Source: a candidate division KSB1 bacterium (lineage in GTDB: Bacteria > Zhuqueibacterota > JdFR-76 > DREG01). Taken from it: 54,610 bases of DNA. Made by a program: the position numbers and the translations under genes. Shown here piece by piece: positions 1 through 54,610 of the stretch (position 1 is its first letter; each line of letters opens with the position of its first letter). The notes under the pieces were generated by a model. The model was not told the DNA's origin, did not search any database, and worked only from the letters and a program-made list of their open reading frames with translations. The stretch covers positions 1-54,610 of the forward strand of contig JADFJB010000013.1 in the NCBI GenBank assembly GCA_022566355.1, given 5' to 3'.

Positions 1-1
1 T

Positions 2-142
2 TTGGCTAAATTTCCAATCGACGGAAATGCCCTGGCGAATATATCTGAAAGGTTGCTCCTTCAATATAATCGGAATGATTTATTGAAGATTAAGTCAAAG
101 AAAGCTGAAGGTACAACCGTTGAAATATTTATACCATTGTAA
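2..142 (+). CDS. C-terminal end of a LytS/YehU-type sensor histidine kinase (cut by the window edge)
   Basis: The frame is open from base 2 to the TAA at 140-142 and gives the last 46 residues of a protein that starts before the window. They fit the end of the HATPase domain of LytS/YehU-type kinases: a G2-like box (GNALAN, where GxGLxN is usual), then an RLLLQY helix and a closing GTTVEIFIPL strand. In this family the kinase phosphorylates itself on His and hands the phosphate to a LytTR regulator. Such a regulator starts 72 bases downstream on the same strand, so the two are a likely pair. The box deviates from consensus, but with only the tail visible, activity cannot be judged. Confidence 0.75.
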   Translation: MAKFPIDGNALANISERLLLQYNRNDLLKIKSKKAEGTTVEIFIPL

Positions 143-157
143 ACGTAAATCACAAAG

Positions 158-181
158 TGCCCTGAGCGGAGTCGAAGGGCA
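158..181. repeat. REP-like hairpin
   Basis: Arms TGCCCT and AGGGCA enclose the 12-base loop gagcggagtcga. The sequence resembles a short palindrome found dispersed between genes in many bacterial genomes. It sits between the kinase stop and the regulator start, where it could tune read-through of the pair. Only this copy was seen in the window. Confidence 0.5.
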
Positions 182-214
182 AGGAACATGATGATTTTTA
201 AATGAAAGTCACCC

Positions 215-967
215 ATGATTCGCGCATTTATTGTTGAAGACGAACAACCTGCCCTGGAACGACTCAAGGATCTGATTGATGAAATTACAGATGTTGAAAT
301 TATCGGATCAAATCCATCGGGAAAAGAAGCCGTTCAACAAATCGATTCTCTAAAACCGGACCTGCTTTTTTTAGATATTCATCTAACCGATATCTCAGGT
401 ATTGATGTACTGCGTTTAATTTCGCATCAACCTGCTATTATATTTACTACAGCTTATAATCAATATGCAATTGAGGCATTCGAGCTGCGCGCCGTGGATT
501 ACCTTCTTAAGCCATTTTCAAAGGAACGCTTTGAAGAAGCTGTTGACAAAGTCCGTGAAAAACTTCAGCCGGATCAGGACATGACGTCGACCTTCAAACA
601 GTTGCTGCAAAGTTGGCAGCCAGGCAAAGATTACCTGACCAGAATCCCTTCGCGAATTGGCGATAAGATCTATATTCTACCGGACGATGAAATCGTGTAT
701 TTTAAGAGTGAAGATAAGGTCGTATTTGCTTACTTAGCAGATTCTGACTTTATCGTGAATTATACCTTGGAAGAGCTGCAAAATCGTTTGCACCCGGATA
801 AATTTTTCCGTATTCACCGCTCGACCATTGTGAACTTAAATTATGTAAAAACCATTGAAGCCTGGTTTGGCGGCGGTTATAAGATGAAGGTGAAAGACAA
901 AAGAAATACTGAATTGACCATCAGCAGGTCTGCCGGGAGACTATTGCGGGAGAAGTTGGGGTGGTGA
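215..967 (+). CDS. LytTR-family response regulator
   Basis: A 250-residue regulator with an N-terminal receiver domain (about 1-115) and a C-terminal LytTR DNA-binding domain (about 145-248). The receiver shows the acidic pair D9/E10, the phospho-acceptor D54 in LFLDIHL, a TTAY switch region and K99 in YLLKPF. The LytTR part carries the typical FFRIHRSTIVNLNYV segment and a late GGGYKMKVK strand. Phosphorylation by the kinase encoded just upstream would promote binding to direct-repeat operators; its targets cannot be read from the sequence. The ATG at 215 directly precedes the conserved first strand of the receiver, so the start is secure although no strong ribosome site is visible. Confidence 0.93.
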   Translation: MIRAFIVEDEQPALERLKDLIDEITDVEIIGSNPSGKEAVQQIDSLKPDLLFLDIHLTDISGIDVLRLISHQPAIIFTTAYNQYAIEAFELRAVDYLLKPFSKERFEEAVDKVREKLQPDQDMTSTFKQLLQSWQPGKDYLTRIPSRIGDKIYILPDDEIVYFKSEDKVVFAYLADSDFIVNYTLEELQNRLHPDKFFRIHRSTIVNLNYVKTIEAWFGGGYKMKVKDKRNTELTISRSAGRLLREKLGW

Positions 968-1022
968 GGATTGAGGATAAACGCAGGGGTCGCAGAGAAA
1001 CAATTTAATGTAATGAATATAT

Positions 1023-1046
1023 ATTCAATATCGTAAAATATTGAAT
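1023..1046. terminator. AT-rich hairpin between convergent genes
   Basis: Perfect 9-base arms (ATTCAATAT and ATATTGAAT) surround a 6-base loop between the regulator gene and the oppositely oriented toxin remnant, whose stop codon overlaps the last base of the hairpin. The position suits a bidirectional terminator, but the stem has almost no GC and no long T tract follows. Confidence 0.35.
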
Positions 1047-1401
1047 TAGGTAAGGTTGGATTTCCAAGTACTTTGGACTGAATCGCGCATTATTACTAAT
1101 AAATTTTCCCAGTCATTGTTTTTTATCTGATTCATCGCATACATAATTCTATCATGTATTTTGTCTTGATTGGGTTGTTTTAAACGAATTATGAGAATTC
1201 CCGAATGCGAATAGTTCCTATATTGAGAGAATCCTTTATCTGTTGTTATTAACATCATATCTTCAGTCTGTATCATTTGCCATAATTTATTGTCTGAATT
1301 ATCTTAATCAGGATTCCTTGAATATCTTTAACTGTATGACCTGAATCCCGTAATGCATTTGCAGTTTTAATTGGAATATTTTCATCAACGAGTATCTTCA
1401 T
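1046..1401 (-). pseudogene. DUF5615/PIN-like toxin, broken by a frameshift and a stop
   Basis: From the ATG at 1401 the frame reads MKILVDENIP...TANALRDSGHTVKDIQG, the start of the DUF5615 PIN-like family with its early acidic residue, then runs into unrelated residues and stops near 1273. The neighbouring frame continues the family sequence as NPD-stop-DNSDNKLWQMIQ and then LLITTDKGF-like residues to the stop at 1046. Joining them needs one extra base near 1317 and also crosses an in-frame TAA (GAT TAA GAT). Intact relatives are metal-dependent ribonuclease-like toxins of about 115 residues, paired with DUF433 antitoxins. The antitoxin gene sits directly upstream. Two independent lesions make a sequencing error a weaker explanation than real decay. 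Confidence 0.72.
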
Positions 1402-1403
1402 TT

Positions 1404-1634
1404 TTAACTGGCTAATGATTCAATCGGAGATATCTGCTCTTCAGCAAGAGATGCAGCATATTCTAAACATGCTAGAATATCTTCACGTTCAATTGTTGGG
1501 TAAGCTTCAAGTAAATCATCGATACTGTCGCCATTTGCAAGCATACTAACAATTTGATAGACAGGGATTCTGGTACCTTTTATACAGGCTTGACCATGAC
1601 AAATCTTAGGATTTATTGATATTCGTTCAAGCAT
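1404..1634 (-). CDS. DUF433-family antitoxin
   Basis: This 76-residue protein matches the DUF433 (COG2442) family along its whole length: an opening ISINPKICHGQACIKGTRI block, then a helix-turn-helix-like IVSMLANGDSIDDLLEAYP segment and an ILACLEYAA helix. Members are DNA-binding antitoxins that neutralise a DUF5615 PIN-like toxin and repress their own operon. A GAGGT ribosome site lies 9 bases before the ATG. Its stop is 2 bases from the toxin start, the usual arrangement for this pair. As the toxin reading frame is broken, the antitoxin may be a leftover that now protects only against related toxins or acts as a lone repressor. Confidence 0.85.
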   Translation of the reverse strand: MLERISINPKICHGQACIKGTRIPVYQIVSMLANGDSIDDLLEAYPTIEREDILACLEYAASLAEEQISPIESLAS

Positions 1635-1773
1635 TGTTAATACCTCGATATTTTTTTAATGAATTACTATAAAATTTAAGGTTCAAATGTAATCAATTTC
1701 AATTATAATTTTAATTATTCTCAATTAGTGTTGTTAATAAATAAATTTGCAGCGATAAGAACTCTCGAAAAAG

Positions 1774-1855
1774 CTTAACCCCTTCACCTCTCTGACTGCG
1801 GGGTTCGAAAAAACTCACCGGCGGCGGTTTGCCATCCGAGGGAGAGGGGGTTAGG
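1774..1855. repeat. Imperfect palindromic intergenic repeat
   Basis: A left arm TTAACCCCTTCACCTCTCT and a right arm GGGAGAGGGGGTTAGG can pair around a GC-rich centre (ccggcggcggtt). It is much richer in GC than its surroundings and lies between two - strand genes. It looks like a dispersed palindromic repeat; a transcription stop for the upstream gene is also possible. Confidence 0.45.
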
Positions 1856-1863
1856 TTTGTGGG

Positions 1864-2328
1864 TTAATCTTGTAGTTCGGGCATATACTTACAAAATAAA
1901 TTCCAATTATTTTCCCAGTTAGGATTCAATCTATTCAAAGCGAATCTGCGTTCCCAGTTTGAAGTATCGTGGGCTGGATGTTCAATACAAGCTCTTCCAA
2001 CATCTTTTTTTGTTGCAATCCAGTAACGTGGACTTTGATTTTTTGAAGGAGACCCCAACCATACAAAAACGACATATTGGTTATTACCAGAATCAACCCA
2101 AGACTCGTTATTTTCTCTTAATATGAAAGATTTTGACCTATCAGGATGACAAGCTTTCACTTGAATATATCCAAGCAATTTTCCATCTTTTTTCCCAATG
2201 AGAATATCATCATCAGAAAAATTTTCTGGCAATAATGAATTGGGAATTCCACGTTTGGATAGTTCTGCTGCAACATAAAGTTCTCCAGCGTGACCACCTA
2301 ATTTTTTAATCCATTGAGGTGTTCTCAT
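1864..2328 (-). CDS. Uncharacterised protein with a PD-(D/E)xK nuclease-like N-terminal half
   Basis: A 154-residue soluble protein with no family I can name firmly. The first 60 residues carry the signature order of the PD-(D/E)xK fold: a helix GELYVAAELSKRGI with a conserved-looking Glu, then FSDDDILIG with acidic residues, then LLGYIQVKA with the Q-x-K end of the motif. This resembles restriction-endonuclease-like and DUF4365-type domains. The second half is rich in Trp and aromatic residues (VVFVWLGS, RYWIATKKDV), as in proteins of this group where a strand follows the active site. It lies in the accessory stretch next to a toxin-antitoxin remnant, which suits a defence or mobile origin, but no partner gene is present. 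The nuclease call is inference. Confidence 0.55.
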   Translation of the reverse strand: MRTPQWIKKLGGHAGELYVAAELSKRGIPNSLLPENFSDDDILIGKKDGKLLGYIQVKACHPDRSKSFILRENNESWVDSGNNQYVVFVWLGSPSKNQSPRYWIATKKDVGRACIEHPAHDTSNWERRFALNRLNPNWENNWNLFCKYMPELQD

Positions 2329-2418
2329 TTGTTAAAACCCATTATTATTGAACCGCAACGTAACGGTTGACCTGTCGACACAGCTTTTTTTGAGTCCGCA
2401 CCAGTGATTGGTTGGGGC

Positions 2419-2862
2419 TTATAAAATCTCTGTATTAACCATTATTTCAATTACTTGATGAGTCTTTTTTTCTTTATAAATAAGCCAAGCGTCTTTAAAA
2501 GTAGTATTGTCAGTTGTAGAAATATCAGGCCCTCTGAATAGGACGAGGTTAATTCCATCTTTCATGACGCTGCTTTTGAATAGGATCTCTCCGAATATGC
2601 TCTCATCTTCTAATAAAATATCAGCAATGTCTTTGGTTGGCAGTAAATATCCACCTTCAGAAGAGGCGTAGCCAACTTGATTTGCCGCATCTTCATAGTG
2701 TCTTTCAATACCTTCCATAATAAAATTACCTACGTCAACGACATCACAAAAATTAACATTATTGCTGTTGCAATAATCACAATCGCCTATGATTTTCTCG
2801 GAATCAATAAAATTTATTATTTCGATTTCTGAGAAACAATTTGTGCAACATTTATTACCCAT
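2419..2862 (-). CDS. Orphan zinc-ribbon protein resembling the HEPN/RES N-terminal domain
   Basis: A 147-residue protein beginning with two cysteine pairs (CCTNC at 5-9 and CDYC at 28-31), which would bind zinc. A region rich in acidic and aromatic residues follows (FIMEGIERHYEDAA, GGYLLPTKDIADILLEDES). This layout resembles the N-terminal domain found before RES-type toxin domains. Here the chain stops before any RES domain (no conserved RES Arg-Glu-Ser residues), so it is either a stand-alone version or a truncated gene. Downstream bases 2340-2410 give no continuation. There is no clear ribosome site. The family link is moderate; the toxin-system link is inference from context. Confidence 0.45.
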   Translation of the reverse strand: MGNKCCTNCFSEIEIINFIDSEKIIGDCDYCNSNNVNFCDVVDVGNFIMEGIERHYEDAANQVGYASSEGGYLLPTKDIADILLEDESIFGEILFKSSVMKDGINLVLFRGPDISTTDNTTFKDAWLIYKEKKTHQVIEIMVNTEIL

Positions 2863-3110
2863 GATCTATTTTTTAGCCCAACTACGTTTATAAAACTACA
2901 ATAATTAACTATATCTGAAAAAATCATTTGGATTCAATCCCGTTAGTATGCTAAAAATCCATTCCCGTCAAAGAGTAGAAATTCGAAATCCGAATCTCTA
3001 AATTCTAAATTCCAATATTTAAAAATATTTTGATATTTTGTCTTAAAGACTCAATAGTTCATGGTTTTGCAAAAATAAAATATTTTTACTGGTTTTTTCT
3101 GATTTCTTTC

Positions 3111-3139
3111 TTGACAATTCATTTTTGAAAACGTAATTT
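3111..3139 (+). promoter_or_regulatory. Candidate promoter for the racemase-peptidase genes
   Basis: TTGACA at 3111-3116 and TAATTT at 3134-3139 are separated by 17 bases, a sigma-70-like spacing, and lie about 55 bases before the racemase ATG. The rest of the 330-base gap (2863-3191) is AT-rich with short A/T runs, and no gene was seen in it. Confidence 0.4.
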
Positions 3140-3191
3140 GTTGCGTCACCACTAGTTCTACCATACACAAACCTGGGCTTAAATTTTAGAA

Positions 3192-3959
3192 ATGAATAAC
3201 GTTATTGGCATTGTTGGAGGAGTTGGACCTTACGCCGGAATTGATCTGGCCACAAAAATATTCGATCAGACAATTGCGGAAACAGACCAGGAGCATTTGC
3301 CAGTCGCACTGCTATCCTTTTCCGGAAAAATTGCCGAAAGATCCTCTTTTGTTTTGGGGGAATCAGATATCAACCCGGGATATGGAATTTCCGACGTAAT
3401 ATCGGAGTTAGAAAAAATTGGCTCCAGCGTTGTCGGAATCCCTTGCAATACAGCTCATGCTCCAAAAATTTTTAATGTTATCCTGGATGGGCTTAAGCGA
3501 AAGAATAGTAAAGTGCAAATCGTCCATATGATTGATGAAGTTGCCAGGTTTATACAAGAAGAGTATCCTGAAATTAATCAGGTCGGAGTTCTGTCAACTT
3601 TGGGAACCCGTGAATCCGGGATTTATGATGATTGTCTGGCACAAAATGGATTGAATATTGTGCCACCGGATGAAATGACATTGGAAAAAATTCATGACGC
3701 TATTTACAGCATCAAAGCCAAATCAAATCCTGTGGATGAATCCACTCGACAAAAACTTTCTGAATCAATTGATTTTTTAAGCGCAAAAGGGGCGGAAGCT
3801 GTAATTTTAGGGTGTACGGAATTGCCTTTGGCTTATGATTGTACCGACAAACATTTAGTGATTATTGATCCTGCTATGGTACTGGCCAGAGCCTTGATCC
3901 GGGAGTTTGATCCTGCCAAATTAAAAATGTTGAAAGTAAATCAATTAATAACCCAATAA
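3192..3959 (+). CDS. Aspartate/glutamate racemase family protein
   Basis: A 255-residue member of the cofactor-independent Asp/Glu racemase family. These enzymes invert an amino acid alpha carbon using two cysteines as acid and base. Both are visible: C85 in GIPCNTAH and C208 in ILGCTELPL, each in its conserved setting. The protein opens with the family glycine loop IGIVGGVGPYAG. The PCNTAH motif and the length fit aspartate racemase or related broad-range enzymes better than MurI glutamate racemase, but substrate cannot be settled. Its stop is 15 bases before the ATG of the peptidase gene, so the two are probably co-transcribed. Confidence 0.88.
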   Translation: MNNVIGIVGGVGPYAGIDLATKIFDQTIAETDQEHLPVALLSFSGKIAERSSFVLGESDINPGYGISDVISELEKIGSSVVGIPCNTAHAPKIFNVILDGLKRKNSKVQIVHMIDEVARFIQEEYPEINQVGVLSTLGTRESGIYDDCLAQNGLNIVPPDEMTLEKIHDAIYSIKAKSNPVDESTRQKLSESIDFLSAKGAEAVILGCTELPLAYDCTDKHLVIIDPAMVLARALIREFDPAKLKMLKVNQLITQ

Positions 3960-3974
3960 GTGGAGGTAACAAAA

Positions 3975-6443
3975 ATGAGTTATTTAAATTATAGACTGGG
4001 CCAATCAAAAATAAAATACGTGGTTTGTATTGTATCCGTTTTATGCATCTCAGTTGGATTGTTGTCAGGACAAGAATACCGAATGCCACCCAAAGCTATA
4101 GCAGATTTGGTGGATGCTCCACCGACCCCCGGAGTCAGTATTTCACCAAATGGCGACTGGATGCTTTTGATGGAGCGGTATAATTTACCATCTATTGCTG
4201 AATTGGCTCAGCCTGAATTACGGATTGCCGGTTTGCGTATCAATCCTCGAAATAATGGTCCCAGTCGATCAAGACCAACAGTAAAATTAACTTTCAAAAA
4301 TATAAATTCTCTGGATGAAATTGAGGTTAATGGGCTGCCGGATGAGGCACGTATCAATAGTATTCGCTGGTCACCGGACAGCAAACACATTGCCTTTACA
4401 ATATCGAAAGAAAAAAATATTGAATTATGGGTAGCCGAAACTGCTTCCGGCAAAGCAAGGCGGTTGATTAAGCATTCATTGAACGCTGCTTATGGAGCCC
4501 CGCTTTATTGGTTATCGGATAGTAAAACAATTGTTTGTAAAGTAGTAGATAAAAACAGGGGCGCTCCAATCCCGGTTCCTACTGTTCCCGGAGGACCTAT
4601 TACGCATGAGAATATTGGTAAAACGGCGCCAGCCAGGACTTACCAGGATCTATTAAAAAACCAGTATGATAAGGAATTGTTTGAATACTATTTGTCAGCA
4701 AAAATTGTATTGGTTTCGTTGCAAGGCAAAGTTAATGAACTACCGCCTAAGGGATTAATTAGCCGGGTGCAACCATCACCGGATGGCAAATATTTATTGG
4801 TAGAAAAAATACATCGACCCTTTTCTTACCTTGTACCTGTCTATCGATTCCCCAGGCGGGTTGAAATCCTGGACCTGGATGGCAAGTTGATTCACCAGGT
4901 TGTCGATCTTCCCCTTGCCGAGGAAGTACCTATTGGCAGGGGATCGGTCACTACAGGACCGCGCTCAATTAATTGGCGAGCGGATGCTTCGGCAATGCTT
5001 TATTGGGTGGAAGCCCAGGATGGTGGAAATGCAAAGGCAAAAGCGGATATCCGGGATAAGGTGTTTACATTGAATGCGCCCTTTAAAGATAAACCCGAAC
5101 ATCTCATTTCGTTACAGTTCAGGTATAGAGGAATTTATTGGGGGTCAGATGATATCGCCCTGGCTTCCGAAAGATGGCCGCGGAGCAGATTAGCGCGGAC
5201 ATGGCTGGTAAAACCCGGCTTCCGAAATGATGAGCCCGATTTGATATTTGATTATTCTTATGAGGATCGTTATAGCAACCCGGGAAATCCGTTAACCACA
5301 ACAAGCAAATGGGGAACGTCGGTTCTTCAAACAACTAAAGATAATAAATCTATTTTTCTGAGTGGAACAGGTGCTTCTCCTGAAGGGGACCGTCCCTTCC
5401 TGGATAGAATGAATTTAAAATCGAAGGGAAAACAACGGTTGTGGCGTTCAAAAGCTCCATATTATGAGAGGGTTGAGAAGATATTAGATGTGAATAATCT
5501 TATGCTACTCACTCGCCGGGAATCCAAAACCAATCCACCAAACTACTTTCTCCGTAATTTAAAAAATGATAAAATTCAACAAATTACCGAATTTCCCCAT
5601 CCAGCCCCTCAATTGATTGATATTCAAAAAGAATTGATTACCTACGAACGCAAAGATGGAGTGCAATTATCAGGTACATTGTATTTGCCTGCAGGATATA
5701 AATTAAGTGATGGTCCTTTACCCATGCTGATGTGGGCCTATCCTCGGGAATTTAAAAGCGCTGCTGCAGCGAGCCAGGTTACCGGTTCACCATACCAGTT
5801 TGTGCGCATATCCAGTAGTTCGCCGTTGTTGTTTCTTACCCAGGGATTTGCTGTTCTCGACGGGCCGGGTATGCCGATTGTAGGAGAGGGAGATAAAGAG
5901 CCAAATGATACATTTGTTGAACAATTGGTAAGCAGTGCGGAAGCTGCAATTGAAGAAGTTGTGCGCCGGGGAGTCGGTGATAGAGATCGGATGGCTATCA
6001 GCGGCCACTCATATGGTGCATTTATGACTGCGAATTTATTGGCTCATTCTGATCTGTTTAGAGCAGGCATAGCCAGAAGCGGTGCATACAATCGAACGTT
6101 TACGCCTTTTGGTTTCCAAAATGAAGAGAGGACATTCTGGCAAGCACCTGACGTATATTTTAAAATGTCACCTTTTATGCATGCGGACAAAGTCAATGAA
6201 CCGATTCTGTTGATTCACGGCGTTGCGGATAATAATTCAGGGACATTTCCGATTCAAAGTATACGCTACTATAATGCACTTAAAGGCCATGGAGCCACAG
6301 CCAGGTTGGTAATGCTTCCCCATGAGAGTCACGGATATCGGGCCAGGGAATCAGTCATGCATACTCTATGGGAAATGTCTCAATGGCTGGACAAATATGT
6401 AAAGAATGCGGCTCCACGTAAAACGACTCTCGGAAGCAGGTAG
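3975..6443 (+). CDS. S9 family serine peptidase (prolyl oligopeptidase type, S9D/glutamyl endopeptidase-like), exported
   Basis: An 822-residue protein starting at the ATG at 3975, set by a GGAGG site 8 bases upstream; an in-frame GTG at 3960 overlaps that site and is rejected. It has a signal peptide (about 1-35), a beta-propeller region with WSPDSKHIAF-type repeats, and a C-terminal alpha/beta hydrolase domain. The catalytic triad is visible: S679 in GHSYGAF, D752 in GVADNNS and H786 in LPHESHGY. The opening MPPKAIADLVDAPPTPGVSISP block is typical of the S9D group, which cleaves peptides after acidic residues. It likely degrades peptides in the periplasm or outside the cell. It follows the racemase gene closely. 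Confidence 0.92.
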   Translation: MSYLNYRLGQSKIKYVVCIVSVLCISVGLLSGQEYRMPPKAIADLVDAPPTPGVSISPNGDWMLLMERYNLPSIAELAQPELRIAGLRINPRNNGPSRSRPTVKLTFKNINSLDEIEVNGLPDEARINSIRWSPDSKHIAFTISKEKNIELWVAETASGKARRLIKHSLNAAYGAPLYWLSDSKTIVCKVVDKNRGAPIPVPTVPGGPITHENIGKTAPARTYQDLLKNQYDKELFEYYLSAKIVLVSLQGKVNELPPKGLISRVQPSPDGKYLLVEKIHRPFSYLVPVYRFPRRVEILDLDGKLIHQVVDLPLAEEVPIGRGSVTTGPRSINWRADASAMLYWVEAQDGGNAKAKADIRDKVFTLNAPFKDKPEHLISLQFRYRGIYWGSDDIALASERWPRSRLARTWLVKPGFRNDEPDLIFDYSYEDRYSNPGNPLTTTSKWGTSVLQTTKDNKSIFLSGTGASPEGDRPFLDRMNLKSKGKQRLWRSKAPYYERVEKILDVNNLMLLTRRESKTNPPNYFLRNLKNDKIQQITEFPHPAPQLIDIQKELITYERKDGVQLSGTLYLPAGYKLSDGPLPMLMWAYPREFKSAAAASQVTGSPYQFVRISSSSPLLFLTQGFAVLDGPGMPIVGEGDKEPNDTFVEQLVSSAEAAIEEVVRRGVGDRDRMAISGHSYGAFMTANLLAHSDLFRAGIARSGAYNRTFTPFGFQNEERTFWQAPDVYFKMSPFMHADKVNEPILLIHGVADNNSGTFPIQSIRYYNALKGHGATARLVMLPHESHGYRARESVMHTLWEMSQWLDKYVKNAAPRKTTLGSR

Positions 6444-6548
6444 TTAACTTTATATAACTCCTTTGATGGCAATTGCCTGATTAGAAAGAATCTAAATCAA
6501 AGTGGTATTGATAATCTAGTTTTCCGTTATTAATGAAAATTATCCTTC

Positions 6549-7322
6549 ATGGAATATCTCTTAATCTGCTTAGTTGCACTTATTGCATCGGGTTTAACTT
6601 TTTTATCTGGATTTGGATTAGGTACCATATTACTTCCCGCGTTTGCTTTATTTTTTCCAATCGATATGGCAATTGCAATGACTGCCCTGGTCCACTTTAT
6701 CAATAACTTGTTTAAAATGGGCCTGGTTGGAAAATTTATTGATAAGTCAGTAGCGTTAAAATTTGGATTACCTGCATTTTTCACCAGTTTTTTAGGTGCA
6801 ACAATATTGGTCTGGCTAACAGGATTACAACCGGTTCTTACTTATACTGCCCTGGGTGCTGAACATCAAATTATGCCTATAAAATTAGTGGTCGCTATTT
6901 TGATGTTGGTATTTGGCTTTTTGGAAATTTTACCCAGGTTTTCCGCTATATCTTTTCAGCCAAAATTCCTTTTTCTAGGGGGAGCATTAAGTGGATTTTT
7001 TGGCGGCATATCCGGTCACCAGGGCGCATTGAGAAGCGCTTTCCTTGTTAAATTAGGTCTATCTAAAGAAGCATTTATTGCCACTGGCGTCTTAATTGCT
7101 TGTTTTGTAGACATCACCAGGATTTTTGTTTATAGCTCTCACTATACATTGGATATTATCAGAGGCCATTTCTTTTTATTACTAGCTGCAGTGCTATCAG
7201 CTTTTTTGGGTGCAACAATCGGTAATAGGCTTCTGAAAAAAATAACGATGAGGGGAATTCAATATATAGTATCAATTTTCTTGATTTTTATAGCAGTAAT
7301 ACTGGGTTTGGGAATTATTTAG
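6549..7322 (+). CDS. TSUP (TauE/SafE) family membrane transporter
   Basis: A 257-residue, very hydrophobic protein with about eight membrane segments in two similar halves, as in the TSUP family (formerly DUF81). Both halves carry the small-residue-rich first segments (SGLTFLSGFGLGTILLPAF and LGGALSGFFGGISGHQGALR). Family members export sulfite, sulfoacetate or other organosulfur anions; the substrate here is unknown. No clear ribosome site precedes the ATG at 6549. It lies 105 bases after the S9 peptidase gene and 34 before the glycosylase gene, on the same strand. Confidence 0.85.
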   Translation: MEYLLICLVALIASGLTFLSGFGLGTILLPAFALFFPIDMAIAMTALVHFINNLFKMGLVGKFIDKSVALKFGLPAFFTSFLGATILVWLTGLQPVLTYTALGAEHQIMPIKLVVAILMLVFGFLEILPRFSAISFQPKFLFLGGALSGFFGGISGHQGALRSAFLVKLGLSKEAFIATGVLIACFVDITRIFVYSSHYTLDIIRGHFFLLLAAVLSAFLGATIGNRLLKKITMRGIQYIVSIFLIFIAVILGLGII

Positions 7323-7356
7323 AAAAGAAAAATAAAATCGAACGAATACTACGGTA

Positions 7357-7938
7357 ATGAAAAATCGGTGTGAGTGGGTTTCTTCGGATCCTTTGTATAT
7401 CGATTATCATGATAGTGAGTGGGGTGTCCCTGTTTATGATGATCAAAAGCTTTTTGAAGCGGTGATCCTGGACGGTTTTCAAGCTGGATTGAGCTGGTTA
7501 ACCATTTTAAGAAAGCGTGAAAACTTTAGAAAAGCATTCGATGATTTTGATGCGACTTTAATAACCAATTATGATCAAAAAAAAATCAATGAATTATTAA
7601 ATGATGCTGGAATTATCCGGAATAAATTGAAGGTTCGTGCAGCCGTGACCAACGCCCAAGCTTATTTAGAAATCCAAAAGGAATTCGGAAGTTTTGAAAA
7701 GTATATTTGGCAATTTACAGACCATAAAATGAAAATAAATCATTGGCAAAGCTTAAAAGAAATTCCGGCCAAAACCGCAGAATCAGATGAAATGAGTAAA
7801 GATATGAAGAAAAGAGGTTTTAAGTTTGTCGGATCCACAATTTGTTACGCCTTTATGCAGGCAGTGGGAATGGTCAATGATCATACGACTGATTGCTTTC
7901 GATATGATGAAGTAATAAAATTAATTAAACCAGGTTAG
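7357..7938 (+). CDS. tag: DNA-3-methyladenine glycosylase I
   Basis: A 193-residue enzyme of base excision repair that removes 3-methyladenine from alkylated DNA. The family zinc site is complete: C5, H18, H176 and C180, at positions one higher than in the Escherichia coli enzyme. The motifs DPLYIDYHDSEWG, GFQAGLSW and KKRGFKFVG are all present. One notable change is D39 at the position of E. coli E38, the acidic residue that recognises the methylated base; charge is kept but the side chain is shorter. Length matches the family. The gene stands alone among unrelated neighbours. Confidence 0.95.
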   Translation: MKNRCEWVSSDPLYIDYHDSEWGVPVYDDQKLFEAVILDGFQAGLSWLTILRKRENFRKAFDDFDATLITNYDQKKINELLNDAGIIRNKLKVRAAVTNAQAYLEIQKEFGSFEKYIWQFTDHKMKINHWQSLKEIPAKTAESDEMSKDMKKRGFKFVGSTICYAFMQAVGMVNDHTTDCFRYDEVIKLIKPG

Positions 7939-8008
7939 GTGTTTTGCATTTGTGGACTATGAATTATTCAGAATATTTTGCAAACAAAAAAAAGGAGAGG
8001 AATTACAG

Positions 8009-9457
8009 ATGTCTAAAAAGATTCAAACAATTTCAGTTCTTTGGTTAATATTCATTTTAGGATTCATCATCTCATGTGCTGTGAATCCTGTTACGGGAAA
8101 ACGAGAATTGATGTTGATCTCAACTAAAGATGAGGCAGCCCTTGGTAAAAGCACTGACAAACAAGTCGTTGAACAATACGGAATTTACGATGATCCGAAT
8201 TTACAAGGTTATTTAGCTGAAGTTGGAAATAAACTAGCTGTAAACTCTCATTTGCCGGATTTGCAGTACAATTTCAAAGTAGTTGATTCTGAAATTCTAA
8301 ACGCTTTTGCAGTACCTGGCGGCTATGTTTATTTTACCCGGGGAATTATGGCGCACTTAAATTCCGAGGCGGAAATGGCAGGAGTTATGGGGCATGAAAT
8401 TGGCCACATAACTGCACGGCACACGGCTAAACAAATTACACGTCAGCAAATTGCACAATTTGGTATTGGTGTTGGCTCAATTTTATCAGAAACATTTAGT
8501 AAATATTCAAACTTAACAGGTTTTGGCGTTGGATTACTTTTTTTGCGATTTAGCCGGGATAATGAACGTCAATCAGATCAATTGGGGGTTGAGTATTCTA
8601 CGAAATCCGGGTATGATGCTTTGCATATGGCTAATTTCTTTCATACACTGGAAAGGATGAGGCCAGAAGACGGAAGTGGTATTCCTTCCTGGATGTCTAC
8701 TCACCCCGAACCGGAAAATCGTGTTGTTTCAGTTAGGAACATGGCCAAAGAATGGCAAGCAAAATACCCGGGAACAAAATTTTCCACAGGCCGAGATGCT
8801 TATTTAAAGAAAATCGATGGCATTGTCTATGGGCCGGATCCCAGGCAGGGCTTTGTTGAAAATAACAACTTTTATCATCCAGTTCTCAAATTCCAATTTC
8901 CTGTTCCATTTGATTGGAATGTGAATAATTTACCTACTCAAGTACAAATGACTTCGAAAGCACAGAATGCATTCATCCTGTTTTCATTAGCAAAACAACC
9001 AGATCCTGGGTCAGCTGCTCTAGATTTTATTCAGAACTCAAAAGCGACAGTCGTGGAAAATAAACCCAGAACAGTAAATGGAATGCCTGCAAGGATGTTA
9101 ATATCCGATATTATTTCCGATCAAACAAATTTACGCATTCTATCCTATTTTATCCAAAAGTCACAACAAGTTTATATTTTTCATGGCTTGAGCAAAAAAG
9201 CGGATTTCAATAAATTTGCAGATGAATTTGAAAAGACAATGACAAATTTTAATCATGTAAATGACCCGAAAATCCTGAATGTAAAACCTGAGAGGATAAG
9301 GCTCCATAGAGTTCAAACGCAAGGAAGTCTAAAAATGGAATTGACAAAATTAAGTATAAGTGACGACATGCAAAACAAAATTGCTTTGTTAAATGGGATG
9401 CTGTTAGAAGATAAACTCGAAAGAGGAACGTTGATTAAAATTGTTTCCAAGAATTGA
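8009..9457 (+). CDS. M48 family metalloprotease, lipoprotein
   Basis: 482 residues from the ATG at 8009, which has a GGAGAGG ribosome site 8 bases upstream. An earlier in-frame ATG at 7952 would add 19 residues that spoil the signal sequence. The N-terminus is a lipoprotein signal ending in FIISC, followed by the AVNPVTGKRELM block common in this family. The zinc site HEIGH lies at 129-133, and NERQSDQLGVEY supplies the third ligand region. The peptidase domain ends near residue 270; the last 200 residues form a separate domain of the kind found in BepA-like periplasmic proteases. The role is likely quality control of envelope proteins. Confidence 0.92.
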   Translation: MSKKIQTISVLWLIFILGFIISCAVNPVTGKRELMLISTKDEAALGKSTDKQVVEQYGIYDDPNLQGYLAEVGNKLAVNSHLPDLQYNFKVVDSEILNAFAVPGGYVYFTRGIMAHLNSEAEMAGVMGHEIGHITARHTAKQITRQQIAQFGIGVGSILSETFSKYSNLTGFGVGLLFLRFSRDNERQSDQLGVEYSTKSGYDALHMANFFHTLERMRPEDGSGIPSWMSTHPEPENRVVSVRNMAKEWQAKYPGTKFSTGRDAYLKKIDGIVYGPDPRQGFVENNNFYHPVLKFQFPVPFDWNVNNLPTQVQMTSKAQNAFILFSLAKQPDPGSAALDFIQNSKATVVENKPRTVNGMPARMLISDIISDQTNLRILSYFIQKSQQVYIFHGLSKKADFNKFADEFEKTMTNFNHVNDPKILNVKPERIRLHRVQTQGSLKMELTKLSISDDMQNKIALLNGMLLEDKLERGTLIKIVSKN

Positions 9458-9484
9458 TTGAATTGAGAAGGTAATTATCCAGTC

Positions 9485-11158
9485 ATGGAAAAAATTTGGT
9501 TGAAAAATTATGAGGAAGGAGTGCCCGAGACATTCGAAGTTCCGGACACCACGTTTTATAAAATTCTTCTTGAAAATGCCAGTCAGTTTGGAGTGAACCC
9601 GGCATTTTTATTTTATGGCAGGACCATCAATTATGAACAATTGCGGCAATTAGTAGATCAGTTTTCCTCAATTCTTTTTGAACTTGGTGTTCGTAAAAAC
9701 ACCCGTGTTGCCGTCCATTTACCGAACATTCCGCAATATGCAATAGTTCATTATGCCATTCTAAAATTGGGCGGTATAGTAATTCCTACAAATCCACTCT
9801 ATGTTGAGCGGGAAATCAAACATCAGATGAATGACAGCGGCGCAGAAATTATTGTTACGCTGGATATTTTATTCAAGCGAATCAAAAATGTGTGGTCAGA
9901 GACCAGTATTAAAAAAGTAATTGTGACAGGTATTAAGGAATACTTACCGGGCTTGCTAAAATTCTTTTATCCGATAAAGGCTAAAAAAGAAGGGAATTTT
10001 GTGAAGATTCAACCTGAAGAGAATGTATTCTTCTTCCAGGAATTGATGAAAAGAAACTGGAGAGCTATTCCGGAGGAGCAAATTACTCCTGATGATACAG
10101 CAATGTTCCTTTACACTGGTGGAACTACTGGTTTATCTAAAGGTGCCGTTTTGACCCATAAAAACTTGATCGCCAATGTTTACCAGATTCGTTCATGGAC
10201 GACAGACTGCATTGAGGGTAAAGAAAGTATACTTTCAGCGCTTCCTTTTTTCCATAGTTATGGTTTAACCACATGCCTTCATTATGCTCTTATTACAAAA
10301 TCGAATGCAATTTTAATTCCACGTTTTGAAGTAAAATTAGTGCTAAGCACAATTCAAAAGTACAATGCCTCTATGTTTCCAGGTGTACCCACAATGTACA
10401 TTGCTATTAACAGCTTCCCTAATGTAAAAAAATATAATCTGAAATCCGTTAAAGGATGTATGAGTGGCGGAGCTGCGTTACCCGTTGAGGTTCAAAAGGA
10501 ATTCGAACAAATTACAGGTGGTCGCCTGGTTGAAGGATATGGTCTTTCTGAAACTTCGCCTGTAACCCATTCCAACCCGATGCATGGTTTGAGGAAAGAA
10601 GGATCCATAGGGGTTCCAATTCCATTAACTTCAGCAAAAATTGTTGATTCAAATACTATGGAAGAATTACAAGTAGGGGATATCGGTGAACTTGCTGTTT
10701 CTGGTCCACAGGTGATGCAGGGATACTGGAATAAACCCGATGAAACGGCTAATGTATTACGGGACGGATGGTTATTTACCGGGGATATGGCAAAGATGGA
10801 TGAGGACGGTTATTTTTACATCGTGGATCGTAAAAAGGATATGATTATTGCCGGTGGATTTAATATTTATCCAAGGGATATTGAGGAGGTTTTATTTACT
10901 CATCCAAAAATTAAAGAAGCCGTCGTTGCCGGAGTGCCAGATGATTATCTAGGTGAAACTGTAAAAGCATATATTATTCTTAAACAAGGAGAACAAGCAA
11001 CTGTTGAAGAAATAACGGAATTTTGCAGGCAAAACCTTGCTAAATATAAAATCCCTAAAATAATAGAATTTCGCAACGAACTACCAAAATCGATGATTGG
11101 AAAAGTATTAAGAAGGGTATTGGTTGAGGAGGAAAAGAACAAATTGAAAACAGATTAA
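9485..11158 (+). CDS. fadD: Long-chain fatty-acid-CoA ligase (AMP-forming)
   Basis: A 557-residue member of the ANL adenylating superfamily. It shows the phosphate-binding loop YTGGTTGLSKGA near residue 209, GYGLSETSP (the A5 motif), TGD (A7), and the C-terminal KSMIGKVLRR with the catalytic lysine about 15 residues from the end. Such enzymes activate fatty acids with ATP and join them to coenzyme A for breakdown or lipid synthesis. The KAKKEGNFVKIQP insertion before the A3 motif is typical of FadD-like rather than acetyl-CoA enzymes. Acyl chain preference cannot be read, and no beta-oxidation genes adjoin it. Confidence 0.9.
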   Translation: MEKIWLKNYEEGVPETFEVPDTTFYKILLENASQFGVNPAFLFYGRTINYEQLRQLVDQFSSILFELGVRKNTRVAVHLPNIPQYAIVHYAILKLGGIVIPTNPLYVEREIKHQMNDSGAEIIVTLDILFKRIKNVWSETSIKKVIVTGIKEYLPGLLKFFYPIKAKKEGNFVKIQPEENVFFFQELMKRNWRAIPEEQITPDDTAMFLYTGGTTGLSKGAVLTHKNLIANVYQIRSWTTDCIEGKESILSALPFFHSYGLTTCLHYALITKSNAILIPRFEVKLVLSTIQKYNASMFPGVPTMYIAINSFPNVKKYNLKSVKGCMSGGAALPVEVQKEFEQITGGRLVEGYGLSETSPVTHSNPMHGLRKEGSIGVPIPLTSAKIVDSNTMEELQVGDIGELAVSGPQVMQGYWNKPDETANVLRDGWLFTGDMAKMDEDGYFYIVDRKKDMIIAGGFNIYPRDIEEVLFTHPKIKEAVVAGVPDDYLGETVKAYIILKQGEQATVEEITEFCRQNLAKYKIPKIIEFRNELPKSMIGKVLRRVLVEEEKNKLKTD

Positions 11159-11239
11159 TCAAATAGGCAAATTTGCATTGTTTCTAAAATAATAATAAGT
11201 TGTTATAATTAAATTTGAGGTATCTTCCGATAGTTAAAC

Positions 11240-12265
11240 ATGCAACAAAATGATGAATTGACACAAGTGCCTAACGCCAAAATCCATATAGAAAGCTGCG
11301 ATAGTAAAAACAGGGTCTTTCGAATTATTCCGAATGACTCGTTTAACTATAAGGAGGATATTCAGCTTCTCACTCAAACGTTTGAAAACTTGGTCAGAGC
11401 CAACAAAACGCATCTAATCCTTGATCTTAAAAATGTTAGATATCCAAATGCAAGTCTTATTGCCAACTTGATTGAATTTACTTCTTTACTGAGAAGAAGT
11501 GGTGGAGATTTATTACTTGCAAATATCTCAGAATCGGCGCGAATGAATTTTATGACTTTTAGTCCTTTCAGTTATTTGCGTGTAGTTGATGATTCCGGGG
11601 ACAGCAACGACATCCACAATGAGATCGAATTTTCAGGAAAACAGGGTGGTGCTGAAGGTGATTCATCAAATATCCTTCCTTTCGATATTACGAGTTCGCG
11701 AAATGTTGAGGAGGATAATGTAATTTCAGTAGATGAGATTTTAGATATTTCTAAAAACCCCTCAGTACCAACAGTAACTGTGGATGTCAAATCCGATGGA
11801 ATGAATTTTGAAGATCTGGTTGATGAGGATTCATTAGAGTTAAGAGAACCCGAAAGCGATCATATCGTAATACATAGCCGGGAAGATCATCTATACAAAA
11901 TGACTAATTTTGTGACGGCAATGGCTGAAAGAGCCGGGTTTGATGAAACTGAGATTTCGAGGATAAAGATTTCAGTTTACGAAGCAGGCGTTAATATCAT
12001 CGAGCATGCGTACAATTATGATTCTCAAAAATACATTGAAATAGTAGTAAAATTCGATAGCAGTAAATTCATGATTACATTAATGGATCGTGGCGAAGGG
12101 TTTAATTACGATCCGGATAAGGATTACGACGCAGTTGAAGCCGCCGAGGAAAAACGGACCGGTGGATTTGGGTTGCATATTATTAAGCGATCTATGGATG
12201 ATGTCAATTATGAATCAGATCCAAAATGGGGCAATCGCTTAACCTTGATAAAAAATATCGATTAA
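11240..12265 (+). CDS. STAS domain fused to an RsbW-like ATPase domain
   Basis: 341 residues in two domains. Residues about 10-125 form a STAS domain of the anti-sigma antagonist type, with LILDLKNVRYPNASLIANL where the usual DSSG site stands; S72 could be the phospho-acceptor. An acidic linker (about 130-215) joins it to an RsbW/SpoIIAB-like serine kinase domain (about 220-341) with the N box EAGVNIIEHAY, the G1 box DRGEGF and the G2 box GGFGLHII. Normally kinase and antagonist are separate proteins that switch a sigma factor; here both lie in one chain. No sigma factor or PP2C phosphatase gene is adjacent, so its target is unknown. Confidence 0.87.
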   Translation: MQQNDELTQVPNAKIHIESCDSKNRVFRIIPNDSFNYKEDIQLLTQTFENLVRANKTHLILDLKNVRYPNASLIANLIEFTSLLRRSGGDLLLANISESARMNFMTFSPFSYLRVVDDSGDSNDIHNEIEFSGKQGGAEGDSSNILPFDITSSRNVEEDNVISVDEILDISKNPSVPTVTVDVKSDGMNFEDLVDEDSLELREPESDHIVIHSREDHLYKMTNFVTAMAERAGFDETEISRIKISVYEAGVNIIEHAYNYDSQKYIEIVVKFDSSKFMITLMDRGEGFNYDPDKDYDAVEAAEEKRTGGFGLHIIKRSMDDVNYESDPKWGNRLTLIKNID

Positions 12266-12479
12266 TCTTCAGACACATTATTTATTTCCCAATTTCAATA
12301 GATTTTCACTCCTAATATTCCTTGCTTGCTAACTAAAAATGATGGAATACAACACGCGGTATCTGTATATTTATATTCGTAATTAATCGACTATTCAAAT
12401 TGGCAATGAAACCTTTTTGATCGACGTCGTTTATATATCAAAGGATTCTAACTTGTTTTTATTTTTATGAGGATGTAAA

Positions 12480-13160
12480 ATGTTTTATTTTTTTGATTCA
12501 ACAATGATTTTACTTATTCCAGCATTTCTTCTAGCAATTTACGCACAATTCAAAGTCAGAAAGACGTTTAAGAAATTTTCAAAAGTACAGTCCGCATGGG
12601 GCAGAAAGGGATCTGCTGTCGTAGAGGACATTGCGCGGCATAATCAGCTATTCGATGTAAGTATAGAGCAGGGAAAAGGAACACTTTCAGATCATTATGA
12701 TCCGCGTACTAAAAAAGTAGTCCTTTCTCCTGAAAATTATAATGGAAGTTCGATTGCGTCATTGAGTGTAGCCGCCCACGAAATCAGCCATGCTATTCAA
12801 CATAAAGTTGGTTATGGGCCTTTACAATTTCGGCACGCAATTCTTCCGGCAGCAAATATCGGTTCTACGATGGCATTTCCATTATTTTTTATTGGATGGT
12901 TCATGTCAATTGGCCCTTTGTTGCAAGCTGGAATCATTTTATTTTCAGGTGTCGTTTTATTCCAACTAATCACTCTTCCTGTTGAATTTGATGCTTCATC
13001 CCGGGCAATCCGAATTCTAAAAACAGGCGGCTATTTGACACCGCAAGAAATTCCGATGGCTAAAAAAGTTTTAAATGCAGCAGCATTGACATATGTAGCC
13101 GCCACTGCGGTCTCCCTAATTCATTTAATTCGCATGGTTCTTTTAAGCCAGGATGATTGA
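12480..13160 (+). CDS. YugP-type zinc metallopeptidase, membrane
   Basis: A 226-residue protein of the YugP family (Zn_peptidase_2). It has an N-terminal membrane segment (about 5-24), the zinc motif HEISH at 100-104 in AAHEISHAIQH, and two to three C-terminal membrane segments (about 125-165 and 195-220). The EFDASSRAIRIL segment that supplies the third zinc ligand is present. The active site faces the cytoplasm or membrane interface in models of the family; substrates are unknown. A GAGGATG ribosome site overlaps the region just before the ATG. Confidence 0.88.
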   Translation: MFYFFDSTMILLIPAFLLAIYAQFKVRKTFKKFSKVQSAWGRKGSAVVEDIARHNQLFDVSIEQGKGTLSDHYDPRTKKVVLSPENYNGSSIASLSVAAHEISHAIQHKVGYGPLQFRHAILPAANIGSTMAFPLFFIGWFMSIGPLLQAGIILFSGVVLFQLITLPVEFDASSRAIRILKTGGYLTPQEIPMAKKVLNAAALTYVAATAVSLIHLIRMVLLSQDD

Positions 13161-13215
13161 TGGGAAAGAAGAAATAGTTTTGAATTTGAGAATCTCCTTT
13201 TCAATAGGAAGGTAA

Positions 13216-14763
13216 ATGATGAAAAAAGAAAATAAATATTTAATATATATTGGCCTGATATTCCTAGGTGTGGCTATTGGTGTGATATTTACCAGCAAGT
13301 TTGAATTAACGCCAACCGGACAAGCGAGCAGCAAAACAACATTTGTAGATGAGAATTTTTCATTTCAGACAAACAATAATAATTATCCTTCAACTTCTGC
13401 AAATAGTCCGTTTGCCAATTCTTTTATCGAAATCAATAAAAGAGTTACGCCTGCCGTAGTTAGTATTGAAACTGAAAGAGTGGTTTCCAAAGTAGATGTG
13501 AAAAAGTATCATGAAGATGAGAACAAGCTTTGGGACCTCTTTCAGGATAAGTTAAATCCTTTCCGATCTCCTCAACGATTTCCGATGAGGGGTTCAGGCT
13601 CTGGAATAATTGTGCATGAAAAAGGATATATACTTACTAATACGCATGTAGTTGATGATGCTTCCCGCCTAGAAGTTACTTTAACTGATAATAGGAAGTT
13701 TAGGGGAAGAATAGTAGGTATTGATCCACTTACCGAAGTAGCGGTAATCAAAATTAAGGGTGATAATCTGCCGGTAGCTCAATTGGGCAATTCAGATAAT
13801 CTTCAGGTTGGAGAATGGGTAATGGCTATCGGAAACCCATTGGAGCTTCGATTTACAGTAACAGCCGGTATCATTAGCGCAATCGGCCGAAATATGAATA
13901 TCATACAGGACAGTTGGGGAATCGAAAATTTCATTCAAACTGATGCTGTAATCAACCCGGGAAATAGCGGCGGGGCAATGGTAAACTTACAGGGAGAAGT
14001 AATTGGAGTGAACACGGCTATTGCAACCAGAACAGGATTCTATGAGGGGTATGGTTTTGCGATCCCGATTAATTTAGCCAAAACGATTATGGAAGATCTA
14101 ATTACAAAAGGTCGGGTGGCCAGGGCGTATTTAGGTATATTGATGCAACCAATGGATCAAAAAAAAGCCAAAGCTTACGGGTTAGAGAGGCCGGTTGGGA
14201 TTTTTATTGATGCTGTGCTAAAAGATAGCCCTGCGGATGATGCAGGAGTAAAATCTGAAGATATTTTAGTTGATGTCGATGGCGTTGAAATCGTACGGAC
14301 GAACCAGGTACAATCCATAATTGCCCAAAAAAAACCGGGTACGCAAGTAGATATCATTGTAATTCGGGATGGGCAAAGAAGAAATATTTCAGTACTATTA
14401 GAGGAAAGACAAAACAGTGAAAAACAAGTTAGTTATTATGTCCCGGATGAATCGGAAGAAGAACCAAAATTATTAGGATTACGAGTACAAACATTAAAAA
14501 GAAAACAAGCCAGGGAATTGGGTTTAAGCAATGTTAAAGGAGTATTGGTGGTTAATGTAAGTCGTTTTAGCAACGCTTCCCAGGCAGGTTTATTTGTAAA
14601 CGATGTAATTTTAAAGATTAATAATGATGAAATTACTGATGAAGAGAATTTTTGGAATAGTCTCGAGCGATTGGAATCTGGTGATGTTGCTAAAATTTAT
14701 ATTTATAACCGATCCAATCAGACGAAAGCTACTGTTAGTCACAGATTTCTTGAAATACCCTAA
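13216..14763 (+). CDS. HtrA/DegP-type serine protease with two PDZ domains
   Basis: 515 residues: a membrane anchor or signal (8-26), a trypsin-like domain (about 70-280) and two PDZ domains (about 285-380 and 410-510). It degrades or refolds damaged envelope proteins. The catalytic His and Ser are clear (H144 in TNTHVV, S251 in GNSGG). At the third triad position the usual Asp of the TDLA motif is Glu, E174 in LTEVAVIKI. The asparagine- and serine-rich stretch at 50-68 is a flexible linker. An AGGAAGG site precedes the ATG. The gene begins 55 bases after the YugP-type gene. Confidence 0.93.
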   Translation: MMKKENKYLIYIGLIFLGVAIGVIFTSKFELTPTGQASSKTTFVDENFSFQTNNNNYPSTSANSPFANSFIEINKRVTPAVVSIETERVVSKVDVKKYHEDENKLWDLFQDKLNPFRSPQRFPMRGSGSGIIVHEKGYILTNTHVVDDASRLEVTLTDNRKFRGRIVGIDPLTEVAVIKIKGDNLPVAQLGNSDNLQVGEWVMAIGNPLELRFTVTAGIISAIGRNMNIIQDSWGIENFIQTDAVINPGNSGGAMVNLQGEVIGVNTAIATRTGFYEGYGFAIPINLAKTIMEDLITKGRVARAYLGILMQPMDQKKAKAYGLERPVGIFIDAVLKDSPADDAGVKSEDILVDVDGVEIVRTNQVQSIIAQKKPGTQVDIIVIRDGQRRNISVLLEERQNSEKQVSYYVPDESEEEPKLLGLRVQTLKRKQARELGLSNVKGVLVVNVSRFSNASQAGLFVNDVILKINNDEITDEENFWNSLERLESGDVAKIYIYNRSNQTKATVSHRFLEIP

Positions 14764-14774
14764 TTCAGTAGAAT

Positions 14775-14957
14775 ATGAGTTATGGTAAATATAAGGTTCG
14801 TGGCAGCATCTACTTTATTGTAGGATTATTGGGTATTCTTTATGAAACTTTATTTAAGCATTCTCCTGAAACCATCGTGATAATACTTTATGTTGCAATA
14901 ATTGGTATAGGTGTGGTTTCGATAACTAAATTAAAAGAGCATAAAGATCCAAATTAA
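14775..14957 (+). CDS. Small membrane protein, function unknown
   Basis: A 60-residue protein with two hydrophobic segments (about 10-27 and 33-51) and charged ends, starting 11 bases after the HtrA stop. Short spacing suggests it is translated with the protease gene. I recognise no family. The hydrophobic pattern and Lys-rich C-terminus (KLKEHKDPN) look like a real small inner-membrane protein rather than a chance frame. Confidence 0.6.
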   Translation: MSYGKYKVRGSIYFIVGLLGILYETLFKHSPETIVIILYVAIIGIGVVSITKLKEHKDPN

Positions 14958-15022
14958 GGAACCTGTTATTTAGATAATTCTTCCCCGCCTAGTGTATTTT
15001 TGATTCTCAGTAAACAATAATT

Positions 15023-15042
15023 TGAACGATTTATTTCGTTCA
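15023..15042. promoter_or_regulatory. Palindrome upstream of the RND adaptor gene, possible operator
   Basis: TGAACGA at 15023-15029 and TCGTTCA at 15036-15042 form a perfect 7-base inverted repeat with a 6-base spacer, about 90 bases before the adaptor start. Pump operons are often controlled by TetR or MarR repressors binding such sites, but no regulator gene lies nearby. The remainder of the 14958-15129 gap is AT-rich and empty. Confidence 0.3.
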
Positions 15043-15129
15043 TTTGTATTGCAATTATTATTTCAAGGAACTACCTTGATCCGTCATTAAATTTGTGAAT
15101 TTTATTAATTATTTTGTGCGGAGGAACAG

Positions 15130-16551
15130 TTGTTAACAAGTATTATGCGATCAATTATAAATATACTATTCATTATTTCTTCACTATACTTAACCGGTTG
15201 TGGAGGAGATGAACAATCTCAAGGTCAGTTTGACCGTAGGCGAGGATCTTTTGCCGGATCTCAAACAGGGTCTCTCCCAGTCAAAGTGGATACAGTCAAA
15301 TCCGAAACCATATCTACATTCATCTTAACCAATACAACCTTAGAGGCTCAAAGGACTGTCAATGTAATCGCCCGAGTTAGCGGAATTGTCAAAGACTATT
15401 ATTTTGAAGAAGGAGCAGTTGTTAAAAAAGGAGACCAGCTTGTTAAATTGGATGACCGTGAATTAAAATTAAGCATGGAATTAGCTAAATCCCGGGCAGA
15501 AAATACACTGCGTCTTTTCGATCGATCGAAAGAAATGTTTGAAAAAAGCCTGATAAGTAAAGAAACTTACGATGATGCTAAATTTCAATATGAAACATTG
15601 GAATCTCAATTTCAAAGCGCGAGGCTGCAATGGGAATATACTTCAATTACCGCTCCAATAAATGGTGTGATTACAATACGGTCGCTAGAATTGGGGGATT
15701 ATATTACTACAAATCGAATTGTTTGCTCAATTGCTGATTATGACTTATTATTAGCCAAGATATTTATTCCGGAAAGGGAAATATCAAACATCCGCCCAAA
15801 TCAATTTGCAAAAATAACTGTGGAAGCTTTATCGGATCAAGAATTTTCCGGGAAAGTTCAAATGATCAATCCGGTGGTTGATCCAAATAGTGGGACGGTT
15901 AAGGTTACAGTCGAGATTGCGAGAAAGTCTTCAGGTTTGTTGCCAGGTATGTTTGTATCTGTTTTTTTACTGACAGATACGCATAATAACGCAACCACGA
16001 TTCCAAAGAAGTCGTTGGTTTTAGAAAGCGAAACGGATCGGGTCTTCGTGTTTGAAAATGGTTCGGCTGTTATGCGAGACGTAAATATAGGATTTACCGA
16101 AGGAGATAGGATAGAAATACTTGAAGGAGTTCAACCTGATGAATGGGTCATTTCAGTCGGACATGAAGGCCTTCGTGATGGTTCCAGTGTTCGTATAGTA
16201 GGCACTTCTACTTCAATGCAAGTTGATATGTCAGATAATGGAACAGATACAGATAGGACTAGTCCAGACGGAAATTCTGAACGCATGGGCCATAGAGGAG
16301 GAGAGGAGAATGGACAACGAGAAGGTGGGGAAAGACAGCAACAAGGTATGAGAGGAGGCGGAAGAAGAGGAGATAGAGGTGGATTTCAGCCAACGCCGGA
16401 AATGCTGAAGCGTATTAAAGAAAGATTACTTGCGAATCCCCAGGTTAAAGAAGAATATGATAAAATAATTAAAGAAGATCCTGAATTTGCAAATAATACA
16501 GAGAAGCAGTTTGAATTTTTCCAGAAGTACATGCAGAGTAGAAGGCAATAA
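15130..16551 (+). CDS. RND efflux periplasmic adaptor (membrane fusion protein), lipoprotein
   Basis: 473 residues using a TTG start, chosen because GGAGG ends 5 bases before it; the next ATG (15145) would lie 20 bases from that site. A lipoprotein signal ends in YLTGC. The lipoyl/barrel-sandwich halves, a helical hairpin (about 100-160) and beta-barrel domains follow in the usual order, with GDQLVKLDDRELK and APINGVITIRSL as family marks. After residue 370 comes a Gly/Arg/Gln-rich tail (GGRRGDRGG) and a charged helix, which the family normally lacks. It would connect the two pumps encoded next to an outer-membrane channel; no TolC gene is present here. Confidence 0.9.
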   Translation: MLTSIMRSIINILFIISSLYLTGCGGDEQSQGQFDRRRGSFAGSQTGSLPVKVDTVKSETISTFILTNTTLEAQRTVNVIARVSGIVKDYYFEEGAVVKKGDQLVKLDDRELKLSMELAKSRAENTLRLFDRSKEMFEKSLISKETYDDAKFQYETLESQFQSARLQWEYTSITAPINGVITIRSLELGDYITTNRIVCSIADYDLLLAKIFIPEREISNIRPNQFAKITVEALSDQEFSGKVQMINPVVDPNSGTVKVTVEIARKSSGLLPGMFVSVFLLTDTHNNATTIPKKSLVLESETDRVFVFENGSAVMRDVNIGFTEGDRIEILEGVQPDEWVISVGHEGLRDGSSVRIVGTSTSMQVDMSDNGTDTDRTSPDGNSERMGHRGGEENGQREGGERQQQGMRGGGRRGDRGGFQPTPEMLKRIKERLLANPQVKEEYDKIIKEDPEFANNTEKQFEFFQKYMQSRRQ

Positions 16552-16583
16552 CAGTAAAAGATTAATAACTGAGGTATTTGTTT

Positions 16584-19500
16584 ATGCATCTTTCAGAATT
16601 TTCAATAAAGAATCCCGTTACAACACTTACTATAATGATCTGTATTTGTGTGATGGGAATAATTTCTCTTAGAAAACTTCCTCTTACATTCTTACCCGAA
16701 ATATCTTCATCCAGATTAAATGTTTCAGTCCCATATCGCTCTTCATCTCCGGAGGAAGTTCAGGAGATGATTACAGTTCATGTTGAGGATGTATTAAGTT
16801 CTATCAGTCGCTTGGAAAGATTAACATCAAGGTCTTCAGCGAGTAATGCTAATGTCAGTCTGGAGTTTGAAGACGGAGTTGATATGGATTTAGCCGCCAT
16901 GGAAGTACGGAACCGAATCGATTTGGTATGGTCGAAATTACCGTCTGACGTCGATCGGATTCAGATCAGACGTTGGCAATCCACAGACATTCCAACATTA
17001 ACTTTCACCGTATCCTGGGATAAATCTAAGGATAAATTGCATGATTTAGTCGAATATCAGATCGTTCCTCGCTTACAAAGAATAGATGGCGTAGGCAATG
17101 TAGATTTAAGAGGGATCGACCAGAAAAAAGTATTGGTGGAAATGGATCAAGAGTTATTACGTTCCCATAATATTGATTCATTTAATTTGTTGCAAAGTCT
17201 GCGTAGCAATAATCTAAACCTCTCTGCAGGTTATATTTTTGATGCAGGGAAAAAATATAATTTGCGAGTTATTGGAGAATTTAAATCTATTGATGAGATT
17301 AAAAGAGTGCCAATTACAGGTACTAATCTTTATCTCGAGGATGTTGCAACTGTCCGGTATGATGCACCTGAGAAAACGCGATTTCAGCGTCTAAATGGCA
17401 AAGATGCCATCAGTTTAAGCATTTATAAAACATCCAGCGCCAACGTTGTTGAGGTTTGTGATAAAATAAAAATAATGTTAAATGATCTTAAAAATGATAC
17501 CCGGTTTTCTGATTTAAACGTCCTCATATATCGCGATCAATCGCAAGAGATTACCAATAGCCTTAACTCCCTCAGAAATTCTGGCATCATTGGGGCGATA
17601 TTAGCCATCCTGGTTCTCTATGTTTTTCTGCGAAAAGTACGAAGTACAATCATTATCGCTACCGCCATTCCGATATCCATATTGTTTGCATTGTTTGTCA
17701 TGTACCTATTGCGTTTAAAACCAATCAGCTCCCCAATTACACTTAATTTAGTTTCTATGATGGGCATGGTGTATGCGATTGGTATGTTAGTCGATCCTGC
17801 TATTGTTGTTGTGGAAAATATTTTTCGTCACAAACAAGAAGAAGGGCTGTCTGCACGCCAGGCGGCAATCATTGGTAGTAAGGAAGTGGGAATGCCGGTA
17901 GTTGCAGCAACTGCTACTTCCATGATTGTTTTTCTACCCTTACTGATGCTGGAAGGCGGTTGGATGTCACGAACTATGAACGATTTCGGTCTCGTTATTT
18001 GCAGCATCCTCTTTTCATCGATGGTAATTGCCGTGACTCTTGTTCCTCTTATGTGTTCAAAATTATTTGTAGGCAAAGAGAAACCCAAAAGTGAGCAGAT
18101 GGTCAAGCTCGGAGTAATTTATTCAAAGATATTGGGATGGACTCTCAATCACCGTATGATTACTTTAGGAGCTGCCGTCCTTGTATTTATTTTTGCTTTT
18201 AAAATACACGGAATGATTGATCGAGAATTCCAAGGTCGAACTCCAACACGTCGTCTGGATTTTAGAGTAGATGTTCCTTCTTCTTATAAAGTAGCTCAAA
18301 TTCAAAATATGTTTGCTGGGATAGAAACTGACTTGCTTGACAGAAAGGAAAAATTGGATATTAAAGCAATTAGTTCAAATTATGGCAGAGGTCGGGATAA
18401 CCGTGGAGGCAGAGCACGTTTAACAGTTTATTTAAATGAGGATCCAAAGACAAGCTTATCATCAATGGATATTATGGATAGTGTTCGGCAGGTTTTTCCA
18501 AAATTGCCCGGCGTTACATTTCGACAAAGCAGGTCAATGCATATGGCTTCCGGCGGCTCTTCATTGAATATTGATCTCAAGGGTGATAACCTGGAAGTGT
18601 TAACCTTGATTGCTGATGAAGTCATGGCTCAACTTGCTGATGTACAGGGTTTGAAAAATCTTGAGACAAGTTATGAAAGCGGACAAGAAGAAATCCAGAT
18701 CGTTGTTAATAGATCGCGTGTAAACCAGGTTGGATTATCTTCTCAGAGAGTTGCTAACAGCATTCAATCCGCCCTTTCCAGAAGAGGTGTTAGCCGATAC
18801 AAAACAGCCGACCGAGAAGTTGATATTGAATTAACATTGAATGAAGAAGATCGGACCGGTATTGAAAAACTCCGTAATCTTTCTGTGGAGAACCCATCAA
18901 ACGATATGGTACCCCTTTATACTATGGTAGATATGGGAATCAGAAAAGGGCCGGAGAATATCGAAAGAGAAAACCGGAGAACCACGCTTAGTATCACCGC
19001 AGAGTTAACCGGACGCGGGATATTTACAGCAACCCAGGAAGTGACTGAAAGACTATCCGGGCTTGAATTACCGCCTGGGTATTCCTGGAGTTTTGGCCAG
19101 AATTTTAGACGGTGGCGTGAATCTGAAAGTGTTTCGGTTTTTGCGATAATTTTAGCATTGCTTCTTATCCTCATGGTAATGGCAGCGCTTTTTGAGTCGC
19201 TCATTCACCCATTCACAATTATCACTTCCGTAGTGTTTGCAATCATCGGTGTATTCCTGATCTTCTGGCTAACTGATACGAATCTCAGCAGTTATTCATA
19301 CTTGGGAATTTTGGTTGTTTGCGGTCTCGTTGTTAATAATGGAATTATTTTGATCGATCATATTACCAGGTTGCGCAAAAGCGGTAAAAATCGCCGAGAT
19401 GCAATTATAAGAGGTGGGGTTGATAGAATTCGCCCCATTTTGATGACAGTAGCAACAACTAATTTGGGTTTACTCCCTTTGATCATACCTATGTTTCTTC

Positions 19501-19673
19501 CGTCCATATTTGGTCCGATTGAAGGCCGATCCGGTCAATGGGCTCCGATTGGATTGGCTATTTTTGGAGGTCTTACAACTTCCACTTTCCTTACTTTAAT
19601 CATTTTACCAACATTGTATTCATTAATGGATGATTTAAAGAATAGCTTTGTAAGGGTTTTCCAAAGAGTATAA
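16584..19673 (+). CDS. RND-family efflux pump, inner-membrane subunit (first of two)
   Basis: A 1029-residue pump starting at the ATG at 16584, with GAGG 9 bases before it; the in-frame TTG at 16578 is rejected. It has the two-fold RND plan: TM1, a large periplasmic loop, TM2-7, a second loop and TM8-12. The proton-relay region reads MLVDPAIVVVEN: D404 is kept, while the second Asp of the AcrB DD pair is proline (P405). The AcrB lysine of TM10 is Asn (N918 in VVNNGIILID). These changes point to the Asp-poor relay of one large RND branch rather than AcrB-type drug pumps. It expels hydrophobic compounds or metals; the substrate is unknown. Confidence 0.9.
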   Translation: MHLSEFSIKNPVTTLTIMICICVMGIISLRKLPLTFLPEISSSRLNVSVPYRSSSPEEVQEMITVHVEDVLSSISRLERLTSRSSASNANVSLEFEDGVDMDLAAMEVRNRIDLVWSKLPSDVDRIQIRRWQSTDIPTLTFTVSWDKSKDKLHDLVEYQIVPRLQRIDGVGNVDLRGIDQKKVLVEMDQELLRSHNIDSFNLLQSLRSNNLNLSAGYIFDAGKKYNLRVIGEFKSIDEIKRVPITGTNLYLEDVATVRYDAPEKTRFQRLNGKDAISLSIYKTSSANVVEVCDKIKIMLNDLKNDTRFSDLNVLIYRDQSQEITNSLNSLRNSGIIGAILAILVLYVFLRKVRSTIIIATAIPISILFALFVMYLLRLKPISSPITLNLVSMMGMVYAIGMLVDPAIVVVENIFRHKQEEGLSARQAAIIGSKEVGMPVVAATATSMIVFLPLLMLEGGWMSRTMNDFGLVICSILFSSMVIAVTLVPLMCSKLFVGKEKPKSEQMVKLGVIYSKILGWTLNHRMITLGAAVLVFIFAFKIHGMIDREFQGRTPTRRLDFRVDVPSSYKVAQIQNMFAGIETDLLDRKEKLDIKAISSNYGRGRDNRGGRARLTVYLNEDPKTSLSSMDIMDSVRQVFPKLPGVTFRQSRSMHMASGGSSLNIDLKGDNLEVLTLIADEVMAQLADVQGLKNLETSYESGQEEIQIVVNRSRVNQVGLSSQRVANSIQSALSRRGVSRYKTADREVDIELTLNEEDRTGIEKLRNLSVENPSNDMVPLYTMVDMGIRKGPENIERENRRTTLSITAELTGRGIFTATQEVTERLSGLELPPGYSWSFGQNFRRWRESESVSVFAIILALLLILMVMAALFESLIHPFTIITSVVFAIIGVFLIFWLTDTNLSSYSYLGILVVCGLVVNNGIILIDHITRLRKSGKNRRDAIIRGGVDRIRPILMTVATTNLGLLPLIIPMFLPSIFGPIEGRSGQWAPIGLAIFGGLTTSTFLTLIILPTLYSLMDDLKNSFVRVFQRV

Positions 19674-19727
19674 GAATCCGGCTCTAAATCTGTTTTTAAT
19701 AATTTGAGAATGATAAAGGCGCTATAG

Positions 19728-22700
19728 ATGCGAATTGTTTCGTTTTCCATTAATCGTAAAGTCACTGTGTCGATGATTTTTTTGGCCTCAGTCGTCTTCG
19801 GTATGATTGCCTTCGACCGTCTTGCGCTGGATTTATTACCTGATATATCTTACCCAACAATTACTGTGCGGACTGAATATACTGGAACAGCTCCGGCTGA
19901 AATTGAAAACCTGATTTCCAGACCCATTGAAGAAAGTGTCGGTGTTATTAATGGTGTTGTGCGGGTAAGTTCTATTTCTCGACCAGGAGTTTCAGATGTA
20001 ATCGTAGAATTCGATTGGGATACCAATATGGATTTTGCATCGTTAGATGTAAGAGAAAAGCTCGATCTATTAAATCTACCCAATGATGCCGAACAGCCTA
20101 TTTTACTTCGGTACGATCCTGCGTTAGAGCCTATATTGCGAATTGGCTTATTCGGAGACCAAAACTTAATCTCTATGCGTTTGTTTGCTGAAAAAAGTAT
20201 TAAACAAGATTTAGAAAGTCTTGAGGGTGTAGCTTCAGTTCAAATTATTGGAGGATTAGAGGAAGAGATTCATATTGAAATCAATCAAAATAGAATGTCC
20301 AATTTAAATATTCCCATTTCTCTAGTATCAAATAGATTAGCACAAGAAAATATCAATTTAACCGGTGGAACACTAACAGAAGGGGATATGGAATACATTG
20401 TACGGACAATAAATCAATTCCGAACAGTTGAGGAAATCAACGAAATTATAGTAAGGCGTGTTGAAGGAGCGAATATACTTCTAAAAGATATTGGCAGTGC
20501 GTATAAAAGCTTTAAAGAAAGAAAAATAATTACACGGATTAGCGGCCTTGAGTGCGTGCAAATAGAAATTTTTAAGGAAGCAGATGCAAACACAGTTAAA
20601 GTAGCAAAAATGGTTAAAGAAAAAATTGCTAGTTTGTCTGAAAACTTATCTAGGAGCAGATCCAATTTAAAACTGGAAATAATTACTGATCAATCAAGAT
20701 TCATTAAACAATCAATCGACGATGTGTTGTTGTCTGCAATTATTGGTGGCATATTAGCTATGATTGTCTTGTTCTACTTTTTAAAGGATGTTTTAAGTAC
20801 TTCTATAATCAGTTTAGCTATTCCTATTTCTGTCGTGGTAACCTTCTTTTTAATGTTCTTATCGAATGTTTCCTTAAATATTATGTCGTTGGGCGGACTT
20901 GCACTCGGAATAGGAATGCTTGTGGATAATGCTATCGTTGTTCTAGAATCTATTGATCGATATAAGAAAAAAGGTGATTCCCCTCCTGAAGCAGCGCTTA
21001 AAGGCACTACTGAGGTAGGCAAAGCGGTTATTGCCAGTACTCTTACGACTATATTTGTGTTTGTCCCAATCATTTTTGTGGAAGGAATTGCAGGAAAACT
21101 TTTTGCTGACCAGGCTTTGACTGTGACATTTTCTTTGATGGCATCCCTTTTTGTAGCATTAACCTTAATTCCTATGCTATCCAGCCTAAGAGGCTCCTCT
21201 GAAGAATTAGAAGAAATTCCTATAACTCAAACTGACATTTCAAAAAAAATAATCGGTTTGGTAGAGTCATTTTTGGCTATTATTTCAAGGACGGTCAAAA
21301 CAATATTTATTTGGATTGGCCGAGTATTAAATTTGATTTTGACTCCAATTTTCTGGTTGTTTGATCTATTTTTCAACAGGATATTCAATGCTTATCCAGG
21401 GGTTTTGCATTGGTCTCTAAATCATCGGTTAGTAGTTATTTCGCTAGCTTTTGGATTAATGGCTCTCACTTTGATAGGTTATCGTTTCATTGGATCGGAA
21501 TTAATTCCTGAAATAAGCCAGGGTGAATTTATGGCTGAAATAAAGTTATCCAGCGGGACGCCATTAGAAGAAACTGATGAACTCATGACGAATATGAGTG
21601 CGATTGCCAAACAGGATGAAAATATCCAAGAGATCTTTTTAACATCAGGAGCCACCTCAAAACAAGCTGCATCTGCCGGACAAGAACGTGAAAATATCGG
21701 GGAATTATACATTAGGTTAATAGAGGGGAGCTCTCGAGAAACCGAAGAAGCAGTAATAAATAATTTACGGAAATTATGGCAGGATTTTCCTGGCTTGGAT
21801 GTAAAATTTAGCCGTCCGACGTTTTTTAGCTTTAAAGCCCCAATTGAAATCGAAATAAAAGGTTACAATCTAAAGGCTCTTGAGGACATTTCAAAAGATC
21901 TGGCTGAAAGAATGCGAAAAATTCCTGGTCTCGTCGATGTGAAAACTTCCTTAGAAGGCGGAAATCCAGAAATTCAAATTGCTTTTAATAGGGAGAGACT
22001 TGCATCTCTTGGAACAGATGTGGCTAGTGTAGCACAACTTATTCGCGATCAAGTGCAGGGAACAATTGCTACGGAATTTTCACGCTTAGACCGTCGAATC
22101 GATGTCCGAGTAAGAGCACAAGAAAATGATCGAAACACATTGGATGCATTAAGAAGACTTATCATTAATCCAACTGATAATGTAAATGTTCCACTCTATT
22201 CAATTGCGGCGATCAATGTGGAAAAGGGTCCCAGCGAAATCCGCCGTATAGATCAGGAACGTGTGGCACTGGTTTTTGCAAATCTGGAAAATCTGGATTT
22301 AAGCTCTGCCGCAGATGAAATTCAAAACATAATTGATTCAATGACTTTACCCGAACAATTCACTATTTCTATCGGAGGTCAAAATAAGGAAATGTCAGTT
22401 TCGTTTGACAGTATGCGTTTTGCTATTCTCCTGGCTATTTTTCTAGTCTACCTGGTAATGGCCTCCCAATTTGAGTCGTTGCTGCATCCGTTTGTGATCA
22501 TGTTTACAATTCCTTTTGGGTTAATTGGTGTGATACTAATCCTTCTTCTAACGAATACTACCATTAGTGTTGTAGTACTCATAGGTGTTATAATGCTTGC
22601 CGGTATAGTGGTAAACAATGCTATCATTTTAGTGGATTATATTAACAACTTGCGAAGAACTAAAGGGCTGGCAAAAACGGATGCAATTAAAGAAGCCTGT

Positions 22701-22916
22701 GAAGTTCGTTTGCGGCCGATTTTGATGACAACCACAACGACAATCTTGGCTTTACTACCCATGGCTATAGGATTTGGGGAAGGTTCAGAATTAAGAGCTC
22801 CCATGGCTATTGCCGTAATTGGGGGGTTGGCTCTTTCCACAATGCTTACATTAATTCTTATTCCGACGGTTTATAGCTTAGTCCAATTTAAAGAATTACC
22901 AATTGTAGAAGTTTAA
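19728..22916 (+). CDS. RND-family efflux pump, inner-membrane subunit (second of two)
   Basis: A 1062-residue RND pump, 54 bases after the first. It is a paralogue rather than a duplicate: similar architecture, but different residues throughout. TM4 reads MLVDNAIVVLES with D400 kept and N401 in place of the second Asp; TM10 reads IVVNNAIILVDY with Asn for lysine. Between TM6 and TM7 there is an insertion of about 65 residues (roughly 500-565) rich in Ile, Phe and Trp (IFIWIGRVLNLILTPIFW), probably an amphipathic or re-entrant membrane element. With one adaptor encoded upstream, the two pumps may form a mixed trimer, as MdtB and MdtC do, or share the adaptor. Confidence 0.9.
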   Translation: MRIVSFSINRKVTVSMIFLASVVFGMIAFDRLALDLLPDISYPTITVRTEYTGTAPAEIENLISRPIEESVGVINGVVRVSSISRPGVSDVIVEFDWDTNMDFASLDVREKLDLLNLPNDAEQPILLRYDPALEPILRIGLFGDQNLISMRLFAEKSIKQDLESLEGVASVQIIGGLEEEIHIEINQNRMSNLNIPISLVSNRLAQENINLTGGTLTEGDMEYIVRTINQFRTVEEINEIIVRRVEGANILLKDIGSAYKSFKERKIITRISGLECVQIEIFKEADANTVKVAKMVKEKIASLSENLSRSRSNLKLEIITDQSRFIKQSIDDVLLSAIIGGILAMIVLFYFLKDVLSTSIISLAIPISVVVTFFLMFLSNVSLNIMSLGGLALGIGMLVDNAIVVLESIDRYKKKGDSPPEAALKGTTEVGKAVIASTLTTIFVFVPIIFVEGIAGKLFADQALTVTFSLMASLFVALTLIPMLSSLRGSSEELEEIPITQTDISKKIIGLVESFLAIISRTVKTIFIWIGRVLNLILTPIFWLFDLFFNRIFNAYPGVLHWSLNHRLVVISLAFGLMALTLIGYRFIGSELIPEISQGEFMAEIKLSSGTPLEETDELMTNMSAIAKQDENIQEIFLTSGATSKQAASAGQERENIGELYIRLIEGSSRETEEAVINNLRKLWQDFPGLDVKFSRPTFFSFKAPIEIEIKGYNLKALEDISKDLAERMRKIPGLVDVKTSLEGGNPEIQIAFNRERLASLGTDVASVAQLIRDQVQGTIATEFSRLDRRIDVRVRAQENDRNTLDALRRLIINPTDNVNVPLYSIAAINVEKGPSEIRRIDQERVALVFANLENLDLSSAADEIQNIIDSMTLPEQFTISIGGQNKEMSVSFDSMRFAILLAIFLVYLVMASQFESLLHPFVIMFTIPFGLIGVILILLLTNTTISVVVLIGVIMLAGIVVNNAIILVDYINNLRRTKGLAKTDAIKEACEVRLRPILMTTTTTILALLPMAIGFGEGSELRAPMAIAVIGGLALSTMLTLILIPTVYSLVQFKELPIVEV

Positions 22917-22924
22917 TTCTTAAT

Positions 22925-23098
22925 ATCAATTATCATGATCTATTCATAAACCTTATTACTTTCGTCCCGGAGGGATCTATTTTGCAACTAATTTATACTT
23001 ACAATTTTACTATTTACTTTTTATGGAAATAGATTCTTCCTTACATAAGGAAATTTTAAGCTTAAAAGCTGATTCATGAATTATCCAGGTTTATTAAT
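22925..23098 (-). repeat. MITE-like palindromic repeat, inverted copy
   Basis: The right end reads TTCATGAATTATCCAGGTTTATTAA and the left end CTATTCATAAACC, matching in reverse the ends of the copies at 50792, 52789 and 54371. Between them are the shared TTTTAAGCTTAAAA block and a TCCCGGAGGGATC core. It fills nearly the whole gap between the second pump gene and the HU gene, where no coding frame was seen. Confidence 0.6.
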
Positions 23099-23167
23099 AA
23101 AAAGAAAAAACAAAATAAGAAATCTTTTTGTTTTTTTTCCTTGCTTTTCTTTTTATTCTTTCGTTAA

Positions 23168-23194
23168 TTCCTTAATAATAAAATAATTAAGGAA
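23168..23194. promoter_or_regulatory. Perfect inverted repeat ahead of the HU/IHF gene
   Basis: TTCCTTAAT at 23168-23176 and ATTAAGGAA at 23186-23194 form 9-base arms around a 9-base A/T spacer. It ends 6 bases before the GGAGG ribosome site. A repressor site or a leader hairpin that controls HU level are both possible. Confidence 0.35.
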
Positions 23195-23215
23195 CAATAT
23201 GGAGGTTTCGAGGCG

Positions 23216-23521
23216 ATGAAGACTACCATAACAAAGAGGGATATCGCTAAGCGAGTTGCCCGGGAAGTGGATGAAAAATTTCCATTAGCGGAAAAAGTGG
23301 TGTCTGCATTATTTACAATCTTGCGAGAAGTTATGGCAGAGGCTGACCCGGAAGTAAGGATCGAGATTCGTGACTTCGGAGTTTTCGAAGTAAAAACAAC
23401 CAAAGCAAAACCCAAAGCTCGTAATCCTAAAACAGGTGAAATTGTTTATGTTCCCCCCAGGAGGAAGACTCATTTCAAACCTGGAAAAATGCTCAAAGAG
23501 GAATTAAAGAAGCCGCTTTAG
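23216..23521 (+). CDS. HU/IHF-family DNA-binding protein
   Basis: A 101-residue nucleoid protein. It has the two N-terminal helices (TKRDIAKRVAREVDEKFPLAEKVV) and the beta-arm region, with IEIRDFGVFEVKTTKAKPKARNPKT containing the RNPKTGE tip that inserts into the DNA minor groove. It bends DNA as a dimer and helps shape the chromosome and promoters. Length and the PRRKTHFKPG ending fit HU/IHF; which of the two cannot be told, and a single homodimer is likely. Ribosome site GGAGG ends 10 bases before the ATG. It stands alone ahead of the pilus operon. Confidence 0.93.
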   Translation: MKTTITKRDIAKRVAREVDEKFPLAEKVVSALFTILREVMAEADPEVRIEIRDFGVFEVKTTKAKPKARNPKTGEIVYVPPRRKTHFKPGKMLKEELKKPL

Positions 23522-23579
23522 CAAATCTATTTTGAAATAATCTAAGTTCTACCTATTTACATACTCACCATAATTTGCG

Positions 23580-23596
23580 TGGCGAAATCCTCGCCA
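23580..23596 (+). terminator. Hairpin after the HU/IHF gene
   Basis: TGGCGA and TCGCCA arms with a 5-base loop AATCC, followed after 7 bases by a T-rich run. It lies 59 bases beyond the HU stop and before the pilus operon. The rest of the gap (23522-23812) is AT-rich and should hold the pilus promoter; no convincing -35/-10 pair was identified. Confidence 0.4.
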
Positions 23597-23812
23597 TTAT
23601 CCATTTATTTTTCAAATTCGTCTATTTACATTCGCTTCATTTGCTTTAAACTAAGTGTAATCGAAATCCAATTGACTTAAGAATATTGTTATAAAGTACG
23701 AATTTGTGTAACAGAATAATTATTAATAAAGAAAAACATGAATATAGTCGAAATTTAATAGTGTAAACTACATTATCAGAAAACTATTAATTTATTTTTT
23801 CAATTTGAAAAT

Positions 23813-26026
23813 ATGTCTGAAAATAGACTTTTAAAATTTCAGCAAAAGGAAAATAAAAAAGAGACTGAATCAGTTGATTTATTACCGGATATGGATTTGT
23901 TAGATCTTACTGATCTTTCATTTTTAATGAATTATTCGCTCGATGAACCGGAAGATCAAGATAATAAGGCAATTAATGCTCAAAACAGTTGGGTAGGATC
24001 AAGCATTGTTGCTGCAACAAAATCCTTGTCAGAGGATGAAGAAGATTCTTCTGAAACTTTTAGTAAAGCCTTGAAAGACGAATTCTTAGGGTTAGTTTCC
24101 AATGACGACGATATAGCTAAAACTGACAACCAGAAACAGAAATATCAATTCTCGACTGAAACCGGTATTCTTTCCAATGAGAATCGAGCTAAACAGGAAA
24201 TGTCAAATGAAGACGAGGATTTGGAGCAAATCGACATAACGCGCAACATAGATGATCAGAATTATCAATCAACTATAGTAAGTAAAAAATTTTTATGGAT
24301 TGGAGCGCAAGAAAAGATTCAAATTGGATTAGATATAGGCAAACAAAACATTAAGTATGTCGTGGTTAAGAAATTGGGGAACCGAAATATAGTACTAGCA
24401 TTTGGCATACATGCAAATACTTTGAATAAAAATGCCAGTGAGAATGAAGTTGTCGACCTAATAATTGACGAAATGAAACTTTTTTCTGCCTTCCCCAAAG
24501 CTCGCTTTGCGTGGAATGTTTATGGTCCCAAAGTAGGGATGAAACAGATTTCCCTTCCTAGCATGAAAAAGCAGATGATAGTTGCCGCTGTTATCTGGTC
24601 AGCTAAAAAGGATATGAACCTGGAAGAAGAAAATGCAATCATTGATTTCATTGATTTGAATGAAAAAGATAGAAAAGAAGATAAACATCAGCTACTTGCT
24701 GTTGGCTGTGCCGAAGATGTTGTTATATCCATGGCTTCTGCTTTCCTCGCAAGAAAAATCACTCCATTCAAAGTAACGCCATTGCCAATATCACTCTGGA
24801 AACTTTACAAAGACTCAGTAGAATTTGATTCGAAGCATTGTGTTGCTCTTATTGATATTGGCACAAAAACTACCATAATCGCCTTTATAAATAATGGGGT
24901 TTTGGAGTTCTTTCGAGAATTTCAAACTGGAGGGAAGGATATAACAGAAGCTTTAATGAGTACTATCTTTTATCATGGAAAACCTTATCAACTAGATGCG
25001 GCAAAAGCTGAGGAATTAAAACGCACGTTTGGATTTCCACAAAATGATTTAGAGGACGTAACGGCAGATAATGTCCCGGTAAAAGAATTTTCAGTTTTGA
25101 TCCGACCAATTTTAGAAAGGCTCGGCAATGAGGTTCGTCGATCAATTGATTACTATAAAGAACATTTTTCAGCACCAAACTTAGATTGGGTTTTCTTGCT
25201 TGGTGGCAGTTCAAATCTTAAAAATTTTTCATCATTCATGTCAGAATTTGTTGAAGGGGAAATTAATACTCTGACTCCTTCAGCTGAAATGGCGGATGAA
25301 TTTTCAGAGTTGGATATTAGCACTTTTCGGGATAGATTCCTCGAATTGGCTTTGCCTTATAGTCTTGCAATAGACAATGATAAAAGCCTCAATTTATTAC
25401 CGCCATACATCAAGAAATTACAAAAATTATTCCTGATTAAAAAAGCCTCAATCTATGGTGTTATATTTGGATTTATTTTATTAGGACTTTTTTCGGTGTT
25501 CGCTCAACTCAACTCAAAGAATTATCAATCCGAATATGAAATGTTACAAACTCAATTTAAGAGATTAGAACCTCTCAAAAGGGAACATGATGCCTTAAGA
25601 ATTGAACAAGTAAATCTTTTAAATAAAAAAAATATTTACAGCGAAGAATTAATATTGGAAAATCCACTTCCCACAATTATGCAAGCTGTCGCAAATTTAG
25701 TTCCCAAGGGAATGGCTTTACGATCTATGGTTCTGGAGGAATCCGTTTCAAACGTTGAAATCCAAAATTCGAAGAGAAACAGGGCAAGCAAAAAATCTAA
25801 AAATAGTAAATCCAAAAAATCTGATAACGCTGACAATATGGATAAAGTCCTTTTATTATCGGGTGTTACATTAAACCCAGGGCCAGACGCCGGAATTAAT
25901 ATTGCAGATTATATGCTAAACCTTAGTAAAACCGGGTTATTTGAATCTGTTAAACTGGAAAGTCAAAATTACAATCAAAGAGAAGATGAATTAAGCTTTA
26001 AGATTGAAGCAGTCATTGGAAAATAA
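23813..26026 (+). CDS. PilM-PilN fusion protein of the type IV pilus assembly platform
   Basis: 737 residues joining two normally separate pilus proteins. Residues about 1-165 are an acidic, low-complexity extension with no recognised domain. Residues 170-525 form the actin-like PilM fold: IQIGLDIGKQNIKYVVVK (phosphate 1), ALIDIGTKTTI (phosphate 2) and WVFLLGGSSNLK (adenosine motif). At 526 comes LNLLPPY, the PilN segment that docks into PilM, then a membrane helix (about 545-567), a coiled coil and a PilN periplasmic domain to 737. A Lys/Ser-rich insert (about 655-680) lies inside the PilN part. It links the cytoplasmic motor to PilO, PilP and the secretin. It is the first gene of pilMN-O-P-Q-T. 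Confidence 0.9.
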   Translation: MSENRLLKFQQKENKKETESVDLLPDMDLLDLTDLSFLMNYSLDEPEDQDNKAINAQNSWVGSSIVAATKSLSEDEEDSSETFSKALKDEFLGLVSNDDDIAKTDNQKQKYQFSTETGILSNENRAKQEMSNEDEDLEQIDITRNIDDQNYQSTIVSKKFLWIGAQEKIQIGLDIGKQNIKYVVVKKLGNRNIVLAFGIHANTLNKNASENEVVDLIIDEMKLFSAFPKARFAWNVYGPKVGMKQISLPSMKKQMIVAAVIWSAKKDMNLEEENAIIDFIDLNEKDRKEDKHQLLAVGCAEDVVISMASAFLARKITPFKVTPLPISLWKLYKDSVEFDSKHCVALIDIGTKTTIIAFINNGVLEFFREFQTGGKDITEALMSTIFYHGKPYQLDAAKAEELKRTFGFPQNDLEDVTADNVPVKEFSVLIRPILERLGNEVRRSIDYYKEHFSAPNLDWVFLLGGSSNLKNFSSFMSEFVEGEINTLTPSAEMADEFSELDISTFRDRFLELALPYSLAIDNDKSLNLLPPYIKKLQKLFLIKKASIYGVIFGFILLGLFSVFAQLNSKNYQSEYEMLQTQFKRLEPLKREHDALRIEQVNLLNKKNIYSEELILENPLPTIMQAVANLVPKGMALRSMVLEESVSNVEIQNSKRNRASKKSKNSKSKKSDNADNMDKVLLLSGVTLNPGPDAGINIADYMLNLSKTGLFESVKLESQNYNQREDELSFKIEAVIGK

Positions 26027-26029
26027 TAA

Positions 26030-26069
26030 TTATTAAAATGGAAAAAAAATTATTAAAATGGAAAAAAAA
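26030..26069. repeat. Exact 20-base tandem duplication across the pilO start
   Basis: The unit TTATTAAAATGGAAAAAAAA occurs at 26030-26049 and again, exactly, at 26050-26069. Each unit carries an ATG (26038 and 26058). The first opens a frame of only 15 codons ending in TAG; the second is the real pilO start. Confidence 0.9.
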
Positions 26070-26717
26070 CCAACAGAAAACTTAGAAAAAAGTATACAAA
26101 GTGCATTCTTTCAAAAATATGCCATTGCAGCTGTAGTTGTTATTGCCATTCTTGCCGTTTGGTTATTTCTGTATTTCATTCCCCTGAGACGGCAAATCAG
26201 CCTGTCGGTTAATGAAATAGATCAATGGGGTAGTAAAATAAAAGCATCTATCCTAACAGTAGAACAAGTTGAAAAAATATCAAATATCGTTGCCCAGATA
26301 AAAGTTGACATTAAGGAAATTGAAAAAAAGATCTATTATTTAGAAGACATGCCCATTATAGCTAGAGAGCTGCTGAAATATGGAAATTCTCACAAGCTCG
26401 AAATTGAATCTATGACGCCGAATTATGATGTTCTTTTCGAAGTAAAAAGCCTGCATTCGGAAGGCAAACCGTTGGTTAAACTACCTATTTCGATACAAAT
26501 GACTGGAAGGTACAAGAATATTGGGAAATTTATTTCCGACGTTGAAAATTTACCATTCGCTTTTGCACCGGATGGATTTGAGTTGACCGCAAACCCGGTT
26601 ATTTATCCCAAAATCGATATTAACGTCAAATGCTTTCTTTACCTTCTGAATGAAGAGAAAAGTAAAAAGGTAACAGCCAATTACTCTAGTTCCATAAGAA
26701 ATGATAATGAGGTTTAA
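26058..26717 (+). CDS. pilO: PilO-like type IV pilus inner-membrane protein
   Basis: 219 residues with one membrane helix (about 18-38), a coiled coil (about 45-105, with EQVEKISNIVAQIKVDIKEIEKKIYYL) and a periplasmic ferredoxin-like domain ending in FLYLLNEEKSKK. It pairs with the PilN domain of the fusion protein to form the alignment complex under the secretin. Similarity is recognised by layout and gene order rather than by strong motifs, as is usual for PilO. The start lies within a tandem duplication, and no clear ribosome site is present apart from the A-rich repeats. Confidence 0.85.
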   Translation: MEKKPTENLEKSIQSAFFQKYAIAAVVVIAILAVWLFLYFIPLRRQISLSVNEIDQWGSKIKASILTVEQVEKISNIVAQIKVDIKEIEKKIYYLEDMPIIARELLKYGNSHKLEIESMTPNYDVLFEVKSLHSEGKPLVKLPISIQMTGRYKNIGKFISDVENLPFAFAPDGFELTANPVIYPKIDINVKCFLYLLNEEKSKKVTANYSSSIRNDNEV

Positions 26718-26723
26718 GCAATA

Positions 26724-27194
26724 ATGAAAAAAAGCGAAAAAAGACTACTCATTTTTTTGGGTATTGCAGTCAGTTATTTTGGTTTCGATATCTTCATTTT
26801 AAAATCCGACGATGAAGAAATCCAGGTAAAATCAAAGCAAGATTTAAGAAAACCTGTAGACAACGACCAAATATCTGACACAGGGAATAAATCGAGACAA
26901 AAAACTACAAGGAAAGTTAAGTTTACTTCTATGGATTTGTCAAAGATTAGTAATTGGAATAATGATCCGTTTCTAGGCTCATTTAGGCCGGAGTTAATTG
27001 ATTCATTGCAAGGCTCAACTCCCTTTGTATTAAAAGCCATAGCCTGGAGAGATGAAATGGCACACGTTATCATCAATAACGAAGTTTATAAACTTGGGGA
27101 GGAGAAGGATGGATTCCTTGTATCTGAAGTCCGTAAAAATTCAGTGGTATGTTTTAAAAATGGTCAAAGGTTTGTTCTTACACTGGGTGAATGA
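26724..27194 (+). CDS. pilP: PilP-like lipoprotein-type pilus linker protein
   Basis: 156 residues: an N-terminal membrane segment (8-22, without a lipobox cysteine), a charged linker and a C-terminal beta domain (about 85-156). That domain shows the PilP pattern NDPFLGSF, then FVLKAIAW, VIINNEVYKLGEE and VVCFKNGQRFVLTLGE. In the classic system PilP is a lipoprotein that binds PilN/PilO and the secretin PilQ. Here a membrane anchor appears to replace the lipid anchor. It begins 6 bases after pilO and ends 1 base before pilQ. Confidence 0.78.
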   Translation: MKKSEKRLLIFLGIAVSYFGFDIFILKSDDEEIQVKSKQDLRKPVDNDQISDTGNKSRQKTTRKVKFTSMDLSKISNWNNDPFLGSFRPELIDSLQGSTPFVLKAIAWRDEMAHVIINNEVYKLGEEKDGFLVSEVRKNSVVCFKNGQRFVLTLGE

Positions 27195-27195
27195 A

Positions 27196-28911
27196 ATGAA
27201 AATAAAATCAATTATTATTACGCTGTTATTGCTTATACAAAGTTCTTTGCTATTTGGGCAAAAGAACGAAATTATAGATCTTTCATATACGGTCTGGAAA
27301 AATGAAATTCAATGTAGGATTACTTCAATACGCAAAGTACCTTTTGGCAGTATATGGCTACCGGATGATCAAAGATTGGTAGTCTATTTGAGAGAATCGG
27401 TATGGGTCTCTAATCAGGAACAGATTAATCCTGAGTTTGGTCCGGTAAAATCTGTATTCGGGCGTCAATCTAAAAATGATCCCTCGGTTGTTGAGATTAT
27501 TATTGATTTTATTGAAATCAAGAAATATGCGATCAACTATCTTGGCAATGATGTGATTGTTTCGATTGAAAAAAACACAAATAGTCGGCCATCAATAAGA
27601 AATGTTTCGGCAAAGGATCGAATTGAAAGAAGAGGGTTAGATAATAACAAAAAGATCTCTATGGATTATCGTGAGGCCGACTTACCCAATATTCTTAGAC
27701 TATTGGCTCAACAAAATAATGTGAATATCGTTGCAGGCTCTGATGTGACGGGCAATATCACGATAAGTTTGAGAAATGTTACTTTGAGGGAGGCTTTGGA
27801 TAACATACTGTTTGCCAATGGTTATGATTATATATTGGATGGAAATGTTATTTTAGTAAAATTAAAAGAACAATTTATTGCCAGCAAATCTCAAACCAAG
27901 ATTTATAGACTCAAATATATAGATGCTGGAAATCTCAAAAGTGTAATCAAAGATATGGTGTCCGATGATGCTAAAATTCATGTTCTGGTTCCGGACTTTT
28001 TTACTTCTGTACAAGCAAGTCAGGGGGGTATAGATAATGATAAGGGGAAAGGCCCACTTGCTTCTTTAACAGGGGGAGGTTCAGGCATTAAATCCAAAGA
28101 GAAAAAGAGATCCAGTATTTTAGTGGTCACCGAGAGTCCCGGAGTTATTCGAAAAATTGATGACATCATCGCAAAATTGGATGTCGCGGCACCGCAGATA
28201 TTAATTGAAGCCAAGCTAGTTGAACTTTCACCCATTGACAAAAGCAATCTAGGCATTGATTGGGATAAATCCATTTCGGCCAAAATGTTATACCAAGAAC
28301 TTCTTCCCTCCGGTGAGACCAGAGATTATAGCGCGATAAACCCGGATGTTAGACAGAGAGGTAATTGGTCTCTGGGACATTTAAGTGCTGATCAGTTTTC
28401 TGCTGTACTCAATTATTTACAAGAAAATACGGAATCAAAATTGATTTCCAATCCCAAAATATTAGCAATGGACAATGTGACAGCTACTATTAGCGTCGGT
28501 ACAAATTTCCCGATCCCCCAAATTAATCGGGGAGTCGGTGGCCAGGGTGATATTGTTACCTTTAATTATAAAGACGTTGCTATAGTACTGAATGTGACTC
28601 CTCATGTAACTGAAAACGACGAAATTATTATGCATGTAAACCCTGTCATTGAGGAGATTACCGGTCAAGTTTCAGTGGATGGAAACAGCGCTCCTATCAC
28701 CTCGAAACGGTCAGTAAGTACTGTTGTGACTGTAAAAGACGGGGATACTGTGGTAATTGGTGGTATGATTAAAGAAGGTTTAACCAAAACCGTAAGTAAA
28801 GTTTTCTTGCTTGGCGATATTCCTATTCTCGGAAAATTATTTAGAAACACAAAGTACGAGAAAAGGCAAACCGATTTGTTGATTTTTATAACACCACATA
28901 TCATTCCATAA
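27196..28911 (+). CDS. pilQ: PilQ secretin, outer-membrane pilus channel
   Basis: 571 residues from the ATG at 27196, next to the pilP stop; longer in-frame starts upstream overlap pilP and break the signal peptide. Order: signal peptide (1-21), an AMIN-like region (about 25-125), an N0/STN domain (about 153-222), a secretin N domain (about 235-345, with an inserted GGSGIKSKEKK loop) and the secretin core (about 380-570). The core has the expected VITPHVTEN-like, GGMIKEG and TDLLIFITPHIIP closing strands. It forms the ring through which the pilus exits. Translation is probably coupled to pilP. Confidence 0.93.
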   Translation: MKIKSIIITLLLLIQSSLLFGQKNEIIDLSYTVWKNEIQCRITSIRKVPFGSIWLPDDQRLVVYLRESVWVSNQEQINPEFGPVKSVFGRQSKNDPSVVEIIIDFIEIKKYAINYLGNDVIVSIEKNTNSRPSIRNVSAKDRIERRGLDNNKKISMDYREADLPNILRLLAQQNNVNIVAGSDVTGNITISLRNVTLREALDNILFANGYDYILDGNVILVKLKEQFIASKSQTKIYRLKYIDAGNLKSVIKDMVSDDAKIHVLVPDFFTSVQASQGGIDNDKGKGPLASLTGGGSGIKSKEKKRSSILVVTESPGVIRKIDDIIAKLDVAAPQILIEAKLVELSPIDKSNLGIDWDKSISAKMLYQELLPSGETRDYSAINPDVRQRGNWSLGHLSADQFSAVLNYLQENTESKLISNPKILAMDNVTATISVGTNFPIPQINRGVGGQGDIVTFNYKDVAIVLNVTPHVTENDEIIMHVNPVIEEITGQVSVDGNSAPITSKRSVSTVVTVKDGDTVVIGGMIKEGLTKTVSKVFLLGDIPILGKLFRNTKYEKRQTDLLIFITPHIIP

Positions 28912-28930
28912 TTTATGGCTAGTTGTTTTA

Positions 28931-29989
28931 ATGGATAAAAATACGCTAAATACTCTACTGCAATTTGCGGTAAGCAAAGATGCATCTGATATTCATATTG
29001 CCGCCGGGAGTGCCCCTATTTTTCGAATCCATGGTACTTTAAAACGTGTGGATGCGAAAATCGTAAGTGCTGAACAAACAGATTTTTTAATTAGTGAACT
29101 TTTGGATGATGAACAGAAACTGGATCTTGATAAAAATAAAGAACTTGATTTCGCCTATGCTTTACCAGGTGTTGCCAGGTTCCGAACCAATGTTTATCAT
29201 CAATTTCGTGGTAAGTCCATCGCTTTTAGAATAATACCGGAAAAAATTCGCACTTTGCAAGATTTGAACTGCCCAACCGGTGTTTACAAATTGGCAAGAG
29301 AACAGGAAGGTCTGGTTTTAGTTACGGGACCTACCGGTTCAGGAAAATCTACCACTCTAGCCGGAATGATTGACTTGATAGACACCGAAAAATATTACCA
29401 TATCATCACTGTAGAAGATCCTATAGAATATGTTTACCATGGGCGGAATTGTCTTATTAACCAACGGGAACTCGGACCGCACACACACTCTTTTGCAAAT
29501 GCTTTACGTGCAGCACTTCGGGAGGATCCCGACGTTATTCTAATTGGTGAAATGAGAGATTTAGAAACCATCTCATTGGCGTTAACCGCCGCCGAGACGG
29601 GCCACCTGGTTTTTGCTACTCTTCATACAAATAGCGCGGCCGAGACAGTTAACCGTGTTGTAGATGTTTTTCCGGCCGGACAACAAGCACAAATTCGCGC
29701 CCAGTTTGCTAATTCTTTATTGGGGGTGGTTTCTCAAAGACTTATTCCAACAATGGATGGCAACAGTCGGGTTGCCGCCATGGAAATTATGTTTGCTACA
29801 TCAGCTGCTAAAAATTTAATCCGCGAAGGAAAGACCCATCAGATACCATCTATTATTCAAACTGGCATTCAATTTGGGATGCAATCCATGGACCAAAGTC
29901 TGATGAAATTTGTACAGGATCGGAAAATTAGTCTTGATCAAGCGCAGTTATATGCAAATGATGTAAGTTTCTTTAAGAAAGCAGGGTAG
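28931..29989 (+). CDS. pilT: PilT retraction ATPase
   Basis: 352 residues of the PilT/GspE ATPase family. Visible features: the opening ASDIHIAAGSAPIFRIHG, Walker A GPTGSGKST, the Asp box ITVEDPIEYV, Walker B ILIGEMRD and the His box TGHLVFATLHTNSA. It powers pilus retraction for twitching and DNA uptake. It begins 19 bases after pilQ on the same strand, so it belongs to the operon. No extension ATPase PilB, platform PilC, peptidase PilD or pilin genes are in the window. It could be PilU-like, but the VSQRLIPT region and the length fit PilT. Confidence 0.95.
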   Translation: MDKNTLNTLLQFAVSKDASDIHIAAGSAPIFRIHGTLKRVDAKIVSAEQTDFLISELLDDEQKLDLDKNKELDFAYALPGVARFRTNVYHQFRGKSIAFRIIPEKIRTLQDLNCPTGVYKLAREQEGLVLVTGPTGSGKSTTLAGMIDLIDTEKYYHIITVEDPIEYVYHGRNCLINQRELGPHTHSFANALRAALREDPDVILIGEMRDLETISLALTAAETGHLVFATLHTNSAAETVNRVVDVFPAGQQAQIRAQFANSLLGVVSQRLIPTMDGNSRVAAMEIMFATSAAKNLIREGKTHQIPSIIQTGIQFGMQSMDQSLMKFVQDRKISLDQAQLYANDVSFFKKAG

Positions 29990-30021
29990 GGAACCATCAA
30001 GTTTTTCGGGGGTATTTAAAC

Positions 30022-32184
30022 CTATTCAATGAGTACCATCTTTTTTGTATCTATAAAATCGCCTGTCCGTAATTGATAAAAATATATCCCACTGGGTAAT
30101 TGACCGGCATCAAAATGTATTGAGAATTTCCCCTCAAATTGAAATTCTTTGACTAGTGTCTCAACTTTCCTGCCAAGAATATCGTAGATTTTCAAACTTA
30201 CAAAACTTGACTTCGGAATCAAATAGGTTATCGTTGTGACCGGATTAAATGGATTTGGGTAGTTTTGAGATAAAAAGTATTTGGAAGGAATCGATTGTTC
30301 TATTGACGTTTCTGAGATTCCGGTTATTGCATCTCCTCCTGTCGAAGTTTTAAGAATTGTTCCTCTAGTTCCGATTACCCAACCCTGCTTGCCATCAATA
30401 AAAAAGACTGATGCCAATCCTCTTTCGGTTCCACTCGCTTGCCTATCCCAGGTTTCGCCGCCATCGGCAGTTTTTAAGATAACTCCGGCTTCGCCAACAA
30501 CCCACCCCGACATGGAGTTAATAAAATAGGCTGATTTCAAGGTTATCAAATCGTCGAATTGGAGATCCCAGGTTAAACCCCCATCAGTGGTTTTATAAAT
30601 TGAACTGTAATATTGATTCTCATTTGAGTAAAATCCAGCTGCCCAACCTGTTGTTTCATTAACAAAGAATATGGTTCGTCCTTCAATGGGTAACTTGGTT
30701 TGTTTGTTCCAGTTGACCCCACCATCAATTGTTTTTATGATAGTGCCATCCACCGAGATGGACCAGCCAACATTCGCATTCACAAAAGAAATTGATTCCA
30801 GGGTGTAATTTGTCACGTTTGTATTAGCGTTCCAATTTAAACCATTATCTGTCGTATTCAAAATAGTCCCGCCAATTCCTTCTACAAAACCACCGCCGCT
30901 CGCCCAACCTATATCCGGATTAAAAAAATAAACGGATTTCAAAAAATAAGGCTCGTTGCCACCAAATTGAAGGTTCCAGGTTGAGCCGCCATCATTCGTA
31001 GTTAAAATGGTTCCATCTGCTCCAACTGCACATCCTGAGTTAACATCTGTGAAATGAATTGAAAACAGACTTTTGGAGATTTGATTATTTTGAACTATCC
31101 AGTTTACCCCTCCGTCATCGGTTTTCAAAATTGAACCATTCTCACCCGCAACCCATCCAGTATTCTCATTAATAAAGAAAACTGAATTTAACGAAGGTGT
31201 AACCCCGGTTGTTCGACTCGACCAATTGTTACCCATATCGTTTGACTGAAGAATAGTACCGTCAAGACCGACTGAATAACCGGTATTTTCCGTAAACGCA
31301 ACGGATAATAACGTATTGGTTGTCCCACTTGGTTTACCAATCCAATTTGATCCGCTGTCTAAAGTTTTTAGAATCGTTCCATTAGCCCCAATTGCCCAGC
31401 CTTCATTTTGGTTTGAAAAAAATACAGAAAATAGATTAGCCGAGGATTGATTGCTCTGGGTATTCCAATTCGTTCCACCATTATTGGTATGCAGAATTGC
31501 TCCATCAAATCCAACAACCCAACCATTCATAGAGTCGACAAAATATACGGATTTAAACCAGACAGGAAGTTCATCGCTTTGTGCATTCCAATTAATTCCG
31601 CCATTACCGGTTTTGAGGATAATTCCGGTTTCCCCGGATGTAAAGTCATGACCGACAGCCCAACCGGTTCTGGAATCAATAAAATAAACGGACCACAAAT
31701 CCTTTGAGGTTCCGCTTACTTGTGGAAGCCAAGTTGCTCCACCATCAATTGTCTTGTATATGATACCATTTACACCAACCGCCCAACCGATATTTTTATC
31801 GAAAAAATAAATATCCCTAAAGCCGTTCCAATCTCCCGGAATCTGAGGTGTCCAGTCTTTACCGCCATTGGTAGTGTTTAGAATTGTGCCACCGACTGCC
31901 CAGCCAATTTGATGATTAACGAAGTAAACTCCCCACAGAATATTTGTAGAACCTCCGGCATAATGTTGAACATCCCAAAAATTCCCGGAGTCGATCGTTT
32001 TTATTATTGTGGATAACGTTCCAACCGCTATAGCGGTGCTATCATCGATAATCTGAATGTCTCTTAAGTAATTGCCCTGCGGAGATGGATTTTGCCAGAT
32101 CCAGGCTTCCTGGGCGTAACAGGCTTGCCCAAAAATGATAAAACAATGAATAGAAAAATACAGAGTGACTATGAAATGTCTCAT
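30022..32184 (-). CDS. Secreted YCF48/BNR-type beta-propeller protein with a T9SS sorting domain
   Basis: 720 residues: a signal peptide (about 1-25), 14 repeats of 40-48 residues built on FxD/FINxxxGWAVGxxGxIxKTxDGGxxW, then a T9SS type A sorting domain (about 640-720) with QNYPNPFNPVTTITY, LKIYDILGRKVETL and SGIYFYQL. The repeats are the YCF48/BNR type first known from the photosystem II assembly factor. In this lineage such proteins are secreted and their function is unknown. Fourteen blades would make two seven-bladed propellers. It would be carried across the outer membrane by a type IX secretion system encoded elsewhere. Confidence 0.9.
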   Translation of the reverse strand: MRHFIVTLYFSIHCFIIFGQACYAQEAWIWQNPSPQGNYLRDIQIIDDSTAIAVGTLSTIIKTIDSGNFWDVQHYAGGSTNILWGVYFVNHQIGWAVGGTILNTTNGGKDWTPQIPGDWNGFRDIYFFDKNIGWAVGVNGIIYKTIDGGATWLPQVSGTSKDLWSVYFIDSRTGWAVGHDFTSGETGIILKTGNGGINWNAQSDELPVWFKSVYFVDSMNGWVVGFDGAILHTNNGGTNWNTQSNQSSANLFSVFFSNQNEGWAIGANGTILKTLDSGSNWIGKPSGTTNTLLSVAFTENTGYSVGLDGTILQSNDMGNNWSSRTTGVTPSLNSVFFINENTGWVAGENGSILKTDDGGVNWIVQNNQISKSLFSIHFTDVNSGCAVGADGTILTTNDGGSTWNLQFGGNEPYFLKSVYFFNPDIGWASGGGFVEGIGGTILNTTDNGLNWNANTNVTNYTLESISFVNANVGWSISVDGTIIKTIDGGVNWNKQTKLPIEGRTIFFVNETTGWAAGFYSNENQYYSSIYKTTDGGLTWDLQFDDLITLKSAYFINSMSGWVVGEAGVILKTADGGETWDRQASGTERGLASVFFIDGKQGWVIGTRGTILKTSTGGDAITGISETSIEQSIPSKYFLSQNYPNPFNPVTTITYLIPKSSFVSLKIYDILGRKVETLVKEFQFEGKFSIHFDAGQLPSGIYFYQLRTGDFIDTKKMVLIE

Positions 32185-32230
32185 TTGGCAATCACATATC
32201 GATAATAACCTTCGTTTAGAGCAATTATAT

Positions 32231-33637
32231 TTACTTGAATTGTTGAATGACCTCTTTTAAAGAAGGTATATTTTGCCATGATCCGTTTATAAATTGATCG
32301 TTTGCCTTCTTCCTGGCATATTCAATGATCGCCCGTCTCTCACCCGATAGAGAGCTGGTACCTAGATGAATTTTACTAGGACTATCAACATCCCGAATTA
32401 ATGCCCAATCGGCAATTGTAGTTACATTATAAGTTGCCCAAATGAAGACATAGGCAAGCCCTGTGGTTATTTCTTCATTGATGGTACTCTCCAGTGCAAG
32501 CAACTCATTCGTCTGGAAGAATAAACTGCCATCCACGTAAATTTCTATTTCTTTGCTTGGTTTCATCACCCATGAAATATCATTAATTTCACCAGGATTG
32601 GTTTTAATAAGAGTGGAATGGCCAAATCCATTTTCAAAATGGCCCCAAACGCCATTGCCTGTATTGGAATCATAAACAAAACCTGCTGCGATCCAATTAG
32701 TAACTGGGTCAGTGGTCACATCAAAACGAAACGCGATGATCATTATGGTTCCGTCGTCATCAGTTATCATTCCGATACTGCTCTGGGCAGTTTCAAAATC
32801 ATTTTTTCGGCCAAAGGCAACCCGATATGTCCAGGGTGCAGCTCTCGTTGAAGTCAATTCGAAGCCTGCTTGACCAATACTGTTAACATTATTACCTGTG
32901 AGTTCTAAAAATCCGTTATTGAGTGATCCAGTTGCATCGGAAATATCCCAGTTTAATAAATCATCAGAAAACTCTTCCAGAACGATTGAACTAGGCAAGT
33001 TTGTTGCGGAAACCGAAACATTTTGATTCCCGCCGGTTGAGTTTATGAGTAATGATTCTGAAATCCTTGTACCACTGGCAAAACTTCGATCGACGGTTAA
33101 AGTTACAGTTGCTGCGTTTTTACCGGATGATGAGCTAAGTGAAAGCCAGGGAGTATTGGAAAATGTTGAGATCGTCCAATATAAGTTTCCAGCGCCAAGG
33201 TTTTGTATTTGCAATTCTTTGCTTGTTTCCGAAGATTCGAAATTGATCACATCCGGAGTGATGAGTAGTTCGGAAATCAAAACCGAAACACTCAAATTTT
33301 CATCGCCGCCATTTGACGTGATTTGGATGGATGCATTGTGTGTTCCTCCATTCAAATTAGCAGGATTTATTGTTATCGTTAGCTGGTCTCCGCCCTGGCC
33401 GCTGTCTGGATAAATGCTTAACCAGGGCATATCGGTTGCTTCAATAGCGCTCCAGGTTAATTCTCCACCACCCTTATTACCAATTGTAACATTTTTAGTT
33501 GTCTGGCCAGGTTCAAATAAGGCTAGTAATGTGGATATGGATATTGTCGGTTCGGAAGAAGCCGGATTTTTACTGCATCGAAAAATAGCGACAAGTGAAC
33601 ATAAAGAAAGAATTAATAATACCCTTGAAATTCTCAT
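32231..33637 (-). CDS. Exported protein with two BACON-like domains and a jelly-roll domain
   Basis: 468 residues. A hydrophobic N-terminus ending in IFRC suggests a lipoprotein, although Arg before the Cys is unusual. Two BACON-like beta domains follow (about 32-125 and 125-213), each with a WLSI/WLSL strand and a FEPGQTTKNVTI or FESSETSKELQI start. A concanavalin-like/LamG-type domain (about 220-400) carries VYDSNTGNGVWGHF and VDGSLFFQ. This set-up is common in secreted, carbohydrate-binding proteins; no catalytic residues are evident. An AAGGAGGT site precedes the ATG. It lies 46 bases upstream of the propeller gene on the same strand, so the two are probably co-transcribed. Confidence 0.75.
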   Translation of the reverse strand: MRISRVLLILSLCSLVAIFRCSKNPASSEPTISISTLLALFEPGQTTKNVTIGNKGGGELTWSAIEATDMPWLSIYPDSGQGGDQLTITINPANLNGGTHNASIQITSNGGDENLSVSVLISELLITPDVINFESSETSKELQIQNLGAGNLYWTISTFSNTPWLSLSSSSGKNAATVTLTVDRSFASGTRISESLLINSTGGNQNVSVSATNLPSSIVLEEFSDDLLNWDISDATGSLNNGFLELTGNNVNSIGQAGFELTSTRAAPWTYRVAFGRKNDFETAQSSIGMITDDDGTIMIIAFRFDVTTDPVTNWIAAGFVYDSNTGNGVWGHFENGFGHSTLIKTNPGEINDISWVMKPSKEIEIYVDGSLFFQTNELLALESTINEEITTGLAYVFIWATYNVTTIADWALIRDVDSPSKIHLGTSSLSGERRAIIEYARKKANDQFINGSWQNIPSLKEVIQQFK

Positions 33638-33976
33638 GGATTTACCTCCTTAATATTGTTATTTAATAATCGGAAAATCGGGGTAATTCTTAAGGATAAT
33701 AATTCTACTTTCGAATTTATCTAGCCTAATAAAATTCAATGAGGTTAGATGTCAAAGTATTATTTTGTGAAGTCACATATGACTTTTATTGGTGGGGGGA
33801 AAAGGGATAAAATAATGAGTTATAGGTTGGAAATTGAGCTATATTGCTACAATAATTTGTTAGTCTCGATTAACCTTCACTTAGCAAACTTAGCAGTAGA
33901 GGAATTTTCCTCCTTGATAAAGAGGGTCAGGGGAGGTTTAATTGAGTAAGTCTTTTTTAATATAGATAGAGAATAT
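33638..33976. other. 339-base gap with a short palindromic repeat
   Basis: This stretch separates the BACON gene from the M24 gene, both - strand. It is AT-rich. Near 33905-33940 lies a CCTCCTTGATAAAGAGGG-type element with arms CCTCC and GGAGG, resembling a dispersed repeat. A 66-codon + strand frame at 33749-33949 runs through that element and is not a convincing gene. Confidence 0.4.
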
Positions 33977-35158
33977 TTAACGAACCAAAATGAGCTCTTT
34001 CTGTGGTTCTCCTTCAATGACAACGTCACCATCCATTGTTATGAAAACATTGATCTCCGAACGCACAGCTATTTCTTTCAGGTAAATTCCCGGTTCAATG
34101 GAAAAGCAGATGCCAGGTATTAATTTCCGTTCATCCTTGGTTTCCAGGTTGTCGATATTAACGCCATTACCATGAACTTCTTCTCCAATTGAATGCCCGG
34201 TTCTGTGGATGAAATATTGTCCATATCCTGCATCCTTAATAACATTTCGACAAACATCGTCGACTTGCCAGCCATAACAATCATCGCCTTTGGCAAATTT
34301 ATCTTTCACAAAGGAAACTGCCGCGTCTCGTGCTCTGGATACGACATCGAATATTTCAAGATATTTTGCCGGTGGATCTTCACCGATAAATCCACACCAG
34401 GTAACATCGAAATAAATAGACCCGGGTTCTTTCTTTTTTGCCCACAGGTCAATCAAAACACAATCGCCCTTTTTGAAATTGTAGCTATTCTCTTTCGTGG
34501 GCTCAAAATGAGGATTGCAGGGATGATCGTTAACGCCAACGATAGGATGATGACCGTCATCGGTTAAGCCATTCTCATCGAATTTATTTGCAATGAATTG
34601 CTGAATTTCATATTCCGTCAACGAGAGGCTTTCACGAATGGCACGACCGATTTCTGCATAGGCTTGATCTTTAATTTCCAGGACAATTTTGCCGGCATCA
34701 ATATGAGACTGAAATCCCTTTTCATCAATTCGTGATTCAAACAGTTGGACAAGATCGGCAGACGAAACAATTGTATGACCAAAACTTCGCACTAATTCCA
34801 CTGTGCCTGCATCTGCCATGGAGATGTAAGGAATGTTATTTAATGGTGAATATTGCATAGCAACTTTTTTAGGACTTCCCAAAATGTTTTCAAGTTCTTT
34901 ATGCAATTGTCCGTAGGCAAGATAATACCTTTGGGAGCCAGGTAAAGAATCCAGTTTTCTTGGCTCAACAGTATGCGTAAGCCTTGTAGGCTCTCCATTA
35001 GCAGGAATATAATAAAACCACCTTCGAGATGTAAAATTGCCAAAATCTAATCCCAGGACCCGGTAAGATAGATGATCCTGGTTGTGAAAGTCATAGCATA
35101 ACCATCCATCGATGTCCGCTTCATTGAGCGCTGTCTGTATTTCTTGTAGGTTCATCAT
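33977..35158 (-). CDS. M24 family metallopeptidase (Xaa-Pro aminopeptidase type)
   Basis: 393 residues with a creatinase-like N-terminal domain (1-150) and a pita-bread metallopeptidase domain (160-393). The metal ligands are visible: two Asp in CVLIDLWAKK and IYFDVTW, His in HRTGHSIGEEVHG, Glu in SIEPGIYL and Glu in VRSEINVFI. It removes N-terminal residues before proline, using two manganese, cobalt or zinc ions. The opening LNEADIDGWLCYDFHNQDHLSYRVLGL is typical of cytoplasmic peptidases of this group. No signal peptide. It lies 42 bases downstream of the yjbQ-like gene on the same strand. Confidence 0.9.
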   Translation of the reverse strand: MMNLQEIQTALNEADIDGWLCYDFHNQDHLSYRVLGLDFGNFTSRRWFYYIPANGEPTRLTHTVEPRKLDSLPGSQRYYLAYGQLHKELENILGSPKKVAMQYSPLNNIPYISMADAGTVELVRSFGHTIVSSADLVQLFESRIDEKGFQSHIDAGKIVLEIKDQAYAEIGRAIRESLSLTEYEIQQFIANKFDENGLTDDGHHPIVGVNDHPCNPHFEPTKENSYNFKKGDCVLIDLWAKKKEPGSIYFDVTWCGFIGEDPPAKYLEIFDVVSRARDAAVSFVKDKFAKGDDCYGWQVDDVCRNVIKDAGYGQYFIHRTGHSIGEEVHGNGVNIDNLETKDERKLIPGICFSIEPGIYLKEIAVRSEINVFITMDGDVVIEGEPQKELILVR

Positions 35159-35200
35159 TACTCCAAAGTTAGAAATTAGAGGTTTCCATATCCAGCCGGA

Positions 35201-35614
35201 TCATTCGCCCATGACCTTAATAATTACCCGCTTTCGCCGCATGCCATCGAACTCCGCGTAATACACTTCCTGCCATGGGCCAAAATCACATTTTCCATTG
35301 GTAACCGGTATAACCACTTCATGATGCAACAATAAATTTTTAAGATGTGCATCTCCATTGTCTTCCCCGGTACGATGATGCCGGTAATTTGGACCTTGCG
35401 GAGCTAATTTGTCCAACCAATCATCGATATCCTGAATTAAGCCGGATTCGGCATCGTTAACATAAACTGCGGCCGTAATATGCATGGCAGAAACCAGAAC
35501 CATGCCTTCCTGAATCCCGCTCTTTTTTACAGCCCCTTGAACTTCTCCTGTTATGTTGATGTACTCTCTCCTGGTTTTGGTTTCAAACCAAAGATACTCT
35601 GTGTGAAACTTCAT
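35201..35614 (-). CDS. YjbQ-family (UPF0047) protein
   Basis: 137 residues matching the YjbQ/UPF0047 family from end to end. Landmarks are the [13 protein letters not shown] strand, the histidine pair in [18 protein letters not shown], and the metal-binding [28 protein letters not shown] ending. Members have a weak thiamin phosphate synthase activity in vitro; their main role is unknown. No thiamin genes adjoin it. A palindromic repeat fills much of the space before the divergent HAD gene. Confidence 0.9.
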
Positions 35615-35663
35615 TTGATCCTCTAAAATTTATGGAATATTACCTTCTGAAGAACTACCAGAA

Positions 35664-35786
35664 TGTCATTTCGATCCCGCCTGGCAGGAGAGAAATCTTG
35701 TATATAACAGCTAGATTGATGAACCCAAAAGATTTCTCGTCGTAAACTCCGTTCGACTTCGCTCACGACGCTGCCTCGAAATGACA
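35664..35786. repeat. 123-base palindromic repeat with nested arms
   Basis: Perfect 11-base ends TGTCATTTCGA and TCGAAATGACA bound an element with inner arms AGAAATCTTG and AAAAGATTTCT. This nested pattern (TGTCATTTCG...AGAAATCT...AGATTTCT...CGAAATGACA) is known from many FCB-group genomes as a dispersed repeat that can fold into a long hairpin. It lies between divergent genes; one copy seen in this window. Confidence 0.75.
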
Positions 35787-35928
35787 GAATTAACTGAAGG
35801 TAAATTTGATAGATCAAAAAATCAAGAGATTTACCGATTACTTAAGAGACATACAGAAAATTGGTAATCCCAATGACGATTGTGTATATTGAAAAAAAAT
35901 AAAACCTATAATTTTACGGAACTGGTTA

Positions 35929-36615
35929 ATGAAGATGAGAATTATTCTTTTTGATATCGACGGTACGATTATGATGTCAGGTGGAGCAGGAAGAAAAGCC
36001 ATGACGCAATCTTTCCAGGAAGTCTATGGTGTTGCTGACGGTTTGAAAGAAGTAGTTTTAAGCGGCAGAACCGATCCCCTGATTTTGTCTGAAGCCCTTG
36101 CATCGAAAGGAATAATTTCGGATGAAAAGGATAAGAATCGCTTCAAAGAGAGGTATTTTGAATTATTGGCAGAATGCATTCAAATGGATTTACCGGGGAA
36201 AAACCTATTTCCGGGAATCCTGGAAATATTGCAAAAACTAACCCAAACAGACAATGTTGCAACCGGGCTCCTGACAGGAAATTGGCAGCAAGGCGCGAAA
36301 ACCAAGCTTGGTTATTTTAATCTTTATGATTTTTTTCCTTTCGGTGCTTTTGGCGATGATTCTCCTGACCGCAATAAACTCCTGCCTTTTGCCATGGAGC
36401 GCTGCAATGGCAATGGTGTTGCTTCGGATCCGACCCAGGCGATCGTGATAGGCGATACTCCTATGGATATAGAGTGCGCCCATGTGCATGGCGCAAAAGT
36501 AATGGCTGTTGCCACAGGATCCTTTTCTTATTCAGAACTGGAAAACCATAATCCGGATTGGTTGTTTGAAGATTTATCAAATGTTGGGGAGGTCCTGGGG
36601 ATTTTGGAAGGGTGA
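35929..36615 (+). CDS. HAD-family hydrolase (phosphoglycolate phosphatase-like)
   Basis: 228 residues of the haloacid dehalogenase fold. Motif I is FDIDGTIM with nucleophile D9 and acid D11. Motif II is the LLTGN segment. Motif III/IV is VIGDTPMDIECA. The helical cap with SGRTDPLILSEAL places it near phosphoglycolate phosphatase and beta-phosphoglucomutase-like enzymes. The reaction is hydrolysis of a small phosphate ester; the substrate is not known. It is a lone + strand gene at the edge of the - strand accessory zone. Between its stop and 36893 there is only sequence without a convincing gene. Confidence 0.88.
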   Translation: MKMRIILFDIDGTIMMSGGAGRKAMTQSFQEVYGVADGLKEVVLSGRTDPLILSEALASKGIISDEKDKNRFKERYFELLAECIQMDLPGKNLFPGILEILQKLTQTDNVATGLLTGNWQQGAKTKLGYFNLYDFFPFGAFGDDSPDRNKLLPFAMERCNGNGVASDPTQAIVIGDTPMDIECAHVHGAKVMAVATGSFSYSELENHNPDWLFEDLSNVGEVLGILEG

Positions 36616-36892
36616 GATGGTGAGGGTAGGTGTATAGGATTAAGGTTCAGATGCAATAATCCATTATCTAAACCGCCCGGATTTGATCTTCTGGGTTTCT
36701 TCAAGGCGCCGTCCTTCCGTCCGAACCGTAGACCTGCTGTTGCAACCATAGACCACCGGTACAAATGAACAATATTTTTTAACGCTTTTTCAAAATGTTT
36801 ATCCATTAATAATTTTTGCCTGCTATTTTTTCTTGAATTAAATTGAATCTGATTTTATGCTTTACCTGCTGTCACCTGCAATTGCTTATTTG

Positions 36893-37479
36893 CTAATTCC
36901 TCGTTGATGTCTTTTTTCTCTTATGGCCGAACATATCCTTGCGTCTATCATATTCGCTGAAGGTCTTCATAAAAAAGTCGAACCCTAGGCGTTGCCACCG
37001 AAGGAGGTCAATCCCCACAGAAAACTCACGCAAGGTGAATATTTCTGAACCTTTCACACTCTTGCCAGCGTATACATTTGCTCGGAAATTGAAAAGTTGT
37101 AGAGCATTTAACTTTATTCCAGCACCGATTAAGAGTGAATTCTTAACTGGATCTATTGAAAAGGAGTTGTTAGCAAAATAAAAACCTACCCACTTTACTG
37201 AAATGCCAAGTAAACCATTTTTTATATCTGGAAACCTTTGAAATATTGAAAATCCCAGCATGGTACCAGGTCCATCAGGATAGAAATGTTCATATTGCAA
37301 TACAGGCGTGATTGGAAATTCGATAGCACCAATCCAAGCGTTTGATGTGCCAATACGCCCTCAGCTGCGGTTTTGTAGGAGTCGGAAACACCATCAAAAT
37401 CAAAGAACCGTGATGCAGCCGGCCACACCATATAAAGCGCTGTTTGAGCTTTCACGGCACGTCCCTTTTTTTTTGGCAA
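36893..37479 (-). pseudogene. Frameshifted remnant, possible outer-membrane beta-barrel protein
   Basis: The frame ending at 36893 gives 135 residues with alternating hydrophobic strands (LLGISVKWVGFYFANN, FSVGIDLLRWQRLGFDFF) that look like a barrel. Reading upstream, the same frame continues past its first ATG as NAWIGAIEFPITPVLQYEHFYPDG, then meets a stop near 37353. A second frame, open from 37479, supplies SRFFDFDGVSDSYKTAAEG just before that point. The two pieces look like parts of one gene broken by a shift near 37350. The upstream part is the less certain: it begins in a Lys-rich, poorly coding stretch. I recognise no family. Confidence 0.4.
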
Positions 37480-37569
37480 TGTCTTTGAGCCTACAGAAAG
37501 AGGGATTTAGGGGATGTTCTTCTTAAATAATGGTTTATGAGTTGCTTGAACCGCGTGGCTGCGAAGCAC

Positions 37570-38025
37570 CTAATGTTCATTTTTTTTGATGCCAAAATAA
37601 TAGGTCCAAAAAATGAATAGTACCTGTAAAGGGATTCTAAAATATAGATGACTGACCCCTTTTGCCATTCCGCCAAAATTAACTTGTTTTATACTACCAA
37701 CAATATTGGCAGGTAATATTGCTAGAAAAAATACGATTAACAATATGCTGGTTAGTTTTGATAGTCTTTGAATTAGTAATCCTATTGAAGCTGAAATTTC
37801 TAGAATACCAGTTAAGTAAACAGTTTCCTTTTTATAAGGGATAAATTCAGGAAGCATCTGAATCATAGATTCAGTCATGGTAAAATGAGCTATTCCAGTA
37901 AATATCAGCATTATAGCTAGTGCGGCCCTGCCAACGAAGGATAAGGTTAATTTGCCTTTGAGGGTAAATTTGTTCATCAGAAATATTATTGCAAAGCAAA
38001 CGATTAGAATTAGGAATGGAGGCAA
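37570..38025 (-). CDS. DoxX-like membrane protein
   Basis: 151 residues with four membrane segments. The DoxX-family marks are clear: RAALAIMLIFTGIAHFT, MLPEFIPYKKETVYLTGILEISASIGLLI and PANIVGSIKQVNFGG. Family members are small quinone- or redox-linked membrane proteins, most of unknown role. The opening PPFLILIVCFAIIF helix before the conserved part is found in some members. It reads in the same direction as a frameshifted DUF4199 gene upstream. The 98 bases between them are unusually GC-rich. Confidence 0.8.
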   Translation of the reverse strand: MPPFLILIVCFAIIFLMNKFTLKGKLTLSFVGRAALAIMLIFTGIAHFTMTESMIQMLPEFIPYKKETVYLTGILEISASIGLLIQRLSKLTSILLIVFFLAILPANIVGSIKQVNFGGMAKGVSHLYFRIPLQVLFIFWTYYFGIKKNEH

Positions 38026-38123
38026 TTAATTTTCTGTTTTTTTTATTGCCACCAACCGACTCTGACGTTGTGCGCGAAGCGTTTCCGTGCATCTTTGTCT
38101 AAGTTGCTATGTTTGTCTGGAAA

Positions 38124-38626
38124 TTAATTTTCCCCATTCAACTTCGCTTTTGCATCACGTCTTGTAAATATTGCTACAATTGCAGTTGTCAATAGTCCCA
38201 TAATTGGTGACCACACAAGTCCTTGGACGATGTAATTTTTCATGTTAAAATAATTTTCAGCCGCTTCTTGGGTCATTTTGCCTTCACTTACTGAATATTT
38301 AATTACGTCGCAAAATAGTCAGGGGAAATTATTGTCGAAGAAATATACTGAATCAATGGGCTGAGAACAGTAACAATTAACGTAATAATGAGTCCTGCTA
38401 CGAAACCTTGTTTATATGTCATTTTACCTTGATAGTGATTTTTTCGTTTATCTACCAAAGCAAAAACATAAATTGCAATTGCCGGTAAAGCGCCGAGGTT
38501 AGTGTAGATTGGGTGTTTGTCTATGTGTTCACTATGCAGGCCTGTTAGTCTTTCTAATAACGTCCATAATATTAACATAAAGGCAAATATGATTGCCCAT
38601 TTGATTTCAATTTTATATTTACTCAT
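38124..38626 (-). pseudogene. DUF4199-family membrane protein with one frameshift
   Basis: From the ATG at 38626 (AAAGGAT ribosome site 8 bases before) the frame gives WAIIFAFMLILWTLLERLTGLH and two more membrane segments, and stops after SPDYFAT near 38303. The next frame continues without a gap as DVIKYSVSEGKMTQEAAENYF, then a last membrane segment (SPIMGLLTTAIVAIF) and stops at 38124. Adding one base near 38311 (GC to GCN before GAC GTA) restores a protein of about 167 residues of the DUF4199 type. A single lesion could be a recent mutation or an assembly error in a run-free context. Confidence 0.72.
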
Positions 38627-38644
38627 AATCTATCCTTTTATTTT

Positions 38645-38940
38645 AGTTAGAAAATATTTCCGGTCCTACGATTATTGAATGTTACAAATTCACAAGTCCA
38701 AAATCAATGATCCTCTTGATTTTGTTTGATATTTGGATGGATAGATAATTTTTCAAATTGTTGATATAGTTTCAAATGTAATCGGATAATAATTGCTAAA
38801 AAAAAGTGTAAGTAAAATCGTGTGCACTGAATGTCCCAATTTGTTCCTCCCCTAAATAAAGAAGCTCAATGATCACGAGCCTTGGGTGTTATTTTATTGA
38901 ATTTAAGCTTGTAACGGTGCGTGATTCGAACCTATCAGTG
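38645..38940 (-). repeat. Dispersed repeat, copy A, with a tRNA 3' end remnant
   Basis: Long copy of an element also found at 43871 and 46470. Shared blocks with copy C include GATATAGTTTCAAATGT, AAAGTGTAAGTAAAATCGTG, AATGTCCCAAT and TTTTATTGAATTTAAGCTTGTA. On the - strand its far end reads TAGGTTCGAATCACGCACCG then TTACAAGCTTAA, a T-arm and acceptor strand of a tRNA. The near end stops about 19 bases from the DUF4199 ATG. Confidence 0.8.
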
Positions 38941-38971
38941 CCCGACTTTTATTGTTTGTAATTTCATAGTT

Positions 38972-39081
38972 GAGTTCATTCTAAAAAGGTGGGATACCGA
39001 TTCCATCGCTCTCATAAGTATTTGTTTTTATGTAACAACTTTTTTTAGAAAAGCGATTGAATCGGTTTTTAGAGTAAACTC
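38972..39081. repeat. Long imperfect inverted repeat
   Basis: ACCGATTCCATCGCT at 38996-39010 pairs with AGCGATTGAATCGGT at 39052-39066 (14 of 15). Outer parts GAGTTCATTCTAAAAA (38972-38987) and TTTTTAGAGTAAACTC (39066-39081) pair in 13 of 16. A CATAGTTGA-type segment flanks both sides. It occupies most of the gap between repeat copy A and the end of the PD40 pseudogene, with no coding frame. Confidence 0.55.
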
Positions 39082-39112
39082 ATAGTTGAATTCAGGCTAA
39101 GATATAGAAAAT

Positions 39113-40055
39113 CTATTCCAGATTAGTAAATTCCGGCGACCAGGCCGGGTCTTCGTCGGTACTGCCACGCGCATCTAGACGATGTGACCCGCTGCCATCA
39201 ATATTCATCACGAATATTCTATGGTTAACCATATAGACAATCCGCTGTCCGTCAGGTGAAATCGACGGATAGGTTTCCGCATCAGCGCCCGTTGTAATTC
39301 TGTTCAAATTAGTTCCGTCCGGGTTTATGGTGAAAAGGTCTACATATTCCTGGGAGCTCCCGGGTATTGGCTGTAATGCGCCAAAAATAATCTTAGATCC
39401 TTCCTGGGACCAGGCAGAGCAAAAAAGTTCAGGACTGAAAAAAATAGATCTTTGATCAGAGCCATCCTGATTCATGATATAAAGACTGCCGTTAAATCGC
39501 TGTGTTGAATTTCGTTCGGATTGAAAACTAATCCGGCTGCCATCGGGTGACCAATCGGGAGTGTTATCAGCAACAGGATCCGTTGTTAATCGCGTCTTAT
39601 TGGAACCATCCGTATTTATGACGTAAATATTCCAATTGCCTATTTATGACTTGCTCAAAGGCGATTTTTGTGCCGTCCGGCGACCACCTGGGATGACGGG
39701 CTTCCCTGGTGTTGGGGATAAGGAACTTGCCTGTACCATCGGCATTGATAATGTAAAGCTCGGAATAACCTTGCGGTGTGCCTATAAAATAATCAGCATC
39801 AAAAACGATTTGCGAACCATCGGGAGACCAATCCGGCTATGCTTTTCGGCCGCTGTCATTTGTTATTTGGACAATATTGGTTCCGTCCGGAAACATGGTA
39901 AAAACTTGTGGATTACCATTGACTATTGAAGTAAAAGCAATCAGCGAATATGGCTCTTCACCATTTGCACCTGGTTGTGTCGGTGTGTTCTTCTCGCAAC
40001 TCCAAATCGCCAGGAGTAATACCCCTAAAATAATGATCTTCGAAAATTTATACAT
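39113..40055 (-). pseudogene. TolB/PD40-type propeller lipoprotein, broken by a stop and a frameshift
   Basis: A good start (AAAGGAG 6 bases before the ATG at 40055) opens a lipoprotein signal ending in LLLAIWSC. WD40-like PD40 repeats follow (VFTMFPDGTNIVQITNDS, PDWSPDGSQIVFD, RWSPDGTKIAFEQ, SPDGSRISFQS, SPDGQRIVYMV). Lesion 1 is a TAG near 39840 in RKA-stop-PDWSPDG. Lesion 2 is a one-base shift near 39637, where IAFEQV goes on in another frame as GNWNIYVINTDGSN. After that the frame is open to the stop at 39113. Intact, it would be about 314 residues, one six- or seven-bladed propeller, similar to TolB-like surface lipoproteins. Two lesions argue for real decay. Confidence 0.8.
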
Positions 40056-40382
40056 AGACGCTCCTTTTATGATCGGTGAATTATACACGGATTTAATAAT
40101 TTTGTTTCAGGAGTAAAACCAGAAGAGCATCTTCCGTTATCTCGGTTACTGGTTACAACCTTACAGACTCAATAAGCGTGGTTGCAATGCTGCCGGATGA
40201 TATATTTTAACTCAAAAAAGAAGAGCGTCGCCTTTCTTTACTAAACCTCTCGTCCTGGGAGTTTAGTTAGTGTCTGACCGAAAACTCACCATTTGTAGAC
40301 ACCCTTATCATGTTTTCCCTTACAATGACCCATAAGGAGACAAAACTGCAACAAAATATCAACACATTCTATCGACCAGACC
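40056..40382. other. 327-base gap with a hairpin, no gene seen
   Basis: Upstream of the PD40 pseudogene and downstream of the methyltransferase gene. ACTAAAC at 40240-40246 and GTTTAGT at 40261-40267 form a 7-base perfect stem (loop CTCTCGTCCTGGGA) suited to a terminator for the methyltransferase or a mobile-element end. No convincing coding frame was seen. Confidence 0.4.
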
Positions 40383-41129
40383 CTAAGCATGATTGGTGGC
40401 GCAGTAGATTTTGGTCGCCCACAACCAACGACTACCCTTCTTTTTTATTTCTAGGTGACCCTTGGCCATTAGGTCCTCGATCAAATTCAGGTGGGGCAAT
40501 AAATCACTTCCGAGTGGATACCATTGTTCGGTGACCAGTTCGACTTTTGCGAAATGATTTTGAGCGGTGTCTACTATTTTGGATTCGTTCGACAGTGTTA
40601 GAACCGGAAAGAATATCTGCCCCTTTGGCGTGAGAAACTCTGGTGCCTGTGATAGAATGCTCACGATCCATCGAGTGCCATCCTCTCCGGCATCGCTGTG
40701 GATGTGGGGCGGATACCAACGTGAGCGCCGGGCAATCGGTTCGGACATGCCCGCAACATCGTCCACTATCAGATCAAATTTCATTCCTGCCCATGGCTCA
40801 AACATGCTGCCACATCGACAATCGATGATGAGCTGAGCATTTTCCGCATTGTATTTTGTCAATTTCACAGCTTCTGCGCTGATATCTGAAGCATACACCG
40901 TGGCTTTCGGCAAAATCGATTTTGTCAAAACTACGGCGCCGATTCCACAGCCACAGCCCAGATCCAGCGCCGATGCCGCGTTTGGGTTGACCAATTTACG
41001 TACGCCGGACAGCAGTACGGTAGTCGTACTTGTTGGCAGAAAAACCTCTGGCCTGGTTGCTACGACAATGTCCTGGCTATCGTCGAAGCTTTTGTCTTTG
41101 TATTCAAATGTCCCCAGTGAGGTGTCCAA
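40383..41129 (-). CDS. Class I SAM-dependent methyltransferase
   Basis: 248 residues. The SAM-binding motif I is LDLGCGCGIGAV (about 57-68), followed by ATVYASDISAEAVKL (motif II, acidic residue for the ribose) and FDLIVDDVAGMSEP (motif IV position). The last differs from the NPPY of PrmC and RlmG-type enzymes, although the general layout (N-terminal RPEVFLPTSTTTVLL, then a Rossmann domain) resembles that group. The target is therefore unknown; a small molecule or protein is as likely as RNA. It reads GC-richer than its neighbours, a possible sign of transfer. No ribosome site is evident. Confidence 0.75.
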   Translation of the reverse strand: MDTSLGTFEYKDKSFDDSQDIVVATRPEVFLPTSTTTVLLSGVRKLVNPNAASALDLGCGCGIGAVVLTKSILPKATVYASDISAEAVKLTKYNAENAQLIIDCRCGSMFEPWAGMKFDLIVDDVAGMSEPIARRSRWYPPHIHSDAGEDGTRWIVSILSQAPEFLTPKGQIFFPVLTLSNESKIVDTAQNHFAKVELVTEQWYPLGSDLLPHLNLIEDLMAKGHLEIKKKGSRWLWATKIYCATNHA

Positions 41130-41450
41130 TTGCTTGCCTCTGGATTAATTTTGATAACATCATGGCACAAGGCATCATATAGAAACTTTGCAGTGTCCCA
41201 AAGTTTCCTAGAGCTGGCTTATTCGGGATAGGGCGGAATCTTATGGCTCCGCATTTTCTTCACTACTGGGACCACAGTGTTCGGCTGGTTAAGGGCAGAT
41301 GAATCTTATGGCATAATATCATTCACTAATCAATATCAACATACGCATGAAACAAAGAACCATGAACTTCGAGTTTTTCATAGATGTTTTAACACTAAAT
41401 TCAACACATCATAACCAACACGCCAAAATGTTATTCTGAACCCATTATTT
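41130..41450. other. 321-base gap with a perfect hairpin
   Basis: GAAACTTTG at 41182-41190 and CAAAGTTTC at 41199-41207 pair perfectly over 9 bases with an 8-base loop; this could end transcription or mark a repeat. The rest (41208-41450) has mixed composition, GC-rich near 41220-41300, and no convincing coding frame or ribosome site. Confidence 0.4.
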
Positions 41451-42854
41451 CTATCCCGTTACCAACACATACACTATCGCCAGGGCAATATGTACCGCCG
41501 CGAATGGCAGCGCTTGTTTGATAAAACCAAGGAATGTCATGTGTAGTTTATATTTATGCATAATAGTCACAGCCACTAAGGTCGAGGCGCTACCAATGGG
41601 TGTTAAATTACCGCCCAAATTAGCGCCAAAAATGACGGACCACCAAAGTGTTGAATCTCCCGGTGTACCGTTACTTTGTAAGATTTTGGCAAGCATGGCT
41701 GCCAATGGAATATTGTCTGTTACCGAACTGATTGCTGCCGATACAACCAGCAACATGCCTGTCCCAAACTGGCTCTCTTCTGTGCCGATAATGAATGTAA
41801 TGCCTTTCCCGATTAGATTGAGTACTTGTGCGTGCTCCATCACTGCAATCACGACAAAGAGTGCCATAAAGAAAATAATCAGATCCCAATCGATGGCTTT
41901 ATAAAATTGATCCACTTCGGATTTATAACGAACCATCATTACCGCGGCAAAAGCCAAAGCGACAAAACCCATCCCTAAATCCGACACCGTTGGCAAAATG
42001 GAGGTGGTGGCAATTACGCCGATAAACGCAAACAACATAATGGTTGCAAAATAGAAAAAACGCTTAGACTCGATGCCATCGTTTTCATCAAAACTTCCCA
42101 CTAAGGTTTTAGCTTCGGTTCGCTCGTCCTCTGATCCCAACTTTTGTATGCCAAATAATTTAGCCCCCATGAATAGGGTAATGACGGTTGTAATCACCAC
42201 ATAAGGTGCTGCCTTAATAAAAAAAGCGACAAATGAAATACCCGCGGTATTACCGACGATGATATTAGGCACCGAGGAAATTAAGGTGAGCAAACCCCCA
42301 ATATTCGTGAGTAAACCCTCGATCAATAAAAAGCCAAGAAGCTTGTCCATTCTGTTTAGTTTTTTTAACGATACACCGGTCAGGGAGCCGACAATGATCA
42401 TCGCCGTTACGTTGTTCAACACAGCAGAAAAAAGCACTGTCATAATGCCGTAATACCAAAGTAAATTGACCGGCTCCCCATTTGACGCTTTAGTGAGTTT
42501 GACTGCAATCCAGGTAAAAAGACCTGACTTTGAAGTCACATCGACGAATAAACTGGAGCCGACTATAATGGCGATGACACCCCAGTCCACTGCGGGGATA
42601 TACACGGGCATTTCTATTTGATGACCGCCCGGGATAATCACGTGGCCGAAAGGCAAAATATGCATGAAACCACCCGCAAGAAGGGCGATAACGGCAAAGA
42701 CACCAACAATGAGAGATTTTTTAGCGTGAATTTTTTCTTCTAATGCCAGGCTAAGGATCATTAAAACCAACAACCCGGTAAAGAGTAAGGTGGTGGCATT
42801 GGAAACCGGGTGAGTGGCTTGTTCGGCAACGGCTGTCAGGGTTTCTGGTATCAT
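41451..42854 (-). CDS. ArsB/NhaD-type ion transporter (SLC13/IT superfamily)
   Basis: 467 residues with about 11-12 membrane segments. The two inverted half motifs of the ion transporter superfamily are clear: SAVLNNVTAMIIV with NIGGLLTLISSVPNIIVG in the first half, and SVTDNIPLAAML with GANLGGNLTPIGSASTLVAV in the second. This pattern fits NhaD sodium/proton antiporters and ArsB-like permeases. The ion cannot be settled; no arsenic genes adjoin it, so sodium/proton exchange is the better guess. An AAGGAA ribosome site precedes the ATG, 13 bases after the stop of the universal stress gene, so the two form an operon. Confidence 0.88.
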   Translation of the reverse strand: MIPETLTAVAEQATHPVSNATTLLFTGLLVLMILSLALEEKIHAKKSLIVGVFAVIALLAGGFMHILPFGHVIIPGGHQIEMPVYIPAVDWGVIAIIVGSSLFVDVTSKSGLFTWIAVKLTKASNGEPVNLLWYYGIMTVLFSAVLNNVTAMIIVGSLTGVSLKKLNRMDKLLGFLLIEGLLTNIGGLLTLISSVPNIIVGNTAGISFVAFFIKAAPYVVITTVITLFMGAKLFGIQKLGSEDERTEAKTLVGSFDENDGIESKRFFYFATIMLFAFIGVIATTSILPTVSDLGMGFVALAFAAVMMVRYKSEVDQFYKAIDWDLIIFFMALFVVIAVMEHAQVLNLIGKGITFIIGTEESQFGTGMLLVVSAAISSVTDNIPLAAMLAKILQSNGTPGDSTLWWSVIFGANLGGNLTPIGSASTLVAVTIMHKYKLHMTFLGFIKQALPFAAVHIALAIVYVLVTG

Positions 42855-42867
42855 TATTGTTGTTTCC

Positions 42868-43728
42868 TTATAACATCAAAAGAGGAATTTGCCGAACTTC
42901 AACGGCTAACGGATAAGCCAGGCCATGCATCGCCATTTGGTCGCCGTCTTTGGTATTGATAACCAACAAGTCGACCTTTTTTTCATTAATGTGTTTTAAG
43001 TAGTCTTTCAATTGGTGGCCGAATTCCACAATGGACTTTACTTCAATCGAACGGTTTAATTTAGCCAATTCAGTATTTACCGACTGGATATATTCGGTCG
43101 GCCCTTTCAGCAATTGCCGGCCAAGTTTTTGTTTAGCATCTTCAGTATCAATCGTTGGTATTTTACTAATGGCTTCAATCACGCGATCAAAATAAACCTG
43201 GTTTTCGATATGGGATAAATAAAAACTGCCCGATTCATCGACAAAAGCTATGCCGTATTGCACCAGATGATGGTCATTGACCATGTGATCGGTTACTACC
43301 ATCACCGAACTACATTTATCTAGCGCACTATCGCGAGCATAATCCGCTTTGGGGTGAGGAATAACAAGCACCGGTACTTTTGTCTTTTGTAACATAACGT
43401 CCAGGTGCTCACCAAGACTAAAAGGGTGGAGCCAGGTTTCACTATGTAAATTGCGATAAGTAATGATCAGATCCGTCGTGGAGCGGTTTACTAATTCTAG
43501 CAGGTCTTCTGCGGATTTAAAGTCATTCCGGTTAGCGGTGTTCCAATCTATATTTTGAGATTGGCCTAGATTATGACAAAAATCTTTCACCTGGTTCAAC
43601 AAAAAATTAGCAGCCTCAGCATCTAAATCAGTCATCAAAAACACAGATTTAATCTTTATATCCTGATGCAGATAGGTTTCTTTAATCGCTGAACGAAAGG
43701 CACTTTCAAACTCGTCGACTTTCAACAT
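42868..43728 (-). CDS. Universal stress protein family protein, two-domain
   Basis: 286 residues that look like two tandem UspA-type alpha/beta domains (about 1-140 and 150-286). The first shows the strand IKSVFLMTDLDAEA and VPVLVIPHPK. The second has SSVMVVTDHMV and KVDLLVINTKDG. The usual ATP-binding G-x2-G-x9-G loop of ATP-type members is not clear in either domain, so it may not bind ATP. It is co-transcribed with an antiporter, and pairing of a stress domain with an ion transporter suggests it senses or tunes that transport (inference). Repeat copy B lies about 140 bases upstream. Confidence 0.78.
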   Translation of the reverse strand: MLKVDEFESAFRSAIKETYLHQDIKIKSVFLMTDLDAEAANFLLNQVKDFCHNLGQSQNIDWNTANRNDFKSAEDLLELVNRSTTDLIITYRNLHSETWLHPFSLGEHLDVMLQKTKVPVLVIPHPKADYARDSALDKCSSVMVVTDHMVNDHHLVQYGIAFVDESGSFYLSHIENQVYFDRVIEAISKIPTIDTEDAKQKLGRQLLKGPTEYIQSVNTELAKLNRSIEVKSIVEFGHQLKDYLKHINEKKVDLLVINTKDGDQMAMHGLAYPLAVEVRQIPLLML

Positions 43729-43870
43729 GATGGTGTATCTTTTCTTTGTTGTGGGTTAAGCCTACCTCAAAATATAGGTCAAAATTAATGGGAAACGGTT
43801 TGGCCGATCAATTTTATGTGGTTCCTTTCAATCTTGCCAACCGCCTTCTAGCATCGATTAAATCGAAGTC

Positions 43871-44007
43871 AGGAGATATTTTCGGTTCTACGATATTGTA
43901 TGGTACTAGTTGAGAAATCCAAAATCAATGGTTTTTTGACTTTATTTGGATATTTGGATGGATAGATAATTTTTTAGATTGGGAATTTATTTTCAAATGG
44001 AAGGCCA
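43871..44007 (-). repeat. Dispersed repeat, copy B (short)
   Basis: Matches the gene-proximal half of copies A and C: GATATTTTCGGTTCTACGAT, TACTAGTTGAGAAATCCAAAATCAA, GATATTTGGATGGATAGATAATTTTT and TTTTCAAATG. After 44007 the match ends; the tRNA-derived part and the GTGTAAGTAAAATCG block are missing. It is upstream of the universal stress gene and downstream of the Ser/Thr kinase gene. The rest of 43729-44126 shows no gene. Confidence 0.8.
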
Positions 44008-44126
44008 CAAGAAACCACCAGCGAAAATCGGTTACGTTAAAGTTTCGTTAAATTAATGGCCGCAAGATCAACTGACCACCCCCCTTCAACATCTTCAACA
44101 GGACCAATTGAAGTCCAGCCTGGCGT

Positions 44127-46442
44127 CTAATCATCAGGGAAATTCATATGGCTGACGAGAGCTTCAAATCGCGGATCATCACGAATACTGTCATACCAAG
44201 GATTGGTTTTTATATTAGATATCCTCTTGTTTTTTTCGAGCCATTCAAAGGCCATATCCTTATCCCCTAATCCGATATAAATCTGTGCAATATACTTAGG
44301 AGGGATGTAGGTCTTTTTCTCTTTCTCTAAGAGGTAGTCCAATATTTGTTTAGCCCTGTCTGGATAACCTGCAACAGCATAAGTGTAGGCCAGAGCCCAG
44401 TTTGTACCGGGGCTTTTGACTTTCCTAGAAAGAAATTCTGCAATCGCTTCCTGATACATGCCTTTTTGCTCATAAGCCCTTGCCAACCACCATTTGGGAT
44501 TGATTGCTTCGGGTTCAAGCTCCAGTACATTGCGATATGCATCAATCGCCTCATCATATCGGCCCGCATAAAAAAACACGTTACCTAAATTCGTATTTAT
44601 ACTAAGGGAGAGCGGATCGAGGCGCTGTGCAATCACCATCTCTCTTATGGCTTCTTCATGGCGTCCTAAGTTGGACAATAAATCACTGTATGATGCATGG
44701 TAGCCTGCAGAACTTGAATTTAGTCTGATCGCTTTTCTGAGATATTCTTCTCTCTCAAGCCAATCAAAACTCTCCTGAAATCTGATATCGGACAGTGTAG
44801 CATATGCATCGCCAAGGGTGCTATCAATTTCCAGTGCCTTTTGCAGGAATGACTTAGCCTTAGGGAGGACTGACTCTCTTGACGCGTAGCCCGTGTTTGC
44901 ATATCTTAAATAGGCATTGGAAAGACCCACATACGCCAACGCGAAATCAGGGTCAATTTCAATCGCTTTTTGTAGATGCTCAAAACCCTTTTCAGTCGTC
45001 TCTCTTGTCGTAGATTTTTCCATCTGATATTGGGCTCTTAGATAAAGTTGGTTGGCTTCCGGATTGACCAGGCGGACTTGCTTCAGACGCTTCTGTTCTT
45101 CGGGCGTTACGGTAATCTTGATCTCCCTGGCGATCTCTGACGCAACTTCGCTCGAAAGAATTAAAAAGTTAGTCAGTTGGCGGTCAAAATTGTTGGCCCA
45201 TAGATGCCGCTCCGGAGATAGCCCAATTAGCTGTACTGAAATTCGAACTTGATCATCGAACTGGATCACAGAGCCTTCTAATATTGACTTTACATTCAGC
45301 TCTTTTGCGATTGTCGACAATGGTTTTCTTACATCTTTATATTGCATGACAGATCTTCTGGAAATGACCCGCAATGCACTTATTTTTGAAAGCTCCGTTA
45401 TGATCGCATCGGTCATCCCATCCACAAAATACTCCTGCTCCGAATCCATTGAGAGGTTTTCTAAGGGTAAAACAGCAATGGAATCAATTGGCTCGGCTGA
45501 TTTGTGTCGGAATATACTAAACAGAATAATAGTTAGCAAACCCACGGCAGCCACGCCAATAGAAATTCGTGTCATTTTTTTGGTTCGAGAACTTACCCTA
45601 ACGGATTTCGGTGTAACTTTGGCAGTTGCATACTCTTCATTGATTTTCTTCAGATCAACAATTAGATCAACCATATTTTGGTAACGACCCGATGCATCTT
45701 TTTCTAAGCACTTACTGACAATCCGCTCAAGTTCCATCGGGATGCCGGTGCGAAGAGCTGTGACCGGCTCAGGATCTTCGTTCATAACCGAATAAGTTAT
45801 CGCCGGATCGTAGTCGCCCTTAAAAGGCAGCTGGCCAGTCAGCATCTCATACAATAGGACACCTAATGAGAAAATATCACTGCGATGGTCCACTTCGTCG
45901 CCCCGAGCCTGCTCTGGCGACATATAGGCAACTGTGCCTAGTGTGGTACCTTCTTTGGTGAGCTTAGTCTTGCCGCTGATCTTAGCCAACCCAAAGTCCA
46001 TGATCTTGACAGAGCCTTTAAGTGTGAGCATGATGTTGGCTGATTTAATGTCACGGTGAACCACGCCCTCTTCGTGGGCAGCCTGTAACCCTTGTGCGAT
46101 TTGGATGGCAAGATTGAGGGTATCATAAATTGGAATGGGGCCAGCTTCGATCTTATCCTTCAGTTCCTGACCCTTGATGTATTCCATAACGATGAACATC
46201 TCATCATCGACTTCTTCTATGTTGTAGATAGTAGCTATATTGGCATGATTAAGAGCGGCAGCCGCCTGTGCCTCAATCTTGAAACGCTTACCTTCTTCTT
46301 CATTTGCAGCGATTTGACGCGGCAGAAACTTAATGGCCACTTCACGCTTGAGGTTAGTATCTTCCGCTTTATACACGACGCCCATGCCACCTTCGCCAAG
46401 TTTATCAAGGATTTTGTAGTGAGATATGGTTTGGCCGATCAT
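44127..46442 (-). CDS. Membrane Ser/Thr protein kinase with TolB-like and TPR domains
   Basis: 771 residues. An N-terminal kinase domain (about 9-265) has LGEGGMGVVYKAED, K38 in VAIKFL, E57, VHRDIKSAN with D131, D149 in MDFGLAK and YMSPEQARG. A membrane helix (about 292-311) follows. Outside are a TolB/FlgO-type domain (about 318-425; SIAVLPLENLS, YFVDGMTDAI, VISRRSVMQYKD, YILEGSV-like) and TPR repeats (about 450-760). This is the domain order of bacterial PknB-like kinases that sense a signal outside and phosphorylate cytoplasmic proteins. The target is unknown. The ribosome site is weak. Repeat copy C ends 27 bases before the ATG. Confidence 0.92.
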   Translation of the reverse strand: MIGQTISHYKILDKLGEGGMGVVYKAEDTNLKREVAIKFLPRQIAANEEEGKRFKIEAQAAAALNHANIATIYNIEEVDDEMFIVMEYIKGQELKDKIEAGPIPIYDTLNLAIQIAQGLQAAHEEGVVHRDIKSANIMLTLKGSVKIMDFGLAKISGKTKLTKEGTTLGTVAYMSPEQARGDEVDHRSDIFSLGVLLYEMLTGQLPFKGDYDPAITYSVMNEDPEPVTALRTGIPMELERIVSKCLEKDASGRYQNMVDLIVDLKKINEEYATAKVTPKSVRVSSRTKKMTRISIGVAAVGLLTIILFSIFRHKSAEPIDSIAVLPLENLSMDSEQEYFVDGMTDAIITELSKISALRVISRRSVMQYKDVRKPLSTIAKELNVKSILEGSVIQFDDQVRISVQLIGLSPERHLWANNFDRQLTNFLILSSEVASEIAREIKITVTPEEQKRLKQVRLVNPEANQLYLRAQYQMEKSTTRETTEKGFEHLQKAIEIDPDFALAYVGLSNAYLRYANTGYASRESVLPKAKSFLQKALEIDSTLGDAYATLSDIRFQESFDWLEREEYLRKAIRLNSSSAGYHASYSDLLSNLGRHEEAIREMVIAQRLDPLSLSINTNLGNVFFYAGRYDEAIDAYRNVLELEPEAINPKWWLARAYEQKGMYQEAIAEFLSRKVKSPGTNWALAYTYAVAGYPDRAKQILDYLLEKEKKTYIPPKYIAQIYIGLGDKDMAFEWLEKNKRISNIKTNPWYDSIRDDPRFEALVSHMNFPDD

Positions 46443-46469
46443 TCTTTGATTCTCATAAGATAGTTTTGA

Positions 46470-46767
46470 TTTTAGTCAGCAGATATTTCTTCTACAATGA
46501 TACTGCATATTACTAGTTGAGAAATACAAAATCAACGATTTTTTTGGCTTTAGTTGGATATTTGCATGGCTGGTTAATTTCTTAGATTGTGGATATAGTT
46601 TCAAATGTGGTTGGATAATATTTTATAAAAAGTGTAAGTAAAATCGTGTGTACTAAATGTCCCAATATGTCTACATTTAGCCCTCCCCTTAATAAAAAAG
46701 GTTCGCCTTTGTGTATTGTTTTTATTGAATTTAAGCTTGTAGCGGATGTAGGATTCGAACCTAGTCC
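46470..46767 (-). repeat. Dispersed repeat, copy C (long)
   Basis: The second full-length copy, equivalent to 38645-38940 with many substitutions. It carries TACTAGTTGAGAAATACAAA (shared with copy B), GATATAGTTTCAAATGTGG, AAAGTGTAAGTAAAATCGTG and the ATTGAATTTAAGCTTGTA end shared with copy A. The end nearest the gene is 27 bases from the Ser/Thr kinase ATG; the far end runs into tRNA-derived sequence. Confidence 0.85.
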
Positions 46768-46797
46768 GCCAGTTGGCCGATATGAGCCCAACGAGCT
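46741..46797 (-). pseudogene. Decayed tRNA sequence (CAU-like anticodon)
   Basis: On the - strand the bases read TAGCTCGTTGG (D-arm start), GGCTCATATC (an anticodon arm with CAT), GGCGGACTAGGTTCGAATCC (T-arm) and TACATCCGCT (3' acceptor strand). The 5' acceptor strand that should match CATCCGCT (AGCGGATG) is absent: CTTAATTC is there instead. The D-loop is also shortened. It cannot fold into a full cloverleaf, so it is a remnant. The same T-arm to acceptor part lies at the end of repeat copy A. Confidence 0.7.
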
Positions 46798-47369
46798 AGA
46801 ATTAAGATCATTAAAACTTTAAAAGACAAACTATGTTGGCTATTTCTGGAAAATTCTTTAAATAAATTTTAGGACGCTAATATATCTTATCCCCCTTCAT
46901 ATTTCGGGTGTATGGGGTCTCAGAATCGGAATTATTAGGTTCTCGTCTTTTTAAGTTAAAATTTACCCAAAATATTTAAAAGCGGAAAATTCAAACATAA
47001 ATGATAATTCCAAATAAGCGACTGAGTTCATCCAAACGTTGCACATCGACCCCCAAAAACTGGGATCGAGTGCGAACGCCTATTCGTTACACCTTATAGT
47101 TTTATTATCCGTATTTGATATATTTCCTCTCGTTTTTTTTGCTTTGAGTTTTTCTAAGAAGTTGCTATGTAAGAAGTTGCTATGTCATATGCGTAAAGCC
47201 AGCATTGGAGATGATGCATTCAAAAAAAAGTAACCTACTTCTTTATTTATAATTATCACTTTCTATTGAATTTATATCCGACTATATTTATACTTACTTA
47301 CTTTAAAGTGAATGTAAAACACAATTTGTTTGATATACGGAAATCTAAATAGAGATTGGAATTTAATCA
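46798..47369. other. Intergenic stretch with a structured hairpin and a 15-base tandem repeat
   Basis: No convincing gene. Bases 47037-47078 fold into a bulged stem: CGTT, GCAC, TCGA and CCC pair with GGG, TCGA, GTGC and AACG. The unit AAGAAGTTGCTATGT occurs twice in a row (47156-47170, 47171-47185), and its 12-base core AAGTTGCTATGT recurs at 38101-38112. Promoter of ispG must lie in the last 200 bases; a clear -35/-10 pair was not picked out. Confidence 0.55.
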
Positions 47370-48437
47370 GTGATCGAAAGACGTAAAACCAGGCAAGTAA
47401 ACGTTGGAAATATAAAAATTGGCGGTGATGCTCCGATTTCCGTGCAATCTATGACAACTAAAAAAACAGAGGATGTCGAAGCTATAGTCGCGGAAATTAG
47501 ACGAATGGAAGAGGCCGGATGTGAAATTATTCGGATAACGGTGCCGAATGACGAGGCAGCAGATGGATTTGCGGAAATTCGTAAAAGAATAAAATCTCCA
47601 TTGGTTGCCGACATCCACTTTAATTATCGCATGGCATTGCGGGCTATCGAAGCCGGGGCTGATAAAATTCGCTTAAATCCGGGAAATATTGGCTCGGTAG
47701 ATCGAATTCGAGCAGTACTTAAGGCAGCTAAAGAGCGTGGTATTCCGATTCGGATTGGTGTGAATTCAGGCTCTGTCGAACGCGACTTACTCGAGAAATA
47801 TGGCTATCCTACTCCCGAAGCCATGGTGGAAAGTGCGATAAAGAATGTTGAGATTTGCCAGGATTTTGGCTTCGACGATATCGTTATTTCCGTAAAATCT
47901 TCCGATGTTGCAACCATGATTCAATGTTATCAATTGCTTTCTGAAAAAGTGGATTTCCCTTTGCATTTAGGCGTTACTGAAGCTGGTCTCAAGGAAAAAG
48001 GATCTATCAAATCTTCTATAGGAATCGGCACGCTGTTATCCCAGGGAATTGGCGATACCATTCGAGTTTCACTTACGGAAGATGTGGTTGAAGAAGTTAA
48101 AGTTGGTTATGAAATCCTGAAGTCACTTAGAATACGTAATTATGGAGTTAATATTGTTGCATGTCCAACCTGCGGTCGAATTGAGGTGGACTTGGTAGAC
48201 ATCGTTACAAAAGTTGAAAAGCAGTTGGAGAAATACAAGGATAAAAACTTAACAGTTTCCATATTAGGATGTGCCGTGAATGGCCCCGGTGAAGCACGTG
48301 AAGCGGATATAGGACTTGCTTTTGGGAAAGGGTCGGCTCTCGTTTTTAAGAAAGGCGTTAAAGAAAGAATGCTTAACGAGGATGAAGTTGTGAACTATTT
48401 AAAAGAAGAAATAGAGAATTGGCCAGACCCGGAATAA
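47370..48437 (+). CDS. ispG: IspG, 4-hydroxy-3-methylbut-2-enyl diphosphate synthase
   Basis: 355 residues with a GTG start. It catalyses the reductive ring opening of methylerythritol cyclodiphosphate to HMBPP in the non-mevalonate isoprenoid pathway. The TIM-barrel part opens with RKTRQVNVGNIKIGGDAPISVQSM and the C-terminal iron-sulfur domain binds a 4Fe-4S cluster through C265 and C268 (VACPTCGR) and C301 (ILGCAVNGPGEA). Length and continuous order match the short bacterial form without the A* insertion. Its presence says the organism uses the MEP route. No partner isoprenoid genes are in the window. Confidence 0.97.
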   Translation: MIERRKTRQVNVGNIKIGGDAPISVQSMTTKKTEDVEAIVAEIRRMEEAGCEIIRITVPNDEAADGFAEIRKRIKSPLVADIHFNYRMALRAIEAGADKIRLNPGNIGSVDRIRAVLKAAKERGIPIRIGVNSGSVERDLLEKYGYPTPEAMVESAIKNVEICQDFGFDDIVISVKSSDVATMIQCYQLLSEKVDFPLHLGVTEAGLKEKGSIKSSIGIGTLLSQGIGDTIRVSLTEDVVEEVKVGYEILKSLRIRNYGVNIVACPTCGRIEVDLVDIVTKVEKQLEKYKDKNLTVSILGCAVNGPGEAREADIGLAFGKGSALVFKKGVKERMLNEDEVVNYLKEEIENWPDPE

Positions 48438-48497
48438 AATCATAAAACAGTTTTGTGTCATGTTTAACCCCCGCCAAAAAATCCAACCGACACTGAT

Positions 48498-50024
48498 ATG
48501 AATTCTTCTACGGACACAATTGATAATCAGGATTCCTATTTCAAGCACAGTTCAAATTTGCATTATTATTTGATGGTTGGATTTGTCTGTATGTTTGTAT
48601 TTACCGGCATTTTTTTATTCCTGCAGAATTGGCAGAATAAAAATAAAACCCGCGATAGTGTAATAATCCGTATTTTTCCTCAAAATCAGAGCCATATTGA
48701 ACAATTGCGTCAGATGAAGTTCGTTTCCGGTGATCAAGACGTTTCAGATTATTTGGAGATTTCCGGAAAAGTGAGTAATGTGATAGAGCTAAATCGTCTC
48801 GGGATTCCAACAGCTGTACTTTTTGAAACTGAACAGCAGGATACAGTCGATGCATTTTATCCAACATATGATAACATCCTAAAACAATTACAAGAATTGG
48901 CATCAATCCATCCGGAGATTATGACCATAGAGAAGATTGGGTATTCGCAATTTAATCATAAACCGATAAAAGCTGTTAAAATTTCCGGCAATGTAAAGAT
49001 AGATGAGGATGAGCCGTCGGTTCTTTTTATGGGGGGGCATCATGCTCGAGAACCCATGGGGACGCAAGTTTGTTTGGCGATGATCAGGCACCTGGTGAAT
49101 AACAAAAACAAAGATCATGTTAAACACTGGCTTAATCACTTAAGTATTTGGATTGTGCCTTGTGTCAATCCGGACGGCTATGATTACGTCCTTACACAAA
49201 ATAATAAATTTCCCTGGTGGCGAAAGAATTTGCGTGACAATAATAATAACGGCGTATTCGAACCAGAAATAGATGGGGTTGACCTGAATCGTAATTATGA
49301 TTTTAATTGGGCCAATGGTGGACGCAAAGAAAACAAAAGTTGGTATTTTAGAGGTAAAACTCCCAGTTCGGAAAGTGAGATAAAAGCCATCATGAATTTA
49401 GCCGAAAGAGAGCGATTTGTATTAGCCATTGACTACCATAGTTTTGGCGAAGTTGTGATGTTCCCATGGGCGTTAGAAATGAAACCACCTGACGAAGTTT
49501 TTATCAGAGATCTGGCATCCGGATTATCTCAGAATCTTTCAAAATTTAAATTGAAAAAAAAGTATGATATAGTTTATTTGAATGGCCAATCCGGTCAGAG
49601 TGCAAACTGGCTCTATGCAAATTGGCGGACGTTTGCTTTAATCGTTGAAATAGGTAAGGAATTTTTCCCTTCTAAAGAGGCTCACCATGAACTAATTACC
49701 GCACAATTAAAAGGGATGGATTATTTATTGGATCGAGTATTGTCCAGTAGCTTGGTTGGCCATGTTTATGATATTGAAAATCGAAAACCTTTACCAGCAA
49801 TGATCCAATTGGAACAGGATTTCTCGCCGGCTGTAGAACCAACTCGATGCGATGAAAAATATGGCCGTTTTCATCGATTGGTTTTGCCTGGAAAATATTC
49901 AGTCCTTGCGATGTTAGATGGTTACAAGTCAACGAAAATTGAACATCTGATGATTAATAAAGGGCAGTACTTAAGTATTGAAATTCCAATGGAGAAAATG
50001 AGTACAATGGAAATTTCAAATTAA
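48498..50024 (+). CDS. M14 family zinc carboxypeptidase, membrane-anchored
   Basis: 508 residues: a short cytoplasmic tail, a membrane helix (about 27-46), a linker (about 50-110) and an M14 peptidase domain (about 115-415). The zinc ligands are H182 and E185 in GGHHAREPMG, and the later His in AIDYHSFGEV. The substrate region DGVDLNRNYDFNW and the general base Glu in ALIVEIGKEFF are also visible. After residue 415 there is a carboxypeptidase-regulatory-like beta domain (VGHVYDIENRKPLPAMI). It trims C-terminal residues from peptides outside the cytoplasm. It starts 60 bases after ispG. Substrate unknown. Confidence 0.92.
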   Translation: MNSSTDTIDNQDSYFKHSSNLHYYLMVGFVCMFVFTGIFLFLQNWQNKNKTRDSVIIRIFPQNQSHIEQLRQMKFVSGDQDVSDYLEISGKVSNVIELNRLGIPTAVLFETEQQDTVDAFYPTYDNILKQLQELASIHPEIMTIEKIGYSQFNHKPIKAVKISGNVKIDEDEPSVLFMGGHHAREPMGTQVCLAMIRHLVNNKNKDHVKHWLNHLSIWIVPCVNPDGYDYVLTQNNKFPWWRKNLRDNNNNGVFEPEIDGVDLNRNYDFNWANGGRKENKSWYFRGKTPSSESEIKAIMNLAERERFVLAIDYHSFGEVVMFPWALEMKPPDEVFIRDLASGLSQNLSKFKLKKKYDIVYLNGQSGQSANWLYANWRTFALIVEIGKEFFPSKEAHHELITAQLKGMDYLLDRVLSSSLVGHVYDIENRKPLPAMIQLEQDFSPAVEPTRCDEKYGRFHRLVLPGKYSVLAMLDGYKSTKIEHLMINKGQYLSIEIPMEKMSTMEISN

Positions 50025-50157
50025 TTCTTCCGAAATAATTAGATATTTGATATCATGTTACCCCGAATAATTTATCTGGAATACAAATAAAAAATCACTT
50101 AATATATAAAAAACAGGAACAATTTTATCGATTTGAAGCAGAAATGGAGGCAGTTGA

Positions 50158-50688
50158 ATGAAAAAGTGGTTGATCGTGGTATTTTTATTTCAAATTTTTA
50201 TGATCAATGCTTTTGCACAGCAATCACAAACACAGCATTATGTCAAAGTAAAATCAGAGAATCTTCGCCTGGCACCTAATGGCGACATCATTGCTATTGT
50301 AATTGGTGGAACAAGACTAAACGTTCTTAAAGAAGAAGGACAGTGGGTAAAAGTCCAGATGGAAGGTTATATTTGGAAACCATCTATTACGTCCGATTTG
50401 TCTGCAGTTGAGGGTTATAAAATACACGCTTTTCACATATTATTAAAGACCCAGGTAGAAGCACAATCTGTTTTAGACAAGGTGAAAGCAGGTGGAGATT
50501 TTAAAAAATTAGCGGCTGAATATTCGATTGATCCTGGTGCGGAAAAAAGTCAAGGAGATTTGGGGTATTTTAGTAGAGGTGATCTGATAAAAGAATTTGA
50601 AGACGTGGCATTTAATCTGAAGATAAATGAAACCTCGGGTATCGTAAAATCATCGTTGGGATATCATATCATTCGACGGATAGAATAA
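50158..50688 (+). CDS. Exported SH3-like plus parvulin (PpiC) prolyl isomerase
   Basis: 176 residues: a signal peptide (1-21, ending in AFAQ), a bacterial SH3-like domain (about 25-80; KVKSENLRLAPNG, LNVLKEEGQWVKVQ, YIWKPS) and a parvulin domain (about 90-176) with HAFHILLKT, GGDFKKLAAEYSIDPGA, KSQGDLGYFSRGDLIKEFEDVAF and SSLGYHIIRRI. It would speed proline isomerisation of secreted proteins, with the SH3 domain perhaps binding cell wall. The order SH3 then parvulin is unusual; known PrsA/SurA proteins lack an SH3 domain. A GGAGG site lies 6 bases before the ATG. Confidence 0.88.
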   Translation: MKKWLIVVFLFQIFMINAFAQQSQTQHYVKVKSENLRLAPNGDIIAIVIGGTRLNVLKEEGQWVKVQMEGYIWKPSITSDLSAVEGYKIHAFHILLKTQVEAQSVLDKVKAGGDFKKLAAEYSIDPGAEKSQGDLGYFSRGDLIKEFEDVAFNLKINETSGIVKSSLGYHIIRRIE

Positions 50689-50791
50689 ATGGTTAAGGTA
50701 GTCAAACCCAAACAATTATCTTCCAGTAAAATTTTGGATCAAGTACTAGATTAATTTATTAATTGGGGGTTTACGATTAGTGAGGATCGCC

Positions 50792-50973
50792 AATTAACCT
50801 GAATAATTCATGAATCATGCATTTTAAACTTAAAACTTCAAATCATGTCATCCCGCCGCGCGACGGGATCTATTTCCATCAATATGAAAAAGCTGAATAT
50901 TAAGAATGAAATATAGTAAAAAATTATTTTCTTGAATAACAGTGATAAGATTTATGAGTTATTCAGGTTAATT
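50792..50973 (+). repeat. MITE-like palindromic repeat, best-preserved copy
   Basis: Terminal inverted repeats of 23 bases (50792-50814 and 50951-50973) match in 21 positions. Inside lie TTTTAAACTTAAAA, a GTCATCCCG...CGGGATC core and no gene. Just beyond, 50999-51088 is a GTG frame of 29 codons (MKIDEQEKQMMKQLEEF start) with plausible codons but no ribosome site; it is not called as a gene. Nothing else is seen in the 50689-51173 gap. Confidence 0.7.
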
Positions 50974-51173
50974 ACATTTAACTTGCATTAGACTAGTAGT
51001 GAAGATTGACGAACAAGAAAAACAAATGATGAAACAATTGGAAGAATTTATTTCAAGTATCGATATAAATGTCGATGGCTCCAAATAATTAGTTTTCTGA
51101 AAAATCAATTTTGAAGGGGGTTTAGCAGCCTCTAATTTTATTTAAATAAATTCATAAATTTAACTGGGGTAGT

Positions 51174-52715
51174 ATGTTTGCTAAAGTTTTAAGTGCCGGG
51201 GTTCTGGGGATTGATGCTTATGTGATCGACGTCGAAGTTCACCTAGAAGGACAGGCGCCATATTTTGCAATTGTTGGTTTGCCGGATGGTGCAGTCAAAG
51301 AATCTCGAGAGCGGGTCGAAGCTGCAATAAAAAATTGTGATTTTCGCTTTCCGTTAAAAAAGATCATCGTAAATTTGGCACCTGCGGATATTAAGAAGGA
51401 AGGTTCATCCCTGGATTTGCCCATTGCCCTGGGTATTTTGTCGGCATCAGGCAAGATTATGTCTGACAAATTAAATGATTACGTGCTTTTGGGTGAACTT
51501 TCATTGGATGGGAATCTGCGCAGCGTTCGCGGAGCTTTACCGATTTCAGTGGCAGCACGAGATGTCGGAAAGAAAGGCATTATTCTTCCCAGGGTTAACG
51601 CGATTGAAGCTGCTATGGTGCAGGGAATCGAAATCATACCGGTAAACAATCTCCTGGAAGCCATCTCCTTTTTAAACGGCGACAGCGATATTTCACCCTT
51701 TCAACTGGATATGGAAAAAATGTTTATCAGTAAGCGATTTTATTCATTTGATTTTTCCGATGTAAAAGGACAGGAACAAGCGAAGCGTTCCCTGGAAGTC
51801 GCCGCAGCAGGAGGACACAACATTTTGATGATTGGACCGCCTGGCTCTGGTAAGACCATGCTTGCCAAGCGTTTTCCCACCATACTTCCGGATTTAACCG
51901 TAGAAGAAGCGCTGGAGACGACTAAGATTTACTCGGTTTCAGGTAAGTTACCGCCAAATACATCTTTGGTTGCAATACGCCCTTACCGCTCACCTCACCA
52001 TACAATCAGCGACGCAGGCTTAATCGGCGGTGGACATATTCCGCACCCTGGAGAAGTAAGCCTGGCAAATCACGGTGTCTTGTTTTTGGACGAGTTGCCG
52101 GAATTCAGGAAGAATGTTCTTGAGGTGATGCGGCAACCACTGGAAGATGGTTGTGTTACAATTTCCAGGGCCATGGTTAGTATCACATACCCTGCTAATT
52201 TTATGCTTGCAGCCGCGATGAATCCATGTCCTTGCGGTTATTTAACTGATCCCACCCACGAGTGTACGTGTACTGTTCCGGTCGTGCAGCGTTACCGTGC
52301 TAAAGTTTCAGGGCCGCTATTAGATCGCATTGACATCCATGTTGAAGTTCCTGCAGTTGCGTATGAAGACCTGGCTTCAAAAAAATTGGGAGAGAAGTCC
52401 GAGGCAATACGGTCGAGAGTGAAGAAAGCCAGAAAAGTTCAACTGCAACGGTTTGAATCGGAAGCCAAAATTTTCTGTAATGCACATATGCAATCCCGGG
52501 AGATTCGTGAGTATTGCGAAATCGATACTCCGAGTAAAGAATTACTCAAGATCGCCATTACCAGACTTGGACTTTCTGCCCGGGCATATGACAGGATTCT
52601 CAAAGTTTCACGAACCATTGCAGATTTGGAAGATGAAGAACTTATTCTGACACAGCATGTAAGTGAAGCGATCCAGTACCGCAGTTTGGACAGGGATTTT
52701 GTGGCTTCAATTTAA
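51174..52715 (+). CDS. comM: YifB/ComM-type Mg-chelatase-like AAA+ ATPase
   Basis: 513 residues. An N-terminal Lon-protease-like domain (about 1-165; [34 protein letters not shown]), then the AAA+ core with Walker [14 protein letters not shown], Walker [11 protein letters not shown], sensor and arginine residues, and a Mg-chelatase C-terminal part (about 400-513). A cysteine group [17 protein letters not shown] is conserved in this family. ComM orthologues extend branch migration during natural transformation, so this gene agrees with DNA uptake by the type IV pilus encoded upstream in the window (inference). It stands alone between two MITE-like repeats. Confidence 0.92.
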
Positions 52716-52788
52716 CTAGGAATAAAAATCCGTGATCTCTAAAATATGCAGAGGTTCCTATAGGTAATGGAATTTCCTGTCGATTGTT

Positions 52789-52899
52789 AATTAACCTGGA
52801 TAATTCATGAATTGCAGTTTTAAGTTCAAAATTTCCTAATTGTCATCCCGTTGCGGACGGGATGACAGTGATAAGGTTTATGAATAGATCTGGTTAATA
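52789..52899 (+). repeat. MITE-like palindromic repeat, short copy
   Basis: Starts AATTAACCTGGATAATTCAT and ends TTTATGAATAGATCTGGTTAAT, the inverted ends of the family. The centre has GTTTTAAGTTCAAAATTTCC and a TCATCCCGTTGCGGACGGGATGA stem. It stops 8 bases before the ATG of the FapA-family gene, so any promoter of that gene lies inside or upstream of it. Confidence 0.7.
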
Positions 52900-52907
52900 T
52901 ACTATCT

Positions 52908-54299
52908 ATGAAGATGGTCAATATGGAATGCGTTAAAATAAAAGTTAGTAAAGACAGGTTAGCGGTTTCAATCGATCTATGCCCACCGGATTCAGACAGT
53001 CCATTGCTTTCATTAGATGATGTCCTATCAAAATTACAAGAATCAAAAATAAAGGCAAAAATTAATACTCAAGCCATTGAAGATGCATTGGCCAGAATTG
53101 GTGATACTAAAGAACCGGTTTATGATGTTACCGTTGCTAATGGCCAGCCTGGTAAAAACGGAAAAGATGGCTGGGTGGAATTTTATATTAAAACTTATCA
53201 AGATTACAAGCCAAAAGTAACGGAAGACGGGGCAGTAGATTTTTATGATATTAATGCAATTGAGTTTGTTGAATCTAACCAGGAATTGGCACTTTACCAT
53301 CCACCGATGGAGGCTTTGGACGGTTACGATGTTTTTGGGGATACTATTTCCGGAATAAAAGGGAAATCTCCACTTTTTCCAGTAGGACAAAATACCTATG
53401 TTTCTCCGGATAATTGCAATGTTACCCTGGCGAAAGTCGAAGGTGTTGTTTCTACAAAACAGGGATTGATAAGCGTTAGTCAAGTCTGCACGATCAAGGG
53501 AGATGTGGATTTTCATACCGGGAATGTCACCTATAAAGGATCGATCATTGTAAAGGGGGATGTGAAGAGTGGCTTCGAATTAGATTCAACCGACAAAATT
53601 GAAATAGGGGGTTGTGTTGATGATGCCATTATTAGATCAGGAAATGACATAATTATTAAGAGAGGATTTATCGGTGTTGGTAATGGTTCAATCCATTCAG
53701 AAAAAAATATTAGTATTGCTTTTGTAAGAAATCAATCTGTTTTTTCACGTCAATCAATTTTTGTTACGAGAGAGGTTGTAGATGCTAAACTTTATGCTAA
53801 TGATCGTATTCAAGTTGGTGGTAGAAGATTTTCGATTGTGGGTGGTTGCGCTATAGCAACGAATGCGATAGAGGTCGAGACTTTAGGAAATGAATATGGG
53901 ACTTCAACTATTATAGAAACGGGCTATGATTATAGCATCGCTGAAGAAATCAAAAGGAACTTATTCAAGCTTGATGAATTTCAAAAGGAGTTAAAAAAAG
54001 TAAATATAGAGATTCAGAAGCTAAAAAGATGGAGCCAGAGTGGAGATATTCCCCGAAAACTTACTAATTTTTCCAAACGGCAGATAGAGATTGACCACTT
54101 AATAGAACAAATAAGCAAAGAAAATAATCTTTTAGAGAAAAAGCAAATAACTCCTTCTAAAGCATTTATCAAAGTGAATCGATCTGTCTATCCCGGAGTT
54201 GAGATTATTATTAATTGTGTTCACTTTCATGTTAGAGAGGATATGCGCGGTAAGACATTTGTATTATCAAAGCACAACGAAATAACTGTTTTGGATTGA
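52908..54299 (+). CDS. FapA-family (DUF342) protein
   Basis: 463 residues. An N-terminal domain (about 1-130) precedes a right-handed beta-helix region (about 135-330) of short hydrophobic repeats typical of FapA/DUF342 (GSIIVKGDVKSGFELDS, IEIGGCVDDAIIRSGNDIIIK, GSIHSEKNISIAFV). A coiled coil follows (about 345-400) and then a small beta domain. Homologues are linked to flagella, polar structures and polysaccharide in different bacteria; the exact function is unsettled. There are three near in-frame ATG codons (52908, 52914, 52923) and no ribosome site, so the precise start is uncertain. It follows the short MITE copy directly. Confidence 0.82.
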   Translation: MKMVNMECVKIKVSKDRLAVSIDLCPPDSDSPLLSLDDVLSKLQESKIKAKINTQAIEDALARIGDTKEPVYDVTVANGQPGKNGKDGWVEFYIKTYQDYKPKVTEDGAVDFYDINAIEFVESNQELALYHPPMEALDGYDVFGDTISGIKGKSPLFPVGQNTYVSPDNCNVTLAKVEGVVSTKQGLISVSQVCTIKGDVDFHTGNVTYKGSIIVKGDVKSGFELDSTDKIEIGGCVDDAIIRSGNDIIIKRGFIGVGNGSIHSEKNISIAFVRNQSVFSRQSIFVTREVVDAKLYANDRIQVGGRRFSIVGGCAIATNAIEVETLGNEYGTSTIIETGYDYSIAEEIKRNLFKLDEFQKELKKVNIEIQKLKRWSQSGDIPRKLTNFSKRQIEIDHLIEQISKENNLLEKKQITPSKAFIKVNRSVYPGVEIIINCVHFHVREDMRGKTFVLSKHNEITVLD

Positions 54300-54370
54300 T
54301 TGGTTGTATCCTACTAGTTCAATTCTACTTCCTATCTAAATTTAAACTCCATTCAAAATATCAACCTATC

Positions 54371-54605
54371 GCTTAACCTGCATTATTCATGAATTATGAT
54401 TTTAAGCTTAAAATTTCCAACAATGTTATTTCGTCGTGCAGGCTGTTGTAGAGTGTCATTCCCTATTGCTTTCAGGCTATTCAAGAGACACAAAAAATGT
54501 CATCTTCGAATGTTTTCAGGTTATCCGAGAACCCCAAAACTGTCACCCCCGAGCGCTTTAATCGGGGGTCTATTTGCATTAGTTAAGCACAAAATGAACT
54601 TTTGA
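54371..54605 (+). repeat. MITE-like palindromic repeat, degenerate copy at the window end
   Basis: The left end TTAACCTGCATTATTCATGAA and the TTTTAAGCTTAAAATTTCC block match the other copies. Afterwards the sequence departs into GTCATTCCC and GTCACCCCC segments. A perfect 8-base stem (ACCCCCGA, 54545-54552; TCGGGGGT, 54562-54569) lies near the end. The right end was not found before the window stops. The 70 bases before it hold no gene. Confidence 0.5.
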
Positions 54606-54610
54606 TTAAA

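Follow-up and report, generated by a model that had tools for sequence, protein, structure and literature searches.

Why does one non-coding sequence recur ahead of unrelated genes in a bacterial genome? The question is raised by a stretch of 54,610 nucleotides (contig JADFJB010000013.1, hereafter the window) from a candidate division KSB1 bacterium, in which an initial annotation had remarked on three copies of a repeat that it did not recognise. Two possibilities had been put forward there: an expression cassette that travels with genes, or the trace of repeated insertion at one chromosomal site. In this report, we compare the three copies with one another, with the rest of their genome and with related genomes. 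Our preferred explanation, which we consider probable, is that a lineage-specific family of Ser/Thr kinases has the repeat as its 5' control region, and that this region was duplicated, the kinases were lost and the promoters came to serve new genes.

Three copies of one repeat in the window

The three copies, designated R1, R2 and R3 (Table 1), are real: the scores of their mutual local alignments (143 for R1-R3, 81 for R2-R3 and 79 for R1-R2) are far above chance, shuffled sequences reaching maxima of 23 to 30, and pairwise identities are 234/284, 111/130 and 110/135, respectively. Other observations of the initial annotation held up equally well, namely the single orientation of the copies, all on the minus strand, and the identity of the downstream genes, for which Pfam returned DUF4199 behind R1, Usp followed by CitMHS behind R2, and Pkinase with TPR behind R3. 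Its distances from repeat to start codon (19, 140 and 27 bases) agree with ours within a few bases. The DUF4199 domain is incomplete (Pfam profile positions 1-98 of 165). Two features went unmentioned there: R1 and R3 each end on the right in a remnant of tRNA-fMet, and behind R2 lies the remnant of a kinase start, 30 nt of which match the intact start at 46417-46446 with 80% identity. The fullest copy, read on the minus strand, consists of the 3' part of tRNA-fMet, the remains of a terminator, a spacer, a sigma-70-type promoter, a leader and the start of a Ser/Thr kinase; the spacer between terminator and promoter is about 100 nt long.

Table 1. Positions in the window of the repeat copies, their parts and the genes behind them
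Feature	Position	Strand	Basis
R1, nearly full copy	38636..38940	-	
R1, T-arm and acceptor 3' end of tRNA-fMet remnant	38912..38939	-	
R1, weakened intrinsic terminator, 7-pair stem, CTTTATT tail	38862..38882	-	
R1, promoter TTGATT - 17 nt - TAACAT	38679..38707	-	
DUF4199 ORF, 107 aa, first gene behind R1	38303..38626	-	Pfam 6.8e-20
R2, promoter half of repeat only	43867..44013	-	
R2, promoter TTGATT - 17 nt - TACCAT	43900..43928	-	
R2, kinase-start remnant, TTG ATC GGC CAA ACC GTT TCC CAT TAA	43786..43815	-	
Universal stress protein-like gene, now first gene behind R2	42868..43728	-	Pfam Usp 4.6e-5, weak
CitMHS-type transporter, second gene behind R2	41451..42854	-	Pfam CitMHS 3e-41
R3, longest window copy: tRNA-fMet remnant, terminator remnant, spacer, promoter, leader	46460..46800	-	
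R3, tRNA-fMet 3' part, D-loop to acceptor 3' strand	46740..46799	-	alignment to intact tRNA-Met C35:18828-18900
R3, promoter TTGATT - 17 nt - TAATAT	46507..46535	-	
Ser/Thr protein kinase with TPR repeats, 771 aa, intact, behind R3	44127..46442	-	Pfam Pkinase 3e-55

Other dispersed sequences are also present in the window. An inverted repeat of about 140 bp, with arms around ACCGATTCCATCGCT, adjoins R1 (38944-39100) and recurs at C163, again adjoining a repeat copy, and further repeats common to other contigs occupy 22922-23098, 50792-50994, 52786-52863 and 54373-54610. Within the transporter gene (42085-42134), a match to the Rfam family flpD, below the gathering score (25.6 versus 40 bits), is probably due to chance.

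Size and distribution of the repeat family

A self-search of the 4.62 Mb genome, which the initial annotation had proposed, returned 25 places with R3 as blast query. With a profile of the promoter half, 26 copies were detected at E <= 2.1e-6, and three further places (C48, C196a and C163) have the left half only. The copies are spread over more than 20 contigs and their ends are variable; contigs are short, and copies C10, C52, C163 and C178 lie at contig ends. The genome is also rich in other repeats. In 30 related genomes, all of other genera, R3 finds matches solely via its tRNA part (query positions 3-82) and the promoter-half profile gives nothing better than E 1e-3; the spread of the repeat therefore appears to be private to this lineage at the available sampling. 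A counterpart of the C179 gene is present in a relative at 50% identity, on a contig where the profile has no match, and shows only that the gene exists there. Plasmid and phage collections contained no match to the repeat, and Rfam gave none above the gathering score within it. An exact-pattern scan of genome contigs, from which the genome itself was possibly excluded, gave one Lachnospiraceae record only, probably by chance. The tree built from 23 copies places R1 with C47 (88/75) and does not group R1, R2 and R3. This pairing disfavours a local tandem duplication as the origin of the three window copies, their forming a single group being not formally rejected (AU p 0.08).

Constraint on the promoter core and direction of the next gene

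The conserved core is a sigma-70-type promoter, TTGATT, 17 bases and TANNAT, followed in R3 by a leader of about 65 nt. Across 20 copies, the TTG and TA...T positions show 0 changes out of 120, compared to 77 of 459 at the remaining positions between -35 and -10 and 341 of 1807 in the flanks. The difference from the rest of the -35 to -10 interval is highly significant (Fisher 5e-9, or 3.7e-8 without the two intact-kinase copies) in a test that takes the copies as independent, which is only partly true given their common ancestry and their detection by similarity. Spacing between the two boxes is 17 in 19 of the 20, and the six canonical positions remain invariant with three more copies added (23 aligned). 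No intact kinase lies directly behind 21 of these 23. Since R3 and C47 alone stand directly ahead of one (C35 has one further on, past truncated starts), the constraint falls for the most part on copies whose direct service to a kinase has ended. At the level of sequence, we take selection on the promoter to be demonstrated; transcription from the copies is what we infer from it. Judging by upstream motifs, the same promoter type is used by the tRNA genes of this genome, 17 of 35 having TTG-16/18-TA...T upstream versus 12% in shuffles (P 1.5e-7). A generic promoter scan with a threshold of 9/12 matches did not list the repeat promoters.

All 20 copies with a complete promoter and a readable flank have a next gene that shares their direction, versus one of four copies lacking a complete promoter (Fisher 0.002), in a tally made by hand from ORF lists that leaves out three promoter-bearing copies at contig ends and in which the first ORF at C59, C80 and C23 is itself a kinase scrap. 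The genes behind copies include DUF4199, Usp/CitMHS, NrfD-type, PAS-histidine kinase, FA hydroxylase, HU-like, DPPIV and BNR genes, and the promoters in front of such unrelated genes probably switch them on. A dyad, AAAATCA-T-TGATTTT, overlaps the -35 box and is well kept in many copies. We suggest, tentatively, that it could be an operator and the copies a regulon made by promoter duplication; in that case, the signal governing the kinase family would also reach some 20 unrelated genes.

Decay of the tRNA and terminator parts

At C35:18828-18900, an intact tRNA-Met(CAT) has the repeat directly behind it. Behind the tRNA stands a terminator whose stem has 10 pairs and whose tail is T6 (z -5.0), and the promoter and a kinase start come next. 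With its intact tRNA-fMet and strong terminator ahead of the repeat, C35 is likely to be the surviving ancestral arrangement. Across the copies both parts are decaying: the tRNA part is missing from most, and the terminator, strong at C35 and nearly as good at C43, is fair but less strong at C48; at R3, C47, C163, C196a and R1 it is either weak or gone. In the R3 remnant, a GC palindrome has replaced the anticodon-3'/variable part; ARAGORN found no tRNA in the window and did not recognise this remnant as one. The remnants of R3, C48 and C43 have one derived replacement in common, which at C48 reads CTCATA-TCCGCCAGCTGGCGGA-TAGG where the intact gene has CTCATAACCCAAAGGTCGTAGG. That at least three remnants carry the same derived change indicates that they were copied from one another, not regenerated at an intact tRNA, and that they descend from an already damaged copy. 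No kinase homology occurs near tRNA-Met in the six relatives examined, so that the order of tRNA and kinase is probably new in this lineage.

Short GC palindromes (TCCGCCAGCTGGCGGA and TCCCGCCCAGGCGGGA) lie inside tRNA remnants (46755-46775 in the window) and are also found in frame (PPRRD) in kinase 5' ends (L034 6664, L047 10939, L049 2178 and L121 4421). In both settings they replace native bases and resemble REP or Rickettsia palindromic elements.

Kinases and kinase-start scraps behind the copies

The kinase behind R3 has 24 matches in its own genome, many of them truncated. When compared with relatives, kinase matches number 19 in this genome versus 0 to 8; in eight relatives, among the matches listed, there are no truncated kinase starts under 65 codons. 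Not every kinase gene is preceded by the repeat. The kinase start, ATGATYGG..., follows the leader in R3, C47 and C35, and kinases begin about 20 to 24 nt past the profile end in these three as well as in C59, C164 and C115. Shorter or displaced scraps are found at C3, C178, C196b, C168a, C23, C80 and R2, and at R1 no kinase remnant is left. In total, at least 12 copies without an intact kinase still carry a kinase-start scrap, and outside R3 and C47 the kinases behind copies are cut after 5 to about 126 codons. Truncated units were copied again, as C123 and C115 have common sequence 3' of the truncated kinase start and C164b and C178 a common left flank.

Several further arrangements were seen. 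Two HU-like genes, on L041 (C85, 6199-6555) and L049 (C168), have the same repeat upstream, which suggests that a promoter was duplicated again together with its new gene. Tandem truncated kinase starts occur at L117 (C121) 4406-4692, L118 (C15) 3831-4042, L119 (C24) 5635-5513 and L034 (C35) 9549-9455. In each, a kinase start is broken off at the Gly-loop codons after 19 codons; a GC palindrome comes next and, some 30 nt on, another complete start. By eye, the TGA of the mini-ORF overlaps the next ATG in C121, C15 and C24, making translational coupling possible. Within or near the kinase starts on L043 (C80), L047 (C115), L039 (C10) and L114 (C23), a MITE-like insert is present, about 120 bp long with CCTGTGAGATAA/TTATCTCACAGG as its ends; in C10, C80 and C115 it lies at the same codons.

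Origin of the copies

The explanation that we prefer, reuse of duplicated kinase control regions, would proceed as follows. A kinase gene would have come to lie behind tRNA-fMet, giving the order tRNA-fMet, intrinsic terminator, spacer, promoter, leader and kinase that is still intact on C35. Segments of variable length, comprising the upstream region and the kinase, would then have been copied some 26 times, presumably by ordinary duplication and illegitimate recombination. Most of the copied kinases would have been cut short, leaving a promoter and a kinase-start scrap ahead of whatever gene is next. The upstream tRNA and terminator remains decay, and the promoter is held by selection because, we propose, it transcribes the next gene. 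In the window, R3 still stands ahead of its kinase, the proposed ancestral partner of the repeat; R2 would drive the stress-protein/transporter pair after loss of its kinase, and R1, where a former kinase is assumed, would drive DUF4199. The suggestion of a travelling expression cassette thus survives in part: the promoter core appears to have been duplicated with kinase genes, not with the unrelated genes that are now behind it, and it precedes so many of these chiefly as a result of kinase truncation. The other suggestion, of repeated insertion at one chromosomal site, finds no support in the presence of copies on more than 20 contigs, in their variable ends, in the derived tRNA change common to at least three of them or in the lack of an adjoining integrase.

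Could the promoter core (about 130 bp) instead be a small mobile element inserting ahead of genes, with the kinases merely one host? The diversity of downstream genes would fit, as would several left ends at profile positions 168-172 and the case of C10, where the core lies inside a kinase 5' end (L039 144-287) and replaces Gly-loop codons. C10 could be one hint of a core moving independently, but can also be read as a tandem duplication of a kinase start with a deletion. Moreover, left and right ends vary widely, neither terminal inverted repeats nor target duplications are seen at the copies, and at least 12 copies without an intact kinase retain a kinase-start scrap, all of which makes this reading unlikely.

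We regard as highly improbable that islands were inserted repeatedly at tRNA-fMet by a tyrosine recombinase, the repeats being remnants of attachment sites. R1, R3, C48 and C43 do carry exactly a tRNA 3' end, where integrases of this type usually insert, and R1, R2 and R3 share one orientation within 8 kb; however, homology extends 250 bp beyond the tRNA into the promoter, the replacement within the tRNA is the same in R3, C48 and C43, and no copy has any of the seven integrase matches within 4 kb, nor does any of these occur on C13 or C35. The absence of the tRNA part from most copies refutes insertion of this kind as a general explanation. An equally slight probability attaches to neutral debris, in which the copies would be now functionless leftovers from upstream of decayed kinases. 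The decay of tRNA parts, terminators and most kinase starts, in a genome where other repeats abound, agrees with it, whereas the unchanged canonical promoter positions, in surroundings changed at 17-19%, and the 20 of 20 readable promoter-bearing copies that point into a same-strand gene do not.

Comparison with known systems

REP/REPIN sequences consist of a palindromic unit of 20-40 nt, in many copies and either orientation. Like these and MITEs, the repeat family is dispersed and non-coding within one genome, and true palindromes and MITE-like repeats lie beside its copies; unlike them, it has no palindromic unit or terminal inverted repeats and stands in one orientation ahead of genes. We rejected REP/REPIN on its non-palindromic unit of 130-340 nt, matched in orientation to the next gene in 20/20, and a MITE or transposon on the variable boundaries without inverted ends. 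Integron cassettes have attC hairpin sites, with an IntI-type integrase beside the array; the integrase search left C13, and 4 kb on either side of every copy, without a match. In tRNA-targeted integrative elements, a direct repeat of the tRNA 3' end flanks an element with an integrase; this class was rejected on the common derived change in the tRNA remnants and the lack of a nearby integrase. With no sharp ends, inverted repeats or nearby integrases, the repeat is not a REP or transposon and is probably no integron site, in line with the opinion of the initial annotation.

Putative mobile promoters, or promoter propagation, were reportedly treated by Matus-Garcia et al. (NAR, 2012; gks787) and van Passel et al. 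(Genetics, 2014). Such sequences contain a promoter, are homologous to one another although the genes that they precede within a genome are not, and, as the name implies, move independently of the gene downstream. The repeat family is similar in that homologous, putatively promoter-bearing stretches precede non-homologous genes of one genome. It differs in having variable ends and a recognisable parent, the kinase family behind tRNA-fMet, and in its kinase scraps, by which gene duplication and loss, not promoter-only movement, would explain most copies. Only C10 hints at independent movement, most copies keeping kinase scraps; the conserved TTG-17-TANNAT, under constraint, is a predicted promoter. 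The putative mobile promoters of Matus-Garcia et al. are cited in PMC8049555. In promoter capture by deletion or tandem duplication, a gene is joined to a neighbouring promoter without long homology (PMC11111574). Here too, genes would have been joined to an existing neighbouring promoter via deletion or duplication, but as about 20 natural outcomes of one duplicated promoter instead of a single selected event.

Promoter reuse of this kind is already known; the record of intermediates is unusually complete here. A likely parent locus, truncated-kinase intermediates and orphan promoters, all in one genome, would make up an unusually readable natural record of promoter reuse, and how bacterial genes acquire new promoters becomes testable with one RNA-seq experiment.
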